From the NCBI RefSeq assembly GCF_016743815.1, contig NZ_CP061035.1, positions 3,779,001-3,843,000 on the forward strand: a stretch of 64,000 nt of DNA, read 5' to 3'. The DNA is from Sphingomonas aliaeris (GTDB lineage Bacteria; Pseudomonadota; Alphaproteobacteria; Sphingomonadales; Sphingomonadaceae). The position numbers and the translations under genes were made by a program. Under the pieces are notes generated by a model, which was given only the letters and a program-made list of their open reading frames with translations, did not search any database and had not been told where the DNA came from. Positions 1-64,000 of this stretch are shown here, piece after piece (position 1 is the stretch's first letter; the number at the start of each line of letters is the position of its first letter).

Positions 1-114
1 CGGCCGCACTTCGAACAAGGGCATCCGGATCGCCGTCAGGCCGAGCGCGGCTATGCGGGCGGCGGTAGCGGCGTTGCCCGGCTCGGGCCGCAGCACCGCC
101 AGCGCGCGGGTCAT
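1..114 (-). CDS. hemD: Uroporphyrinogen-III synthase, N-terminal part (cut by window edge)
   Basis: Only the first 38 codons are in the window. They begin at an ATG whose last bases form the TGA stop of hemC (ATGA overlap). The peptide starts MTRALAVLRPEPGN, and the LRPEPGN stretch is typical of HemD N-termini, which close hydroxymethylbilane into uroporphyrinogen III. The 4-base overlap with hemC implies translational coupling. The catalytic part lies outside the window, so the call rests on this short stretch plus gene order. Confidence 0.8.
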   Translation of the reverse strand, partial: MTRALAVLRPEPGNAATAARIAALGLTAIRMPLFEVRP

Positions 115-1028
115 GCGGCGAACAGCGCCCGTACCAGTGGCGGCGCCCGGTCGAGCAAATCACGCGCGACCCGTTCGGCAAGGTCGCCGTCATCCGCGCC
201 ACCTTCCCCTTCGCCTGCCACGAACAGGCTGCCATCCTCGGCAAGCAATTCCGCGCGCAAGGTGACCGTCGTGCCGTCTATCGAAGCGAAGGCCGCGACG
301 GGTGAGTGGCAATCCGCCCGCAACGCCGCCAGCATGGCACGTTCGACCAGCACGCACGTCCGCGTCGGCAGGTGATCGATTGCCCCGACAATCTCTCGCG
401 CCCGGGCATCGTCGGCGCGCGTCTCGATACCAACCGCACCCTGTGCCGGGGCGGGCAACATCGTCTCGACCGGGATCGCGACGCCGATATCATGCCGTCC
501 GAGCCGCTCCAGCCCCGCGGCGGCGAGCAAGGTCGCATCCACCTCTCCGGCGGCAAGCTTGGTCAGCCGCGTATCGACATTGCCGCGGAACAGCACGATC
601 CTCAGGTCCGGGCGAGCGCGCAGCATCTGCGCGGCACGGCGCGGCGAACTGGTGCCGACGATGCCGTCCCGCCGGATCGCCGCGATAGATTCCGCCCCGA
701 TCAGGCGATCGCGCACGTCCGCGCGCGGCAGCATCGCGACGATCGCGATGGCGCTTGGGCGGACCGTTTCGACATCCTTCATCGAATGCACCGCGCAATC
801 GATCTCGCCGTCCAGCAGCGCACGATCGAGCTCCTTGGTCCACAAGGCCTTGCCGCCGATCTCGGCGAGCGCGCGATCCTGTACCCGGTCGCCCGTCGTG
901 CGGATAGGCACGATCTCGACCGCGCCGTCGCTCCATCCATGCGCGGCGTACAGCGCATCGCGCACCATGCTAGCCTGGGTCAGGGCGAGTGGCGATCCAC
1001 GGGTGCCAAGGCGGAAAGGTTGAGCCAT
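111..1028 (-). CDS. hemC: Hydroxymethylbilane synthase (porphobilinogen deaminase)
   Basis: This cytoplasmic enzyme polymerises four porphobilinogens into hydroxymethylbilane in heme synthesis. The 305-residue length is normal for the family. Visible motifs are FRLGTRGSPLALTQ near the N-terminus, GTSSPRRAAQ, FRGNVDTRLTKL in the substrate/cofactor region, APAQGAVGIE, and the ADCHSPVAA motif whose Cys carries the dipyrromethane cofactor. The ATG at 1028 is preferred over a GTG nine bases upstream because MAQPFRLGTRG matches usual N-termini. It is divergent from tsaD, as in many alphaproteobacteria, and overlaps hemD downstream. Confidence 0.96.
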   Translation of the reverse strand: MAQPFRLGTRGSPLALTQASMVRDALYAAHGWSDGAVEIVPIRTTGDRVQDRALAEIGGKALWTKELDRALLDGEIDCAVHSMKDVETVRPSAIAIVAMLPRADVRDRLIGAESIAAIRRDGIVGTSSPRRAAQMLRARPDLRIVLFRGNVDTRLTKLAAGEVDATLLAAAGLERLGRHDIGVAIPVETMLPAPAQGAVGIETRADDARAREIVGAIDHLPTRTCVLVERAMLAALRADCHSPVAAFASIDGTTVTLRAELLAEDGSLFVAGEGEGGADDGDLAERVARDLLDRAPPLVRALFAA

Positions 1029-1105
1029 CGTGCCCACCCGCTAGAAGAAGTGCCGCCGCTCGACAAGTTCGCGACAAATTCCGGCCGAGGCGTTAAAGCG
1101 TGCGG

Positions 1106-2140
1106 ATGGCACTCATTCTCGGTCTAGAATCCTCGTGCGACGAAACCGCCGCCGCTTTGGTGACCAGCGACCGCAACATCCTGGCGCATCGGCTGGCAGG
1201 ACAGGAGGCGGAGCATCGTCCGTTCGGCGGCGTCGTTCCTGAAATCGCCGCGCGTGCCCATGTCGAAGCCTTGATGCCGCTGATCGAGGGTGCGCTGTCC
1301 GATGCGGGCAAAACCTTGTCGCAGGTCGATGCGATCGCCGCGACGGCGGGCCCGGGGCTGATCGGCGGGGTCATGGTCGGCCTCGTCACGGGCAAGGCGC
1401 TGGCGCATGCCGCCGGCAAGCCGCTGATCGCGGTCAACCATCTCGAAGGGCATGCGCTGTCGCCGCGGTTGAGCGATCCCGATCTGGAATTTCCCTATCT
1501 GCTGCTGCTCGTCTCGGGCGGGCATTGTCAGTTGCTGCTGGTCGAGGGCGTTGGCGCGTATCGACGCCTTGCCACGACGATCGACGATGCGGCGGGGGAG
1601 GCGTTCGACAAGACCGCCAAATTGCTCGGCCTCGGATTTCCGGGCGGCCCGGCGGTGGAGCGCGCTGCGGCATCGGGCAATCCGTTCGCCGTGCCGCTCC
1701 CGCGACCGTTGAAAGGCTCCGTAGAACCGCATTTCTCCTTTGCCGGGCTGAAAAGCGCGGTGTCGCGCGCGGTCGATTCGGGGCAATGGCGCGCGGAGGA
1801 CATCGCGGCTTCGTTCCAGCAGGCGGTGGTCGATTGCCTCATCGATCGCACGACGCGCGGCCTGCACAAGGCGGACGGGGCCACCGCCTTGGTCGTGGCG
1901 GGCGGGGTCGCGGCGAATCAGGCGGTGCGGAATGCCCTTCAGGCGCTGGCGGCGGAGAACGGCCTGCGCTTCGTCGCGCCGCCTTTGTGGCTGTGTACCG
2001 ACAATGCTGCGATGATCGGCTGGGCCGGCGCGGAACGGTTCGCCGCCGGGTTGACCGATCCTCTGGACATCGCCGCCCGCCCGCGCTGGCCGCTCGATCC
2101 CGCGGCGGAGGCAGTGCGCGGCGCGGGGGTGAAGGCATGA
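1106..2140 (+). CDS. tsaD: tRNA N6-adenosine threonylcarbamoyltransferase TsaD
   Basis: TsaD transfers the threonylcarbamoyl group to A37 of ANN-decoding tRNAs (t6A), acting with TsaB and TsaE. The 344-residue protein has the ASKHA-fold N-terminus [15 protein letters not shown], the metal-binding His pair in [12 protein letters not shown], the [11 protein letters not shown] phosphate loop, and [13 protein letters not shown] near the C-terminus. The ATG at 1106 is chosen over an in-frame GTG six bases upstream. The stop overlaps the gpsA start (ATGA), so the two are probably co-translated. Confidence 0.96.
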
Positions 2141-3114
2141 AGATCGGCGTCATCGGCGGCGGCGCCTGGGGCACCGCTCTGGCGCAGGTCGCGGCGCGTG
2201 GCGGGCGCGAGATATTGCTCTGGGCGCGCGAGGATGAGGTGGTCGCCTCGATCAATGCCGATCACGTCAACACCATGTTCCTATCCGCTATACCCTTGCC
2301 CGAAACGATCCGCGCGACCGGCGATATCGGCGAACTGGCGGGATGCGATGCGCTTCTGGTCGTCGCGCCCGCGCAACATGTCCGGTCGGTGCTCGGCGCG
2401 ATCCGGATTGGTACGATGCCGCTGGTGTTGTGCGCCAAGGGGATCGAGGCGGGCACGCGCCTGCTGGTCGGCGAAGTCGCGCGCGCGGTGCAGCCCGACG
2501 CGCCGATCGCGGTCCTGTCTGGCCCGACCTTCGCACACGAAGTCGCCGCGGGTCAGCCGACCGCAGTGACGTTGGCCTGCGAGGACGAGGCGCTCGGCGC
2601 GCGGCTGGCGGCGCGGCTCGCCGGACCGGCCTTCCGCACCTATGCATCCAGCGACGTGGTCGGTGCGGAGATCGGCGGCGCGGTGAAGAACGTGCTCGCG
2701 ATCGCGTGCGGTGTGGTCGAGGGCGCGGGGCTCGGCCAGAATGCCCATGCGGCACTGATCGCGCGGGGATTTGCGGAGATGACCCGGTTCGGCCTCGCCC
2801 GTGGCGCGCGGAGCGAAACGCTTGCCGGACTGTCGGGGCTCGGCGATCTGGTGCTGACCTGTTCCTCGACCAGTTCGCGCAATTTTTCGCTCGGCGTCGG
2901 GTTGGGACAGGGCCGCGCCGCCGCCGAATTGATGGCCGACCGCCGCACCGTCGCCGAAGGAGCCTTCACCGCGCCCGTCCTTCGCGAAGCGGCCCGTGAG
3001 GCCGGCGTCGCGATGCCGGTCAGCGAAGCGGTATGCGCCCTGCTCGAAGGCGCGAACGTGACCGAAGTCGTCGGTGCCCTGCTCGCCCGCCCGTTGACTC
3101 GCGAAGGGGTTTAG
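2137..3114 (+). CDS. gpsA: NAD(P)-dependent glycerol-3-phosphate dehydrogenase
   Basis: GpsA reduces dihydroxyacetone phosphate to sn-glycerol-3-phosphate for phospholipid synthesis. The 325-residue protein opens with the Rossmann motif [14 protein letters not shown], followed by [36 protein letters not shown] and the catalytic-lysine segment [15 protein letters not shown]. It ends with the helical substrate domain ([14 protein letters not shown]). The open frame extends far upstream inside tsaD, but the Rossmann motif begins at the ATG overlapping the tsaD stop, which fixes the start. Confidence 0.96.
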
Positions 3115-3136
3115 CCGGGGTTGCTCGCCCCCGGGT

Positions 3137-3164
3137 GTTCGTTCCGAACCTCTTCGAAACGAAC
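3137..3164. terminator. Hairpin between convergent gpsA and AsmA-like gene
   Basis: GTTCGTTCCGA (3137-3147) pairs with TCGAAACGAAC (3154-3164) over 11 bp with one mismatch and a 6-base loop. It sits in the 70-base spacer between two convergent genes. There is no T-tract, so it may be a weak bidirectional terminator or a degenerate copy of the palindromic repeat at 29.6 kb, with which it shares the core TTCGTTTCGA. Confidence 0.35.
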
Positions 3165-3184
3165 GGGGATGATGAACCTTAGTC

Positions 3185-5077
3185 CTACCGCCCCAACACC
3201 CGCGCCGAAAGTGCCGCGCAATTCGCATCCCCTGCAACCGGCTCATGCTTACCGGATATCGCGCGACCGATCGCCTTGAGGATGTTGCCCGCCGACTTCA
3301 CCTCGCGCGGCACGACGATCTCAGGTGCCCGGATCGACCCCGTCACGCTGACCGATCCGGGCAGCCGCAGGACGGTATCCCGCTTGGGCGCACCGGTCAG
3401 CCGGATCGCCAGCGCTTCGGAGGGAAACGACACCGTACCCTCCCCGCGCGACTGGCTTTCGCTCGTGTCGATCAGCAGCGGGTCGGCCCGCCCGACACCG
3501 TTCCGCACGTCCAGTCCGATCGCCATGCAGCGCAACGCCGCGCGTTTGCGCTCGTCCGCGGTCAGCGCACGTCCCGCGTCGAACCCGATCATCGCCGCGA
3601 TCTTCACGGGCAGCGATCCGTCGCGCGCGAACAGCCCGATCTTGCCGCTCGAGCGCCCAACTGCTTCGCGGATCGTATCGCCCGTGCCCGTCAGCCTCGC
3701 ACGGCCATCGACGCGACCTTCGACCGCGCTGATATTGCCGGCGATCGCCGCGACATTACTGTTTCGTAGCGCCAGATCGATAGTCACCAGAGGTTCCGGC
3801 CGTCCGCCCCGCTGATCGACGCGTATCGATCCGGTGATCGCACCCTCCCGCAGGCCGATCCGCAACGGGGAGAAGAGCAACAGTTGGCGATCCATCGTCA
3901 CCTTGCCCGCCAGCGATGTCAGCGTCGATGGACCGGAACTGTCCACGATCCTTTTTGCGGAAACGGTGATCGTTCCGTCCGTCCGGTCGATCTTGCCGAT
4001 ATTGATCCGCGTCGCCGGGATCAGCCGCGGTCCGATCGCGCGTTCCAGCGCCCGACCCTTGGCAAGCCCCGAATTGGTTGAGAGGTCGTCAAAATTCAGC
4101 GTGCCGAATGCGACGTCCCCGGCCAGGTTCGTGCGACCATCGCGCTTTTTCACGTCAAGCCGGCCCGTCAGGTCCGACCCCCCGATCGTGCCCGACAGAC
4201 CGGTGATGATCCAGTCTGGTGACTCGCGGCGGACATGCGCCTTCAACCGCACCGGCTGCGTGCCGAACAGCCCGGCCTCGATCACACCGTCCAGCATCTT
4301 CAGATCGCTGGCGCGTGCGGTGAGGTCTAGGGTCATGCCATGCGTATCCAGCGGCGCGTCCATCGTGCCGCGCGCTTCCATGCCGAGCGCAGGGCCGTCG
4401 ATCTTCGCCGTGAACGGCCAGGGGCGATTGCCCAGACCTTCGATGGCGGTTCCGGTGAAAGCGATCTTGACCGGGGATCCGCGCACGATCCCGGTTCCGG
4501 AGAGACGTAATCCGCGCGACGTATCGGCGCTCAGCGCGGCAGTGAAGCTACGGTCGGCCTTCGCATCGCGGTAGCTGATCGTGCTGTCCTCGACCGTCAG
4601 TCCTGTGAGTCGTGCACCCGAACCGCCTGATCCGCCGCCCTTCCCGCTGCTCCAATTCTCCCGCTTGTCAGCCGCCCGCACCAGCGCGAGGTGCATGCCC
4701 CGTATACGGATCGAATCAGGGCGGAACCGGCCGATCAACAGCGGCAGCGCGTGAAAGGTCACGTCGGCCTGCTCGACCCGCGCAAGATCTCCCCGCCCTG
4801 CCCATTCCACCTGCGGAATACGTACGTTGCGGATGCGGATAGTGGGATCGAAGGAAAACGTATCGAGCCGCTCAATCGATCCGATCATCGTCGCCTGTCC
4901 GAAGCGATCCCGCAACCGCCCCTCGATCGTCGAGCGCAAGGCGCCCCAGGGAAATATGGCGAGTACCAGCAGGGTGACGGTTGCGATGGCGAGGATCGCT
5001 CCTGCAGCCCAATGGAGCCGTCGGTCGGCGAAAATCGTACGCGTGGTCACGAATGCGGGACGCGCGCCGCCAGGCAA
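3185..5077 (-). CDS. AsmA-family protein
   Basis: This is a 630-residue protein with one N-terminal membrane segment (about residues 24-45, WAAGAILAIATVTLLVLAIF) followed by a long periplasmic region of repeated beta-strand segments. Stretches such as DPTIRIRNVRIPQVEWAG and the C-terminal DTVLRLPGSVSVTGSIRAPEI match AsmA/TamB-like envelope proteins, linked in other bacteria to lipid transport or outer-membrane homeostasis. The TTG at 5077 has a GGAA ribosome-binding site; a GTG at 5050 is the alternative. It lies 16 bases after the SDHAF4-like gene and is probably co-transcribed. The family is clear, the exact role is not. Confidence 0.82.
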   Translation of the reverse strand: MPGGARPAFVTTRTIFADRRLHWAAGAILAIATVTLLVLAIFPWGALRSTIEGRLRDRFGQATMIGSIERLDTFSFDPTIRIRNVRIPQVEWAGRGDLARVEQADVTFHALPLLIGRFRPDSIRIRGMHLALVRAADKRENWSSGKGGGSGGSGARLTGLTVEDSTISYRDAKADRSFTAALSADTSRGLRLSGTGIVRGSPVKIAFTGTAIEGLGNRPWPFTAKIDGPALGMEARGTMDAPLDTHGMTLDLTARASDLKMLDGVIEAGLFGTQPVRLKAHVRRESPDWIITGLSGTIGGSDLTGRLDVKKRDGRTNLAGDVAFGTLNFDDLSTNSGLAKGRALERAIGPRLIPATRINIGKIDRTDGTITVSAKRIVDSSGPSTLTSLAGKVTMDRQLLLFSPLRIGLREGAITGSIRVDQRGGRPEPLVTIDLALRNSNVAAIAGNISAVEGRVDGRARLTGTGDTIREAVGRSSGKIGLFARDGSLPVKIAAMIGFDAGRALTADERKRAALRCMAIGLDVRNGVGRADPLLIDTSESQSRGEGTVSFPSEALAIRLTGAPKRDTVLRLPGSVSVTGSIRAPEIVVPREVKSAGNILKAIGRAISGKHEPVAGDANCAALSARVLGR

Positions 5078-5093
5078 TCGTTCCGCGGACGTA

Positions 5094-5258
5094 TCAGAAA
5101 TCGACCGCGATGCCCTTCAACTCCCAGTCGCCGTAGCGCGTGGGATCGCGCCCGAGAGGGTCTTCGGGCTGCGCGTGCGGCGTCTTTTCGGGTTCCGGCA
5201 CGGGCGGGCTTTTCGACAGATAGGCCGGCGGTTTCACATGCGGGGGGCGGTCGGCCAT
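5094..5258 (-). CDS. DUF1674 / SDHAF4-like succinate dehydrogenase assembly factor
   Basis: This 54-residue protein begins MADRPPHVKPPAYLSK and ends with the family signature DPLGRDPTRYGDWELKGIAV, followed by DF. That C-terminus defines DUF1674, the bacterial counterpart of Sdh8/SDHAF4, which in eukaryotes helps the flavinated SdhA subunit assemble. The ATG is preceded by AAGGAAAC, a good ribosome-binding site. No sdh genes are in the window, so the link to succinate dehydrogenase comes from the family only. Confidence 0.82.
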   Translation of the reverse strand: MADRPPHVKPPAYLSKSPPVPEPEKTPHAQPEDPLGRDPTRYGDWELKGIAVDF

Positions 5259-5361
5259 GCTCGTTTCCTTGGGCGCTGGGGGCCTCTAACATCGGGGCTC
5301 GTACGTCATGCCGCAAGCCGTTCGCCTTTACATCGCCTGCCCGCCTCCCCAATGACAGGGC

Positions 5362-6654
5362 ATGCCTCCACAATCACAATCCTCCGACACGCGCTTCGAT
5401 CCGCCGGGCGTGCCTGCGCGCCGGGCGGCGCTGAAACTGCTCGATGCAGTGCTGCGTCAGGGACTGCCGCTCGAATCCGCGCTTGATCGCGCTACGGCCG
5501 GAATCGACCGCAGCGACGACCGCGCGCTGGCCCGGGCCATTGCGGCGGAGACGTTGCGCCGCCTGACCGATCTGGACGCATTGATCGACTCGGCCACCGC
5601 GCGCCCCCTGCCGGACGATGCGAAAGCGCGTTTCGCGCTGCGTATCGCCCTGGTTCAGGCGCTGGCGCTCGGCACGCCGTCGCATGCCGCGATCGCCACC
5701 GTATTGCCGTTGGTCGATGGCGGCCCGCGCAAGCTGGTCCACGGCGTGTTCGGCACGCTGTCCCGGCGCGGCGACGCCCTGCCTGAAATTCCGACCTTGC
5801 CCGACGCCACCGCGATCCGCTGGCATGCCGCCTGGGGCGATGACGGCATCGAGGGCGCGGAACAGGCGATAGCGGTACCTCCGCCGCTCGATCTGACGCT
5901 TGCCGATCCGTCTCGAACGGAGGAATGGGCGGAGCAGCTCGCCGGTGAATCGCTGATGCCCGGGCATGTCCGCCTGCCCGGCGGGCACGTTCCCGAAATG
6001 CCCGGGTTCGAGCAAGGCGCATGGTGGGTCCAGGATATCGCCGCGTCGCTGCCCGCGCGGCTGATCGGCACCGGAACCGGTACCGCGCTCGACATCTGCG
6101 CCGCGCCGGGCGGCAAGACGATGCAACTCGCGGCGGCCGGCTGGACGGTCACCGCGCTCGACAATTCGCCCACCCGGATCGAGCGCCTGACGGACAACCT
6201 CGCGCGGACCAAACAGGCGGCGGATATCGTCACTGCCGATGCGTTGCTGTGGAAGCCTCCCGCGCAAGCCGATGCGGTGTTGATCGACGCGCCGTGCAGC
6301 GCGACCGGCATCTTCCGTCGCCATCCCGACGTGCTGTACCGCGTCCGCCCCTCCGTCATTTCCGAAATGGCAGCGTTGCAGGAACGCATCTTCGCGCGCG
6401 CTGCAGACTGGGTGAAACCGGGCGGTACGCTCGTCTATGCCACCTGTTCGCTGGAGCCGGCCGAAGGCGAGGAACAGTTGCGCCGGTTCCTGTCGGTACG
6501 GTCCGATTACCGTATCGATCCGGTGCGTCAGGATGAATTGCCTGACGGATTGGTCCCGCACGCCGATGGATACTTGAGGACCTTGCCGGGAATGCTTCGC
6601 GATGTCGGTGGCTTGGACGGGTTTTTCATGGTCAGGCTGATCCGCGCCGGTTGA
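5362..6654 (+). CDS. rsmB: 16S rRNA (cytosine-C5)-methyltransferase RsmB/Sun family
   Basis: The 430-residue protein has an N-terminal NusB-like RNA-binding domain (about residues 15-140) and a C-terminal Rossmann methyltransferase. The SAM loop is LDICAAPGGKTMQLA, motif IV is DAPCSATGIFRRHPD and motif VI is YATCSLEPAEGEEQ. The Cys residues of the PC and TC motifs are the release and nucleophile residues of m5C RNA methyltransferases. The family modifies C967 of 16S rRNA. It is followed at 40 bases by rpe. Confidence 0.93.
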   Translation: MPPQSQSSDTRFDPPGVPARRAALKLLDAVLRQGLPLESALDRATAGIDRSDDRALARAIAAETLRRLTDLDALIDSATARPLPDDAKARFALRIALVQALALGTPSHAAIATVLPLVDGGPRKLVHGVFGTLSRRGDALPEIPTLPDATAIRWHAAWGDDGIEGAEQAIAVPPPLDLTLADPSRTEEWAEQLAGESLMPGHVRLPGGHVPEMPGFEQGAWWVQDIAASLPARLIGTGTGTALDICAAPGGKTMQLAAAGWTVTALDNSPTRIERLTDNLARTKQAADIVTADALLWKPPAQADAVLIDAPCSATGIFRRHPDVLYRVRPSVISEMAALQERIFARAADWVKPGGTLVYATCSLEPAEGEEQLRRFLSVRSDYRIDPVRQDELPDGLVPHADGYLRTLPGMLRDVGGLDGFFMVRLIRAG

Positions 6655-6694
6655 GCGTCTTGCGGCATGAGTCAGCCATGCTAGAGACTGCGCC

Positions 6695-7369
6695 ATGCAA
6701 CAGCCAGTCCGTATCGCCCCATCCATTTTGTCCGCCGATTTCGCGCGACTGGGCGAGGAGGTGCGTGCAATCGACGCCGCCGGAGCGGACTGGATCCATG
6801 TCGACGTGATGGACGGCCACTTCGTGCCCAACATCACGATGGGGCCGATGGTCGTGAAGGCGATCCGCCCCCACACGACGAAACCGATCGACGTGCATCT
6901 GATGATCGCGCCCGTCGATGCGTTTCTGGAAGATTTCGCGAATGCGGGCGCCGATACGATCAGCGTGCATGTCGAGGCCGGACCGCACACGCATCGCAGC
7001 CTCCAGCACATCCGGTCGATGGGCAAGCGCGCGGGTGTCGTGCTGACCCCGCAGACGCCGGCCAAGGCGCTGGATTATCTGCTGGACTCGGTCGATCTCG
7101 TGCTCGTGATGAGCGTCAATCCCGGCTTTGGCGGGCAAAGCTTCATCGAAAGCCAGCTGAAGAAGATCGCGGCGATCCGCAAGATGATCGATGCCGGCGG
7201 GTTCGACGTCGATCTCGAGGTGGATGGCGGGATCGATCACCTCACCGCACCACGCGCGATCGCCGCGGGAGCCGACGTGCTGGTCGCCGGTACCGCGACC
7301 TTCCGCGGCGGGCCGGACGCCTATGCTGCGAACATCGCCGGGTTGAAGACGGGAACGGTCGCCGGGTGA
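6695..7369 (+). CDS. rpe: Ribulose-phosphate 3-epimerase
   Basis: Rpe interconverts ribulose-5-phosphate and xylulose-5-phosphate in the pentose phosphate pathway. The 224-residue TIM barrel is full length: [17 protein letters not shown] at the start, the metal-binding [34 protein letters not shown] and the C-terminal phosphate-binding strands DLEVDGGID and VAGTATF. Its TGA overlaps the GTG start of the downstream heparinase-family gene. Confidence 0.96.
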
Positions 7370-9093
7370 GCGATTCGGGTGGCAGCGACGGGATCGACGA
7401 AGGCAAGCGGCTGATCAAGCTGGGTGGCGATACCGGCCTGTCGCTCGCCGAACGCATTTCCGAACGCTTCCATCGGCTGACGTGGCGCACCCCGATCCAC
7501 GGCGTGAAGCTGCGCGGACGTCATCCGCTGAAGCTGATCGCGGTGCCCGACGATCCCTTCATGGGCGATCCGCGCCGCGGTCAGGCGTTGCTTGCCGGAG
7601 AAATGACGTTCCGCGGTGAAACGCATGCGGTCGATACGCTGTTCGATCGCAAGTCGCTGCAATCGCGCGCGTTCGTCGAATATCTGCAAAGTTTCGCCTG
7701 GCTGCGCGACCTGTCCACCGTCGCGACGCGTGCCCAGGGTGCGCCGATCGCCGAACAGGTGATGCGCGGTTGGCTGGCGCTGCACGCGGACAAGGTGACC
7801 GAACCCGCATGGCGCGCGGATCTATGGGGGCGCCGCATCCTGTTCTGGACCGCGCATGCGCCGCTGATCCTGTCCTCCGCCGACCTCGTCTATCGCAGTT
7901 CGGTGCTCAACACGCTGGCGCGGGGCGCACGGCATATCGATCGTGGTGCGGAGAAAATGGCACCGGGCGCGCCGCGTATCGCCGCGATGAGCGGGGTGTG
8001 CGCCGCAGGTCTGCTGATCGCGGGCGGCGATGCACGGCGCGGCGGGATGGAGGCGGCGCTTAACCGCGCGATCGCCGGATCGGTGTTCGATGATGGCGGC
8101 AGCGTGGCGCGCTCGCCCATGGCGCATCTCGACATTATCATGCTGCTGACGATGTTGCGCGAGACGTACGAATCGCGTCGCCTGTCCGCCCCTGCGACGC
8201 TGGAGGATGCGCTCGCGCGGATGGTCCCGGCCTTGCTCGGGGTATGCCTGGGAGACCGCGGGCTATCCAGCTGGCAGGGTGGCGGACCAGTGCCTGCCGA
8301 AATGCTGGCGCAGGTGATCGAGGCCACCGGTATCCGCGCCCGCCCGCTGCGTCAGGCGCGCGACTGGGGCTATCAACGGCTGTCCGCCGGGTCCGCGATC
8401 GTCGTCATCGACGCAGCGCCCCCTCCGGTCGCGCGTCTGGTGGAGGGCGGATGCGCCTCCACGCTGGCGTTCGAAATGTCGGACGGGCCACACCGGCTGG
8501 TGGTCAATTGCGGCGGCGCTCGTGCAGCGGTCTCGCAGCTGCTGCCTAATCTCGCGGATGGATTGCGCACCACTGCGGCGCATTCCACGCTGGTCGTCGG
8601 CGACAGCAATTCGACCGCGATCCATGCGGACGGAACGCTCGGTCGTGGTGTAGCCGAGGTCGAACTGACCCGGCAGGAGGCGGAACATTCCAGCCGGATC
8701 GAGGCGAGCCATGACGGCTATGCGCGCCGCTACGGTTTCGTCCACCGCCGCCAATTGGTACTCAGCAACGATGGCAAGGAATTGCGCGGCGAGGATATGC
8801 TGCTGCCCGCCGGGAAACGCCGGAAAAGCGCCGCCGCAACACTGTTCGCGCTGCGCTTCCATCTGGGCAAGGGCGTGCAGGTATCCCCCACCGCCGACGG
8901 TATGGCTGCGATCCTGCGCCTGCCCGGTGGAACGTTGTGGCAATATCGCTGCCGCGGCGGGACGCTCAGCGTCGAGGACAGTCTCTGGATCGATCCGGAG
9001 GGGCGTCCGGTCGGCACCCAGCAACTGGTTGTGACCGGCGAATCGCCTCCCGGCGGCGCAAGCATCAGCTGGGCCTTGAAGCGCGCCATCTGA
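7366..9093 (+). CDS. Heparinase II/III family protein
   Basis: This 575-residue protein starts at a GTG that overlaps the rpe stop (GTGA). The N-terminal half is helical, with [20 protein letters not shown] and WLRDLSTV typical of the alpha/alpha toroid of this group. The C-terminal half contains the heparinase II/III-like beta domain ([44 protein letters not shown]). Family members are polysaccharide lyases or inactive relatives, and I cannot assign a substrate. Alphaproteobacteria often carry one near rsmB-rpe-purH. Confidence 0.88.
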
Positions 9094-9207
9094 ACGGGCA
9101 AAGCGCGCGCGCTTGCCCCGCATATCGTTCCGGTCGAGCCTGTCGCAGCCGCGCCGCCGCGCGTGCAGCCGACCGGCCGGCCGCGGACGGACGATTGGAA
9201 TTGATCT

Positions 9208-10773
9208 ATGACGACCATCCCCATCCGCCGCGCGCTCCTGTCCGTTTCCGACAAGACGGGCATCGTCGATCTAGGCCGCGCGCTGGCGGCCAATGGCGTC
9301 GATCTGGTATCGACCGGAGGCACGGCCAAGGCGTTGCGCAATGCGGGGCTCGATGTACGCGATATCAGCGACCTGACCGGTTTCCCGGAGATGATGGATG
9401 GGCGGGTCAAGACGTTGCACCCGATCGTGCATGGCGGGCTGCTCGCGGTTCGCGACAATGCGGAGCATGTCGCGGCGATGCAGGAACATGATATCGGCGC
9501 GATCGACCTCGTCGTCGTCAACCTCTATCCGTTCGCCGCGACCGTCGCCAAGGGAGCCGAACGGCCGGAAATCATCGAGAATATCGATATCGGCGGCCCG
9601 TCGATGATCCGCTCCGCCGCGAAGAATCATGCGTTTGTCGCGATCGTCACCGATCCGGCGGATTACGCGCTGCTGACGGACGCCAGTACGACGCTGGAGG
9701 ATCGCCGGAAACTTGCCGCCAAGGCCTATGCCGCCACGGCTGCCTATGACGGCATGATCGCGCAATGGTTCGCTTTTTCCGATCAGGGCGAATCCTTCCC
9801 CGACATCCTGCCGCTGACGCTGAAGCACGGACAGGCGCTGCGCTATGGCGAGAATCCGCACCAATCGGCCGCCTTCTACACCGCGACCGGCCCCGCCGCG
9901 CGTGGGATCGGACAGGCGCGTCAGGTGCAGGGCAAGGAGCTGAGCTACAACAACCTCAACGACGCGGACGCCGCGCTCGATCTCGTCAGCGAATTCGCCG
10001 GCGCTGATCCCAGCGTCGTGATCGTCAAGCACGCCAATCCTTGCGGTGTCGCTACCGCGGCAACCCTGTCGGTGGCTTATGAGGCGGCATTCGCGTGCGA
10101 TACCGTGTCGGCGTTCGGCGGGATCATCGCGCTCAACCGTCCGCTGGACGCCGCCACTGCGCGCGCGATCACTGGGATCTTCACCGAAGTCGTCATCGCC
10201 CCCGATGCGGACGAGGAAGCCCTGGCGATCTTTGCGGCAAAGAAGAATTTGCGGCTGCTGCTGACCGGCGACCTGCCCGATGCCGCGCGGCCCGGTCTGC
10301 TCGCCAAGTCGATCACTGGCGGCTGGCTGTTGCAGACGCGCGACAATGGCACGCCGGGGGAGTTGAAGGTCGTTACGAAGCGCAGCCCGACCGTACAGGA
10401 ACTGGCGGATTGCCGGTTCGCTTGGACGGTGGCCAAGCATGTGAAGTCCAACGCGATAGTCTATGCGAAGGGCGGCATCACCGCCGGCATCGGCGCAGGC
10501 CAGATGAACCGGCTCGAATCCGCGCGAATCGCTGCGTGGAAGGCGAAGGACGCCGCCGACAAGGCGGGTTGGGGCGAAGCGCGTACGATCGGCTCGGCCG
10601 TCGCGTCGGACGCCTTCTTCCCGTTCGCCGATGGACTTCTCGCCGCGGTCGAGGCTGGCGCGACCGCGGTGATCCAGCCAGGCGGCTCGATCCGCGACGA
10701 GGAAGTGATTGCGGCCGCGGACGCGGCGGGCCTCGCGATGGTCTTCACCGGAATGCGTCACTTCCGGCACTGA
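9208..10773 (+). CDS. purH: Bifunctional AICAR formyltransferase / IMP cyclohydrolase
   Basis: PurH catalyses the last two steps of IMP synthesis. The 521-residue length is standard. The N-terminal cyclohydrolase domain (MGS-like) shows [23 protein letters not shown] and [13 protein letters not shown]. The formyltransferase domain has [26 protein letters not shown] with the catalytic Lys-His pair, and the C-terminal [13 protein letters not shown] plus [11 protein letters not shown]. It is separated from the upstream gene by 114 bases in which I see no clear signal. It is convergent with the flippase, with a large inverted repeat between them. Confidence 0.97.
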
Positions 10774-10791
10774 TACGGGCGCCTAGCGTAT

Positions 10792-10876
10792 AGAAGATTG
10801 GTTCACGCGGAGCCGCGGAGAAAGAAAGGATACAACCTTTTCTTCGCGTTTTCGCGCCTTCGCGAACCGATCTTCT
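10792..10876. repeat. Long imperfect inverted repeat (REP/MITE-like) between convergent genes
   Basis: AGAAGATTGGTTC at 10792 mirrors GAACCGATCTTCT ending at 10876 with one mismatch. The interior arms (10805-10829 and 10836-10863) pair imperfectly around a 6-base ATACAA loop, so the whole 85-base element folds on itself. It fills the purH/flippase gap and may end transcription from both sides. The arms resemble dispersed CGCGGAG-type repeats I have seen in sphingomonads, but that is recollection only. Confidence 0.65.
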
Positions 10877-10891
10877 CAGCCGAAAAAGACG

Positions 10892-12397
10892 TCAGCCTGC
10901 GGCGCTGTCCTTCGGCATCGACTTGAACAAGGCCCGATCCGCCGGGGTAAGTGCCCATCTGAACAGCACGAACAGATAGGTCGCGGCAATCGCCGGGATG
11001 CCGAACACCACCTCCGCCCATTCGTAACGGCGCGGCAACCAGGTAAATACGGTGCCGACGACGATCGCGGCCAGCGCGCCCCACAGCATCGGCCATCGCC
11101 ACCCCGCGACGCGCGCCTTCAACAGGTGCGACAGGAAATTGGACTTGATGACCGATGTCAGCCCGACCGACAGCAGCAATGCCAGCGCCGGTCCAGCCGC
11201 CTGATAATTGACCGGCCAGCCCACGCCGCGCATCGCGAAGATCAAGCCAAAGCTAAGCCCGATCTGAAAGCCCAGCATACCTAGAGAAATCAGCAGGTTA
11301 CGGAACCGAGCAATGTAAACGAGCGCGCTTTCCGAAACCGCCCCGGTCGATGCGGCCGCCTCCGCCGTCAGCAGGAACCCCAGGGCCGCGGTGCCCGCGA
11401 CGAATTGTGGTCCGACGATCCCCATCACCGCTTCGCCCGGGATCGACCCCATCAGCGCGAGCCCGACCTGCGCCGCCATGATCCAGAAACCCACCTGTCG
11501 GATCTGCGCCGCCACCGCTTCCTTATCGTTACGGGCAAGCGCCGTGGTCACGACCGGCCCCAGGATCGGATCGAAGCTCGTCTTCAGCTTGCCGGGGATC
11601 GAGGCGACCTGTTGCGCCATGTAATAGATGCCAACGATCTTCGGTTCGAACATCACACCCAGGATGAACCGGTCGACGTTACGCGTGCCCCATTCGATCG
11701 CATCGGCACCCGCCAGCGGCGCGTTGCGCCGGGCGAGACGGAGCAGAATGCTAGGCCGCGGACGCCACCCATAAGGCAGACCATAGCTGCGGATGAACGG
11801 GATCAGCGACGCGATCAAGGCCGCTGCCATCGAAGCGATATAGGACAGGACCAGCCCGTCACGCAGCGAATAGAAGGAGAAAGCCCAGGCCGCGATGCTG
11901 ATCGTCCACGGCTCGATCACCGCGCGCGCCGTTACCGTGGCCTTGACGTTGCGGCGATAGGCGAGTGCCGCAAGGCTGATGTCGGACCATGCCGTCGCGA
12001 ATACGATCAGCGCGAGCCACCGGTCCATGCCCCGGATCGGGCTGTTCGGATACATCACCTCGGGCACCATCACGAGCACCGCGCTGGCGATCAGCGACGC
12101 GATCAGCGCCACCGCCATCGCATCCCACACCACGCACACGGCGGGTCGATCCCCCTCGGACAGCGCTTGAGCGAGACCGCGTTTCAGGCCGAGGGTCGCG
12201 ATCAATGCGGCCAGTTCGACCACGACGACCGCCAGCGCGAACCGCCCGACCTGATCCGGACCGTAGATGCGCCCGGCAATGAAGAGGAACGGCAGCCGCG
12301 CGACCAGCCGCATCAGGAAACCGATGATGTTGGTCCGCCCGCCCTTGGCCAGCGCGTTCAGTTCATCCGTACCGGATGCGGCGACGGGATCAGGCAC
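10892..12397 (-). CDS. Polysaccharide/O-antigen flippase-like membrane protein (MATE/MVF superfamily)
   Basis: This 501-residue protein is almost entirely hydrophobic helices (about 12-14 predicted spans) separated by short charged loops. The N-terminal GRTNIIGFLMRLVARLPFLFI and the GADAIEWGTRNVDRFILGVM segment fit Wzx-like lipid-linked oligosaccharide exporters. Start is a GTG at 12397; no better start is nearby. It lies 63 bases downstream of polA on the same strand. A glycosyltransferase gene lies upstream of polA and an rfb cluster at the window end, but no wzy or wzz is close, so the cargo is unknown. Confidence 0.75.
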   Translation of the reverse strand: MPDPVAASGTDELNALAKGGRTNIIGFLMRLVARLPFLFIAGRIYGPDQVGRFALAVVVVELAALIATLGLKRGLAQALSEGDRPAVCVVWDAMAVALIASLIASAVLVMVPEVMYPNSPIRGMDRWLALIVFATAWSDISLAALAYRRNVKATVTARAVIEPWTISIAAWAFSFYSLRDGLVLSYIASMAAALIASLIPFIRSYGLPYGWRPRPSILLRLARRNAPLAGADAIEWGTRNVDRFILGVMFEPKIVGIYYMAQQVASIPGKLKTSFDPILGPVVTTALARNDKEAVAAQIRQVGFWIMAAQVGLALMGSIPGEAVMGIVGPQFVAGTAALGFLLTAEAAASTGAVSESALVYIARFRNLLISLGMLGFQIGLSFGLIFAMRGVGWPVNYQAAGPALALLLSVGLTSVIKSNFLSHLLKARVAGWRWPMLWGALAAIVVGTVFTWLPRRYEWAEVVFGIPAIAATYLFVLFRWALTPADRALFKSMPKDSAAG

Positions 12398-12460
12398 GCC
12401 TGAGGCGCCTGTTCGAGCCGATATCGACTCCGTTCACCGCGAACATGTCGAAGGACGCTA

Positions 12461-15251
12461 TCAATGCGCCGCACCCCAGCTGAGGCCAGTCCCGATCTCG
12501 ATCCCCAGCGGCACGTCCAGCGTGACCAGGGGTTCGGCGGCGGTCGCCATGACGCGTTCGATCACCGGGCGCGCCGCCTCGACATCGCCTTCGGGCAGTT
12601 CGAAGACGAGCTCGTCGTGCACCTGCAACAACATGCGGACGTTCGGCAGACCCGCATCGAGCAAAGCCGGCCCCATCCGCACCATTGCGCGCTTGATGAT
12701 GTCCGCGGACGTGCCCTGGATCGGCGCGTTGATCGCGGCGCGCTCGGCGCCCTGCCGCTCATGCTGGACCTTCGAGCTGATCCGCGGGAAATGCGTCTTT
12801 CGGCCGAACAAGGTCAGCGTGTAGCCGCGCTCCCGGACGAACTCGGTCGTCGCGGCGATATAGTTGCGGATGCCGGGGAAGCGTTCGAAATAGCGATCGA
12901 TCATTGCCTGCGCCTCTTCCGCCGTTACGTCCAGCCGTCCGGCCAGGCCCCAGCGGCTGATACCGTACAGGATCGCGAAGTTGATCGTCTTGGCCCGCCC
13001 GCGCGTGTCGCGATTGACCTCGCCGAACAATTCCTGCGCGGTCAGGCTGTGAATGTCGTCGCCGTTCGCGAACGCCGCCTTCAACGCCGGTACGTCCGCC
13101 ATATGCGCCGCCAGCCGCAATTCGATCTGGCTGTAATCCGCCGCGAGCAGCACGTTGCCCGGCTCCGCCACGAACGCGTCGCGGATCTGCCGGCCCGTCT
13201 CGGTGCGGATCGGAATATTCTGCAGGTTCGGATCGGTCGAGGACAGCCGTCCGGTCTGCGCGCCGGTCAGGCTGTACGACGTATGCACGCGCCCGGTCGA
13301 CGGGTTGATCTGCGCCTGCAACGCATCGGTATAGGTGGATTTCAGCTTCGAAAGCTGGCGCCAGTCGAGCACTTTGCGCGCGATATCCTTGCCCGGCGAA
13401 TCCTTGTCCGCCGCGATCCGCTCCAGTTCGTTGACGTCGGTCGAATAGACGCCCGACTTGCCCTTGCGCCCGCCCTTGATGCCCATCCGCTCGAACAGAA
13501 CGTCGCCCAGCTGCTTCGGGCTGCCGATCGTGAAGGCGCCGCCCGCCAAAGCGTGGATATGGACTTCCAACGCGCCCATCTGCTCCGCGAACTCCGCCGA
13601 CAGGGCCGACAGCCTGGCGGCGTCGACCTTGATGCCGTGACGTTCCATCTGCGCGATCACCGGGATCAGCGGGCGATCGACCATCTCGTACACGCGGGTC
13701 GCAGCCTCGCCCGCCAGACGGGGCTTGAACCGCCGCCATAGCCGCAGCGTCACGTCCGCATCCTCCGCGGCGTAGCGGGTCGCCGCCTTCAGATCGACTT
13801 CTGCAAAGCTGCGCTGAGTCTTGCCGACGCCGACGACATCCTTGAACGCGATGCAGCTGTGCGACAGGTGCGTCGCGGCGAGTTCGTCCATCCCGTGGCC
13901 GTGCAAGCCGGCGTCGAGGTCGAAGCTCATCACGATCGTGTCGTCATGCGGCGCGACGGCGATTCCACCGATTTCATCTGCACATCGCGCCAGCACGATC
14001 ATGTCGTATTTCAGATTGTGCCCAATCTTCAGGACGCTGGGATCCTCGAACAGGTCCTTCAACTTGGCCAGCGCGACCCTGCGGTCGAGCTGCACCGGCA
14101 CCTCAGCGAACATGTCCGTCCCCCCCATGCGCGAGAGGTACGTAGCAGGCGAGATTGGGATGCAGCGCCATGCTGACCCCGACCAGTTCGGCGCGCGTCG
14201 CATCGATGCCGGTCGTCTCGGTATCGATCGCGATCCAGCCCTGATGCCGCGCGACCTGGATCCAGCGGTCCAGCCCCGCCTCGTCCACCACGGTCTCGTA
14301 CCCGTCATGGTCGCAGGGCGGATCCTCCTCCTCGGGCACCGCGATCAGGCCGGGGTCGGAATGCGGGGCCGCGACCGGCGCATCCGCCACCGCCGACAGC
14401 TTGGCGAGCAGCGAACGGAAGCCGTGATGTTCCAGAAACGCGCGTAAGGGTGCGTCAGGAATACCCTTCAGTTCCAGATCGTCGAGCGGCTCGGGCAAGG
14501 CCACGTCGCATTTCAGATCGACCAATACGCGCGACAGGCGCGCCATTTCGGCATGCTCGATCAGATTCTCGCGCAGCTTGCTCGCCTTCATCGTCGGCGC
14601 GGCCGCCAGTACGGATTCGAGATCGCCATGTTCCAGGATCAGCTTCGCGGCGGTCTTCGGGCCGACACCCGGCACGCCGGGTACGTTGTCGACGCTGTCG
14701 CCCATCAGCGCGAGCACGTCGCCCAATTGTCCCGGCACGATTCCGAAGAACTTCTCGGCGACATGTTCCGGCCCGAGCCGGCGATTGTTCATCGTGTCGT
14801 ACAGGTCGAGTCCGGGCTCGATCAGTTGCATCAAATCCTTGTCCGACGACACGATCGTCACCTGCCACCCCTGCGCCAGCGCGGCCTTGGAATAGCAGGC
14901 GATGATGTCGTCCGCTTCCAGACCCTCGGTCTCGATGCACGGCAGGCTGAACGCGCGCGTCGCATCGCGAATCATCGGGAATTGCGGCACCAGATCCTCT
15001 GGCGGCGGTGGCCGGTGCGCCTTGTACTGGTCGTACAGGTCGTTGCGGAACGTTTTCGACGACTTGTCGAGGATCACCGCCATGTGCGTCGGGCCGTCCG
15101 CCGCATGCAGTTCGTCGACCAGCTTCCACAGCATCGTCGTATAGCCATAGACGGCACCTACCGGCTCGCCATGCTTGTTGGTCAGCGGCGGCAGGCGATG
15201 ATAGGCGCGGAAGATGTAACCCGAGCCATCGACGAGATAGAGATGCGGCAT
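12461..15251 (-). CDS. polA: DNA polymerase I, interrupted by a one-base frameshift
   Basis: The sequence encodes every part of Pol I but in two frames. Frame one (15251 to a stop at 14103) holds the 5'-3' exonuclease (LYLVDGSGYIFRAYHRLPPL, GDSVDNVPGVPGVGPKTA) and the proofreading Exo I motif AIDTETTGID. Frame two (homology from 14119 to 12461) holds Exo II (IGHNLKYDMI), Exo III (YAAEDADVTLRLW) and polymerase motifs A (LAADYSQIELR), B (AKTINFAILYGISRWGL) and C (LLQVHDELVFE). The break is a run of seven G on the coding strand (14120-14126). With six, the join reads AHGGTDMFAE and the gene is 929 residues, the normal length. A sequencing error is most likely. Confidence 0.93.
14120..14126 (-). 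other. polA: Frameshift site in polA (G7 run on the coding strand)
   Basis: Seven consecutive C on the plus strand. Removing one rejoins the proofreading and polymerase halves of DNA polymerase I exactly in phase: the downstream codon ACG at 14119-14117 lies in the frame used to 12461. Confidence 0.85.
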
Positions 15252-15305
15252 GGCGCCTGCGATAGCAGCGCTCCGGCGCGGTAGCGAGAGGCAACGCGCA
15301 CCCGA

Positions 15306-16799
15306 CTATCGGCTCGTCGCGGTCACGCGGGCCCGGCCGTTAGAAGCCCTGGCGTTCCAGCACCCGGTTGATCTCGAACCGGGCGTCCGGGGGGCTTTGA
15401 CGCACGGGCCGGGGCGGGCGTAGACGCAGTATCGGCGCTTCGCATACGGGCAGTCGACCAACCGGTAACCGGGCAGGTCGCCCGCGCGGTCGGCGGAGGT
15501 CATCACGAGATCGAACGCGCGCGATGACCGTGCATCTGCCTGCGCATCGTCGCCATATTGATAGATCGGGGCGGTGCGCCCGAACAAGGCGTAGCTGCCG
15601 ACGATCGGCTCCACGGGCCGGTATACCGCGATACCGCAGGCCTGCGGTTGCGATCCGGCTACTCGCCATGCCGCGAGCAGTTCGGGATTCTGACCCCAGG
15701 TCCGCGTCGAGTCACCCGTCGCCCCGCAAGCGATCGATAGCAGTACCCAGCCCGCGATGATCCATCCCGTCGTCGGCGTCTTCCTGAACCGCGCCGCCAG
15801 ATCGATGCTGCCGATCCCCGCGAGCAGCACGATCAACGTCGTGGTCAGCAGGATGAAGCGATATTCCTTGTGCGGCACCAGCGCGTGAATCGCCAAATTG
15901 ACGACCGCAGCGACAAGCAGGACCGGATATCGCCGCGCACCGACCACCGCCAGGATCAGGATCGGCACGACCGCCCAGCCCCACAGGTCCCAGATATCGA
16001 CCAAATAGCGCCACGGCGGATCGACGCCGAACGCCGCGCTGCGATTGTCGATCAGGTTCAGCGTGAAATTGCGCACGATCCACATGAACGGCCATGCGCC
16101 GCCCGCCAGATCGGCCGCGCCGGCGATGATAGCGGCGCCGACCCCGCCCAGGATCATTGCGCGCCATCGCGACCCGTCCAGCCGCCCGGCCCAGAGTGCG
16201 AGGATCCCCACCGCCGGCGCATATTGGAACCGCACGAGACAGCAGGCGCCCAGCAGCGCACCGCCGATCACCGTCCAGCGCGGCGGGCGATCCACCAGCA
16301 GCGCAGCCGCCGCGGCGACGAAACAGGCGGTCGCGATCGGTTCGGACAAGGTGCGGGACGAGAAATAGGCGATTTCGAACCACGTCGTCGCAATCACCGC
16401 GGCGACCATCGCATGCGTGCGCGACAGTCGTGCGCCCAACGCCACGGCGCCGAAAATCGTCCCGAACGAGATGACTCCGCATACCAGACGCGGCAGGATG
16501 ATCGGCAATGCGCTGCCCGGCGCGATCGCATATCCCAATGCGGTCGGCCCCGCGAACAGCATCGGCAGCAGCCAGGACCGCGCCCCCTCGCGCGCTTCCC
16601 AGGTCATCACCCACGGGCCGACGCCCAGGTGATAGGCGGGTTCCAGATATTGCCACACCTCGTCCGCGTGGTGGATCACCGGCCAGATCGCGATGCCGAT
16701 GCGGATGACGATGGCGAAGGCGAGGATCGACAGGAATGCCCGGTCCCGGATCAGCGCCCTCAGGCCGACCGGCACATCGTCAGGCCGATGCGTGATCAA
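15306..16799 (-). CDS. GT22-type mannosyltransferase-like membrane protein, C-terminus probably frameshifted
   Basis: This multi-spanning protein of about 490 residues carries the GT22 (Alg9/PIG-B-like) signature: the acidic HADEVWQYLEPAYHLGVGPW loop after the first membrane helix, then TWEAREGARSWLLP. Such enzymes use lipid-phosphate sugars on the outer face of the membrane. The TTG start at 16799 overlaps the stop of the beta-lactamase-like gene. As read, the last residues are low-complexity (RTPGSRSTGCWNARASNGRA). Adding one base to the C6 run at 15389-15394 gives APPDARFEINRVLERQGF and a stop at 15340 (486 residues), which looks more natural. Confidence 0.8.
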   Translation of the reverse strand: MITHRPDDVPVGLRALIRDRAFLSILAFAIVIRIGIAIWPVIHHADEVWQYLEPAYHLGVGPWVMTWEAREGARSWLLPMLFAGPTALGYAIAPGSALPIILPRLVCGVISFGTIFGAVALGARLSRTHAMVAAVIATTWFEIAYFSSRTLSEPIATACFVAAAAALLVDRPPRWTVIGGALLGACCLVRFQYAPAVGILALWAGRLDGSRWRAMILGGVGAAIIAGAADLAGGAWPFMWIVRNFTLNLIDNRSAAFGVDPPWRYLVDIWDLWGWAVVPILILAVVGARRYPVLLVAAVVNLAIHALVPHKEYRFILLTTTLIVLLAGIGSIDLAARFRKTPTTGWIIAGWVLLSIACGATGDSTRTWGQNPELLAAWRVAGSQPQACGIAVYRPVEPIVGSYALFGRTAPIYQYGDDAQADARSSRAFDLVMTSADRAGDLPGYRLVDCPYAKRRYCVYARPGPCVKAPRTPGSRSTGCWNARASNGRARVTATSR

Positions 16800-17872
16800 G
16801 CGCCGTGGTTCATCACCACTGCGGCGACCACCGCCTGCATCAGCGCCTGCCGCTCGGCGATCGGGCGCGGCGTGTCGCCGATCATCACCGCCAGCGAATA
16901 ACTGCGGCCGTCGGGGGCGATGAGGACGCCGACATCGTTATAGCCTGCCGTCCGCCCGGCGAGATCCTGCCCGGTGCCGGTCTTGTGCCCGAAACTCCAT
17001 CCGGCGGGCACCGCGCCGCGCAGCCTCTGCTTGCCCGTCCTGGACGATTCCATCGTACCGATCAGATACTCGGTCGAACTGCGCGACAGCAACTCGCCCC
17101 GCTTCAACCTGGCGAGCGCGCCCGCGATCGCGCTCGGCGCCGCACCGTCCGGCGGATTGGCGACATAGCGATCGAACGCCGCGATCCGGTCGGCCCGTGG
17201 CAGCCGGTCACGCGCGCGGTTGAACGCGTCGCCAAACGAGAATTCGGGCTTCCACTCCAGTCCCGCCGTTTCGCTCTGCAAGACGCGCTCGCCCGGTCCA
17301 AAGCGGATGTCGCCCAGCCGTTTGCGTGCGATGAACGCCCGCACCGCGCCCGGCCCGCCGACATATTGCAGCAACCGGTCGTTGCACGTGTTGTCGCTCA
17401 TCGTCAGCGCGCGCCGGAGCAATTCGCCGACCGTCGCGACATAGCCGTCGCCCTTGACCAACGCCGCCACCGGCTGGTGGAAAAGGGTCAGATCTTCGCG
17501 CCGGATCGTCACCGGGTCTTCCAGCCGCAACCGACCGGCATCGCGGAAGTCCAGCACGGTCATCGCGACCCACAATTTGCTGACGCTTTGCTGCGGCAGA
17601 CGGGTGTCGCCGTTGCTCTGGACGGTCCAGCCGCGATCAACGCTGCTGACCGCGATACCCAACTTCCCGTGGAAATTCGCACCCAGTGCCGCGACGTTGG
17701 CAGCCAGCGCCTGTGGTGGCGCGACCGGCCTCGATGCGCGTGGCGGGATGGGCAGGATAAGCTCGTACGATGGTGGCGTCAGCGCATCGGCAGTCTGCTG
17801 CCCCCCGTGGCTGCAGGATCCCAGCGTAATGGCCAGCATCAGCGCCGCGCCCAGCCGCCGCGACCTGCGCAT
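16796..17872 (-). CDS. Class A beta-lactamase-like serine hydrolase, lipoprotein
   Basis: The 358-residue protein starts with a lipoprotein signal (MRRSRRLGAALMLAITLGSC). It has three active-site elements of class A enzymes: SxxK as QSVSKLW, SDN as MSDNTCNDRLLQ, and KTG as GHKTGTGQ. The loop that should carry Glu166-x-x-Leu-Asn is not recognisable; after GGPGAVRAFI the segment GDIRFGPGERVLQSETAGLEW plus about 30 extra residues replaces it. It may be a divergent beta-lactamase or a non-resistance serine hydrolase. The start is the Met just before the signal peptide; a longer open frame upstream lacks signal features. Confidence 0.8.
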   Translation of the reverse strand: MRRSRRLGAALMLAITLGSCSHGGQQTADALTPPSYELILPIPPRASRPVAPPQALAANVAALGANFHGKLGIAVSSVDRGWTVQSNGDTRLPQQSVSKLWVAMTVLDFRDAGRLRLEDPVTIRREDLTLFHQPVAALVKGDGYVATVGELLRRALTMSDNTCNDRLLQYVGGPGAVRAFIARKRLGDIRFGPGERVLQSETAGLEWKPEFSFGDAFNRARDRLPRADRIAAFDRYVANPPDGAAPSAIAGALARLKRGELLSRSSTEYLIGTMESSRTGKQRLRGAVPAGWSFGHKTGTGQDLAGRTAGYNDVGVLIAPDGRSYSLAVMIGDTPRPIAERQALMQAVVAAVVMNHGA

Positions 17873-18041
17873 CCCGCCCGTATCTGATGTCAAATCGACC
17901 AAACCCACGCCCCGTATCCCCGCACGACAGAGCCTAGCGGAGGAGAGTTGCCAAAAAATAGCTATCTGACAAGTCTGCGGTGAATAGGACATGACCTGCG
18001 GCGGAACGAGTCGAGGTTACCGCCCGACCGCCGCCCGGCGA

Positions 18042-19631
18042 TTACGGGACGAGAACCGTGTCCACCGGTTCCGGCAGCGTCGTGGGATAATCCAGCGTGT
18101 AGTGCAGCCCGCGGCTTTCATGCCGGTGCAGCGCGCTGCGCACGATCAGCTCCGCCGTCTGCAACAGGTTGCGCAGTTCGATCAGGTCGGGCGTGACGCG
18201 GAAATGGCCGTAATAGTCGTTCACTTCCTCGGTCAGCAGGCGGATGCGGTGTTGCGCGCGTTCCAGCCGCTTGGTCGTCCGCACGATCCCGACATAATTC
18301 CACATGAAGCGCCGGATCTCGGTCCAGTTCTGCTTGATCACCACCTCCTCGTCCGAATTCTCGACGCGGCTTTCGTCCCACGGCCGGATCTGCGGCGGCG
18401 GGGGCAGGTCGTCCCAGCACGCCGCGATATGTTTCGCGGCGCTTTCCCCGAACACGAAGCATTCCAGCAGCGAATTGGACGCGAGGCGGTTGGCGCCGTG
18501 CAGCCCGCTCTCGCTGCATTCCCCCGCCGCATACAGGCCGGGCAGGTCGGTCTTGCCATGCAGGTCGATGACGATCCCGCCGCACGTATAATGTTGTGCC
18601 GGGACGACCGGGATCGGTTCCTTCGTCATGTCGATGCCGAGTCCGAGCAGCTTTTCATGGATCGTCGGGAAATGGTGCGTGATGAAGTCCGCGCCCATGT
18701 GACTGATGTCGAGATGGACGTAATCCAGCCCCAGCCGCTTGATTTCATGGTCGATCGCGCGCGCCACTACGTCGCGCGGCGCCAGTTCGGCGCGCTCGTC
18801 GAAGTCGGGCATGAAGCGATAGCCTGTTTCGGGGATCAGCAACCGCCCGCCTTCACCGCGAACCGCCTCGGTGATCAGGAAATTCTTGACCTCCAGATTG
18901 TACAGGCAGGTCGGGTGGAACTGCATCATCTCCATGTTCGACACACGGCATCCCGCGCGCCACGCCATCGCGATGCCGTCCCCCGTCGCCCCGCGCGGCG
19001 CGGTGGAGAACAGGTACGTCCGCCCCGCCCCGCCCGTTGCCAATATCGTCGCGCGCGCGGTATACAGTTCCACCCCGCCGGTCGCGCGGTTGACGGCATA
19101 GACGCCCCACACATTGCCCGCGCCCGAATAGCGCTGCTCATGCCGGCTGGTGGCAAGGTCGATCGCGACCCGGTCCGGCACCAGCGTGATGTTCGGATGC
19201 GCAGTGGCGGCATTCTGCAACGCTTCCTGCACCGCCCATCCGGTCGCGTCGTCGACATGGACGATGCGGCGATGCGAATGACCCCCCTCGCGCGTTAGGT
19301 GGCGCGTATCGCCTTCCATGTTGAACGGCACGCCCAGTTCGGCCAGCCGCTCGATCGCCGCCGGCGCGCTCTCGACCACGAACTCGACGGTTGCACGGTC
19401 GTTCAGTCCCGCGCCCGCGATCATCGTATCCTCGATATGGCTGTCGAACGTGTCGCCCGGCTCCAGCACCGCGGCGATCCCGCCCTGTGCCCAGGCGGTC
19501 GATCCTTCGTTCAACTGTCCCTTCGCCAGCACCGTGACCTTGAAACGATCGGCCAGGTTCAGCGCCGCGGTCAATCCGGCGGCGCCCGAACCGATGATCA
19601 GCACGTCGCTCTGGTGCCCGCTATCCGCCAA
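18042..19631 (-). CDS. nadB: L-aspartate oxidase
   Basis: NadB oxidises L-aspartate to iminoaspartate, the first step of de novo NAD synthesis. The 529-residue flavoprotein shows the FAD motif VLIIGSGAAGLTAAL, STAWAQGGIAAVL, the active-site HLTREGGHSHRRIVHVDD, ATGGAGRTYLFSTAPRGATG and MEMMQFHPTCL. The C-terminal helical domain (RRFMWNYVGIVRTTKRLERA) is NadB-type rather than SdhA-type. No nadA or nadC is in the window; the gene stands alone. Confidence 0.94.
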   Translation of the reverse strand: MADSGHQSDVLIIGSGAAGLTAALNLADRFKVTVLAKGQLNEGSTAWAQGGIAAVLEPGDTFDSHIEDTMIAGAGLNDRATVEFVVESAPAAIERLAELGVPFNMEGDTRHLTREGGHSHRRIVHVDDATGWAVQEALQNAATAHPNITLVPDRVAIDLATSRHEQRYSGAGNVWGVYAVNRATGGVELYTARATILATGGAGRTYLFSTAPRGATGDGIAMAWRAGCRVSNMEMMQFHPTCLYNLEVKNFLITEAVRGEGGRLLIPETGYRFMPDFDERAELAPRDVVARAIDHEIKRLGLDYVHLDISHMGADFITHHFPTIHEKLLGLGIDMTKEPIPVVPAQHYTCGGIVIDLHGKTDLPGLYAAGECSESGLHGANRLASNSLLECFVFGESAAKHIAACWDDLPPPPQIRPWDESRVENSDEEVVIKQNWTEIRRFMWNYVGIVRTTKRLERAQHRIRLLTEEVNDYYGHFRVTPDLIELRNLLQTAELIVRSALHRHESRGLHYTLDYPTTLPEPVDTVLVP

Positions 19632-19784
19632 TGATCGTCTCCTTCGTGGGTCGCCGCCTTAGAGGCGCAACCGTCCGCCATGACAAGACGAACGGGTGAA
19701 AATCCGACGGCGACCGAATGTTAACAGCCGATGCGACGAACGGAGGAACGCCGGGACGGGCCTCTGCATTTGCCGGGGGTGACT

Positions 19785-19955
19785 ATGAGACAGAAACCGA
19801 CCCGTGCGCAGGATCGCGCCGCACGGCTGCACCGCGAAGCGCTGAATTGCCTGGCGATCGCGGTGAAGGAAGAGGAAGTCGATCACACCGCGCAGCTGAT
19901 CGACGAGGCGCTGAAACTCGCCAAGAGATCGCGGGAATTGAGCGGAGTGGAATAA
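19785..19955 (+). CDS. Small conserved-looking protein, function unknown
   Basis: This 56-residue, charged, helical protein (MRQKPTRAQDRAARLHREAL to KLAKRSRELSGVE) is preceded by GGGGGTGACT as a possible ribosome-binding site. It has no membrane segment or motif I recognise. The frame is open 54 bases further upstream, but the MRQKPTRAQ start gives a more plausible N-terminus. It is convergent with the ABC ATPase gene. Confidence 0.6.
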   Translation: MRQKPTRAQDRAARLHREALNCLAIAVKEEEVDHTAQLIDEALKLAKRSRELSGVE

Positions 19956-19979
19956 GGCCAGTATCGAAGGACTGAAGCC

Positions 19980-20903
19980 TCAGGCGTTCGCCGCCCGCGT
20001 CAAGTTCAGGAACACGTCCTCCAGGTCGGCCTCGCGCGTCGATACGTCCACGATGCCGTACCCGTCGGCCTGTACCGCGCCCAGTACTTCCCCGGCATTC
20101 ACCTTGTCCTTCGAATAGGTGATCGCCAGCGTGCGCATGCCCTTCAGTTCGATCTTCTGGAAACAGGCGTTTTGCGGCGTGACCGCGACGTCGCGATCGA
20201 CCGTCACCTCGACCAGTTTCTCCGTCGCCATGCCGACCAGCTCGCGCGTCGGCTTGTTGGCGATCAGCTTGCCCTGGTTGATGATCGCGATGCGGTCGCA
20301 CAATTGCTCGGCTTCCTCGAGATAATGCGTCGTCAGCACCACCGTCACGCCCTGATCGTTGAGCTGGCGAACATAGGCCCATAATTGCTGGCGCAGTTCG
20401 ATGTCGACGCCTGCGGTCGGCTCGTCCAGCACCAGCACAGGCGGCGAATGCACCATCGCCTTGGCCACCATCAGCCGACGCTTCATCCCGCCCGAAAGTG
20501 TGCGCGCATAGGCGTTGGCCTTGTCCTCCAGATGCACCGCGCGCAGCAATTCCATCGACCGGCGCTGCCGCTTGGGCACACCGTACAGACCCGCCTGTAT
20601 TTCCAGCGTTTCGATCGGGGTGAAGAATGGATCGAACAGGATTTCCTGATTGACGATCCCGATCGATGCCTTGGCGTTGCGCGGGTGCGCATCCACGTCG
20701 AAGCCCCAGATCTCGGCGCTGCCTCCAGTCTTGTTCACCAGGCCGGCCAGGATATTGATCAGCGTGGATTTCCCCGCGCCATTCGGCCCAAGCAGCCCGA
20801 AGATCGTGCCGCGCGGCACCTCGAACGACACGTCGTCCAGCGCGCGCTTGCCGCCCTTGTAGGTCTTGCACAGATTGGCGATCGCGATGGCGGCTTCGGT
20901 CAT
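19980..20903 (-). CDS. ABC transporter ATP-binding protein (ABC-2 exporter type)
   Basis: This 307-residue ATPase has Walker [11 protein letters not shown]-loop [10 protein letters not shown], the signature LSGGMKRRL, Walker [13 protein letters not shown] and switch His [12 protein letters not shown]. The architecture and the roughly 90-residue C-terminal extension ([20 protein letters not shown]) are typical of DrrA/NodI-like ABC-2 ATPases that pair with a separate membrane subunit. No permease gene is adjacent, so the substrate is unknown. The start is the ATG before [17 protein letters not shown]; the upstream open frame is a shadow of the divergent genes. Confidence 0.92.
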
Positions 20904-20999
20904 GCATCGGCGATAGGCCCCCGCGCCGTGCGCCTCAACCCCTCTCCCGGCAAGGCGGAAGCAATTGTGCGGTGCGTTTTCGGCTGCTATTCCCCGCGC

Positions 21000-21233
21000 A
21001 TGATCGCACCGCCCGAAATCCTCCGCGTCTCCCACAAGCGTAACGCCTGCGATGGCGCGACCGATATCGCCGGGGGCGCGACGCTCGGCCATCCGCGCGT
21101 CTTCCTCGAAATCGACGAGAGCGGCTATGTAGATTGCGGCTATTGCGACCGGCGATTCGTGTTGATCGGTGGCCCTGCGGACGGTGCCAACCAGGCCAAG
21201 TTGCACGATCACGGGGACGGCGCAGGCCTGTGA
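21000..21233 (+). CDS. Zinc-finger domain protein related to NDUFS6
   Basis: This 77-residue protein has a C-H-C-C arrangement: Cys17, His31 ([10 protein letters not shown]), and Cys46-x-x-Cys49 in [13 protein letters not shown]. This matches the zf-CHCC family, which includes the NDUFS6 accessory subunit of mitochondrial complex I; alphaproteobacterial members are thought to be complex I related. No nuo genes are in the window. The stop overlaps the GTG start of the DUF3224 gene. Confidence 0.85.
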
Positions 21234-21712
21234 GGCGCGCTGCGGCGCTCTTACTGCCGTTCGTCCTGCTTGCTGCTGCGCCCGCTCCCGAAGGAATGAC
21301 GATGAAGCACGCCACCGGCACGTTCGAGGTTAAGATGACGCCCGAGGCGCAGGCGCCGGCTTCCGACGACGGCCTGCCGACCAGCCGGCTGGGTATCGCT
21401 AAGACGTTCAGCGGCGATCTGACGGGAACCGCGACGGGCACGATGCTCGCGGCGGGCGAGCCCAAACCGGGGTTACCCGCAGGCTATGTCGCGATCGATC
21501 AGGTCCATGGCACGCTGGAAGGACGTACCGGCGGTTTCCTCATGCTCCATCGCGGCACGATCGATCCGGCGGGTAAGGCAGACCTCAGCGTCATCATCTC
21601 GCCGGGAAGCGGTACCGGTGCGCTGGCCGGGATAGCGGGCACCTTCTCGATCGAAATGAAAGAGGGCAAGCACTTCTACGATCTCGCCTACACCCTGCCG
21701 GCCAAATCCTGA
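21230..21712 (+). CDS. DUF3224 domain protein, probably secreted
   Basis: This 160-residue protein starts at a GTG overlapping the previous stop. The N-terminus [20 protein letters not shown] looks like a signal peptide, so a periplasmic location is likely. The rest ([50 protein letters not shown]) is the beta-rich DUF3224 pattern, related to allene-oxide-cyclase-like barrels. No catalytic function is established. If the signal peptide is not used, translation could begin at an internal ATG near 21299. Confidence 0.8.
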
Positions 21713-21769
21713 CCTTGTGACTTGTCACGCCCCATTTACGGCGGCACCCGTCACTCCTATCTTGATGGG

Positions 21770-23200
21770 ATGACAGCGACATCAGATCCCCGCGCCTTCC
21801 TGTATCATGACGGTCAGCTCGACCCTGCGGAGGCGCAGCGCCTTACCGCGCAGGTGCTGGGCAAGGCCGATGACGGCGAGCTTTACCTCCAGTACCGCAA
21901 GTCCGAGGCGTTCGGCTTCGACGACGGACGGCTGAAGACGGCCAGCTACGATACGCAGTCCGGCTTCGGCCTTCGCGCCGTTTCTGGCGAGACGACCGCG
22001 TTCGCCCATGCCAACGAACTGTCCGCGGCCGCGATCCTGCGCGCGGGCGAGACGATGGCCCTTATCGATCCCGCGACCGGTGCGAAGGCCGGTCCGCCGC
22101 AGGGAACGAACCGCCACCTCTACACTGATGCCGATCCGCTTGATCTCGTGCCGTTCGCCGACAAGGTGAATCTGTGTCAGACGATCGACGCTGCGGCGCG
22201 GGCACGCGATCCGCGCGTGGCGCAGGTTTCGGTCTCGCTGATGGGATCGTGGAGCGTGGTCGAGATCGTTCGCCCAGACGGCTTCGTCGCCACCGACATC
22301 CGCCCCCTCGTTCGCCTCAACGTATCGATCGTCGTCGAACGCGACGGACGGCGCGAAACGGGCAGTTTCGGGATCGGCGGTCGCTACCTCTATCACGATC
22401 TGATGCAGCCCGAGACGTGGAACCGCGCGATCGACGAAGCACTGGCCCAGGCTGTCGTCAATCTCGACTCGGTCGCCGCGCCGGCTGGCGAGATGACCGT
22501 CCTGCTCGGCCCGGGCTGGCCCGGCATCCTTCTGCACGAGGCGATCGGCCACGGGCTAGAGGGCGATTTCAATCGCAAGGGCACGTCTGCATTCTCCGGC
22601 CGGATCGGCGAGCGAGTCGCGGCGCCGGGCGTCACCGTGGTGGATGACGGGTCGATCGCAGACCGTCGCGGCTCGCTGAGCATCGACGACGAAGGCACGC
22701 CGACGCAGGAGAATATCCTGATCGAGGACGGTATCCTGAAGGGCTATATCCACGATCGCCTGAACGCGCGGCTTATGGGCGTCGCGCCAACCGGCAACGG
22801 GCGCCGCGAAAGTTTCCAGCACGCGCCGATGCCACGCATGACCAACACCTTCATGCGCGGCGGTCGCGACGATCCAGCGGAACTGCTGTCCCGCGTCAAG
22901 AATGGTATCTTCGCCAAGAGCTTCGGCGGCGGTCAGGTGGATATCGTCTCGGGCAAGTTCGTGTTCAGCTGCACCGAGGCCTACAAGATCGAGAATGGCC
23001 GGCTCGGTGCGCCGATCAAGGGTGCGACGTTGATCGGCGACGGGCCGAGCGCACTGACGAAGGTGATCGGGATCGGCAACGATTTCGCGCTGGATGAAGG
23101 CGTCGGCATGTGCGGCAAGGGCGGACAGAGCGTCCCGGCCGGCGTCGGTCAGCCGACTATTCTCATGAGCGGACTGACCGTTGGGGGTACTGCCGTCTAA
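21770..23200 (+). CDS. tldD: Metalloprotease TldD
   Basis: TldD is one half of the TldD/TldE zinc protease, which processes peptides such as microcin B17 and the CcdA antitoxin. The 476-residue protein carries the HExxxH zinc motif in LLHEAIGHGLEGDFNRKG, with His256 first, and the C-terminal VGMCGKGGQSVPAGVGQPTI ending typical of the catalytic subunit. The ATG at 21770 starts MTATSDPRAF; an in-frame upstream start lacks conserved sequence. tldE (pmbA) is not in the window. Confidence 0.95.
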   Translation: MTATSDPRAFLYHDGQLDPAEAQRLTAQVLGKADDGELYLQYRKSEAFGFDDGRLKTASYDTQSGFGLRAVSGETTAFAHANELSAAAILRAGETMALIDPATGAKAGPPQGTNRHLYTDADPLDLVPFADKVNLCQTIDAAARARDPRVAQVSVSLMGSWSVVEIVRPDGFVATDIRPLVRLNVSIVVERDGRRETGSFGIGGRYLYHDLMQPETWNRAIDEALAQAVVNLDSVAAPAGEMTVLLGPGWPGILLHEAIGHGLEGDFNRKGTSAFSGRIGERVAAPGVTVVDDGSIADRRGSLSIDDEGTPTQENILIEDGILKGYIHDRLNARLMGVAPTGNGRRESFQHAPMPRMTNTFMRGGRDDPAELLSRVKNGIFAKSFGGGQVDIVSGKFVFSCTEAYKIENGRLGAPIKGATLIGDGPSALTKVIGIGNDFALDEGVGMCGKGGQSVPAGVGQPTILMSGLTVGGTAV

Positions 23201-23215
23201 CGGACGGGGCGGCGG

Positions 23216-23472
23216 TCAGGCGGTCACCGAATAGGTGGTCGCCTTCTCCGCTACCTCGTGACGCACGACGCCAGGCGCGTAGGATATGACGCGTGGCGCT
23301 TTTTTCCCCTGTTCTTCGGCCGCGGTCGCGACCGGGGGGCGGGCACGTCGCTTGTCTCGGACGGCCGGGCGGGATCGATATCCTTCTTTGCCAGTTCGAC
23401 TTCGGCACCAGTCAGGCAGGCATAGCCCTTGACCACCACAGGCAGCGGGAAGGCGATGGGATCGATCGACAT
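23216..23472 (-). CDS. Small hypothetical protein, frameshifted in a C6 run
   Basis: The gene starts with a strong ribosome-binding site (AAAGGGGAAAG) and MSIDPIAFPLPVVVKGYACL. Read literally it stops at 23251 after 73 residues with a basic tail. Adding one C to the coding-strand C6 run (plus-strand G6 at 23334-23339) gives SDVPAPPVATAAEEQGKKAP followed by RVISYAPGVVRHEVAEKATT and a stop at 23216: exactly 85 residues, ending 15 bases from the convergent tldD stop. I do not recognise the family. The restored tail looks far more protein-like than the literal one. Confidence 0.6.
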
Positions 23473-23603
23473 GGTACTTTCCCCTTTGTGGGAAGAGGGA
23501 CGTTTCGATCGTGAAGGTCTCACATCGTCTTTGCCAAGGAATTGAAGCATCGCGTTACCGCAGCCGTAACGACTTTTACTGAAACGACTTGGGATCGACC
23601 GAC

Positions 23604-23807
23604 ATGAGCTTGACCGAACTCGGCCGATACAATCGCAATGAAGCGCACATCCTGATCGGACGCCTTGAATCGGAAGGCATTCCTGCGATCGCATTCGACG
23701 GTGAAACCAGCATTGGCGACGGGAGTTATCTGTTCATCCCCGTGCGCGTGATGGTCGACGAAGACGATCTCGAGATTGCCCGCAGGATTGTCGCCGACTC
23801 TGCCTGA
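23604..23807 (+). CDS. DUF2007 small putative signal-transducing protein
   Basis: This 67-residue protein, MSLTELGRYNRNEAHILIGR through PVRVMVDEDDLEIARRI, matches the DUF2007 pattern: an N-terminal strand, a helix for segment selection (LIGRLESEGIPAIAF) and a conserved acidic VDEDDLEIAR. Members are related to PII-like/ferredoxin-fold domains and their role is unproven. It lies upstream of the sigma-54 promoter of glnK, in the same direction. Confidence 0.72.
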   Translation: MSLTELGRYNRNEAHILIGRLESEGIPAIAFDGETSIGDGSYLFIPVRVMVDEDDLEIARRIVADSA

Positions 23808-23910
23808 TTCTCGGGCAGATGTTCGCAACTGCACAAAATTTTACCTCTCGTTAAGCTTTTTAGGAGGCGTTTTCGCGGTCTCCGCGCCCGAATCCGCGTC
23901 GTTTCGACTC

Positions 23911-23926
23911 TGGCACGACGATTGCT
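23911..23926 (+). promoter_or_regulatory. Sigma-54 (RpoN) promoter of glnK-amtB
   Basis: TGGCAC-GACGA-TTGCT matches the -24/-12 consensus TGGCAC-N5-TTGCW at every defined position and lies 34 bases before the glnK ATG. A TGCAC half-site at 23830-23834 could be part of an NtrC enhancer, but no complete dyad is visible. Confidence 0.85.
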
Positions 23927-23960
23927 GTGTAATCCCCGGGACAATCAGAAGGGGGCGTGC

Positions 23961-24299
23961 ATGAAGCTCGTCATTGCCATCATCAAACCGTTCAAGCTGG
24001 ACGAAGTGCGCGAGGCGCTGACGGAGATCGGCGTCGCGGGCATGACCGTGACGGAAGTGAAGGGCTTCGGTCGCCAGAAGGGCCAGACCGAAATCTATCG
24101 CGGTGCCGAATACAGCACGAACATGGTGCCGAAGATCAAGATCGAGATCGTCTGCGCCACCGATCTCGCGGCGCGCGTCGTCGAAACGGTTCAGGCCTCC
24201 GCCAACACCGGCGCGATCGGCGATGGCAAGATCTTCGTCCTCGATGTCGGGCAGGCGGTGCGGATCCGCACCGGCGAAACCGACAACACCGCGCTGTGA
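23961..24299 (+). CDS. glnK: Nitrogen regulatory protein PII (GlnK type)
   Basis: This 112-residue PII protein begins MKLVIAIIKPFKLDEVREAL. It has the T-loop GQTEIYRGAEYSTNMVPK with the uridylylation site Tyr51, and ends with IFVLDVGQAVRIRTGETDN. PII proteins sense 2-oxoglutarate and ATP/ADP; GlnK blocks AmtB when ammonium is plentiful. The operon position directly before amtB, and the sigma-54 promoter in front, favour GlnK over GlnB. Confidence 0.95.
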   Translation: MKLVIAIIKPFKLDEVREALTEIGVAGMTVTEVKGFGRQKGQTEIYRGAEYSTNMVPKIKIEIVCATDLAARVVETVQASANTGAIGDGKIFVLDVGQAVRIRTGETDNTAL

Positions 24300-24325
24300 G
24301 CGCCCGAGACATTGTGGGGGTAACG

Positions 24326-25768
24326 ATGGATTCCAAACTGAGACTGGCTGGAATATTGGGCGCGGGGGCGACGATGGTCGCCGCCATTCCCGCCTTTGCC
24401 AACACCGTCGCCGCTGCGGCCGATGCCGCGCCTGCGATCGCGGCGGTGGTGCCGACCGATGCGATGGTCAGCAAGGGTGACGTCGCGTGGATGCTGCTGT
24501 CGGCGGCCTTCGTGCTGATGATGTCGGTGCCGGGCCTCGCCTTGTTCTACGGCGGTCTGGTCCGCACGAAGAACATGCTGTCGATCCTGATGCAGGTGCT
24601 GACGATCGTCTGCGTCGCCGGGCTGGTCTGGTGCGCGTGGGGCTATTCGATGGCCTTCACCAATGGCGGCAGCCTCAATGCCTTTGTCGGCGGTTTTTCC
24701 AAGGTGATGCTGAAGGGCGTCGATGCGAACACCTTCGCGGCGACCTTCTCGAACGGCGTCTATTTGCCTGAAACCGTGTTCGTCGTCTTCCAGATGACCT
24801 TCGCGATGATCACCCCCGCGCTGATCGTCGGGGCCTTCGCCGAACGCGTGAAGTTCACGCCGCTGATCATCTTCGTCGTCGCCTGGCTGACGCTCGTCTA
24901 CTTCCCGATGGCGCACATGGTCTGGTACTGGCCGGGCCCGGATTTCACCGCCGGCCTGCCCGACGATCACGGCTATCTCTGGGGCTTGGGCGCGCTCGAC
25001 TTCGCCGGCGGGACCGTCGTGCACATCAATGCGGGCATCGCCGGGCTGGTCGGCTGCATCGTGATCGGCAAGCGCGTTGGGTATCAGACGGATCCCATGC
25101 CGCCGCATTCGCTGACAATGACGATGATCGGCGCGTCCCTGCTATGGGTCGGCTGGTTCGGTTTCAACGCCGGTTCCAACCTCGAAGCCAACAAGTTCGC
25201 CGCGCTCGCCTTCATCAACACGATGACGGCCACTGCCGCCGCCGGCGTGATGTGGGCGGTGATCGAACAGGTCGTCCACAAGAAGCCGTCGCTGCTGGGC
25301 GCAGCCTCGGGTGTCGTCGCCGGTCTGGTCGCGATCACCCCGGCCGCCGGTTTCGCCAACCCGATGACCTCGATCCTGCTTGGCGCCGTCGCTTCGATCG
25401 TCTGCTTCTTCTTCGTCACCACCGTGAAGAAGAAGTTCAAGTATGACGATACGCTGGACGTGTTCGGCATCCACTGCGTCGGCGGCATCATCGGTGCGCT
25501 CGGCACCGCGATCGTCGCCAACCCCGCTTATGGCGGACAGGGCTGGATGGACTTCACCGTCCTGCCGGCGGTTCCCGGCACGTACGACATGGGCGCGCAG
25601 ATCCTGACCCAGGCGAAGGCCGTCGGGCTGACGCTGCTGCTCTCGGGTGGCGTCTCGGCGATCCTGTTCCTGATCCTGAAGCACACGATCGGGCTGCGTC
25701 CCTCCGTCGAGGTCGAGCAGGAAGGCCTCGACATCAACGAACACGGCGAACGCGCCTATAATTATTGA
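24326..25768 (+). CDS. amtB: Ammonium transporter
   Basis: This 480-residue Amt/MEP channel has an N-terminal signal-like segment and 11 membrane helices. The pore histidines lie in FAGGTVVHINAGIAGLVG and DVFGIHCVGGIIGALGT, and GLALFYGGLVRTKN and GFNAGSNLEAN are family hallmarks. The C-terminal tail (VEVEQEGLDINEHGE) is the part that couples to GlnK. It begins 26 bases after glnK under the shared sigma-54 promoter and ends at a strong terminator. Confidence 0.96.
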   Translation: MDSKLRLAGILGAGATMVAAIPAFANTVAAAADAAPAIAAVVPTDAMVSKGDVAWMLLSAAFVLMMSVPGLALFYGGLVRTKNMLSILMQVLTIVCVAGLVWCAWGYSMAFTNGGSLNAFVGGFSKVMLKGVDANTFAATFSNGVYLPETVFVVFQMTFAMITPALIVGAFAERVKFTPLIIFVVAWLTLVYFPMAHMVWYWPGPDFTAGLPDDHGYLWGLGALDFAGGTVVHINAGIAGLVGCIVIGKRVGYQTDPMPPHSLTMTMIGASLLWVGWFGFNAGSNLEANKFAALAFINTMTATAAAGVMWAVIEQVVHKKPSLLGAASGVVAGLVAITPAAGFANPMTSILLGAVASIVCFFFVTTVKKKFKYDDTLDVFGIHCVGGIIGALGTAIVANPAYGGQGWMDFTVLPAVPGTYDMGAQILTQAKAVGLTLLLSGGVSAILFLILKHTIGLRPSVEVEQEGLDINEHGERAYNY

Positions 25769-25832
25769 CCTTATCGGGGCGCTGGCCAGCAGAGTCGGCG
25801 CCCCCACGATGTTCCTCCTGCGGACAACCTTA

Positions 25833-25862
25833 GGCCGGTGCGGCAACGCACCGGCCCTTTTT
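25833..25862 (+). terminator. Rho-independent terminator after amtB
   Basis: A perfect 10-bp stem, GGCCGGTGCG and CGCACCGGCC, with a GCAA tetraloop is followed by CTTTTT. It lies 64 bases after the amtB stop and closes the glnK-amtB operon. Confidence 0.9.
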
Positions 25863-25895
25863 CGCGCAAAAAGGCGTGCGGTCCGCCCGGCAGGA

Positions 25896-26066
25896 TCAGG
25901 CTGGCGGCTGTCCCGGATCGTCGGCGACCGTATCTTCGACCGGCCCTTCCGCCCGCCGCCGCTGCCAATATCGCGCCGCCAGCGTGGCACCGAGAATGTA
26001 TCCTCCCGGCGCGAGCAGGATCACCGCCGCGAGTCCGGCCTTTTTGAGCGTATCGTTCTTATCCAC
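25896..26066 (-). CDS. Putative small membrane protein
   Basis: This 56-residue frame has a GTG start: MDKNDTLKKAGLAAVILLAP, then GGYILGATLAARYWQRRRAE and an acidic tail ending PGQPPA. One hydrophobic helix (about residues 11-31) is flanked by basic residues, a normal small inner-membrane protein layout. The ribosome-binding site is weak and I know no family. It faces the amtB terminator. The rest of the 425-base amtB/GMC gap shows nothing further. Confidence 0.5.
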   Translation of the reverse strand: MDKNDTLKKAGLAAVILLAPGGYILGATLAARYWQRRRAEGPVEDTVADDPGQPPA

Positions 26067-26193
26067 GCGCCGACCGATAGCCGATCCACCCTGAACGCAC
26101 CGTTGTTTTTACGGGACCCGGCCTTCACCACCCTATCCCGCACAGGCCGCGTCGAGCGCCGACAAACTACGCGCGCTCAACCCGGCCCCCGAT

Positions 26194-27774
26194 CTACCCC
26201 AGATCCGCCGCGACGAAGTCCGCACACCTTTCCCCGATCATGATCGACGGCGCATTCGTGTTTCCCGAAACGAGCCGCGGCATGATCGACGCATCCGCCA
26301 CGTACAGCCCCTCGACGCCACGCACGCGCAGCCGGGGATCGCACACTGCATCCTCGTCCGCCCCCATTCGCGCGGTCCCCACCGGGTGATAGATGGTGTC
26401 CGACCGTGCCCGGATCAGCGCATCCAGCGCAGCGTCATCGTCGATCGCGAACGGATACCGGTCGCGGGGCCGGTGCGAACTCAGCGGCGGCGTCTGGACG
26501 ATGCGGTACATCGCCCGGATTCCCTGCTTCAGCAGTGTCATGTCGCGCGGATCGGTGAGGAAGGCGGGATCGATCAAAGGCGCGTCATGCGCGTCGGCGG
26601 ATCGCAGCCGTACCGTCCCCCGGCTTTCCGGGCGCAAAACGCAGACGTGTACGCTGAAGCCGTGCGCCTTCACCTTGGTCCGCCCGTGATCCTCCAGCAC
26701 CACTGGCACGAAATGCAGCTGGATATCGGGCGCTGGCGCATCGGCGCCGACCGTCAGGAACGCGCCCGCCTCGGCGAACGGCGTCGTCATCGTGCCGGTG
26801 CGCTTGCGGAACCACTCGATCACCGCACCCGCCATATGCAGCGTCCCCTTCAGCGACTGGCCGAGGAAGAAGTGCCCGTCCGTCTCGAACGCGCCGACAT
26901 AATCGAGATGATCCTGCAGATCGGATCCCACCGCCGGCCGATCGACACGCACGTCGATACCGAGCTCCGCCAGATGCGCGCCCGGCCCGATCCCCGACAG
27001 CATCAACAGTTGCGGCGTGCCGAACACGCCGCCGGCCATCACCACCGCACGCCGCGCCTTGACGGTCCGCTCCTGCCCACCCTGCCGATACGCCACGCCG
27101 CTCGCGCGCCCGTCCTCGAACAGCACGCGTTCGGCGATCACATCCGTCCTGATGTCCAGATTGGCGCGTTTCGTGCTCAGATAGGCACGCCCCGCGCTCC
27201 ACCGCTCGCCATTGTGCTGAGTCACCTGGAACATACCCGCCCCGTCCTGACGCGCGCCGTTGAAATCGTCACGGATCGGGATCTGCAGGTTGCGCGCCGC
27301 CTCGACGAATTCCAGCGATCCCGTATGAGGCGACGTCTGGTCCCCGACGCGCAGCGGGCCGGAATCGCCGTGATAATCGTCACCCCCGCGGGCATTGCAT
27401 TCGGCGCGCTTGAACACGGGCAGCACGTCGTCATACGACCATCCGGTGCAGCCCAAAGCCGCCCAATTATCGTAATCCCATGCATTCCCGCGCAGATACA
27501 GCATCGCGTTGATCGCGCTCGATCCGCCCAGCCCACGCCCGCGCGGCTGGAAACCGGTTCGCCCGTTCAGCTCGGCCTGTGGCACGGTATCGAACCGCCA
27601 GTTGGTCTTGTCGGTCTGGAACGGGATGAAGCCGGGGACGCGCGTGCGATACCCCGTATTGGTGCCGCCCGCTTCCAGCAGGACGACCGAATAGCGTCCG
27701 TTCTCGCTCAGCCGGCCGGCGGCGGCGCTCCCGCCAGACCCTCCGCCGACGACGACGATATCGGCTTCTTCCAT
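26194..27774 (-). CDS. GMC-family FAD oxidoreductase (choline dehydrogenase-like)
   Basis: This 526-residue flavoprotein opens with the ADP-binding motif DIVVVGGGSGGSAAAGRL. It has the GMC signature GRGLGGSSAINAMLYLRG, the second signature GVFGTPQLLMLSGIGP, and the C-terminal active-site region YHPVGTARMG with VADASIMPRLVSGNTNAPS. It oxidises an alcohol substrate that cannot be named from sequence. The start lies inside the 3' end of the upstream sterol-desaturase-family gene (67-base overlap), so the two are probably co-expressed. Confidence 0.9.
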   Translation of the reverse strand: MEEADIVVVGGGSGGSAAAGRLSENGRYSVVLLEAGGTNTGYRTRVPGFIPFQTDKTNWRFDTVPQAELNGRTGFQPRGRGLGGSSAINAMLYLRGNAWDYDNWAALGCTGWSYDDVLPVFKRAECNARGGDDYHGDSGPLRVGDQTSPHTGSLEFVEAARNLQIPIRDDFNGARQDGAGMFQVTQHNGERWSAGRAYLSTKRANLDIRTDVIAERVLFEDGRASGVAYRQGGQERTVKARRAVVMAGGVFGTPQLLMLSGIGPGAHLAELGIDVRVDRPAVGSDLQDHLDYVGAFETDGHFFLGQSLKGTLHMAGAVIEWFRKRTGTMTTPFAEAGAFLTVGADAPAPDIQLHFVPVVLEDHGRTKVKAHGFSVHVCVLRPESRGTVRLRSADAHDAPLIDPAFLTDPRDMTLLKQGIRAMYRIVQTPPLSSHRPRDRYPFAIDDDAALDALIRARSDTIYHPVGTARMGADEDAVCDPRLRVRGVEGLYVADASIMPRLVSGNTNAPSIMIGERCADFVAADLG

Positions 27775-28685
27775 TGCGCATCCCCCCTCAGGGCCCGCTG
27801 TCTTGCGGCCCATTTTTCCTTGATGATTTCCGACGTGTCGCGGCTGCCGTCATGGCTCCACCCCGGCGGTTTGATCATATAGTTCAGCTTGGCACGAATG
27901 CCGGGCGCTGCCCACACATCCTTGGCGATGCCGATCCATTCGTGGAACGCGGCCCAGAACAGGTTGAAGCTGCCCAGATTGTGCACGATGCCGTAGCGCG
28001 GCCGATCGTCGTCGCGTTCGGGCGTGAAGGTGCCGAACATCCTGTCCCAGATGATGAAGACGCCGGCATAATTGGTGTCCAGATACCGCGCGTTGGTCGC
28101 ATGGTGGACGCGGTGGTGCGACGGCGTGTTCATCACCGCCTCGAACCAGTGCGGACATTTGCCGACCGCCTCGGTATGGATCCAAAATTGATAGACCAGG
28201 TTGATCCCGGCGACGAACACCAGCATCGGCGGCGGGAACCCGATCAGCGCCAGCGGCAGCCGGAACAGGAATCCCAGGCTGATGAACCCGGTCCATGTCT
28301 GCCGCAGCGCGGTCGACAGGTTATAATGCTGGCTCGAATGGTGGATGACATGGCTCGCCCAGAACCAGCGGACCCGGTGCGCCATGCGGTGGAACACATA
28401 ATAGGCGAAATCGTCGATCACGAAGGCGATGACGAACCAGTACCAGGCATATCCGATGTCGAAGATGCGGAACTGCCACACCCACATCGCCATCGCGAAG
28501 GCGATCCCCGCGGTCAGCCCGCCCGCGATCGTACTGCCCAGCCCCAGCGACAGCGACGTCAGTGTATCCTTCGGCTCGTAACGCGAGCGGTCTCGCACGC
28601 GCGCGACGATCATCTCTACCAGCACGAGCAGGACGAAACCCGGCACGGCATATTGGACGACGTCTGGCAGCTTCTGGGACATCAT
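27708..28685 (-). CDS. Sterol desaturase / fatty acid hydroxylase family membrane protein
   Basis: This 325-residue integral membrane protein has the di-iron His clusters of the fatty-acid hydroxylase superfamily: FHRMAHR (HxxxH), HVIHHSSQHYN and HRVHHATN (HxxHH), spaced among membrane helices. Such enzymes hydroxylate or desaturate lipid, sterol or carotenoid substrates. The C-terminal tail, KEKWAARQRALRGDAQWKKP onward, overlaps the GMC gene. Pairing with an alcohol oxidase suggests successive oxidation of one lipid substrate, which is inference. Confidence 0.88.
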   Translation of the reverse strand: MMSQKLPDVVQYAVPGFVLLVLVEMIVARVRDRSRYEPKDTLTSLSLGLGSTIAGGLTAGIAFAMAMWVWQFRIFDIGYAWYWFVIAFVIDDFAYYVFHRMAHRVRWFWASHVIHHSSQHYNLSTALRQTWTGFISLGFLFRLPLALIGFPPPMLVFVAGINLVYQFWIHTEAVGKCPHWFEAVMNTPSHHRVHHATNARYLDTNYAGVFIIWDRMFGTFTPERDDDRPRYGIVHNLGSFNLFWAAFHEWIGIAKDVWAAPGIRAKLNYMIKPPGWSHDGSRDTSEIIKEKWAARQRALRGDAQWKKPISSSSAEGLAGAPPPAG

Positions 28686-28697
28686 GGCCCCGATTGC

Positions 28698-29087
28698 TTA
28701 CACCCTTGTCAGCGACGCTTCCAGTGCCCGCACATCGGCTTCCAATACGCCGAACAGCAGGACCCGCCCGAACAGGCGTTCCCCGGTCGCGACCTCGACG
28801 CCCTCGACGGCGGTGAACAGTTGCAGCGGTGGCAGCAGCCGCCGTGCCGCGACTTTGGCGCCGTGCCGCTTCAACACCGCGATCGTGCCGTTGCCCAGCA
28901 CCAGGGCAGCATTGCCGTCCATGCCGACGATCGCCGCGCGTGCCTCGAACCCGGCGAGCATGTCCTCGGCCATCTCGCGTGCCCGGTCCGCATCCCCGAT
29001 CCGCGCATCGCCCAGCCGCAGCATCCGCGCGACCCCGGCCAGCGCGAGGATCGCGAGCAGCGACCCGCCGATCTGCGTCCAGTCCAC
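28698..29087 (-). CDS. Hypothetical membrane-anchored protein
   Basis: From a GTG 11 bases after the upstream stop, this 129-residue protein has one N-terminal hydrophobic helix (IGGSLLAILALAGVARML). A soluble domain follows with GFEARAAIVGMDGNAALVLG, then LPPLQLFTAVEGVEVATGER. I do not recognise a family. It lies between the DUF442-type gene and the sterol-desaturase gene with spacings of about a dozen bases, so it is likely part of that operon. Confidence 0.65.
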   Translation of the reverse strand: MDWTQIGGSLLAILALAGVARMLRLGDARIGDADRAREMAEDMLAGFEARAAIVGMDGNAALVLGNGTIAVLKRHGAKVAARRLLPPLQLFTAVEGVEVATGERLFGRVLLFGVLEADVRALEASLTRV

Positions 29088-29098
29088 CGCGCGCCCGA

Positions 29099-29533
29099 TT
29101 ACCGGCCCGAGGCGAGCGCGTCGAGCATCGCGCGGATCCCGGTCAGATCGTATCCCGCCGCCGCCGCCTTCGCCATCAACGTATCGGGATGGTCGCCCAT
29201 CTTCGCCCGCGCCAATGCCCACAGGTTGCAACTGCGCGTCCCCGACCGGCAATAGGCCAGCACCGGCCCGTCCGCCGCCTCCAGCACATCGACCATCGCG
29301 TCCAGTTGCGGGTGCGAGAAACCGGCATGCGTCACCGGAATCGCGGCATAAGACAGCCCCGCCGCCTCCGCCGCCGCGCGCACCGCGTCACCATCCGGCT
29401 GGCCGGATTCCTCGTCGTCGGGCCGGTTGTTGACGATCGCGGTAAAGCCCGCCGCCGCGATCTCAGCGACATCTTTGGGGGTGATTTGCGGTGCGACCGA
29501 GATCGTGTCGTCGATGTGGAGGATATTGGCCAT
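29099..29533 (-). CDS. DUF442/TIGR01244-type protein tyrosine phosphatase-like domain
   Basis: This 144-residue protein begins MANILHIDDTISVAPQITPK and contains the Cys-x5-Arg loop VLAYCRSGTRSCNLWAL, typical of the small phosphatase / sulfurtransferase-like domain also found fused to BLH hydrolases. FTAIVNNRPDDEESGQP is a further family mark. The Cys and Arg of the loop are intact, so phosphatase or sulfur-transfer activity is possible. An alternative start lies four codons upstream (29545). Confidence 0.85.
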   Translation of the reverse strand: MANILHIDDTISVAPQITPKDVAEIAAAGFTAIVNNRPDDEESGQPDGDAVRAAAEAAGLSYAAIPVTHAGFSHPQLDAMVDVLEAADGPVLAYCRSGTRSCNLWALARAKMGDHPDTLMAKAAAAGYDLTGIRAMLDALASGR

Positions 29534-29595
29534 GCGCCGGATCATACCGCCCCCATGCGGGATGGGAAAGCACCGATGGGCCACGCGCCGCCCCC

Positions 29596-29670
29596 CATTC
29601 GTTTCGAGCGAAGTCGAGAAAGCGGCCCACACGCCGGACCATGTTTCTCGACTTCGCTCGAACCGAACGG
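29596..29670. repeat. REP-like palindromic element
   Basis: TTCGAGCGAAGTCGAGAAA (29603-29621) and its exact reverse complement (29644-29662) form a 19-bp inverted repeat with a 22-base spacer. The arms extend outward with mismatches. It sits in the spacer between recQ and the DUF442 gene. The core motif is one I associate with dispersed repeats in Sphingomonadaceae genomes. Confidence 0.75.
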
Positions 29671-29717
29671 AGGGAGCGAGAATGCGGATCACAGGAAGGA
29701 AAGCCCCGCCCCCAAAG

Positions 29718-29748
29718 CCGTTCGCCCTGAGCTTGTCGAAGGGCCGGG
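29718..29748. repeat. Second dispersed-repeat unit
   Basis: GTTCGCCCTGAGCTTGTCGA, followed by AGGGCCGGG, is an imperfect palindrome with GCCCT/AGGGC ends. It is a second repeat type next to the 29.6-kb palindrome, just before the recQ 3' end. Confidence 0.6.
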
Positions 29749-29771
29749 TACAAACCCCCGACCCCAAAACC

Positions 29772-31550
29772 TCACCCTTCCCGGATCACCTCCAGAAACG
29801 CCTCGCCATAAGCCTCCAGCTTGCGCGCCCCGATCCCGCTGATCTCGCCTAGCGCGCGCAACGTCGACGGCCGGATCGTCGCCATGTCGCGCAGCACAGA
29901 ATCGTGGAAGATCACGTATGGCGGCACGCTCGCCTCCGCCGCCAGCGTCCGCCGCCGTGCACGCAGCGCCTCGAACAAGGGATCGCCGGTTGGGTTCGCC
30001 GCCGTGCCCGCCGAACTGCCCCGCCCACGCGTCCGCCGCTCGCGCTTGGGCGGGACGATCAGCGACACCGTCTCATTCTCTTTCAGGATGGCCCGAGCGC
30101 CGGGACCGAATTCCAGCCCGCCGAAATCGTTCGCTCGCAGCGCATCGCGCAGCAGCAATGCGCGCGCCACCGGCTTGATCAGCGCCTGCTCCTCCGCCGA
30201 CGGCGCGATGCCGAACACGCCCAGCGCCTCGTGCCCGTTCATCAGGCTGCGCTCGCTCGACACGCCGGTCAGCACCTGCTCGATATAACCGATGCCAAAG
30301 CTCTGCCCCGTGCGAAACACCGCGGAGAGGAATTTCCTCGCCACCTCCGTCGCGTCGATCGCGGCGGGCGGGTTCAGGCAATTGTCGCAATTCCCGCAAT
30401 TTTCGGGCGCATCGTCGCCGAAATGCTTCAGCAGGATACGCCTTCGGCACCCCGGCGTCTCGACCAGCGCCCCCAGAGCGGTCAGCCGCGTCCGCTCGCC
30501 CGCCTGTCGCGCGGGTTCGACCTCGCCGATCCGCTGCCGCGCCTTGGCGAAATCCTCCGCGCCCCAGAACATATGCGCCACCGCCGGATCGCCGTCGCGC
30601 CCCGCGCGACCCGTCTCCTGATAATAGGCCTCGATCGATTTGGGCAGGCCGGCATGCGCGACGAAGCGGACGTCCGGCTTGTCGATCCCCATCCCGAACG
30701 CCACCGTGGCGCAGATCACCATGTCCTCGCTCGCGACGAAATCGGCCTGGTTGCGCGCGCGGACATGCGGATCGAGCCCGGCATGATAGGCGCGCGTCGG
30801 CCGACCGGTCTTCGCCAGCGCTTCCGCCATCTTTTCGGTGCCCGCGCGGCTCTGGACATAGACGATCCCCGCGCCCGGCGTCTCCGCGATCAGGTCGGTG
30901 ATCTGGCGGGTCGTATTGTCCTTCGGGCTGATCCGGTACTGGATGTTCGGCCGGTCGAACCCGGCGACGATCATCCCCTCGCGCGGAATTCCCAGTTGGT
31001 CCAAGATGTCGGCGCGCGTATGCTCGTCCGCCGTCGCTGTCAGCGCGAGCCGCGGCACGTCCGGAAAATGGTCGAGCAACGGCCGCAGCAACCGGTAGTC
31101 GGGGCGGAAATCGTGCCCCCATTCCGACACGCAATGCGCCTCGTCGATCGCGAACAGCGCCAGCTTCGCCTGTGACAACAGGTCGCGGAACGCCCCGCCC
31201 GACGCCCGCTCCGGCGCGACGTACAACAGGTCCAGCTCGCCGCGCCGGAACCGCTTGATCGTCTCCATCTGGTCGATATCGACCGACGTCAGCGTTGCCG
31301 CCCGGATCCCGATCGCCGACGCCGCGCGCAACTGGTCGTGCATCAGCGCGATCAGCGGCGACACGACCACGCACGTCCCCTCCAGCGCGACCGAGGGTAG
31401 TTGATAACATAGCGACTTGCCCGCTCCGGTCGGCATCACCGCCAGCGTATTCTCCCCCGCCAGCACGCGGTGGACGACGTCCGCCTGCACCCCGCGAAAC
31501 CCGGGGAAGCCGAAGGTGGATTGCAATACGGGCAGCGGGTCGACGGGCAT
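29772..31550 (-). CDS. recQ: ATP-dependent DNA helicase RecQ
   Basis: This 592-residue RecQ is full length. Helicase domains carry Walker A MPTGAGKSLCYQLPS, the DEAH box AIDEAHCVSEWGHDFRPDY and motif VI YYQETGRAGRDGDPA. The RecQ-Ct zinc site is seen as CRRRILLKHFGDDAPENCGN followed by CDNC. A C-terminal HRDC domain spans about residues 515-590 (LFEALRARRRTLAAEASVPP, LGEISGIGARKLEAYGEAFL). RecQ unwinds DNA 3'-5' in recombination and fork repair. It lies 55 bases downstream of the SLOG-like gene on the same strand. Confidence 0.95.
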   Translation of the reverse strand: MPVDPLPVLQSTFGFPGFRGVQADVVHRVLAGENTLAVMPTGAGKSLCYQLPSVALEGTCVVVSPLIALMHDQLRAASAIGIRAATLTSVDIDQMETIKRFRRGELDLLYVAPERASGGAFRDLLSQAKLALFAIDEAHCVSEWGHDFRPDYRLLRPLLDHFPDVPRLALTATADEHTRADILDQLGIPREGMIVAGFDRPNIQYRISPKDNTTRQITDLIAETPGAGIVYVQSRAGTEKMAEALAKTGRPTRAYHAGLDPHVRARNQADFVASEDMVICATVAFGMGIDKPDVRFVAHAGLPKSIEAYYQETGRAGRDGDPAVAHMFWGAEDFAKARQRIGEVEPARQAGERTRLTALGALVETPGCRRRILLKHFGDDAPENCGNCDNCLNPPAAIDATEVARKFLSAVFRTGQSFGIGYIEQVLTGVSSERSLMNGHEALGVFGIAPSAEEQALIKPVARALLLRDALRANDFGGLEFGPGARAILKENETVSLIVPPKRERRTRGRGSSAGTAANPTGDPLFEALRARRRTLAAEASVPPYVIFHDSVLRDMATIRPSTLRALGEISGIGARKLEAYGEAFLEVIREG

Positions 31551-31605
31551 CGGTGTCGCCTAACGTCTAGGCTACCCCCGTGTCGAGCGATCCCGCCGGC
31601 ATCGA

Positions 31606-32163
31606 TCAGATTGAAAGCGAGAATTGCTCGTTCGAAAGCGCTGCGATTTTCGCCTTGAGCCGGATCTTGTCCTCCGCCTTTTGACGCGCGTGGTCGGACA
31701 TGTGCCCGATCAGGGTTTCAAGCCCGACCACATCCGAAACGGTGACGAATTTCTTGTTCTTGTTGATGAACACCACCGATTTCTTCTTCTGGCTAAGCAA
31801 CTCGAGTACGTTGCTCAACGTGCCGGTGCTCTTCGTATCCCAGATCATCAGTCCGTAATCCGCCGCCATCGCCATCTCGATGTCCTTCGCCGTGAAGAAG
31901 GCACGCGTACCCGGCGCGGCGCTCGGGAAGACGTTGTGCGTTTCCCAGTCGCCGAGATTGTTGCGCGGCCGGTCTCCGCTGCAATACACCGTGACGAGTG
32001 TCGCGCCGGCGGAGTGCAGGCAGGCCTGAATCGAACTGTCGGCGCCGTCGGCATCACCGACGACGACGTTCCACCCCTTCTCGACGACATTGCGGATGCG
32101 CATCTCAATCAGCGGATTCAATCGACTGATGGCGATCGATCCCGCGATGAAGACGGTCTCCAT
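31606..32163 (-). CDS. Stand-alone SLOG-like (YspA/LOG-type Rossmann) protein, function unknown
   Basis: This 185-residue protein has features of the SLOG superfamily (LOG, DprA and YspA relatives that bind or cleave nucleotides). They are a first strand ending FIAGS (residues 5-9), the glycine-rich loop VVVGDADGADSSIQ (33-46), and DYGLMIWDTKSTGTLSNV (102-119), whose GTxxN resembles the phosphate-binding motif. A Lys-rich C-terminal part (SQKKKSVVFINKNKKFVTV) follows. It starts 3 bases after the phosphoribosyltransferase gene, so the pair is an operon. Base composition is lower in GC than the neighbours (31741-31800 has 25 G/C of 60). The fold call is by eye. Confidence 0.7.
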   Translation of the reverse strand: METVFIAGSIAISRLNPLIEMRIRNVVEKGWNVVVGDADGADSSIQACLHSAGATLVTVYCSGDRPRNNLGDWETHNVFPSAAPGTRAFFTAKDIEMAMAADYGLMIWDTKSTGTLSNVLELLSQKKKSVVFINKNKKFVTVSDVVGLETLIGHMSDHARQKAEDKIRLKAKIAALSNEQFSLSI

Positions 32164-32166
32164 GAT

Positions 32167-32745
32167 CTATCTCCAGGTTACGGCAGCAGCGTAGATGCGG
32201 CCGATCTTTGGATAGGTCCGCAACGCGGCGCAAGCGGCTTCCATCGATGCGCCGGTGTGGAACAGATCGTCCAGCAGCAGGACGTCGTGCTTTGCATCGC
32301 CGGGTATCGCGTCCGTCACCGTGAACTGGCCCGCAAGTATCGCCGCCTTCTCGTCCTTCGAATTCAGGTTTTTCAATTGCGCAGTCGGCGCCTTGGTGAG
32401 CAACGTATCCGAAACCTTGGCGCCGACGATCTTGGCGAGCGCCCATGCCAATTCGCTGACCGGCTGCCTGTCGCGCGGGGTCGAGGCGGGCATCGGAACG
32501 ATCAGGTCGATCCGATCGAACAACGGCCAGATATGGGTCGCGAGTTCCGCCGCGATCGGCGCGACCTGCTTCCAGTCGTTACGATATTTCAGTTGGTACA
32601 GCGCCTCGCCGGGCTTCGACCGAAGGGTATCGAATTTTGGGTGGCCATTCTCGTCGTCGCCAAGATAGGTGCTCGAAATCGTATGCTTGGACAACACGTA
32701 GCCGTCGTCCCAATTCCCGTTGATCGGCTGAATACCGAACTGCAT
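32167..32745 (-). CDS. ComF-like phosphoribosyltransferase
   Basis: This 192-residue protein has the PRPP loop DVLLLDDLFHTGAS (154-167) and the ComF-like segment DLIVPMPASTPRDRQPVSEL (80-99), but lacks the N-terminal zinc finger of ComF. The N-terminal region (YVLSKHTISSTYLGDDENGH) looks unlike ordinary ComF. Type I phosphoribosyltransferases join or release bases using PRPP. GAGGGGATGAG is the ribosome-binding site. It is the first gene of a cassette with the SLOG-like gene, read toward recQ. Substrate unknown. Confidence 0.78.
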   Translation of the reverse strand: MQFGIQPINGNWDDGYVLSKHTISSTYLGDDENGHPKFDTLRSKPGEALYQLKYRNDWKQVAPIAAELATHIWPLFDRIDLIVPMPASTPRDRQPVSELAWALAKIVGAKVSDTLLTKAPTAQLKNLNSKDEKAAILAGQFTVTDAIPGDAKHDVLLLDDLFHTGASMEAACAALRTYPKIGRIYAAAVTWR

Positions 32746-32826
32746 CGCTCATCCCCTCGTCCGTTGAGGCTTGGGCGGGTGAGCCGGGCGAGGGTCGCGG
32801 GCAAGCAGGGTTACGGCCATTCCGGC

Positions 32827-32843
32827 GCAGTATCCGATACTGC
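32827..32843. promoter_or_regulatory. 17-bp perfect palindrome (operator candidate)
   Basis: GCAGTATC-C-GATACTGC lies between the divergent phosphoribosyltransferase and GNAT genes. It is flanked by a second paired element, CCATT (32817-32821) and AATGG (32847-32851). Position and symmetry suggest a repressor site or a hairpin in the GNAT leader. It overlaps no gene. Confidence 0.5.
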
Positions 32844-32876
32844 CGAAATGGCGATTTGCATGCTAAAGGAGTCGTC

Positions 32877-33149
32877 ATGACCGAACCGCACGACAATCCG
32901 GCCGAACATCGCTTCGAACTCGAACAGGATGGCGAAACCGCTTTCGCTGCCTATCGCGTCTCGGACGACACGATCACCTTCACGCACACGATCGTGCCCC
33001 CAGCGCTGGAGGGGCACGGCGTCGCCAGCCGCCTGATCGCCTACGCGCTGGGCGAGGCGCGCAGCCGCGGGATGAAGGTGGTGCCGCAATGCAGCTTCGT
33101 CGCCGCCTATATCCAGCGGCATCCCGAAACGCAGGATCTGCTCGCCTGA
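32877..33149 (+). CDS. GNAT-family N-acetyltransferase, short YjdJ-like type
   Basis: This 90-residue protein is the minimal GNAT (GCN5-related C-terminal) type: EDGET-like N-terminal strands, then ITFTHTIVPPALEGHGVASR with the acetyl-CoA loop, LIAYALGEARSRGMKVVPQC and the final FVAAYIQRHPETQDLL. Members are small acetyltransferases with unknown acceptors. The ATG at 32877 follows AAAGGAG. It ends just before a strong hairpin. Confidence 0.88.
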   Translation: MTEPHDNPAEHRFELEQDGETAFAAYRVSDDTITFTHTIVPPALEGHGVASRLIAYALGEARSRGMKVVPQCSFVAAYIQRHPETQDLLA

Positions 33150-33153
33150 TCCG

Positions 33154-33181
33154 GCCCCTCCTCCCGGTGGAGGAGGGGCCC
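33154..33181. terminator. Hairpin between convergent GNAT and M3 peptidase genes
   Basis: A perfect 12-bp stem, GGCCCCTCCTCC and GGAGGAGGGGCC, has a CGGT loop and is followed by CTCTCGCTTT. It fits a bidirectional terminator, although the T-tract is weak. Confidence 0.7.
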
Positions 33182-33188
33182 TCTCGCT

Positions 33189-35303
33189 TTACTTGGCGGT
33201 CGGCACCGCGTTCAGCCCGAGATAGTCGAGCATCGGGCCGACATCTGGGTCCTTGCCGTAGAACGCCTTGAACATCGGGCCGTAATCCAGCGTATGCCCG
33301 CGCGACAGGATCAGGTCGCGGAACCGCTGGCCGTTGGCGCGGGTCAGTCCGCCATTGGCGACGAACCACGCATAGGCGTCGTGATCCAGCATCTGCGTCC
33401 AGGCATAGGCGTAATAACCCGCCGCATAGCCACCGCCCCAGATGTGCGAGAAATAGCTCGTTCGGTAGCGCGGGGGGACATAGGCCGTTTCCAGCCCCAT
33501 GCTCGCCAGCGTCTTCGCCTCGAACGCATCGACATCCTGCTTCGGCGCGTCGGCGGGCAGTGCATGCCACGCCATGTCGAGCTGCGCCGCTTCCTGCGCC
33601 TCGCCCGTGCTGTACCCCTGGTTGAACGTCTGCGACCGCTTGATCTTGTCGACCAGATCCCGCGGCATCGGCGCGCCCGTCTTGTAGTTCACTGCATAAT
33701 GCGACAGCACCTTGGGATCGAGCGCCCAATGTTCGTTGAACTGCGACGGGAATTCCACGAAATCGCGCGCCGTATTGGTCCCCGACAGCGACGGATAGAC
33801 CTGATCCGCGAACAGGCCGTGCAACGCGTGCCCGAATTCGTGGAACATCGTCGTCACGTCGTCGAAGCTGATCAGCGCCGGGCTGCCCGCAGCAGGCTTG
33901 GTGAAGTTCGCGACGTTATAGATGACCGGCTTCGTTCCAAGCAGCTTGGACTGGCCGACGAAGTTCGACATCCATGCGCCGCCGGATTTGTTGTCGCGCT
34001 TCCAGTAATCGAAATACAGCAGCCCGATCGTCGTGCCGTTCGCTTCCGACACTTCGAACACGCGCACGTCCGGATGATAGACGGGCAGGTCCTTCCGCTC
34101 CTTGAAAGTGATGCCGTACAGCTGGTTCGCGGCGTAGAAGACGCCGTCGGTCAGCACCTTGTTGATCTCGAAATACGGCTTCAGCGCATCGCCATCCAGA
34201 TCGTACTTCGCCTTGCGCACCTGCTCGGAATAGAAGTCCCAGTCCCATGGCTTCAGTTCGAACAATCCGCCTGTCGCCTTGATCTGCGCCTGCAATTCGG
34301 CTGCCTCGGCGCGCTGCTTCGCGGACAAGGCCGGGCCGAACTGCTTGAGAAAGCCCAACGCCGCAGCCGGGGTCTTCGCCATCTGGTCCTGCAGCGAATA
34401 GTCGGCATAGCTGGGGAAGCCGAGCAGCTTCGCCTTCTGCGCTCGCAATTGCGCCAGTTGCGCGATCGTCGCGCGCGTGTCGTTCGCATCACCCTGTTCG
34501 GTGCGCGTCCAGCTCTTGTTGAACAACGCCTCGCGCGTCGCCCGGTCGGTCAGCGATGCGAGCGCAGGCTGCTGCGTCGTATTCTGCAGCGGAAGCACGT
34601 ATTTGCCCTTCAGGCCGCGATCTTCCGCCGCCTTTGCCGCCGCGGCGATCCCGTCCGCGCCCAGACCGTCCAGCTTCTTCGCATCATCGACCACGAGCGC
34701 GCCCGCCTTCGTGCCCGCGAGCAATTTCTGCTGGAATGCGGTCTGCAACGTCGAGATTTCGGTGTTCAGCGCGCGCAGCTTCGTCTGGTCGGCCGCGGAC
34801 AATTGCGCACCGGCGCGGATGAAGCCCTGATACGTCACGGTCAGCAACTGCGCCTGTTCCGGCGTCAGCTTCAGCGTGGCGCGCTTGTCCTGTAACGCCT
34901 TGACCCGCGCGAACAGCTTCGGATTGAGTGAGATGGCATCGAAATGCTCGCTCAGCTTGGGCGTCATCTTCGTCTCGACGGCCTGCAGCGTGTCGTTGGT
35001 GTTGGCCTGCGCCAGCGCCCCGAACACCTGGCTCGTCCGGTCCAGCATCCGTCCCGATTTTTCCATCGCCGCGATCGTATTGTCGAACGTCGGCGCGGCA
35101 GGATTATTGGCGATCGCCTGAATCTCGGCGAGATGCTCCTTCATCCCCTGTTCGAACGCCGGGACATAATCGGCATCCTTGATCACACGGAAATCGGGGG
35201 CCTGATAGGGCAGATTGCTCGGCTTCGCGAACGGGTTCGCAGTCTGCGCGGTGGCCGGAAGGGCGATGACGATAGCGGTGGTGGCAAGCAGGCGGACGAT
35301 CAT
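33189..35303 (-). CDS. M3-family zinc metallopeptidase (peptidyl-dipeptidase Dcp-like), exported
   Basis: This 704-residue protein has a signal peptide (MIVRLLATTAIVIALPATAQ) and the thimet-oligopeptidase zinc motif MFHEFGHALHGLFADQ, with the distal part WALDPKVLSHYAVNYKTG and PPRYRTSYFSHIWGGGYAAG typical of Dcp enzymes. It removes dipeptides from peptide C-termini, probably in the periplasm. The ATG at the signal peptide is the start; the open frame continues upstream into a shadow of the ABC exporter gene. Confidence 0.92.
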   Translation of the reverse strand: MIVRLLATTAIVIALPATAQTANPFAKPSNLPYQAPDFRVIKDADYVPAFEQGMKEHLAEIQAIANNPAAPTFDNTIAAMEKSGRMLDRTSQVFGALAQANTNDTLQAVETKMTPKLSEHFDAISLNPKLFARVKALQDKRATLKLTPEQAQLLTVTYQGFIRAGAQLSAADQTKLRALNTEISTLQTAFQQKLLAGTKAGALVVDDAKKLDGLGADGIAAAAKAAEDRGLKGKYVLPLQNTTQQPALASLTDRATREALFNKSWTRTEQGDANDTRATIAQLAQLRAQKAKLLGFPSYADYSLQDQMAKTPAAALGFLKQFGPALSAKQRAEAAELQAQIKATGGLFELKPWDWDFYSEQVRKAKYDLDGDALKPYFEINKVLTDGVFYAANQLYGITFKERKDLPVYHPDVRVFEVSEANGTTIGLLYFDYWKRDNKSGGAWMSNFVGQSKLLGTKPVIYNVANFTKPAAGSPALISFDDVTTMFHEFGHALHGLFADQVYPSLSGTNTARDFVEFPSQFNEHWALDPKVLSHYAVNYKTGAPMPRDLVDKIKRSQTFNQGYSTGEAQEAAQLDMAWHALPADAPKQDVDAFEAKTLASMGLETAYVPPRYRTSYFSHIWGGGYAAGYYAYAWTQMLDHDAYAWFVANGGLTRANGQRFRDLILSRGHTLDYGPMFKAFYGKDPDVGPMLDYLGLNAVPTAK

Positions 35304-35406
35304 GCAGTACGGTCCTCGATCAAAAGATATGTCGCCGCTTTTCAACGGCACCGGCTGAACGGCAAGTGAAATCAGCGCCGTATTTATATGGTGAAGACCG
35401 CGGATA

Positions 35407-37221
35407 TCACTCCGCCGCCAGCACCCCGTCCTCGTCCGCCCGTTCCTGCGCCTGCCGGTTCCACATCTCGGCATACAGGCCGTTCCGGCGCAGCAACTGC
35501 GCGTGCGTGCCGCGCTCGACGACTTCGCCCGCCTCCAGCACGACGATCTCGTCCGCATGCACGATCGTCGACAGCCGGTGCGCGATGACGATCGTCGTGC
35601 GCCCGCGTTCGATATCCTCAAGCGTCGACTGGATCTCGCCCTCGGTACGGCTGTCCAAAGCGGACGTCGCCTCGTCCAGGATCAGGATCGGCGGATTCTT
35701 CAGCAGCGTCCGCGCGATCGCGACCCGCTGTTTCTCGCCGCCCGACAGCTTCAGCCCGCGTTCGCCGACGCGCGTATCATACCCGTCGCTCTGTCCTTCG
35801 ATGAACGTGGATATCGCCGCCCCGCGCGCCGCACCCTCGATCTCGGCCCGCGTCGCACCCTCTCGCCCGTAAGCGATATTGTACCCGATCGTGTCGTTGA
35901 ACAGCACGGTATCCTGCGGGACGATGCCGATCGCCGCGCGCAACGATGCCTGCGTCACCTGCGCGATGTCCTGCCCGTCGATCATGATGCGCCCGCCGGT
36001 CAGGTCGTAGAAGCGGTACATCAACCGCGCGAGCGTACTCTTCCCCGCCCCCGACGGCCCAACCACTGCCAGCGTGTGGCCGGCGGGGATGTCGAGGTCG
36101 ATGCCCTTCAGGATCGTGCGATCCGCATCATATCCGAAGCGAACGTTCTCGAACCGCACATGACCCTTGCCCACCACCAATGCGGGCGCGGCCGGCGCGT
36201 CGGTCACTTCGCTCGGCGTATCGATCAGGTCGAACATGCTGCCCATGTCGATCACGCCCTGCCGGATCGTGCGATACACCATCCCCAGCAGATCCAGCGG
36301 CCGGAACAACTGCGCCAGCAGCGTCGACACCAGAACCACGTTGCCCGCGGTGAACTCGCCCCGGCTCCACCCCAGCACGATCAGCGCCATGCCGAACGCC
36401 ATCATCACGTTGGTGATCAACGCCTGCCCGACGTTCAGCCAGGCGAGCGAATTCTCGCTCTTCACTGCCGCCCCGGCATAGGCCGCCATCGCGGCGTCGT
36501 AGCGCTTGGCCTCGCGCTCCTCCGCACCGAAATATTTTACCGTCTCGAAATTGAGCAGCGAATCCACCGCATGCGCGACCGCGCCCGTATCCAGGTCGTT
36601 CATCCGCGTGCGCAACGCCGCGCGCCAGTCCGTCACCCACCGCGTGAAGGCGATATAGACGACCACCATCACCAATGTGCCCGTCACCAGCCACCCGCCG
36701 AACTTCGTCGCGAAGATGCCGACCACCAGCGCCAATTCCAGGATCGTCGGCGCGATGTTGAACAGCAGGAAATACAGCATCGTATCGATGCTCTTCGTGC
36801 CACGCTCGACCACCTTGGTCACCGCACCCGTGCGTCGCTCCAGATGGAAACGCAGCGACAATTGATGCAGATGGCGGAACACGTTCGCCGCCAGCCGGCG
36901 CGTCGCATCCTGCCCGACGCGCTCGAATACCGCATTGCGCAGATTGTCGAACAGCACCGATCCGAACCGCGCCGCGCCATATCCGATCACCAGCGCCAGG
37001 ATTAGCGTCGTCGCCGACCGGTCGCCTTTGACCATCCCGTCCACCGCGCCCTGCAAGGCGAAGGGGGCGCCGTAGACCTGCACCAGCTTCGACAGCACGA
37101 CCAGCGACATAGCGCCGACGATCCGCAATCGCAGCGACGGCGCATCCTTCGGCCAAAGATAGGGCAGGAAGCGGCGCAGCGTCGGCAGCAACGGGCGCTC
37201 GGCGCTGGCAGGGTCGGTCAT
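35407..37221 (-). CDS. ATM1-type ABC exporter (fused membrane and ATPase domains)
   Basis: This 604-residue half-transporter has an N-terminal six-helix domain including SKLVQVYGAPFALQGAVD and VFRHLHQLSLRFHLERRTGA, which are characteristic of the ATM1/HMT1 branch. The ATPase domain has Walker A GPSGAGKST, signature LSGGEKQRVAIART and Walker B ILILDEATSALD. ATM1 proteins export glutathione-linked sulfur or metal species. The start is the ATG of MTDPASAERPLLPTLRRF; upstream open sequence has no conservation. Confidence 0.92.
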   Translation of the reverse strand: MTDPASAERPLLPTLRRFLPYLWPKDAPSLRLRIVGAMSLVVLSKLVQVYGAPFALQGAVDGMVKGDRSATTLILALVIGYGAARFGSVLFDNLRNAVFERVGQDATRRLAANVFRHLHQLSLRFHLERRTGAVTKVVERGTKSIDTMLYFLLFNIAPTILELALVVGIFATKFGGWLVTGTLVMVVVYIAFTRWVTDWRAALRTRMNDLDTGAVAHAVDSLLNFETVKYFGAEEREAKRYDAAMAAYAGAAVKSENSLAWLNVGQALITNVMMAFGMALIVLGWSRGEFTAGNVVLVSTLLAQLFRPLDLLGMVYRTIRQGVIDMGSMFDLIDTPSEVTDAPAAPALVVGKGHVRFENVRFGYDADRTILKGIDLDIPAGHTLAVVGPSGAGKSTLARLMYRFYDLTGGRIMIDGQDIAQVTQASLRAAIGIVPQDTVLFNDTIGYNIAYGREGATRAEIEGAARGAAISTFIEGQSDGYDTRVGERGLKLSGGEKQRVAIARTLLKNPPILILDEATSALDSRTEGEIQSTLEDIERGRTTIVIAHRLSTIVHADEIVVLEAGEVVERGTHAQLLRRNGLYAEMWNRQAQERADEDGVLAAE

Positions 37222-37327
37222 CGGGGGCACAGGCGATATGTAGGGTCGGTCAATCCCCCATGAAAGCGGTTGATGGAACAAGAAAGGCGCTTCGTCGATT
37301 TTGATACCCGTAAGCGGGAGACGAAAT

Positions 37328-37558
37328 ATGGAACCGTTGTTCTTCGTCATGGCGATCATGGGCTGTTCGGATGGCAATGCGGCCTGCGCCGAGGCACGCG
37401 TCGAAACCGCCCGATATGCCACGATGGCGCAATGCCGCGCGGCAATGCCCGCAGCGTTGATGCGCAACACCGATGTCGATTACCCGGTCGTCGCCGCCAA
37501 TTGCCGCACCAGTGGCCAGTATACCGCACAGGCAAAGACCTCCAAGCGCGGCGCCTGA
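37328..37558 (+). CDS. Small cysteine-containing protein, probably exported
   Basis: This 76-residue protein starts MEPLFFVMAIMGCSDGNAAC and has four Cys residues (GCSDGNAAC, AQCRAAM, ANCRTSG), which suggest two disulfides in the periplasm. The hydrophobic first 11 residues could be a short signal. GGGAGACGAAAT precedes the ATG. I cannot name the family. It is divergent from the ATM1-type gene. Confidence 0.65.
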   Translation: MEPLFFVMAIMGCSDGNAACAEARVETARYATMAQCRAAMPAALMRNTDVDYPVVAANCRTSGQYTAQAKTSKRGA

Positions 37559-37688
37559 TCGTCGGTCGTAGCGACGGGCCGCCTGCGATCCGGGACTGCC
37601 CGTTGGTCGCTGTGGAAAGGACTGCTATCCTACCACCGGGGCGCACGATGCGTCCGGGGCTTGAAGATCAGATGACCTTACCCTCACA

Positions 37689-37720
37689 CGTTCCAGCTGG
37701 TCTTGTCGAAGCACCTGTCC
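37689..37720. repeat. Degenerate dispersed-repeat copy
   Basis: ACGTTCCAGCTGGTCTTGTC, followed by GAAGCACC, retains the GTTC...CTTGTCGAAG core of the repeat unit at 29718-29748. It lies in the 205-base gap between two small genes. No gene is visible in that gap. Confidence 0.4.
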
Positions 37721-37763
37721 GACCGCTCTACAGATCCGCAACAGACGATGCGGCATCGGTCTG

Positions 37764-38210
37764 ATGCGCGAACCCCATCTTACTAAGGTACGCTGGATGC
37801 GCCGGGCGCTGGGCGTCATGTTGGGCACTATCGCGGCGATGCTCGTCATCTGGGCGATCGAACTGGTTGCACAGTGGCTCTACCCATTCCCTGACACGAT
37901 CGAGACGGCGAACCGCGCGGATCTTTCCGCGGCGATGGACAGCATATCCACGACAGCCAAAGCAATCGTCGTGTCGGCGTGGTTCGCGGGTGCGTTCTGC
38001 GGTGCATGGCTCGCGCTCCGCGTCTGCGATTGGCCGTGGTCCGGCTGGATCGTCGTGCTGTTCCTGATCGCGGGCGGCATCGCCAATCTGATTGCCATTC
38101 CGCACCCCCTCTGGATGCAGGCCGCTACCGTCGTCGCGCCGCTCGCCGGCGGCTGGATCGCGCGCCGGGTGCATCACAAGCCGTATCGCGGCGAACCGTT
38201 ACTCGGCTGA
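37764..38210 (+). CDS. Hypothetical four-helix membrane protein
   Basis: This 148-residue protein has four hydrophobic segments (LGVMLGTIAAMLVIWAIELV; AIVVSAWFAGAFCGAWLALR; SGWIVVLFLIAGGIANLIAI; AATVVAPLAGGWIA) and a basic C-terminus. The layout resembles small uncharacterised inner-membrane proteins. Either ATG (37764, or 37797 at MRRALGVML) could be used. No function can be inferred. Confidence 0.7.
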   Translation: MREPHLTKVRWMRRALGVMLGTIAAMLVIWAIELVAQWLYPFPDTIETANRADLSAAMDSISTTAKAIVVSAWFAGAFCGAWLALRVCDWPWSGWIVVLFLIAGGIANLIAIPHPLWMQAATVVAPLAGGWIARRVHHKPYRGEPLLG

Positions 38211-38423
38211 CGGTGGCGGTTCGGCATCTCCGTCGCGCAGCATCGGCAAAGACCAGCGGATCTGGTCACGCAGCAACGCCTCCAGTTCCTCCGCCCCGGC
38301 CGCATGAGCCGCCGCGCGCTTGCGCAACAACGTCGCAAGCAAATTCGCGCGACTCTGCGGCTCGGCACGCGCCGCCCGACCCTTCGACAGGGCGCGGGAC
38401 AGGCGCAGGGAAAGCATCGTCAT
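38199..38423 (-). CDS. Hypothetical small basic protein
   Basis: This 74-residue frame starts MTMLSLRLSRALSKGRAARA and continues through a helical, Ala/Arg/Leu-rich region to RWSLPMLRDGDAEPPPSAE. It overlaps the 3' end of the convergent membrane-protein gene by 12 bases. GC-rich DNA yields many such frames, so the evidence is weak; it is kept because it fills an otherwise empty interval. Confidence 0.4.
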   Translation of the reverse strand: MTMLSLRLSRALSKGRAARAEPQSRANLLATLLRKRAAAHAAGAEELEALLRDQIRWSLPMLRDGDAEPPPSAE

Positions 38424-38625
38424 GCCTCTGAGTCTTAGTGGCCCGGCACCCCCGCACTGCTAACGGACGTGGTTACCAACGCCTTGGGCATGACATGGCG
38501 ATCGGGCCGTTGCCGACGCTCTATACGGAACGAGGGCAGTTTCGCCCAATCGACGGATCGAACTGCATCCGGAACGAACATCCGGGCTCGCCGTTCGGTT
38601 TTCCGTCTTCAGGAAAGGTCTTGTC

Positions 38626-39018
38626 ATGCGCATTCTCGTCCTGCCCCTGCTGGCTTTGCCCGCGGTGATGCTGGCCGCCTGTTCGGATCAGGAGGCGAAG
38701 GGCGACGCGGTGGATTTCCGTCCGCCGACGAACCAGAATCGCGCGGATTTCGCCAGTACGCTGGGCTTGCGGTTCCATGCGATGGATGCCGATCGCAACG
38801 GCACGATCGAGCAGGGCGAACTCCGCGCAAACCGCGTCGCGCGGATCATGGCGATGGACGCGAACGGTGACGGTCACGTCGCGCTCGGCGAATATGAAGC
38901 GGCGCAACTCACGCGCTTCGATGCAGCCGATAAGGACAAGGACCGCGTGCTGAGCAGCGCGGAACGCGATGCTGCCGGCTGGGGCACCCGCAATCGCGCA
39001 ACGACATCGACCAAGTGA
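38626..39018 (+). CDS. EF-hand calcium-binding lipoprotein
   Basis: This 130-residue protein has a lipoprotein signal (MRILVLPLLALPAVMLAAC) and three EF-hand loops: DADRNGTIEQGEL, DANGDGHVALGEY and DKDKDRVLSSAER. The first two have all acidic calcium ligands. It is anchored in the envelope and probably binds calcium; a partner is not apparent. The 200 bases upstream show no clear promoter. Confidence 0.85.
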   Translation: MRILVLPLLALPAVMLAACSDQEAKGDAVDFRPPTNQNRADFASTLGLRFHAMDADRNGTIEQGELRANRVARIMAMDANGDGHVALGEYEAAQLTRFDAADKDKDRVLSSAERDAAGWGTRNRATTSTK

Positions 39019-39088
39019 AGTTATTGAAAGCGTTCCAAATGCGTCGCTGACGGTTGACGACGAGGATACCGCAGCGCAGCATGACCGC

Positions 39089-41770
39089 ATGGCCGACCTC
39101 CCCACGATCGCAAACAATCCCGACATCCGTTTCCTGGGCAAATTGCTCGGTGACGTAATCCGTGCGTATGGCGGCGACACATTGTTCGAGCGGACCGAAT
39201 ACATCCGCGCGGCGTCGGTCGATCGGTACCGCGCCAACGGCACCACCGGTGAGACCGATCTGGGGCTCGACCGGCTGGATATCGACGAGACTCTCGATTT
39301 CGTTCGCGGTTTCATGCTGTTCTCTATGCTCGCCAATCTGGCCGAGGATCGTCAGGGCATTACAGCCGAGGAGGGCGCTACCGTCGATGCCGCGCTGAAG
39401 CGGCTGGAAGCGGAGGGGATCGGCCACGACGCGGTAATGAAACTGCTGGATCACGCGCTGATCGCGCCGGTGCTCACCGCGCACCCCACCGAGGTGCGCC
39501 GCAAGTCGATGATCGATCATCGCAACCGCATCGCCGCATTGATGGCGATGAAGGATGGCGGGATCGACGAAACGCCGGAGGGCGACAAGGTCGAGGAAGC
39601 GATCCTGCGCCAGATCGCCCTGCTGTGGCAAACGCGCGTGCTGCGTCGCGAGCGGCTGTACGTCACTGACGAGGTTGAGATCGCGCTTAGTTACCTGCGC
39701 GACGTGTTTCTCCCGGCCCTCCCGGCCTTGTATCAGAGGTGGGACCGTGCGCTGGGATCGCGCACGCCGAGCTTCCTGCGGCCGGGCAGCTGGATCGGCG
39801 GCGATCGCGACGGCAATCCGTTCGTTACCGCGGAGTCCCTGCGCGCGGCGCTCGGCAAGGCGAGCGAGGCGGTGCTGGGCCATTATCTTGACGCGGTGCA
39901 TGCACTGGGGGCCGAACTCTCCATCTCGACCGATCTCGCGCCCGCCGATGCGGGGGTCGAACGGCTGGCCGAGGCGAGCGGCGATACCGCCGCCAGCCGC
40001 AGCGACGAGCCGTATCGCCGTGCGCTGTCGGGCATCTACGCCCGGCTGGTCGCAACGCATATCAAGCTGACCGGCAAGCCGGCGCCGCGCCCCGGCCTGC
40101 TGACCGGACAGGCCTATCCCGATCCGCAAAGCTTCCGCGCCGATCTGGTCGCCATCGCGCACGGCTTGGCGGCGGAGGACAAGGGGCCGCTGGCGACCGG
40201 CGGTGCGCTGGGGCGGCTGATCCGCGCGGTCGAGACGTTCGGCTTCCATCTGGCCACGCTCGACCTGCGGCAGAACAGCGCGGTGCACGAACGCGTTGTC
40301 GCCGAATTGCTGAAGGTAGCAGGGGTCGAGCCGGACTATCTCGCTCTCGACGAAGCGTCGCGCGTCGCGCTGTTGCGGGCCGAACTGTCCAACGCCCGCC
40401 CGCTGACCAGCAGCTTCGCCGACTATTCCGAGGAGACGGCCGGGGAACTCGACATCGTCCGCGCCGCGGCGGAGGCGCATGCCCGGTACGGTGCGGGGTG
40501 CATCACCAACTATATCGTATCGATGGCGCAGTCGGTGTCCGACCTGCTGGAGATCAACCTGCTGCTGAAGGAGGTCGGGCTGTACCGCGCGGGCGAGACG
40601 CCGTCCGCCGCGATCATGGCGGTGCCCCTGTTCGAGACGATCGGCGATCTGGAGGCCGCGCCTGGCATCATGACCGAGTGGCTGGCCTTGCCGGAAACCG
40701 CCGCGATCGCGGGGAAGCGCGGGCATCAGGAAGTGATGATCGGCTATTCCGACAGCAACAAGGATGGCGGATATCTCACTTCAACCTGGAGCCTGTCGGT
40801 CGCATCGACTGCATTGAAACCGGTGTTCGAACGCGCCGGGATCGGGATGCAATTGTTCCACGGCCGCGGTGGCGCGGTGGGGCGTGGCGGCGGATCGAGT
40901 TTCGCCGCGATCCGCGCGCAGCCGTTCGGCACGGTGCAGGGCCGCATCCGCATCACCGAACAGGGCGAGGTGATTGCGGGCAAATACGGCACGCGCGAAA
41001 GTGCGATGGTCAACCTGGAGGCGATGGCGTCCGCGACCTTGCTCGCCAGCCTGGAACCGGATCAATTGTCGGCGGCGGACACGAAGCGGTTCGGCGCCGC
41101 GATGGACGAATTGTCGGGCGCCGCGTTCCGCGCCTATCGCGATCTCGTCTATGGTGATGAGGCGCCGGGATTCCGCATCTTCTTCCGCCAGATGACACCC
41201 ATCGCCGAGATCTCCGGCCTGAAGATAGGAAGCCGGCCTGCCAGCCGGACGAAATCGGACCGGATCGAGGATCTGCGCGCGATTCCCTGGGTGTTCAGTT
41301 GGGCCCAGGCGCGCACGATGCTGCCCGGCTGGTACGGCGTCGGTCAGGCGCTGGCGGGATTCGAGGACAAGGGGTTGCTGCGCGAGATGGCGGAATGCTG
41401 GCCGTTTTTCGCCGCATCGCTTGCCAATATGGAACAGGTGATCGCCAAGTCCGACATGAGCATCGCCGCACGCTATGCCGCTCTGGTCGAGGACGACACG
41501 CTGCGCGATACGACCTTCGGGCGGATCAGGGCGGGGTGGGATCAGGCGCATGACGGACTGCTCGATGCGACCGGGCAGACGCGATTGCTGGAAAAGCATC
41601 CGGCGCTCGACGCCTCGATCCGGCTGCGCTTGCCCTATATCGAGCCGTTGAACCTGTTACAGATCGAATTGATCAAGCGGCGTCGCGCGGGCGATGCCGA
41701 TGAACGGATCGGCGAGGGCATTCTGCTGTCGATCAACGCGATCGCAACCGCGCTGCGCAATTCGGGCTGA
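39089..41770 (+). CDS. ppc: Phosphoenolpyruvate carboxylase
   Basis: Ppc carboxylates PEP to oxaloacetate to refill the TCA cycle. The 893-residue protein has the catalytic VLTAHPTEVRRKS motif, GGDRDGNPFVT, the second signature GYSDSNKDGGYLTSTW, FHGRGGAVGRGGG and the conserved C-terminus ATALRNSG. The ATG of MADLPTIANNPDIRFLGKLL is chosen; an open frame further upstream overlaps the previous gene. It is convergent with the cytochrome b561 gene, 2 bases apart. Confidence 0.96.
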   Translation: MADLPTIANNPDIRFLGKLLGDVIRAYGGDTLFERTEYIRAASVDRYRANGTTGETDLGLDRLDIDETLDFVRGFMLFSMLANLAEDRQGITAEEGATVDAALKRLEAEGIGHDAVMKLLDHALIAPVLTAHPTEVRRKSMIDHRNRIAALMAMKDGGIDETPEGDKVEEAILRQIALLWQTRVLRRERLYVTDEVEIALSYLRDVFLPALPALYQRWDRALGSRTPSFLRPGSWIGGDRDGNPFVTAESLRAALGKASEAVLGHYLDAVHALGAELSISTDLAPADAGVERLAEASGDTAASRSDEPYRRALSGIYARLVATHIKLTGKPAPRPGLLTGQAYPDPQSFRADLVAIAHGLAAEDKGPLATGGALGRLIRAVETFGFHLATLDLRQNSAVHERVVAELLKVAGVEPDYLALDEASRVALLRAELSNARPLTSSFADYSEETAGELDIVRAAAEAHARYGAGCITNYIVSMAQSVSDLLEINLLLKEVGLYRAGETPSAAIMAVPLFETIGDLEAAPGIMTEWLALPETAAIAGKRGHQEVMIGYSDSNKDGGYLTSTWSLSVASTALKPVFERAGIGMQLFHGRGGAVGRGGGSSFAAIRAQPFGTVQGRIRITEQGEVIAGKYGTRESAMVNLEAMASATLLASLEPDQLSAADTKRFGAAMDELSGAAFRAYRDLVYGDEAPGFRIFFRQMTPIAEISGLKIGSRPASRTKSDRIEDLRAIPWVFSWAQARTMLPGWYGVGQALAGFEDKGLLREMAECWPFFAASLANMEQVIAKSDMSIAARYAALVEDDTLRDTTFGRIRAGWDQAHDGLLDATGQTRLLEKHPALDASIRLRLPYIEPLNLLQIELIKRRRAGDADERIGEGILLSINAIATALRNSG

Positions 41771-41772
41771 GC

Positions 41773-42333
41773 CTACCGGCCCGGCATCATCCGCTGCAAT
41801 TCCTTCTCCCCGTCCATCTGATGCTTCAGGGCACCGGCGATATGCAGCAGGAGCAGCGCGTATAGCAGCCATTGCAGCAGGCTGTGCGCCGCGCCGAACG
41901 TGTCGTGGACGCGGTCGCGCAGTCCCGGCTCCATCGTCATGATGAAACCGATGCGTGGGAACTCGAACGTGCCGAACCAGTACATCGGCGTCTCGGCGGC
42001 GTTCTTGTATGCGGAATCCATGATCCATCCGGTCAGCGGCATCGCGAACAGGATCAGGTACAGTCCCCAATGGACGAGGTGCGATGCGGTCCGTTCCCAT
42101 CCCTTGTAACTGGCAGGATAGCCCGGCGGCGTGTGCGCGAAACGCCATAGCAGCCGAAGGATCGCAAGGCCCAGCAACGTCATGCCGATCGACTTGTGCG
42201 TATCGATCGCCGGGCGGACATTCTCGTCGGCGAAAGTTGGCCAGAGCCACGCGAGCGCGACGTTGGCGACGATCCCTACGGCCATCACCCAATGCAGCAG
42301 CATCGCGGTCTTCGTGTAGCGCGTGACGTGCAT
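41773..42333 (-). CDS. Cytochrome b561 family protein
   Basis: This 186-residue inner-membrane protein has four hydrophobic helices with paired His haem ligands (LLHWVMAVGI, DTHKSIGMTLLGLAILRLLW, HLVHWGLYLILFAMPLTGWI, LLLLHIAGALKHQ). Bacterial b561 proteins pass electrons from quinol to periplasmic acceptors such as superoxide or YceI-type partners; none is next to it here. The ATG of MHVTRYTKTAM is preferred over an upstream in-frame start. Confidence 0.92.
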   Translation of the reverse strand: MHVTRYTKTAMLLHWVMAVGIVANVALAWLWPTFADENVRPAIDTHKSIGMTLLGLAILRLLWRFAHTPPGYPASYKGWERTASHLVHWGLYLILFAMPLTGWIMDSAYKNAAETPMYWFGTFEFPRIGFIMTMEPGLRDRVHDTFGAAHSLLQWLLYALLLLHIAGALKHQMDGEKELQRMMPGR

Positions 42334-42429
42334 GCATGGTCCCCCGGGCGTGTCCCGCAAAGCGCTAGTGGGATGCGCGAAGCAGCGCTAGAGGGGGAGC
42401 ATCTTTCCTCCCGAAAGCGCCGCATTCCG

Positions 42430-43902
42430 ATGATCCAGACCCCGGCAGGCGAGAAGCTCGCCCGTGCCTTCGCGGCGCAATCGCCCCGGCTGAAGCCGCG
42501 CATCGTCGGAGTTTCCAGCCGCTTGATCAGCGTCGGCGTGCTCGCGATCTTCGGCGCGCTGATCGCACAGGCGTTCCTGCGTCAGGGGATTGCGGTTTGG
42601 GCGGTCGGGATCGCCTATATCCTCTACGACACGGCGTTGCTGGTGTTCACCGCATGGCGCATCTGGCCGCTGCGCGACGGCGCGGTCGTGCGCCCCGCCG
42701 GCGACGCGCGGCCGCAATTCGCGGTGATCGTCGCGGCACGCAACGAGGCGACGGTGATCGACGTGACGATCGACCGGCTCGCCGCGCAGGAGGATGCACC
42801 GGACGTGATCCTGATCGCCGACGACGGATCGGACGACGCGACGCCGGAGGTCTTTGCGGCAAGATACGGCCTGGAGCCGCCGCCGTTCGGGACCATCAGT
42901 CCGCCTAGCCCTGTGCTGCCCTCGCTCCGCTGGTTGCGGCTGCCGCATGGCGGAAAGGCGCGCGCGCTGAATGCGGCGATGCTGGAGATCGATGCCGAGG
43001 TGATGCTGACGGTCGATGCGGACACGTTGCTGGAACCGGGTGCGATCGCCGCGATGCGTGCCGCCTTTGCCGCCGAACCGGAGCTGGTGGCCGCGACCGG
43101 CGTGATCCGCCCGATGTGCGGCCCAGACTGGCAGGGACGGGTGTTCGAGTGGTTCCAGACGTATGAATATGTCCGTAACTTCCTGTCGCGCCATGCCTGG
43201 GAACAGCAGCACAGCCTGTTGCTGATATCCGGTGCATTTGCCGCGTTCCGGCGCGAGGCAGTGGTGACGGTGGGCGGGTTCGATCCCGATTGCATGGTCG
43301 AGGATTACGAATTAATCCACCGCCTGCATCGCCATGCCGCGAACGAGGCGCTTGATTGGCGCGTCCGGGTGATCGGGCGAGCGATCGCCCGGACCGACGC
43401 ACCGGCGACCTTGCCCGAATTCCTTCGCCAGCGACGCCGCTGGTTCGGCGGGTTCTTGCAGACGCAATACTGGAACCGCGATATGGTGGGAAACCGCCGG
43501 TTCGGTCAGCTGGGCACGCAGATGCTTCCGGTCAAAGCGCTCGACACGGTGCAGCCGATCTACGGGCTCGCCGCCTTCGCGATCCTGATCGCCGTGCTGG
43601 CGAGCGGAAGGTTGCACATCGTACTGCCGATTCTGCTGATCATGCTGACGAAGATCGCGATCGATCTGAGTTTCCATCTGGGATCGCTGCGCCTGTATGC
43701 GCGCTGGACCGGGCAGCAAGAAGGATTGCGGTGGGGGCCGGCGCTGATCGCCGCGATCCTGGAACCGTTCACGTTCCAACTGTTTCGGCATCTGGGCGCG
43801 CTACTCGGCTGGGTCGCTTTCCTGACCGGCAAGGAAAGCTGGACTGCGCAAAGCCGCAGCGCGATCCGCGCGTCACGTAACGTGACCGGCGATGTCGTCT
43901 GA
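42430..43902 (+). CDS. Processive GT2 glycosyltransferase, membrane-bound
   Basis: This 490-residue protein has two N-terminal membrane helices and a GT2 domain with AVIVAARNEATVIDVTIDRL, the acidic LIADDGSDDATPE, TVDADTLLEPGA (DxD), VEDYELIHRL (catalytic ED) and RQRRRWFGGFLQTQYW (QxxRW). C-terminal membrane helices follow. This is the layout of PgaC/BcsA-like polysaccharide synthases or related single-sugar transferases. No partner genes such as pgaB or bcsB are adjacent. An upstream ATG at 42373 is possible. Confidence 0.88.
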   Translation: MIQTPAGEKLARAFAAQSPRLKPRIVGVSSRLISVGVLAIFGALIAQAFLRQGIAVWAVGIAYILYDTALLVFTAWRIWPLRDGAVVRPAGDARPQFAVIVAARNEATVIDVTIDRLAAQEDAPDVILIADDGSDDATPEVFAARYGLEPPPFGTISPPSPVLPSLRWLRLPHGGKARALNAAMLEIDAEVMLTVDADTLLEPGAIAAMRAAFAAEPELVAATGVIRPMCGPDWQGRVFEWFQTYEYVRNFLSRHAWEQQHSLLLISGAFAAFRREAVVTVGGFDPDCMVEDYELIHRLHRHAANEALDWRVRVIGRAIARTDAPATLPEFLRQRRRWFGGFLQTQYWNRDMVGNRRFGQLGTQMLPVKALDTVQPIYGLAAFAILIAVLASGRLHIVLPILLIMLTKIAIDLSFHLGSLRLYARWTGQQEGLRWGPALIAAILEPFTFQLFRHLGALLGWVAFLTGKESWTAQSRSAIRASRNVTGDVV

Positions 43903-43926
43903 CCGGCGGCAGGCCTCCAACGAAAT

Positions 43927-43957
43927 GGACCTGCCGACATTGGGGGTCGGCAGGTCC
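43927..43957. terminator. Perfect 12-bp inverted repeat after the GT2 gene
   Basis: GGACCTGCCGAC and GTCGGCAGGTCC flank a 7-base loop, 24 bases after the GT2 stop and upstream of the convergent fasciclin stop. There is no T-tract. The rest of the 209-base gap holds a CTCCCGCGGGAG palindrome (44016-44027) but no gene. Confidence 0.5.
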
Positions 43958-44111
43958 GAGTTACGCTACGCGTACAGTTGGGCACCGCAGAGGGGCGGGT
44001 GCCCGTTACTCACCTCTCCCGCGGGAGTGGCAATCGAAGATACGGGCGCTGCACCCTTCCGGATGCACCCCGCCGCGTAAATTTTCCAGATCATACGACG
44101 TGGGACATTAT

Positions 44112-44678
44112 TCAGGGCATCAGCACCGTATCGATGACGTGAATCACGCCGTTCGACTGGTTGACGTCTGCGATCGTGATCTTGGCCATGCCGCCCTTGG
44201 CATCCATCACGCCCCAGCCCTTGCCCGATTTCATGAAGGTTACCGTGCCGCCATTGACGGTGGTGTAGGTTGCCTTGCCCATATGCTTGGCCGCATTGGC
44301 CTTGATCGCCGCCGCGCTGATCTTGCCCGGGATGACGTGATAGGTAAGAATATTCGTCAGCGTCGCCTTGTTCTCCGGCTTCACCAGCGTCTCGACCGTG
44401 CCGGCCGGAAGTTTCGCAAATGCGGCGTTCGTCGGAGCAAGCACCGTGAAAGGACCGGGGCCCGACAGCGTCTCGACCAGGCCGGCCGCCTTGACCGCGG
44501 CGACCAACGTCGTGTGATCCTTCGAATTGACGGCATTCTCGACGATGTTCTTCGTCGGATACATTGCCGCGCCACCGACCATCGGGTTGCCCTTGGCAAA
44601 GGCGAGCGTCGAACCACCGGCAACGACTGCAAGTGCGAGGACCGACGCGCGAAGCGTCTTGTTCTTGGTGAGGATCAT
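44112..44678 (-). CDS. Fasciclin (FAS1) domain protein, exported
   Basis: This 188-residue protein has a signal peptide (MILTKNKTLRASVLALAVVA with cleavage near AFA) and one FAS1 domain: LVAAVKAAGLVETLSGPGPF, TVLAPTNAAFAKLP, LTNILTYHVIPGKI and VIHVIDTVLMP. FAS1 proteins act in cell-surface adhesion. It lies downstream of an ECF sigma/anti-sigma pair on the same strand, with its own AGGAGAG ribosome-binding site, so it is a likely target of that sigma factor. Confidence 0.93.
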   Translation of the reverse strand: MILTKNKTLRASVLALAVVAGGSTLAFAKGNPMVGGAAMYPTKNIVENAVNSKDHTTLVAAVKAAGLVETLSGPGPFTVLAPTNAAFAKLPAGTVETLVKPENKATLTNILTYHVIPGKISAAAIKANAAKHMGKATYTTVNGGTVTFMKSGKGWGVMDAKGGMAKITIADVNQSNGVIHVIDTVLMP

Positions 44679-44698
44679 AGGGGCTCTCCTGCTTATTG

Positions 44699-44716
44699 AT
44701 CCGCAAGCTTGCGGAT
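44699..44716. promoter_or_regulatory. Perfect 18-bp palindrome upstream of the fasciclin gene
   Basis: ATCCGCAAGCTTGCGGAT is fully self-complementary. It ends 20 bases before the fasciclin ATG, in the 77-base gap after the anti-sigma gene. It could be an operator or an mRNA hairpin that sets fasciclin levels apart from the sigma genes. Confidence 0.5.
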
Positions 44717-44755
44717 TGGCGGCAGGTACGGGGGAAGGACCGATCCGGATGCAGG

Positions 44756-45544
44756 TCAGACCTGCGACAGCGTTCCCTTGGCCACGACCGGGCCCTGCGG
44801 CAGGCCGGTGGGCGATCCGCCGACTGCCTCCAGCGAGACAGCAAGAGTCGCGCCAGCGGCCAGTAGCGCGCGGTGAGCCCGATTGACCGTCAGCGTCGTT
44901 GCCCCCTTGCCGCTCAGTAGCCCAAGCGACCGGGGCGTGGCGTCGGCCCCGATGATCCACAGTTCAGCGCTCTGCTTCGCATCGGCAAGCGCGGCTTCCG
45001 TCAGGCGCAGGCCGCCGGTCGTTGGATCGTAGACTGCAGTCACAGGAGCACTCGACGCGTCCGGAACGGCGGTCGTGTCCGGGAAGATCGCAGCGACGAG
45101 CATTTTCGCGGGCAGGGCGGCGATCACCGGCGCGGACGGCGTGGTACGCGGATCGGGCGCAGTCGGTGCCGGGCGCAACAGCACGACGAGCAACAGGCTC
45201 GCCGCGATCAAGCTGGCGATCGCGGCGATGCCGGGCCACAGCAGCCCTGTCCGGCGCACCGGTTCGAGCGCAGGCGCAGTGGGAGAATCGATCGACCGCT
45301 CGATCCGCGCGAACACGCCGCCGGACGGGGTCATTTCCGGCCAGAGATCGAACAATTGCGCCAATCGCGTCCGCCATGCCTCGACCGACTGCGCGAATCC
45401 CGGATCGGCGAGCACGCGCCGCAATGCCTGCGCACGTTCATCCCCCTCGATCAGGCCGAGCGCCAGTTCGGCGGCCGCCATGTCTGGATCAGGCCCTTCG
45501 GATTCGCGCGCGCCGGCGACGGGCGGGAGCATATCGTCGCTCAT
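44756..45544 (-). CDS. RskA-type anti-sigma factor
   Basis: This 262-residue single-span membrane protein has a cytoplasmic N-terminal anti-sigma region (MAAAELALGLIEGDERAQAL), a membrane helix (LLWPGIAAIASLIAASLLLV) and a periplasmic RskA domain (AELWIIGADATPRSLGLLSG). It starts at an ATG overlapping the sigma-factor stop (ATGA). It should hold the ECF sigma factor inactive until a periplasmic signal leads to its proteolysis. Confidence 0.9.
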   Translation of the reverse strand: MSDDMLPPVAGARESEGPDPDMAAAELALGLIEGDERAQALRRVLADPGFAQSVEAWRTRLAQLFDLWPEMTPSGGVFARIERSIDSPTAPALEPVRRTGLLWPGIAAIASLIAASLLLVVLLRPAPTAPDPRTTPSAPVIAALPAKMLVAAIFPDTTAVPDASSAPVTAVYDPTTGGLRLTEAALADAKQSAELWIIGADATPRSLGLLSGKGATTLTVNRAHRALLAAGATLAVSLEAVGGSPTGLPQGPVVAKGTLSQV

Positions 45545-46146
45545 ACGCCGAGACACTCCTTCAATTTGAGGAGGCCGCGCCGTACCCAGCTTTTCATCGT
45601 GCCCAGCGGCACGTTCTGGCGTTCGGCGAGATCGGCATAGGTCGCGCCGTCGAAGAATGCCGTACGGATCGCGTCCCGCTGCCGTGCCTCGAGACCGTCG
45701 AGGCAGACATGCAGCCGGCGTGCTTCCTGATCGGTCTCGATCGTTTCGCTCGCGATCGGTGCCCGGTCCGCAATGTCGGGCACGCCCTCGATCGGGCTGG
45801 CGCGGCGTATCTTCTGCGCGCGCTGCCAGTCGATCGCGCGGTTGCGCGCGATCGTGGCGAGCCACGTGATCGGGCTTGCACGCGAGGGTTCGTAGGCTCC
45901 CGCACGCTTCCAGATCGTCAGATATACGTCGTGCAACACATCTTCCGCCGCTTGTCGTTCACCGCAGATACGGAAGGTGATGCCAAATAGTTTCGCAGAC
46001 GTAAGTAAGTACAGTTCGCGAAAAGCCTGACGATCCTCATCTCCGGTCTTGACGAGCATTTCCGTCAGGTAGGCACGCGCCGCGGCGGCCGCCCGTTCCG
46101 GATCGGTAATGGTTCCGATCGGTTCAGCTGATTGCGAGCTCGTCAC
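45541..46146 (-). CDS. ECF-family RNA polymerase sigma factor (SigK-like)
   Basis: This 201-residue sigma-70 family protein has region 2 (FRELYLLTSAKLFGITFRIC, DVYLTIWKRAGAYEP, ITWLATIARNRAIDWQR) and region 4 (AFFDGATYADLAERQNVPLG with TMKSWVRRGLLKLK), and no region 3. Pairing with an RskA-type anti-sigma places it with the SigK/RskA group. The GTG at 46146 is used; ribosome-binding evidence is modest. It probably controls its own operon and the fasciclin gene. Confidence 0.92.
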   Translation of the reverse strand: MTSSQSAEPIGTITDPERAAAAARAYLTEMLVKTGDEDRQAFRELYLLTSAKLFGITFRICGERQAAEDVLHDVYLTIWKRAGAYEPSRASPITWLATIARNRAIDWQRAQKIRRASPIEGVPDIADRAPIASETIETDQEARRLHVCLDGLEARQRDAIRTAFFDGATYADLAERQNVPLGTMKSWVRRGLLKLKECLGV

Positions 46147-46317
46147 AGATCGTCTTGCTACAATGCCTTACGGCGAACGGCAATCGCTGGATCTTCGGCA
46201 GGATCGAGTGCCAAGCGCGCCGGTGACCGACTTGGCAATTCCAAGGTAGCGTTATCAGCGCGCTTTGCGTAAGAGCCGCGGCACACGCCGGGCTGCCCCA
46301 AGGAGACACCGCCGAGC

Positions 46318-46770
46318 ATGCGCATCGCCATCGCATCCGATCACGCCGCTTTCAATTTGAAGGCGGTTCTCGCAGCTTGGCTGGCGGGGCAGGGGCATGA
46401 CATCGTCGATCTTGGCCCCGACAGCACGGACCGCGTCGACTACCCCGATTTCGGATACCGGCTTGCGAATACCGTAGCGGCAGGGGACGCCGATCGCGGC
46501 GTTGCCTTGTGCGGGTCGGGCATCGGTATCTCGATCGCGGTCAACCGCAACCCCGCGATCCGTTGCGCGCTGGTGGGCGAGCCGTTGTCCGCGGCGCTTG
46601 CGCGCGAGCATAACGATGCCAACGTCATCGCGATGGGCGCCCGCCTGACCGGCGAGGACATGGCGAAGGTCTGCATCACCGCTTTTCTGACCACCGATTT
46701 TGCCGGCGGCCGCCATTCGGCGCGCGTCGATAAATTGAGCCATCCGCAGTTCGAGGAGCTTCCAGCATGA
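46318..46770 (+). CDS. rpiB: Ribose-5-phosphate isomerase B
   Basis: RpiB interconverts ribose-5-phosphate and ribulose-5-phosphate. The 150-residue protein has [15 protein letters not shown], the active-site Cys motif [16 protein letters not shown] and [26 protein letters not shown] precedes the ATG. The stop overlaps glyA by four bases, linking pentose and one-carbon metabolism in one operon. Confidence 0.94.
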
Positions 46771-48083
46771 GCACCAACCCGCAGACTTTGAACGACGTCC
46801 AGCCGGACGGATTCTTCACCCGTAGCCTGGCCGAGGCCGATCCCGCGATCTTCGCCGGCGTCGCGCACGAACTGAAGCGCGAGCAGACGCAGATCGAACT
46901 GATCGCGTCGGAGAATATCGTCTCCAAGGCGGTGTTGCAGGCGCAAGGGTCCGTCTTCACCAACAAATATGCAGAGGGCTATCCGGGCAAGCGCTACTAT
47001 CAGGGCTGCGCGCCGTCCGACGAGGTGGAGGCGCTCGCGATCTCGCGCGCCTGCGAGTTGTTCGGCTGCGGTTTCGCCAACGTGCAGCCTCATTCGGGCG
47101 CACAGGCGAACGGCGCGGTGATGCTGGCCTTGGTCAAGCCGGGCGAGACGATCCTCGGCCTCAGCCTCGATGCCGGCGGACATCTTACGCACGGCGCACG
47201 CGCGGCGATGTCGGGCAAGTGGTTCAACGCGGTGCAATATGGCGTCGATCCGGTTACGCACCTGATCGATTTCGAACAGGTTCGCGCTTTGGCACTGGAG
47301 CATAAGCCGAAGCTGATCATCGCCGGCGGATCCGCCTATCCGCGCCAGATCGATTTCGCGAAATTCCGCGAGATCGCGGACGAGGCCGGCGCTTATTTCA
47401 TGGTCGATATGGCGCATTTCGCCGGGATCGTCGCGGCGGGCCATCACCCCTCGCCGCTGCCGTACGCGCATGTCGTGACGACGACGACGCACAAGACGCT
47501 GCGCGGCCCACGCGGCGGCATGGTGCTGACCAATGACGAGGCGATCGCCAAGAAGATCAACAGCGCGGTGTTCCCGGGCCTGCAGGGCGGGCCGCTGATG
47601 CACGTGATTGCAGCGAAGGCAGTCGCGTTCGGCGAGGCGTTGCAGCCCGATTACAAAAGCTACATTGCCGCCGTGGTCGAGAATGCAAAAGTGCTGGCCG
47701 CGACGCTCAAGGAGCGCGGGGCGGAAGTCGTTTCGGGCGGCACCGACACGCATCTTGCGCTGATCGACCTGACCCCGCTGGGCGTGACGGGCAAGGATGC
47801 GGACGAGGCGCTGGAACGCGCCGGCATTACCTGCAACAAGAATGGCATTCCCAACGATCCGCTGCCGCCGACCAAGACCAGCGGCATCCGCGTCGGATCG
47901 CCCGCAGGCACGACGCGCGGTTTCGGCCCGGCGGAATTCCGCGACATCGGCCACATGGTCGCCGATGTGCTCGAAGGGCTGCGTCAGAAGGGCGAAGCCG
48001 GCGATCCGCAGGTCGAGGCGGAGGTGAAGGAACGAGTTGCCGCCATGTGCGCTCGGTTCCCGATCTATCCCGAAGGACTTTGA
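46767..48083 (+). CDS. glyA: Serine hydroxymethyltransferase
   Basis: GlyA converts serine and tetrahydrofolate to glycine and methylene-tetrahydrofolate using PLP. The 438-residue protein has [31 protein letters not shown], the PLP-lysine motif [16 protein letters not shown] and [16 protein letters not shown]. It follows rpiB by overlap and is followed one base later by a 54-residue gene and nrdR. Confidence 0.97.
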
Positions 48084-48084
48084 C

Positions 48085-48249
48085 ATGACCGATTCGAACA
48101 CCAACATCGACAAGCCGCTGGGCAAGAGCATGGCGAAATGGGCAGCACTCGGCGCCGTCGTGGCGATCCCGGTGCCGTTCGTTGGCCCGATCATCGGCGC
48201 GGCGGCCGGGGCTGGATACGCCTATCTCAAGGCAAAGAAGAAGGTTTGA
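48085..48249 (+). CDS. Small glycine-rich membrane-associated protein
   Basis: This 54-residue protein (MTDSNTNIDKPLGKSMAKWA, AALGAVVAIPVPFVGPIIGA, AAGAGYAYLKAKKKV) has one hydrophobic glycine-zipper-like helix and a Lys-rich C-terminus. It lies between glyA and nrdR with no intergenic space on the nrdR side, so it is part of the operon. Function unknown. Confidence 0.72.
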   Translation: MTDSNTNIDKPLGKSMAKWAALGAVVAIPVPFVGPIIGAAAGAGYAYLKAKKKV

Positions 48250-48711
48250 ATGCGCTGCCCATTTTGCGGACATGAAGACAGCCAGGTAAAGGATTCCCGC
48301 CCCACAGATGACGGTGCCGCGATCCGGCGCCGTCGCCAGTGTGAGGGGTGCGCGGCACGGTTCACCACGTTCGAGCGAATACAGTTGCGCGACCTGTACG
48401 TGCTGAAGAGCGAAGACAAGCGCGAGCCGTTCGACCGCGAGAAACTGCTGAGATCCGTATCGATCGCAGCACGCAAACGGCCGATCGATGCGCTGCGGCT
48501 GGAAAAGCTCGTTTCCAGCATCCAGCGCCAACTGGAGACGCAGGGCGAAAACGAAATTCCCTCCAAACGCATCGGCGAACTGGTGATGGAAGGGCTGAAA
48601 GGCATGGATTCGGTCGCCTATATACGCTTTGCCAGCGTCTATAAGGACTTCCGTGAAGCTCGCGATTTCGAGGAATTCGCCGGCAGCGTGACCGAAGCGG
48701 GCAAGAATTGA
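48250..48711 (+). CDS. nrdR: Transcriptional repressor NrdR
   Basis: NrdR represses ribonucleotide reductase genes in response to ATP/dATP. The 153-residue protein has the zinc ribbon [17 protein letters not shown] with [17 protein letters not shown], and the ATP-cone domain ([40 protein letters not shown]). Length is standard. It directly abuts the preceding gene, and its TGA overlaps the TTG start of trmJ. Confidence 0.97.
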
Positions 48712-49460
48712 GCGACGTACCGGCCTCTAGCGCGCCACTCCCGGTTATCGTGCTCGTCCGCCCGCAACTGGGTGAGAATATCGGCAAAGCGGCACGCGCG
48801 ATGCTCAATTTCGGGCTGACTGAGATGCGGCTTGTCACCCCGCGCGACGGCTGGCCGAATCCCTCTGCCGGGCCGGCCGCAAGTGGCGCGGATATCGTGC
48901 TGGAACAGGCGCGCGTATATAACAGCGTGGCGGATGCGGTTGCCGACTGCACGCATGTCTATGCGACCACGGTCCGCAAGCGCGGCGTGACCAAGCCGGT
49001 CGTGACGCCGGAACAGGCGGGGCGTGCGATCCACGCATCCGCAGGACGAACCGCGATCCTTTTCGGTCCGGAGCGTTCGGGCCTCGAGACTGATGACGTG
49101 GCGCTGGCTCGCGAGATCATCACCGTTCCGATCAACGCCGAATTCGGGTCGTTGAACCTGGCGCAGGCGGTGATCCTGGTCGCATACGAATGGTCGAAAG
49201 GTATCGAACTTGCCTCGCCGCCGGAGACCGACCTGCCGCTTCCCGCTCCTCACGAGGAATTGGAAGGAATGATCGGACAGTTGGACGCGATGCTCGAGGC
49301 GGCGCACTTCTTCTATCCCCCGGCGCGCACCCCGGTGACGAAGCGGACGTTACGCACATTATTGACCAAGCCGGGCTGGTCGAGCCAGGAGGTGCGGACG
49401 TTTCGCGGCATGCTGAGTGCTTTGTCGGGGAAGAAGGGGCCGAAAGACCCGCCGACTTAA
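48708..49460 (+). CDS. trmJ: TrmJ/SpoU-family RNA 2'-O-methyltransferase
   Basis: This 250-residue SPOUT protein has [40 protein letters not shown] and the knot motif [20 protein letters not shown]. The C-terminal extension ([20 protein letters not shown]) is TrmJ-like, which methylates position 32 of tRNAs. The TTG start overlaps nrdR. It is convergent with the chorismate mutase gene and overlaps its end by four bases. Confidence 0.9.
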
Positions 49461-49762
49461 CGCCGATCGAACGCGGCCATTTCGTAAGCAATGGAGGCTT
49501 CGACCAGATCGTCCCACAGGTCCGCGATGACCGCGCCGGGCAATCCAGCCATCTCGGCAGCAGTTCGGGCGTTGGCGATGACTTGGGCCTTGCGCACCTC
49601 GTCGCGAACCGCGGCACGCTCCGGCTTGATGCGCGCGGCGGCGTCCATATAGGCGAATCGCTGGACCAGCAGGGCAACGATGTCGCGGTCGACCTGATCC
49701 ACGCCGGCGCGAACCTCCGCCATTGTGGTGCAGTCGCGGGCGGGGAGGATCGTATCGCTCAT
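49457..49762 (-). CDS. Chorismate mutase (AroQ class)
   Basis: This 101-residue all-helical protein has AEVRAGVDQVDRDIVALLVQ, RFAYMDAAARIKPE and VRDEVRKAQVIANARTAAEM, the AroQ active-site Arg/Lys positions. It converts chorismate to prephenate for Phe/Tyr synthesis, or is the PchB-like isochorismate relative; chorismate mutase is more usual in this context. The ATG at 49762 is chosen over a TTG two codons upstream. Confidence 0.85.
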   Translation of the reverse strand: MSDTILPARDCTTMAEVRAGVDQVDRDIVALLVQRFAYMDAAARIKPERAAVRDEVRKAQVIANARTAAEMAGLPGAVIADLWDDLVEASIAYEMAAFDRR

Positions 49763-49992
49763 ATCCAAGCCTTTGTCGCAGCACTTCGGCTCTGTCCAGC
49801 TTGAGACTCCCGAGCTTGACTCCTGCCGGTGGTGCGGCTAACCGCCCGCCATTCGCAAATGGCTCCGCACCCCGGTGAAGCGGCGGCCCTGATTCCGATC
49901 TTTGATCGGACAGAGCGATGACCGGGTATCGATCAGCCTAGCCGTCACACGCGAAGCCGGTCCTGTTATTGGCAATTGCAAAGGTAATTTAC

Positions 49993-50607
49993 ATGTCGAA
50001 GCGTTCCAGCGCAAAGCACAAGCTCGATCGCCGTATGGGCGAGAATATCTGGGGTCGTCCGAAGTCCCCAGTAAACAAGCGCGAATACGGCCCCGGTCAG
50101 CACGGTCAGCGCCGCAAGGGCAAGGTCAGCGATTTCGGTATCCAATTGCGCGCCAAGCAGAAGCTCAAGGGCTATTATGGCGACGTGACCGAGAAGCAGT
50201 TCCGCGCCTGCTACACCGAAGCCGCCCGCATGAAGGGTGACACCGGTCAGAACCTGATCGGCCTGCTCGAACAGCGCCTGGACATGATCGTGTACCGCGC
50301 GAAGTTCGCCCCGACGGTGTTCGCAGCACGCCAGCTCGTCTCGCACGGACACATCCGCGTCAACGGCGTAAAGTGCAACATCGCATCGCGTCGTTGCTTC
50401 CCCGGCATGGAAATCACGTTGGGCAGCAAGGCCAAGGAAATGACGCTGGTGATGGAAGCGCAGAGCCTCGCCGAGCGCGAAATCCCCGATTACGTTGCGC
50501 CGGACGGCAATGCCAAGGTCACGTTCACCCGTGTTCCGACGCTGGACGAAGTGCCCTACCCGGTGAAGATGGAACCGAACCTGGTCGTCGAATTCTACTC
50601 GCGCTAA
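49993..50607 (+). CDS. rpsD: 30S ribosomal protein S4
   Basis: This 204-residue S4 protein begins [20 protein letters not shown], has [20 protein letters not shown] and the S4 RNA-binding domain [20 protein letters not shown] with [17 protein letters not shown]. The 224-base upstream region probably contains its promoter (TTGACT at 49816 is a weak -35 candidate) but no recognised leader structure. It is followed by a terminator. Confidence 0.98.
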
Positions 50608-50657
50608 CCCTGCGGGAGGATCGACCGGTCGGCATCGACACGGTTACGATATGAGGA

Positions 50658-50687
50658 GGGCGGTCCGGCAACGGGCCGCCCTTTCTC
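50658..50687 (+). terminator. Rho-independent terminator after rpsD
   Basis: GGGCGGTCCG and CGGGCCGCCC form a 10-bp stem with one G-T pair and a GCAA loop, followed by TTTCTC. It lies between rpsD and the convergent S9 peptidase gene. Confidence 0.8.
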
Positions 50688-50689
50688 GT

Positions 50690-52687
50690 TCATAGCCCTA
50701 GCGATTTACGCAGGAACGCGTCGGACTTGCCGAGCATCTCGGTTCGGGCACCGTCATCCTCCAGATAATGATCAAGTCCTTTGAACTCGACATATTCCAC
50801 GGTTCGCCCTGCGTCCTTCAACCTGCCTGCCATGTAGCGAGATTCCGCGACGCCGACATTGCGGTCAAGATTGCCGTGGAACATCAATACCGGCGCCTTG
50901 ATCCGCGCCGCATTGCGTGCCGGTGATCCCTGAACGACATGGGGTCCCTTGCCGATGAACGTGTCGACCAGCCTGTAATTGCTATAGCCGCTCGCCTCTG
51001 TGCGCAGCATTTCGAGATCGGTTACGGGGGCGATCGCCACGATCGCCTTGAAGAGGTCCGGATCAAGCACGGACGATTGCAGCGCGGCATATCCGCCGTA
51101 AGACCAGCCGACGATCCCCAGCTTACCCTGTGCAGCGATGCCTTGCGACATGAGCCACCGTCCGGCATCGTTCACGTCGTCAATCGCTGTCCGCCACGAT
51201 TGAAAGCCGTTCTTCTGGTACCACGCATCGCCATATCCGGTCGAGCCGCGGTAATTCGGCTGGAGCACGGCATAACCGCGATTGGCGAAGAATTGCGACA
51301 GCCAATCGAAGCCCCACTCGTCACGCGCGCCCGGTCCGCCGTGCGGCATGACGATGGCCGGGATGTTCTTTCCATCGCTGCCCGGCGGCAGTGTCAGATA
51401 GGCCGGAATCATCGTTCCATCGGCCGCAGGGAATGTGATCGCTTTCACCGGCGACAAGGCAACCGAATTAAGTTGCGGCCGCGCCGATACGACTTCCTCG
51501 AGCTGGCGATTCGACTTGTGATAGACGTAATAGCGTCCAGCGTTGGTGTCGCTGCCCGCAAACAGCAGCAGAGTGTTCTCGTCCGCGCTGGCGTCGATAA
51601 AGGTCACGAGCGGTTGCCCCGGCAGAGCTTTGCCAAGCGAGATGCGCAACTTCTGCAGAACCGGATCGAAGAATTCCGCTTGGCGCCGGTCTGTGACGAA
51701 CGACGCGCCGACAACGCGGTTCTGCCGCCCCAAACGGATCAGCCCCGAAACATCTACATCAGGCCGGGCAAACACCAGTTGCCGCTTCAGGCTGCCGTCC
51801 AGTGCAACGCTGTATAGCGCTTTTCTACCATCCAGCCGGTCGAAACCGTATGCGATATCGAGATCGCGATCGACCGCATAAGGGTTGAACCCGATAGTGG
51901 CGTCGCCGCCTATGTTCAGCGTACCGAACGGTTTCCAATCGTTGCTCGATCGCAGACGATAGAGGTAGTTGATCGCGGGACCGGCATATCCCGCAGAATC
52001 GCGTGGTTGCAGGCCCATCATTCGAACGGTGCCATGTCCGTCAGTCAGATACTCCACCGCCGAAGGCCGGGGGGATACGACGGTACGGCGCTGTGTCCCG
52101 GCAGGATCGACCATCTCGACGCCCAGCCCTTCGGCCGAACTGCTGATATGAGTACCTAGCGAGGATTCGGGGATGAAGTCGCGTGTCATCAGAACCTGGC
52201 CGGCTGGATCGTCCGGTAGCCAGTCGATGACGGTACCGCCGTCCTGTGCGACGCCCAGCGAGCGAGCGTTGGTACGCGCGCTCAGCTGACGCTGATCCCG
52301 ACCATCGCTGCTAATCGACACCGATCGGGTAAAGGCCAGGGTCTGCGCACCGCGGTCGATAAATTAGATGCTGCAGATCAGGCGATCGTTCTTGGACCAA
52401 CGACACTCGGTCAGCCGGTCGGGTTCCCCGCTCGAACTCAGGATCGGCGTCGGCTTTCCGCCTTTTACCAGATCCGCGATCATCAACATCGCCCCCCTGC
52501 CCTTCAGCGGCGTGATCATCGCGACGTGTGTGCCGTCCGGCGACAGGCTCATCTGAGAGATGCCTTCACGCGCGCCGAAAGCGGCGGCGGCGTCGAAAAC
52601 CAAATCCGGCGCCGCCCCCGCCGGCGCGGTCAGGACCATTGCTCCTCCGGTAAGAAGTGCGCGCAAGATACCCCTAGATTGCAACAT
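50690..52687 (-). pseudogene. S9-family prolyl oligopeptidase-like gene interrupted by an in-frame TAA
   Basis: The full frame would encode 665 residues: a signal peptide (MLQSRGILRALLTGGAMVLT), a beta-propeller, and an alpha/beta hydrolase with the nucleophile motif VGWSYGGYAALQS, Asp in MFHGNLDRNVGV and His in FKGLDHYLEDD. Codon 108 is TAA (52364-52366), directly after RLICSI. The frame continues unchanged as FIDRGAQTLAFTRSVSISSD, so the lesion is a substitution. TAT or TAC would restore a Tyr. If real, only a short fragment is made, unless translation restarts near the GTG at 52321, which would lack an export signal. Confidence 0.85.
52364..52366 (-). other. Premature in-frame stop codon in the S9 peptidase gene
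   Basis: TAA on the coding strand interrupts an otherwise continuous 666-codon frame (homology on both sides is in phase). No homopolymer is involved, unlike the other broken genes in the window. Confidence 0.8.
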
Positions 52688-52814
52688 GATGACCCCCGTT
52701 TAACGAACGACAAACGATAGAGCAGCCTCGGTCCGGTGCAATAGCGCCTCCGCGTCTTGCGCGGACCGTTTGGCACTGCCAAACCCGGTCGATCCCGACC
52801 ATCCGGAGTTCTTC

Positions 52815-54470
52815 ATGCGCAAAACTATCGTCCTGCTTTTGGCTGCGGCTGCGGCTTCGTCGTCGGGCATCACTGTCGTTTCCGCAAAAGATGCGCCCAA
52901 GCCGGCCATTTCAATCGAAACGCTGAAGACAGTGACGCAGACATTGTCGTCCGACGCTTATGAAGGACGTGCGCCCGCTACGCCTGCGGAGGACAAGACG
53001 GCTGCCTATATCGTCGAACGCTTCAAGCAGGCGGGGCTGAAGCCCGGCAACAAGGGCAATTGGTTCCAGGATGTGCCGCTGGTCGAGATCACGGCCAGCA
53101 ACGTGACTCCGCTGACCGTCAGCGGGGGAAAGGCGCCGGTGACAGCGGAATATCGCAAGGATCTGGTCATCGCGACGTACCGCGTGACGCCGAACGTCGC
53201 GATCAAGAACAGCGACATGGTGTTCGTCGGGTACGGGATCGACGCGCCTGAGCGTGGCTGGAATGATTATGCGGGAGTCGATGTGAAGGGAAAGACGGTC
53301 GTCATCCTGATCAACGATCCCGACTGGCGAACGATGACCCTGGACGGCCCGTTCGGCGGGCGTGCGATGACCTATTACGGGCGCTGGACGTACAAGTTCG
53401 AGGAAGCGGCGCGGCACGGCGCGGCGGCGGCGATCATCGTCCACGATACCGAACCGGCCGCGTATGGCTGGGGCGTCGTGCAATCAAGCTGGACCGGGCC
53501 GCAACTGGAACAGGATACGCCGGGCGACCATATGGACCAATCACAGGCAATCGGATGGATGCAGAAACCTATTGCGGAGGCCGTGTTCGCGAGCGCGGGC
53601 AAGAACTTCGCCGAACTGGCCAGGGCGGCATCGATCAAGGGCTTCAAGGCGGTCCCGCTGGGCGTGAAGGCCTCGGTTTCGTTCACCAATACGATCCGAC
53701 GTCAGGCGTCGAAGAACGTCGTGGGCATCTTGCCGGGCACGACAAAGCCTGACGAGGTGGTGATGTATTCCGGTCATTGGGATCATCTGGGCCGCTGCGA
53801 TGCGGTTAATGGCGACGATATCTGCAACGGCGCGGTCGACAATGCTACGGGCATCGCCGGGCTGGTCGCGCTGGCCGAAGCGAGTGTGAAGGCTGGCCCC
53901 GCCAGGCGCAGTCAGGTGTTTCTGGCAGTGACGGCGGAGGAATCGGGGCTGCTGGGATCGAAATTCTACGCCGAGAACCCGGTCTATCCGCTCAACAAGA
54001 CGGTCGGCGGGGTCAATATGGACGGTCTGAACGTGATCGGAAAGGCGAAGGATTTCGTGCTGGTCGGCGCGGGCAAGTCCGAGCTGGAGGATCTGGTCAA
54101 GCCGCTGGTCGCCGCCGAAGGGCGTGTGATCACGCTGGAGGCCAATCCGGAACGCGGCTCCTATTATCGGTCGGATCATTTCAGCTTCGCCAAGCTGGGC
54201 GTGCCGATGCTGTACGGCGAAAGCGGCGAGGATCTGGTCGTCGGCGGGACCGCCGCCGGCAAGGCCGCGACCGAGGATTATGTCGTCAATCGCTATCACA
54301 AGCCGCAGGACGAATATGATGCCGCGTGGAAATGGGATGGTGCGGTGTCTGACCTGAACATCTATTACGCGCTTGGCCACGGACTGGCAGAAAGCGACAC
54401 ATGGCCGAACTGGTATCCATCCGCCGAATTCCGCAAGGTGCGCGACGCCAGCCGGGCAGGATCGAAATAA
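52815..54470 (+). CDS. M28-family zinc aminopeptidase, exported
   Basis: This 551-residue protein has a signal peptide (MRKTIVLLLAAAAASSSGIT), a PA-domain insert (KGKTVVILINDPDW to AIIVHDTEP) and the M28 metal ligands in MYSGHWDHLG, NGAVDNATGIAGLV, AVTAEESGLLGSKFYAENP and SDHFSFAKLG. It removes N-terminal residues from peptides, probably in the periplasm. The ATG at the signal peptide is the start. It is followed one base later by the agmatine deiminase gene. Confidence 0.92.
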   Translation: MRKTIVLLLAAAAASSSGITVVSAKDAPKPAISIETLKTVTQTLSSDAYEGRAPATPAEDKTAAYIVERFKQAGLKPGNKGNWFQDVPLVEITASNVTPLTVSGGKAPVTAEYRKDLVIATYRVTPNVAIKNSDMVFVGYGIDAPERGWNDYAGVDVKGKTVVILINDPDWRTMTLDGPFGGRAMTYYGRWTYKFEEAARHGAAAAIIVHDTEPAAYGWGVVQSSWTGPQLEQDTPGDHMDQSQAIGWMQKPIAEAVFASAGKNFAELARAASIKGFKAVPLGVKASVSFTNTIRRQASKNVVGILPGTTKPDEVVMYSGHWDHLGRCDAVNGDDICNGAVDNATGIAGLVALAEASVKAGPARRSQVFLAVTAEESGLLGSKFYAENPVYPLNKTVGGVNMDGLNVIGKAKDFVLVGAGKSELEDLVKPLVAAEGRVITLEANPERGSYYRSDHFSFAKLGVPMLYGESGEDLVVGGTAAGKAATEDYVVNRYHKPQDEYDAAWKWDGAVSDLNIYYALGHGLAESDTWPNWYPSAEFRKVRDASRAGSK

Positions 54471-54471
54471 G

Positions 54472-55449
54472 ATGATGAAGCATGTCGTACAGCCAGCGGA
54501 GTGGGCGCGGCACAAGGCGGTGTGGATCGGCTTTCCCAGCCATCCGGATCTGTGGGTCGAGGATCTGGCGCCGGCGCGAGAGGAAGTCGTGGCGTTCGCC
54601 CGCGCCGTGCATGCCGACGGGCGCGGCGAACGCGTCATTCTGGTAGCCGCGGACGAGGAAGCGGGTAGTGCCGCGCGCACGATGGCGAAGGGTATCGCCG
54701 ATGTCGTGATCGAGCCGTTCGGCGACATTTGGCTACGCGATACCGCGGCGATCGTGCTGAACGACGGTACGGCGCGCGATTTCCGCTTCAACGGCTGGGG
54801 CGGTAAATACGATCTACCCGGCGATGACGATATCGGCCAGCGACTGGCGGCGCGGCGGCACATCCACGCCGAATCGTGCGACTGGATCCTGGAAGGCGGC
54901 GCGATCGACGGCGACGGCACGGGTCGCGTCGCGACGACCGAACAATGCCTGCTGAACCACAATCGCAATCCCGGCCTGTCCAAAACGGATATCGAGGCGA
55001 GGTTGCTGTCTGATCTGGGGTTCACCAGCGTGATCTGGCTCGGCGAGGGGCTGATGCACGATCATACGGACGGGCATGTCGACAATCTCGCGCGGTTCGT
55101 CGGACCGGGCAAGCTGGCGATCCCGCAGGCGGCGGAGAACGACCCCAACTGGCTGGTCTATCAGCATGCCGCGCGGGACGCGGCGCTGCACGACGATCTG
55201 GAGATCGTGACGATCCCGTCGCCCGGGCGCGTATTGCGCGACGAGGAGATCGTGCCGGCCAGCTATATGAATTTCTATATCGGCAATGCGACCGTGGTCG
55301 TGCCGCAATATGGGGCTCCCAACGATGCGGCGGCGGTCGCGGCGATCCAGGCACTGTTCCCCGACCGACAGGCGATCGGGCTGCATGCCGATCACATCCT
55401 GACCGGCGGCGGCAGCTTCCACTGCATCAGCCAGCAAATCCCGGAATAG
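54472..55449 (+). CDS. aguA: Agmatine deiminase
   Basis: AguA hydrolyses agmatine to N-carbamoylputrescine in putrescine synthesis. The 325-residue protein has DIWLRDTAAIVLNDG, FNGWGGKYDLPGDDDIGQ, ILEGGAIDGDGTG, HDHTDGHVDNLARFV and the catalytic Cys in GGGSFHCISQQIPE near residue 318. Two adjacent ATG codons start the gene. The partner N-carbamoylputrescine amidase (aguB) is not in the window. Confidence 0.93.
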   Translation: MMKHVVQPAEWARHKAVWIGFPSHPDLWVEDLAPAREEVVAFARAVHADGRGERVILVAADEEAGSAARTMAKGIADVVIEPFGDIWLRDTAAIVLNDGTARDFRFNGWGGKYDLPGDDDIGQRLAARRHIHAESCDWILEGGAIDGDGTGRVATTEQCLLNHNRNPGLSKTDIEARLLSDLGFTSVIWLGEGLMHDHTDGHVDNLARFVGPGKLAIPQAAENDPNWLVYQHAARDAALHDDLEIVTIPSPGRVLRDEEIVPASYMNFYIGNATVVVPQYGAPNDAAAVAAIQALFPDRQAIGLHADHILTGGGSFHCISQQIPE

Positions 55450-55478
55450 TCAGCACGGCTGGCGTCCGGCTCGACCGA

Positions 55479-58400
55479 TCAGTGGAAGTCGCGCGATTTC
55501 GTGATGATTCGTACGTCGCGCGGATGGCCGTGCCGTGGCGTATCGCGCCCCTGCGCCGTTCCACGCGATCCGTCGCGCGATGAAGTACGCGGCGGGTCGT
55601 CGTGGCGGGAGGGCAGGGGGTGTTCGAAGGCATCGGATCGCAGCAGGCGGATCTTCGCCTTGTCGAGATCGGAGAGGTGGTCGAGCAGGTCGGTCCGATC
55701 GATTACCCGCGTCGCCATCAGGTGGACGACATTGCCCTCCAGCGGACCGGCGCGCTGTACATTGCCCTCCACCTCCATCAGCCGCGCGGCCATCACCTGC
55801 CGGCGGAAACGTTCGAACATCCGTGCCCACAGGACGATGTTGGTCACGCCGCTTTCATCCTCGATCGTGACGAAGATCGCATTGCCGTTGCCGGGGCGTT
55901 GACGCACCAGCACGATTCCCGCCGTGCGGACGCGCAAGCCGTTGCGCGCAGCGGACGTCTCGGCACAGCTCAGCACGCCGTCGGCCTTCAGGATCGCACG
56001 CAGGAACGACATCGGATGTGCCTTCAGCGACAGGCGCGTCATCTGGTAATCCGCGACGACATGCTCGGCCTGCGACATGACCGGAAGCTCGGCATCGGAT
56101 TCCGTCCCCAGTTCGGCCGCCTCCGCCGCGGCGAACAGCGGCAGCGAAGCGGCGGGGGTGCGCCGCACCTCCCACAATGCGTCGCGTCTTCCGAGCCCGA
56201 TCGATCCGAACGCATCCGCATCAGCCAGTAGGCGCAGTGCGCGTTCCGGCAGGCGGGCGCGGCGAGCCAGGCTTTCGATCGAGGTAAAAGCGCCCTCCGC
56301 CCGCGCGATCACCAAGGCGTCCGCCCAAGCCGGCCGGAATCCGGTAATCTGTTGCAGCCCCAGACGTAGTGCGAGATCGGCGGCAGTCGGCTCCAGCGTA
56401 CAATCCCACCGGCTGGCATTCACGTCGATCGCGCGGATCTCGACATCGTGCTCCACCGCGTCGCGCACGATCTGCGCCGGGGCGTAGAAACCCATCGGTT
56501 GCGAATTGAGCAGTGCGCAGGCGAAAACCGCAGGCTGATGGCATTTGATCCAGGACGACACATAGACAAGACGTGCGAACGACAAAGCGTGGCTTTCCGG
56601 AAAGCCGTAGGATCCGAACCCCTTGATCTGTTCGAAGCAGCGCCGCGCGAAATCCTCTTCATAGCCGCGCACGGTCATGCCTCCGATCATCTTCTTCTCG
56701 AAATGCTCCATCCCGCCGACATGGCGGAACGTCGCCATCGCGCGGCGTAGCTGGTTCGCCTCGCCGGGTGTGAACTTCGCCGCGACGATGGCGAGCTTCA
56801 TCACCTGTTCCTGGAACAGCGGCACGCCCTTCGTCTTGTTGAGAAGGTCGTACAATTCACTCGCCGGACCATGTTCGGGGCTGGGTGAGGGATAATAGAC
56901 CTTCTCGGTCCCGGCGCGGCGGCGCAGATAGGGATGCACCATATTGCCCTGAATCGGACCCGGCCGGACGATCGCGACCTGGATCACCAGATCGTAGAGT
57001 TCGCGCGGTTTCAGCCGTGGCAGCATGTTCATCTGCGCACGGCTTTCGACCTGGAACACGCCGATACTGTCGCCCTTGCACAGCATGTCGTAGGTCGCCG
57101 TGTCCTCCTGCGGGATATTGGCGAGATCGTGATCGCCCCTGCCATGCTCGCGCATCAGGTCGAACGCCTTCTGGATGCAGGTCAGCATGCCGAGCGCCAG
57201 AATATCGACCTTCATCAATTGCAGCGCATCGATATCGTCCTTGTCCCATTCGATGAATGTGCGGTCGGCCATCGCGCCGTTATGGATCGGCACGGTTTCG
57301 TCGAGCCGGTCCTCGGTCAGCACGAATCCGCCGACATGCTGCGACAGGTGGCGAGGGAATTTCAGGATTTGTTCGACCAGCATCTTCAGCCGGGCGATTT
57401 CCGGGCTGTGCAGGTCGAAGCCCGTCTCCGCGAAACGGCGTTCCTCGATCGCATCGGCGAAGCTGCCCCATACCGTACTGCTGATCCGGCTCGTCACGTC
57501 CTCGGTCAGGCCGAGCGCCTTGCCCACTTCGCCGACCGCACTGCGTGGCCGGTAATGGATCACCGTCGCGGCGATCCCGGCGCGGTGCCGCCCGTACCGG
57601 TCATAGATATACTGCATGACCAGTTCGCGGCGTTCGTGTTCGAAATCGACATCGATGTCCGGCGGCTCGTCCCGCTCGCTCGACACGAAGCGCGAGAAAA
57701 GCAGGTCGTGCTCCATCGGATCGACCGACGTGACGCCCAGCAGGAAACACACCACCGAATTCGCGGCGGACCCGCGCCCCTGACACAGGATCGGCGGATC
57801 GACTGAGCGGGCATAGCGGACCACGTCGTGCACGGTGAGGAAATAACAGGCATAATTCCGTTCGCGGATCAGCCCGAATTCCTCATACAACAACCGGCAA
57901 AGCTTACCCGGAAGCCCCTCCGGATAGCGTTCCACCGCCGCGAGCAGGACAAGATGCTGCAGCCAGTCCTGCGGATCGTAACCGTCGGGCACGGGTTCGT
58001 GCGGATATTCGTATTTCAGATCGTCGAGCCTAAAGTCGATCCGGTCGAGAAAGGCGATCGTCGCTGCCACTGCCGATGGACGATCCTCGAACAGGCGAAG
58101 CATTTCGTCGCCCGATTTCAGATAACGCTCCGCATTCGGCCGCAGGATGCGACCGGCCTGCTGTACCTTCACGCCCGCACGAATGCAGGTGAGGATATCG
58201 TGTAGCGGGCGGGCATCGGGACCGGCATACAAGGCGTCGCACGTGGCGATCACCGGCACGCCGGCGTCGTCCGCGATCCGGCACAGCCCGCTCAACCGGC
58301 GCCGGTCCGATCCCTGGAACGGCATCGTCGCGCCCAGCCAGACGCGGTCCGGTGCGGCGCGTCTCAATCGTGCGAGCGTGGTCGCCAGATCGCCTGTATT

Positions 58401-59048
58401 AGGCCGCGCCTGCCAGTATCGCGGCTGATCCGGCGCGATCGTCTCGGCACCGGGCAGCGCCACGACGTTCGGAGCGGGCTCCTGCGCATCCCGTATTTCC
58501 TGCGTGTTCCGTCCGGGCCTGTTTTCTGCCGCCATCGCGCCGTTCTCGGCAGGATCGAAGCTGCTTTCGGGCATTACGATCAACAGCAGGTCCTCGAGAT
58601 GCGCGAACAGGTCGGCAATCTCCAGCAGGCATCCCCCTTTCAACGCGCGCCCGTTCCCGACCGTCAGCAGGCGAGTCAGCCGGCCCCACCCGTAGCGCGT
58701 GGCCGGATAGGCGACGATGTCCGGCGTGCCGTCAGCGAATACCAGGCGCGCGCCCGAGACGACGCGCAGGTCCGTCTCGCACGCTGCATGTTCCTCGGGC
58801 GTCAGTATCACCGGTTCGCCGCGCCGTTCTTTATCGGCAAGCCAAGCCTCGCGCGCCTTGTCCGGTGCATCGCGAAGCGCAACCCAGGCGCGCACGACCC
58901 CCGCCACCGTATTGCGATCCGCGATGCCGATGCCGCGCAGCCCCTGCGCGACCGCCTGCGCGACCATGTCGCTCGGATGCGATGCACCGTGCAGGAACGA
59001 ATAGTTGGTGGCGGCGGCCAGTTCGGCGAAGGGCGTGCCCGTCGTCAT
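55479..59048 (-). CDS. dnaE2: Error-prone DNA polymerase III alpha subunit homologue (ImuC/DnaE2)
   Basis: This 1189-residue DnaE2 has an N-terminal PHP domain (FAELAAATNYSFLHGASHPS, GIGIADRNTVAGVVRAW), polymerase acidic residues in ERDEPPDIDVDFEHERRELV and VDILALGMLTCIQKAFDLM, and a C-terminal OB domain (GIVLVRQRPGNGNAIFVTIE). It performs translesion synthesis with ImuA and ImuB after DNA damage. The start overlaps the imuB stop (ATGA). The shorter length and absence of the DnaE1 C-terminus separate it from the replicative enzyme. Confidence 0.95.
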   Translation of the reverse strand: MTTGTPFAELAAATNYSFLHGASHPSDMVAQAVAQGLRGIGIADRNTVAGVVRAWVALRDAPDKAREAWLADKERRGEPVILTPEEHAACETDLRVVSGARLVFADGTPDIVAYPATRYGWGRLTRLLTVGNGRALKGGCLLEIADLFAHLEDLLLIVMPESSFDPAENGAMAAENRPGRNTQEIRDAQEPAPNVVALPGAETIAPDQPRYWQARPNTGDLATTLARLRRAAPDRVWLGATMPFQGSDRRRLSGLCRIADDAGVPVIATCDALYAGPDARPLHDILTCIRAGVKVQQAGRILRPNAERYLKSGDEMLRLFEDRPSAVAATIAFLDRIDFRLDDLKYEYPHEPVPDGYDPQDWLQHLVLLAAVERYPEGLPGKLCRLLYEEFGLIRERNYACYFLTVHDVVRYARSVDPPILCQGRGSAANSVVCFLLGVTSVDPMEHDLLFSRFVSSERDEPPDIDVDFEHERRELVMQYIYDRYGRHRAGIAATVIHYRPRSAVGEVGKALGLTEDVTSRISSTVWGSFADAIEERRFAETGFDLHSPEIARLKMLVEQILKFPRHLSQHVGGFVLTEDRLDETVPIHNGAMADRTFIEWDKDDIDALQLMKVDILALGMLTCIQKAFDLMREHGRGDHDLANIPQEDTATYDMLCKGDSIGVFQVESRAQMNMLPRLKPRELYDLVIQVAIVRPGPIQGNMVHPYLRRRAGTEKVYYPSPSPEHGPASELYDLLNKTKGVPLFQEQVMKLAIVAAKFTPGEANQLRRAMATFRHVGGMEHFEKKMIGGMTVRGYEEDFARRCFEQIKGFGSYGFPESHALSFARLVYVSSWIKCHQPAVFACALLNSQPMGFYAPAQIVRDAVEHDVEIRAIDVNASRWDCTLEPTAADLALRLGLQQITGFRPAWADALVIARAEGAFTSIESLARRARLPERALRLLADADAFGSIGLGRRDALWEVRRTPAASLPLFAAAEAAELGTESDAELPVMSQAEHVVADYQMTRLSLKAHPMSFLRAILKADGVLSCAETSAARNGLRVRTAGIVLVRQRPGNGNAIFVTIEDESGVTNIVLWARMFERFRRQVMAARLMEVEGNVQRAGPLEGNVVHLMATRVIDRTDLLDHLSDLDKAKIRLLRSDAFEHPLPSRHDDPPRTSSRDGSRGTAQGRDTPRHGHPRDVRIITKSRDFH

Positions 59049-60586
59049 GCGAACAGGCCGTGGACATACCATCCGGGCGCCGCACGTTCCGTGCCGTACA
59101 GACCGTGGCGGAACACCCAGAAACGCCGGCCACGCGCATCTTCTATACGGTAATAATCGCGCGTCGGCCGGGTCGGGCCATCATGCCACCATTCGGCGGC
59201 GATGCGTTCCGGCCCTTCGAAACGCGTGACGTCGTGCAGCGTACGGCGCCAGCGGAATTGCCGCGGCGGGCCGTCCGGCACCTCTGCCGTGACCTGGATC
59301 GGCTGCGGCGGATCAAACAGGTGCAGCGGGCGTGACGGCGGTTCGCCGGGTGTCGGCGCCTCCCATGTCGTGGCGACCGTTTCGACCGCGGGCAGCGCGA
59401 GCACCGCCTGTTCGGGAATGTGCGTGTCCTGCGCGCGCAACCGGCGGAAGCGTCCGCGACCCAGCCGAGTACTTAACCGATCGATCAATGTCGCCAACTC
59501 GCCCTCCGCGACCGCGCCGCCTTCCAGCTGCAATTGCGTCGGCGCGAGCGGACCCAGCGTCGGTACGCTCAGGCGGACCATGTCGAAGCCAAAGCCCGGA
59601 TCGATCGGATCCGCCAATCCCTCGATCCGTTCCTCGAACAGGCGGATGACGACTTTCGGATCGCGCACTTCCAGGCTCGTCTCGACGACAAGATCGACCG
59701 CCAGTCCGTCGCTGCGAAACAATCGCGCGGCGAATTTGCGTCCGCCCTGATGCCGCTCGGCCATCGTCTCCGCAGCCTCGCACGCCAGCGATTCGAGGAT
59801 GTCGAGCGCGGCGGCGGTCTGCGTCAACGGTTCGGCAAGCCGCCGTTCGACCGTCAATGCAGGCTCCGTCCGGCGCGGTACGATGCGGCTGTCCGACTTG
59901 CCGGTCAGCCGAGCGAGCGACGCGACCATCGCATCGCCGAACCGCGCGGCGAGTGGAGCGCTGGAGCGGCCCGCCAGATCGCCGATCGTCTTCAGTCCCG
60001 CGCGGCGCAGAGCCAGTTCGGTATCGGGGTCCAGCCGCAATGCGACGACGCCAAGCCGCCGCACCGCCGCGGCCTCGTCGGGCGCGGGCATTGTCTGGAA
60101 CCGGGCCAGCGCCTGTGCCGCCTCGGGCGTGCGGGCCAGCGCGTGCCGTGCCTGCACGCCAAACGCCGCCAGCCGTCGTTCCACGTCTGCGGCCAGATCG
60201 TCTTCGGTCCATCCCGCATGCATGCAGCCCGTGATGTCGAGCGTCAGCCCGTCCATCCCGTCGATCGCAACCAGCGGGGTATAGCGATCGCATCCCTCCG
60301 CAATGCGCTCCAGCAGCGCATCGTCTGCGGCAGGATCGGCTTCGATCGCGGCCAGTTCGGGCACGCGCGCGCGGGCATCTGCCAGCGCCATGCCAGCGTC
60401 GATGCCCAGCGCCTGCGCCGCGCGATCGACCGCCACCAGCCGCATCGCACCGCGCTGTTTCTCGACGAAGACATAGGGGTTATCCGGCGCGCCGTGCCGC
60501 GCCAGCCGATCCGCTGCCAGGAACGGGAACCACAGCGCCAGAAAGCGCCGCCTGATATCCTGCCGACCGGAAGATTGCCTCGTCAC
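59045..60586 (-). CDS. imuB: Y-family polymerase-like protein ImuB
   Basis: This 513-residue protein follows the Y-family plan (RRRFLALWFPFLAADRLARH, EGCDRYTPLVAIDGMDGLTL, IGDLAGRSSAPLAARFGDAM) but lacks the catalytic acidic residues: the usual DMD near the N-terminus is ALWFPF and the SVDE motif is degenerate (LDITGC). This matches ImuB, a non-catalytic scaffold that brings DnaE2 to the clamp. The GTG at 60586 is the only plausible start and overlaps the 3' end of imuA by about 107 bases. Confidence 0.92.
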   Translation of the reverse strand: MTRQSSGRQDIRRRFLALWFPFLAADRLARHGAPDNPYVFVEKQRGAMRLVAVDRAAQALGIDAGMALADARARVPELAAIEADPAADDALLERIAEGCDRYTPLVAIDGMDGLTLDITGCMHAGWTEDDLAADVERRLAAFGVQARHALARTPEAAQALARFQTMPAPDEAAAVRRLGVVALRLDPDTELALRRAGLKTIGDLAGRSSAPLAARFGDAMVASLARLTGKSDSRIVPRRTEPALTVERRLAEPLTQTAAALDILESLACEAAETMAERHQGGRKFAARLFRSDGLAVDLVVETSLEVRDPKVVIRLFEERIEGLADPIDPGFGFDMVRLSVPTLGPLAPTQLQLEGGAVAEGELATLIDRLSTRLGRGRFRRLRAQDTHIPEQAVLALPAVETVATTWEAPTPGEPPSRPLHLFDPPQPIQVTAEVPDGPPRQFRWRRTLHDVTRFEGPERIAAEWWHDGPTRPTRDYYRIEDARGRRFWVFRHGLYGTERAAPGWYVHGLFA

Positions 60587-61264
60587 GATCCCACTCCACA
60601 CACCAGCGTCCGCCGGCCTTTCCGCCGCGTCGTCGCGACAATTCCACATCCAGCGTCGGAAACCCCGGCGCGTTCGCCGCCAGCGGCGATGCCGCCGCCG
60701 ACCGTATTTGCCACCGCGTATGCGCCGCACTGGGCGATGGTTCGGCGAGCACGCGCAGCATCAGCGCCGTCACGCCAGAGGCTTCCGCCGCCACCGCCAG
60801 TCGCCGGCTGGCGGTCAGGTCCAGCGCCCGGGGGAGCGCCACAGTTCGATCACCACGATCCCGGCATCCGCGCACCGCACGACCTCCGCCGCGACTCGCA
60901 GCACCGAAAGCGCATCGGGCAGCAACCCGACGATCAGATCGGTGCCGCGCAGATCCAGCTGTACCAGACCGGGCATGTGCAGCGCGCCGCCGGCCCCCTG
61001 CACGCCCTCCTCCTTCAGCCACACGACCGATCCCGTACCCCCGCGCCGTACGATCATTGCCGCAAATCCGGCGGCGCTGCTCGCATCCTCCGCATCGGCC
61101 GCGAAGATTTCATGCAGCCGCCCCCGCTCCAGCCCGCCCCCAAGGCTGGCATCGATCCCGGCATGACCCAACACTGTGACGCCCGACGTTTCCGTCTGGC
61201 GCCGCCCCTCGATTTGAGAGACACGCTGCCTGAGCGCCGTAAAAGCTATGACCGAATCGCGCAT
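60480..61264 (-). CDS. imuA: SOS mutagenesis protein ImuA, interrupted by a one-base frameshift
   Basis: ImuA is a RecA-like fold protein needed for DnaE2-dependent mutagenesis. Frame one (61264 to a stop at 60815) gives MRDSVIAFTALRQRVSQIEG through DAGIVVIELWRSP. Frame two (to 60480) gives RALDLTASRRLAVAAEASGV, then TLDVELSRRRGGKAGGRWCV and EWDRDEA. Adding one C to the coding-strand C5 run (60830-60834) joins them as WRSPRALDLTASRR and yields 261 residues. The ATG at 61264 is chosen because a perfect LexA box lies just before it. A sequencing error or a real loss of function are both possible. Confidence 0.85.
60830..60834 (-). other. imuA: Frameshift site in imuA (C5 run on the coding strand)
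   Basis: Five C where six would keep the frame. The stop TGA at 60815-60817 follows within a few codons when the sequence is read literally. Confidence 0.75.
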
Positions 61265-61268
61265 TTCC

Positions 61269-61283
61269 GTTCCCGTTATGTTC
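61269..61283 (-). promoter_or_regulatory. LexA (SOS) box of the imuA-imuB-dnaE2 operon
   Basis: GTTC-CCGTTAT-GTTC matches the alphaproteobacterial LexA direct repeat GTTC-N7-GTTC exactly (GAAC-N7-GAAC on the imuA strand). It ends four bases before the imuA ATG and overlaps its ribosome-binding region, so LexA binding there would block the operon. Confidence 0.8.
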
Positions 61284-61569
61284 CTGTTCTTCCTGATACG
61301 GATTTGAGTCAAGCATCGTGATTTGAACGATAAGTGACGTGTTCAATGTCACGGCCATGCTTAGATAGCGAAGAAGCGTCGGATGCTGGCAGGGGCGCCC
61401 TCCGAATTGAGGGCATCAGGCCAGCCGGTCGAACATACCCGCCCTGACGAAAACTGGATCGTCGCGTGATTGTTCTGAATTAAAGTCCCCGCTACGAGCA
61501 CCACGAATGGTACGAAACCGAGCCGATTCCATTTTGGTATCGGAGGGTCGAGTCGGGGGCGACCAGGGC
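61284..61569. other. Divergent intergenic region with a two-part stem-loop
   Basis: This region between imuA and rfbC holds GCCCTC/GAGGGC (61397-61402 and 61409-61414) nested inside GCTGGC/GCCAGC (61385-61390 and 61420-61425), and GTGAC...GTCAC near 61335-61355. It presumably contains the rfbC promoter, but no convincing -35/-10 pair is visible and there is no gene. Confidence 0.45.
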
Positions 61570-62133
61570 ATGGACATTGAGACTTTCGATATCGCCGGCC
61601 CCGTTGCGATGCGGCCGGTCCGGCGGGGTGATGCGCGGGGCTATTTTGCCGAGACTTTTCGCGCGGACGCGTTCGAGCAAGCGGTGGGCGACATCGCCTT
61701 CGTCCAGGAAAACGAGTCGCTTAGCGCCAAGGTCGGGACGATCCGCGGGCTGCATTTCCAAACGGACCCGTTCGCGCAGGGTAAGCTGGTACGATGCATC
61801 GCCGGCGCGCTGCTGGACGTCGCGGTGGATATCCGTACCGGTTCGCCAACCTTCGGCCGATGGATCGCGCTGGAACTTTCCGCCGAGAATGGGCAGCAAT
61901 TGTGGGTGCCGCCGGGATTCGCGCACGGCTTCTGCACGCTGCTGCCCGACACGATGCTCGCCTATAAGGTAACCGCTTATTACGACCATGCGAGCGACAA
62001 GGGGCTCGCGTGGGACGATTCGGCGATCGGCATAGACTGGCCATCGGTCGCCGATCCGGAAACGCTGTCGCCAAAGGATCGCGTTCAGCCCGTGCTGGCC
62101 GATCTTCCTGCCTATTTTCATCATAAGGGCTGA
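61570..62133 (+). CDS. rfbC: dTDP-4-dehydrorhamnose 3,5-epimerase
   Basis: This 187-residue cupin has the RmlC pattern [40 protein letters not shown] (catalytic His), [13 protein letters not shown] and [13 protein letters not shown]. It epimerises dTDP-4-keto-6-deoxyglucose in dTDP-L-rhamnose synthesis. The ATG of [16 protein letters not shown] is preferred over an upstream in-frame start that lies in the intergenic structure. It is followed 7 bases later by rfbB. Confidence 0.95.
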
Positions 62134-62140
62134 GACCGAG

Positions 62141-63205
62141 ATGCGGATCATTGTTACCGGCGGCGCGGGCTTCATCGGGTCGGCGCTCGTGCGCCACCTG
62201 GTGGTCGAAAAGGGCTATGACGTCCTGACGATCGATGCGCTGACCTATGCCGGCAATATGGCCTCGCTTCGCGATGTCCAGGACAAGCCCAATCACCGTT
62301 TCCTGAAGGCGGATATCTGCGACCGGGATGCGATGGACGCCGCGGTCGCCGAGTTCCGGCCTGACCGGATCATGCATCTAGCGGCGGAAAGCCATGTCGA
62401 TCGCTCGATCACCGGCGCTGCCGATTTCATCCGCACCAACATCATGGGCACGTTCACGCTGCTGGAGGCCGCCCGCGCCTATTGGCTGGCGCTCGACGCC
62501 GATGCGAAACAGGCATTCCGTTTCCTGCACGTCTCGACCGACGAAGTGTACGGCTCGCTCGGGGCCGAGGGCCTGTTCACCGAGGAAACGCCCTACGATC
62601 CCAGTTCGCCATATTCGGCGTCCAAGGCATCGTCCGATCACCTCGCCAAGGCGTGGCAGCGCACGTACGGCTTGCCGATCGTCGTGTCCAATTGTTCGAA
62701 CAATTACGGGCCGTATCATTTCCCGGAAAAGCTGATCCCGTTGATCATCCTCAACGCGCTGGATGGCCGTCCGCTGCCGGTCTACGGCAAGGGCGATAAC
62801 ATTCGCGACTGGCTGTATGTCGAGGATCATGCCCGCGCGCTCGATCTGATCGCCGAACGGGGTCGCCCGGGCGAAACCTATAATGTCGGCGGTCGCAACG
62901 AGCGGCAGAACATTGATGTCGTGCGCCGCATCTGCGAGACGCTGGACCGGCTGGTCCCCGGCGATGCCCCGCGTGAGACGCTGATCGAATTCGTCACCGA
63001 TCGCCCCGGCCACGACGCCCGTTATGCGATCGATGCGACCCGGTTGGAAACCGAACTCGGCTGGCGCGCGCAAGAGACCTTCGAGACCGGCATCGACAAG
63101 ACGGTGCAATGGTATCTCGATAACGAATGGTGGTGGCGGTCGCTGCGCGACAGTTATGACGGGGCCCGGCTCGGCCTTGAAGCGACGAAGGCAAAGACGC
63201 CGTGA
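62141..63205 (+). CDS. rfbB: dTDP-glucose 4,6-dehydratase
   Basis: RfbB converts dTDP-glucose to dTDP-4-keto-6-deoxyglucose. The 354-residue extended SDR protein has [42 protein letters not shown], the catalytic [11 protein letters not shown] and [15 protein letters not shown]. The stop overlaps the GTG start of rfbD, consistent with an rfbCBD operon. rfbA is not in the window and may follow. Confidence 0.96.
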
Positions 63206-64000
63206 GGATCGCCGTCACCGGCCGTGAGGGCCAGGTCGTGCAGAGCCTGGTCGAGCGCGGCGCGCGCGATGGGTCAAACCATATCGTCATCCCGCTCGGC
63301 CGGCCCGATCTCGACCTTGCCGATGCCTCCAGCGTACATGCCGTCCTCGCCGCCGCACGACCGGACGCGATCGTTTCCGCGGCCGCCTACACCGCGGTCG
63401 ACAAGGCGGAATCGGATACGGACGCGGCCTTCGCGGTCAACGCCACCGGTGCCGGAGCGGTTGCCGAAGCGGCCGCTGCGCTTGGCGTGCCCTTGGTCCA
63501 TCTTTCGACCGACTTCGTCTTCGACGGCAGCAAGCCCGACCTGTACGTCGAAACCGATCCTACCGCGCCGCTGGGTGTCTATGGCGCGTCGAAACTGGCG
63601 GGGAGCAGGCCGTGCTGGCCGCGCATTCCGACAGTGCGATCCTGCGCACCGCCTGGGTCTACAGCCCGTTCGGCGCGAACTTTCTGAAGACGATGCTGCG
63701 GCTGGCGGCCGATCGCGACGAACTTGGCGTCGTCGCCGATCAACTGGGCAACCCGACCAGCGCGCTCGACATCGCCGACACGGTGTTACACGTGATCGAA
63801 CGCCTGAAGGACGATTCCACCGCCGATCTGCGCGGCGTGTTTCACATGACCAGCAATGGCGGCACCAATTGGGCGGGCTTTGCCGAGGCGATTTTTGCCG
63901 CATCCGCGGCGCATGGCGGTCCGGCGGCGACGGTCCGGCATATTCCGTCGACCGATTATCCGACCCCGGCCAGACGACCGGCCAATTCGCGGCTGGACTG
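63202..64000 (+). CDS. rfbD: dTDP-4-dehydrorhamnose reductase, frameshifted and cut by window edge
   Basis: RfbD reduces dTDP-4-keto-L-rhamnose to dTDP-L-rhamnose. The GTG start overlaps rfbB. Frame one gives [60 protein letters not shown] and the catalytic YGASKLAG, then leaves frame and stops at 63687. A second frame from 63604 continues [40 protein letters not shown] and [13 protein letters not shown]. Adding one G to the G4 run at 63600-63603 rejoins them. The C-terminus runs past the window end. Confidence 0.88.
63600..63603 (+). other. rfbD: Frameshift site in rfbD (G4 run)
   Basis: Four G where five would continue SKLAG into [10 protein letters not shown] in one frame. Literal translation leaves the conserved reductase sequence directly after the YGASK motif. 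Confidence 0.75.

Follow-up and report, generated by a model that had tools for sequence, protein, structure and literature searches.

Background

Pairs of a phosphoribosyltransferase (PRTase) and a DprA-like protein are the closest described systems to the locus analysed here. In PMC4670107, RqlH is presented as a RecQ-like helicase with a PRTase domain, where toxicity requires this domain, the domain by itself is non-toxic, and the DprA-like RqlI binds and restrains RqlH. A DprA and PRTase pair from a P2 hotspot is reported in PMC9122126 to protect against T7 and lambda, and the same paper names the DprA homologues of shosTA, syrTA and rqlHI antitoxins. According to a review (PMC12593503), ShosT is both a PRTase and a pyrophosphatase and perturbs purine metabolism, and ShosA binds DNA; moreover, a figure legend of PMC13092281 includes a PRTase among the validated systems of DefensePredictor.

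Here a pair of adjacent genes from Sphingomonas, encoding a ComF-like PRTase (hereafter PRT) and a SLOG-fold protein (hereafter SLOG), is compared with these systems. On the strength of the reports on RqlH/RqlI, the P2-hotspot pair and ShosTA, we consider it likely, with a probability of roughly 0.7, that the two genes form a toxin-antitoxin module in which PRT is the predicted toxin and SLOG the predicted antitoxin, and this module probably serves as phage-defence and element-keeping cargo. The observed supports are the order of PRT and SLOG, an invariant acidic pair in PRT, the predicted folds, the spread over plasmids and prophages, the domain fusions of SLOG and the partial loci.

The locus and its two proteins

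The window, i.e. the whole stretch of 64,000 nucleotides analysed, carries on its minus strand PRT (32167..32745, an ORF of 192 aa), SLOG (31606..32163, an ORF of 185 aa and putative antitoxin or sensor) and then, 55 bases downstream of SLOG, a chromosomal recQ (29772..31550, minus strand, with matches to DEAD, Helicase_C, RecQ_Zn_bind, RQC and HRDC), which is a neighbour by location and is not considered part of the module. The original prediction had described two genes 3 bases apart on one strand, upstream of recQ and in parts lower in GC than their flanks, and the layout agrees in each respect. At the junction (32164..32175, minus strand), the letters read directly from the PRT stop (TAG) to the SLOG start (ATG) are ACCTGGAGATAGATCATG, with a 3-base gap at 32164-32166 and a ribosome-binding-like GGAG inside the end of PRT ahead of the SLOG start, and we infer translational coupling from PRT to SLOG. 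The GC content of the pair is 0.588 vs 0.649 for the window, a value as low being found in 0.16% of 1140-bp windows (step 100 bases), and its GC3 of 0.78-0.80 is near the 0.80-0.87 of six neighbouring genes. Upstream of PRT lies a divergent GNAT gene, and the intergenic region between them (32746..32876) contains a near-perfect inverted repeat with a small bulge (32816-32852), which was rejected as a conserved operator because L177, the nearest relative, does not share it. A sigma-70-type promoter and a terminator were sought at the PRT-SLOG locus and none was found. Elsewhere in the window (55479-60730, minus strand), a DnaE2-like polymerase (1197 aa) adjoins an ImuB-like protein (561 aa); judged by eye, the two make up a cassette for SOS mutagenesis.

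The motifs quoted in the original prediction, VVVGDADGAD and WDTKSTGT as well as the PRPP loop LLLDDLFHTGAS, are all present in the ORF translations. The loop occupies PRT residues 156-167 and is intact, with D159, D160 and G165 invariant in an alignment of 60 rows; moreover PRT has a single Cys (residue 172) and therefore lacks the ComF zinc finger, just as had been proposed, and unlike ComF/ComFC it carries an N-terminal GxWDxGYALxKH stretch. No Pfam or NCBIfam family matches PRT above cut-off (best PF00156 at 0.0069 and comF at 0.014). In profile comparison, PRT matches a canonical ComF at E 6.7e-12 vs 4.1e-7 (hhalign) for the PRTase part of one PsyrT protein, so that it is nearer to this ComF than to this PsyrT, and the family assignment made by eye holds on the ComF side. 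The predicted model has a ComF-type PRTase fold, with ShosT chains at ranks 5 and 8 in Foldseek and generic PRTases at the top of a viral fold search. A PDB sequence search with the window PRT alone returned nothing, and one with the PRT profile returned 51 matches (best 8.8e-4), mostly general PRTases. A separate ComF-like frame with Cys pairs is present elsewhere in the source genome (L160; by eye).

For SLOG, the predicted model is Rossmannoid over about residues 1-150, consistent with the SLOG-type assignment of the original prediction, and closes with a helical hairpin at its C-terminus (residues 157-184). In Pfam and NCBIfam nothing lies above cut-off (best TrkA_N at 0.005), and no SLOG family, YspA/YAcAr included, is found among its Pfam hits up to E 1. 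The best Foldseek hit is ShosA, structure comparison could not separate SLOG subfamilies, and a PDB search with the SLOG profile gave four matches at E about 1, DprA among them. The catalytic motif of LOG phosphoribohydrolases is PGGxGTxxE, with the glutamate in GTxxE. This motif is absent from SLOG: the window copy reads KSTGTLSN, where Asn118, invariant in 55 rows, stands at the position of the glutamate, and base cleavage by SLOG is thus disfavoured. Such a replacement bears on an alternative that we regard as unlikely, namely a two-gene signalling defence with no constitutive toxin, where PRT would make a PRPP-derived nucleotide signal on infection and SLOG would bind or cleave it. The Rossmannoid fold suits this alternative, and passages of PMC9503650 and PMC5512222 describe SLOG domains as nucleotide sensors or hydrolases and propose PRTases as nucleotide makers in the Ter system; Asn118 speaks against the cleaving.

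Eleven examined loci carry SLOG paralogues with no PRT match (L148-L153, L158, L186-L189), and 9 of these 11 proteins end near residue 160, thus without the hairpin, the exceptions being L158, which extends further, and L148, whose match stops early. Since the hairpin is missing from most unpaired paralogues, it may be the part of SLOG that holds PRT. In L158, the unpaired SLOG adjoins genes for DUF2493 and DUF736 and is carried by a Mesorhizobium plasmid.

Antitoxin-type DNA-binding domains are fused to SLOG in two branches, which fits toxin-antitoxin better than signalling. A C-terminal helix-turn-helix of the PF13744 kind is found in 19 of 78 SLOG frames, i.e. in 18 of the 75 genome loci described below (L002 repeats L056), and in none of the remaining frames, window copy included. 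In a tree of 70 rows (82 rows thinned by twelve near-identical Pseudomonas rows) these 19 SLOGs need one change vs the other labelled rows, and the unlabelled L045 and L072 fall among them. L045 carries a helix-turn-helix as a separate frame downstream, and in L065 and L078 one lies just upstream of PRT. The second branch is distant and occurs on plasmids of Agrobacterium and Xanthomonas as well as in one Sphingomonas genome; in the three members scanned, SLOG bears TIGR02684, the 'addiction module antidote' family. Some toxin-antitoxin systems have no DNA-binding domain on the antitoxin.

Conservation, spread and neighbours of the pair

Protein searches at E 1e-3 returned 607 PRT and 1575 SLOG matches, the best 120 of each being listed, and scanning GTDB genomes with the PRT alignment yielded 75 loci. 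In all 75, SLOG directly follows PRT on the same strand (as a fragment only in L115), and the same holds in 21 of 21 loci on viral contigs (PRT partial in L265). The neighbour count called for by the original prediction thus comes out in favour of the pairing, which is more than chance given its recurrence in 75/75 loci. Two short adjacent same-strand genes found together, a mark of type II toxin-antitoxin systems, are seen in these 75/75 and 21/21 loci. The distance matrices of PRT and SLOG show a correlation of 0.92 (reached by 0 of 2000 permutations), a value that would be expected from linkage alone too.

The pair is mobile as well as recurrent. Among 72,556 plasmid records, PRT is found in 61 and SLOG in 98; the annotated phage records of INPHARED gave no match to the window SLOG or to an E. 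coli PRT. In E. coli, a Klebsiella-type pair is on plasmids of 5 of 5,426 genomes, and one E. coli plasmid has ParDE, ParA and restriction-modification genes close to the pair. Another pair type has most of the query in 8 E. coli genomes, chromosomal in 7, and the two chromosomal copies inspected (L243 and L244, 8789-9936 in each) are located in prophages between a VgrG/Pvc8-type gene and ogr, prophages that we take from their gene order to be P2-like. Family-wide, a PRT search matched 91 of 249 genomes; with the exception of G000, G115 and a split G024 copy, the top matches were weak (E 1.5e-10 or worse), and the one inspected (L005) is a canonical ComF.

Partial loci were examined in a set of 91 loci, where L041 was left out as a copy of L177, L056 and L155 were counted as one genome because their rows are identical and their contigs equally long, and a locus counted as full when PRT covered more than 150 model positions and SLOG more than 120. 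Both genes are full in 82 of the 91. PRT is partial in 9 (one of them, L178, cut by the contig end), SLOG is kept in 8 of those 9, and a full PRT with a partial SLOG occurs in 0/91. That PRT is the gene more often incomplete is again a better fit to toxin-antitoxin than to the signalling alternative. On an Enterobacter plasmid (L116, 4004-5986) an IS3 element splits PRT and SLOG is intact; in L154 (G024) PRT lies in two pieces about 0.8 kb apart, with a SLOG match over 164 of 183 positions.

From 43 loci, 165 neighbour ORFs were collected and 115 scanned, with the 25 commonest families per list and no control set. The 115 include defence genes, in line with the defence setting suggested by the original prediction, and mobility genes, with matches to HamB (2), SngC (2), BrxHI (1), PDC-S06 (1), type IV restriction enzymes (3), S_4TM (1), phage integrase (3), capsid (3), type IV secretion coupling protein (2) and NikA (2). 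Defence genes near the pair would suit the signalling alternative too. Within the 25 commonest families, however, no further family occurs in more than 5 of the 115, so no shared effector is seen, and this counts against signalling.

The recQ side in Sphingomonas

Of 295 genomes of the genus, 14 show a SLOG match at all, and 10 of these 14 have PRT beside it. Such a patchy spread, together with plasmid and prophage carriage and the signs of allele swapping given below, makes it very improbable that the two are a nucleotide-salvage or repair enzyme pair with no conflict role, a reading that would account for the intact PRPP loop of PRT and for a SLOG fold like that of LOG enzymes. Eight of the 10 paired genomes are of the window's kind (among them G404, at a contig end), and all 7 assessable loci of this kind lie within the interval from an ABC transporter gene to recQ, although their arrangement with respect to GNAT varies and the distance to recQ can reach 3 kb.

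Taken with the 55 bases between SLOG and recQ, this constancy could suggest a DNA-processing module in which the adjacent RecQ completes a split RqlHI (helicase, PRTase and DprA-like protein), the more so as RqlH itself joins a RecQ-like helicase to a PRTase domain and PRT matches PsyrT as given above. We hold it to be quite improbable. RecQ is by the pair in just 1 of the 75 genome loci, that of L041 in Sphingomonas, and in 0 of the 74 others within the available flanks, some of them short; the distant-branch Sphingomonas pairs L184 and L185 have none of these flanking genes, and no recQ, in 11 kb; GNAT stands between pair and recQ in two of the seven loci, and 3 kb separate them in a third. 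Moreover RecQ is matched in 101 of 101 genus genomes searched (G266 weakly) vs the 14/295 for SLOG, and the seven loci group into a single clade (SH-aLRT 85, not starred), for which one event could account. The link to recQ is local to Sphingomonas loci of the window's kind. With one clade and RecQ not found within the available flanks of the other 74 loci, the most plausible source of the adjacency is a single insertion into a variable slot and its inheritance, and the partnership with RecQ entertained in the original prediction is rejected as a general function.

A further 29 recQ loci of the genus were examined: in six of them no more than 100 bp separate GNAT from recQ, which is the empty site, and others contain genes of other kinds. 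The interval itself (L182, L190-L209) is a variable slot, at most about 5 kb long, whose cargo changes and is mostly ordinary-looking, and which is empty in several genomes.

Synonymous divergence was compared for three pairs drawn from the window, L177, L179, L180, L181 and L183. It reached 0.85 for SLOG and 0.90 for PRT vs 0.55 for recQ and 0.63 for the ABC gene in the first pair, 1.95 and 1.45 vs 0.43 and 0.39 in the second, and 0.92 and 1.38 vs 0.29 and 0.31 in the third, i.e. 1.3 to 5 times the flanking genes. Because the excess recurs in all three pairs, it suggests allele replacement in place at the Sphingomonas locus, and plain fast evolution in place is less likely; lower codon constraint in the pair may be another account. 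The dN/dS of PRT is near 0.1-0.2, and the genes are thus kept functional.

Proposed mechanism and comparison with known systems

In the toxin-antitoxin reading, SLOG would bind and restrain PRT, perhaps via its hairpin, until PRT is freed by a trigger such as phage infection, which the SLOG pocket would sense through a nucleotide or DNA ligand. The freed enzyme would then draw on PRPP, either upsetting the nucleotide pool or modifying a base or the end of a DNA, leading to DNA damage and growth stop as reported or proposed for ShosT and RqlH, and the window copy, having no helix-turn-helix, would be controlled by translational coupling and protein contact. Here toxicity, neutralisation by contact, the trigger, and nucleotide-pool or DNA damage are steps that we infer. 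A bolder and rather doubtful extension is that the pair represents a third architecture of PRTase/SLOG toxin-antitoxin immunity, minimal in make-up and broadly mobile, where a bare ComF-type PRTase toxin is joined by an equally bare SLOG antitoxin that itself senses an infection-made nucleotide, whereas DprA-like partners sense DNA; DNA-binding domains would have been added twice, and the copy beside recQ in Sphingomonas would be an allele swapped in place. The functional proposal of the original prediction, nucleotide chemistry or sensing with RecQ or in defence, is supported in part, its RecQ element having been set aside.

If the toxin-antitoxin reading is true, the PRTase and DprA/SLOG-like theme has a smaller form, with neither the helicase of RqlHI nor the extra length of ShosTA, and two questions become testable: how a ComF-type PRTase kills the cell, and what a SLOG antitoxin senses. 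For annotation, a 'ComF family protein' beside SLOG on plasmids, prophages or chromosomes is probably not a competence gene; as to the extent of such genes, the best 120 of the 607 PRT matches were listed, and the rest may include canonical ComF. A literature search, whose reach did not extend to the founding SLOG survey, found no paper on the exact PRT-SLOG pair. The original prediction that no described system has exactly this composition stands to that extent, and is tempered by kinship to RqlHI/PsyrTA and ShosTA.

Compared with ComF/ComFC, PRT shares the ComF-type PRTase fold but has no zinc finger, carries GxWDxGYALxKH and is followed by a SLOG gene. SLOG shares the Rossmannoid fold with its superfamily (DprA, LOG, YpsA, molybdopterin-carrier), and differs by the hairpin, by Asn118 and by having no Pfam family above cut-off. 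Type III-A retrons likewise have a PRTase as effector of a defence system, and PADLOC PRTase_III-A matches 1 of 60 PRT rows (L109, 1.8e-8) and a Listeria plasmid PRT (7.5e-6); here, however, the conserved unit is PRT plus SLOG, with no reverse transcriptase among the 25 neighbour families. With ShosTA the pair has in common an operon-like arrangement of two genes with, in predicted models, a PRTase fold and a DprA/SLOG-like fold, but the ShosT and ShosA chains have 412 and 308 residues vs 192 and 185, and PADLOC ShosA does not hit the window SLOG and matches just 3 of 55 family rows (best E 0.0025). Neither size nor models place the pair within ShosTA: the PADLOC ShosT hit (9.9e-8) is non-specific, and PADLOC ShosT and PsyrT hits were rejected as proof of membership since canonical ComF controls match the same models. 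The short ShosT model gives hits in 13 of the 14 control genomes; the long one is found in 0 of 289 class genomes and, being silent in control genomes too, is uninformative, and PsyrT is found full length in 3 of the 289.

With RqlHI/PsyrTA, PRT shares the PRTase domain, which is needed for toxicity there, and an adjacent partner gene, and all 60 family PRT rows hit the PsyrT model with an E no worse than 1e-3, on its C-terminal part where the range is given and with canonical ComF controls matching too. It differs in that PRT has no helicase (192 aa vs a 689-position model), the adjacent recQ being a separate gene with RQC and HRDC. SLOG, at 185 aa, is shorter than the two proteins of 325 and 530 aa encoded after PsyrT, its hhalign matches in the PsyrA comparison, to two single sequences, are not significant (E 0.046 and 0.12), and PADLOC PsyrA gives no hit for the window copy and weak ones for 2 of 55 family rows. 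The best reading is that the pair is a compact toxin-antitoxin module akin to RqlHI/PsyrTA and ShosTA, with no helicase and with proteins half the size of those of ShosTA.
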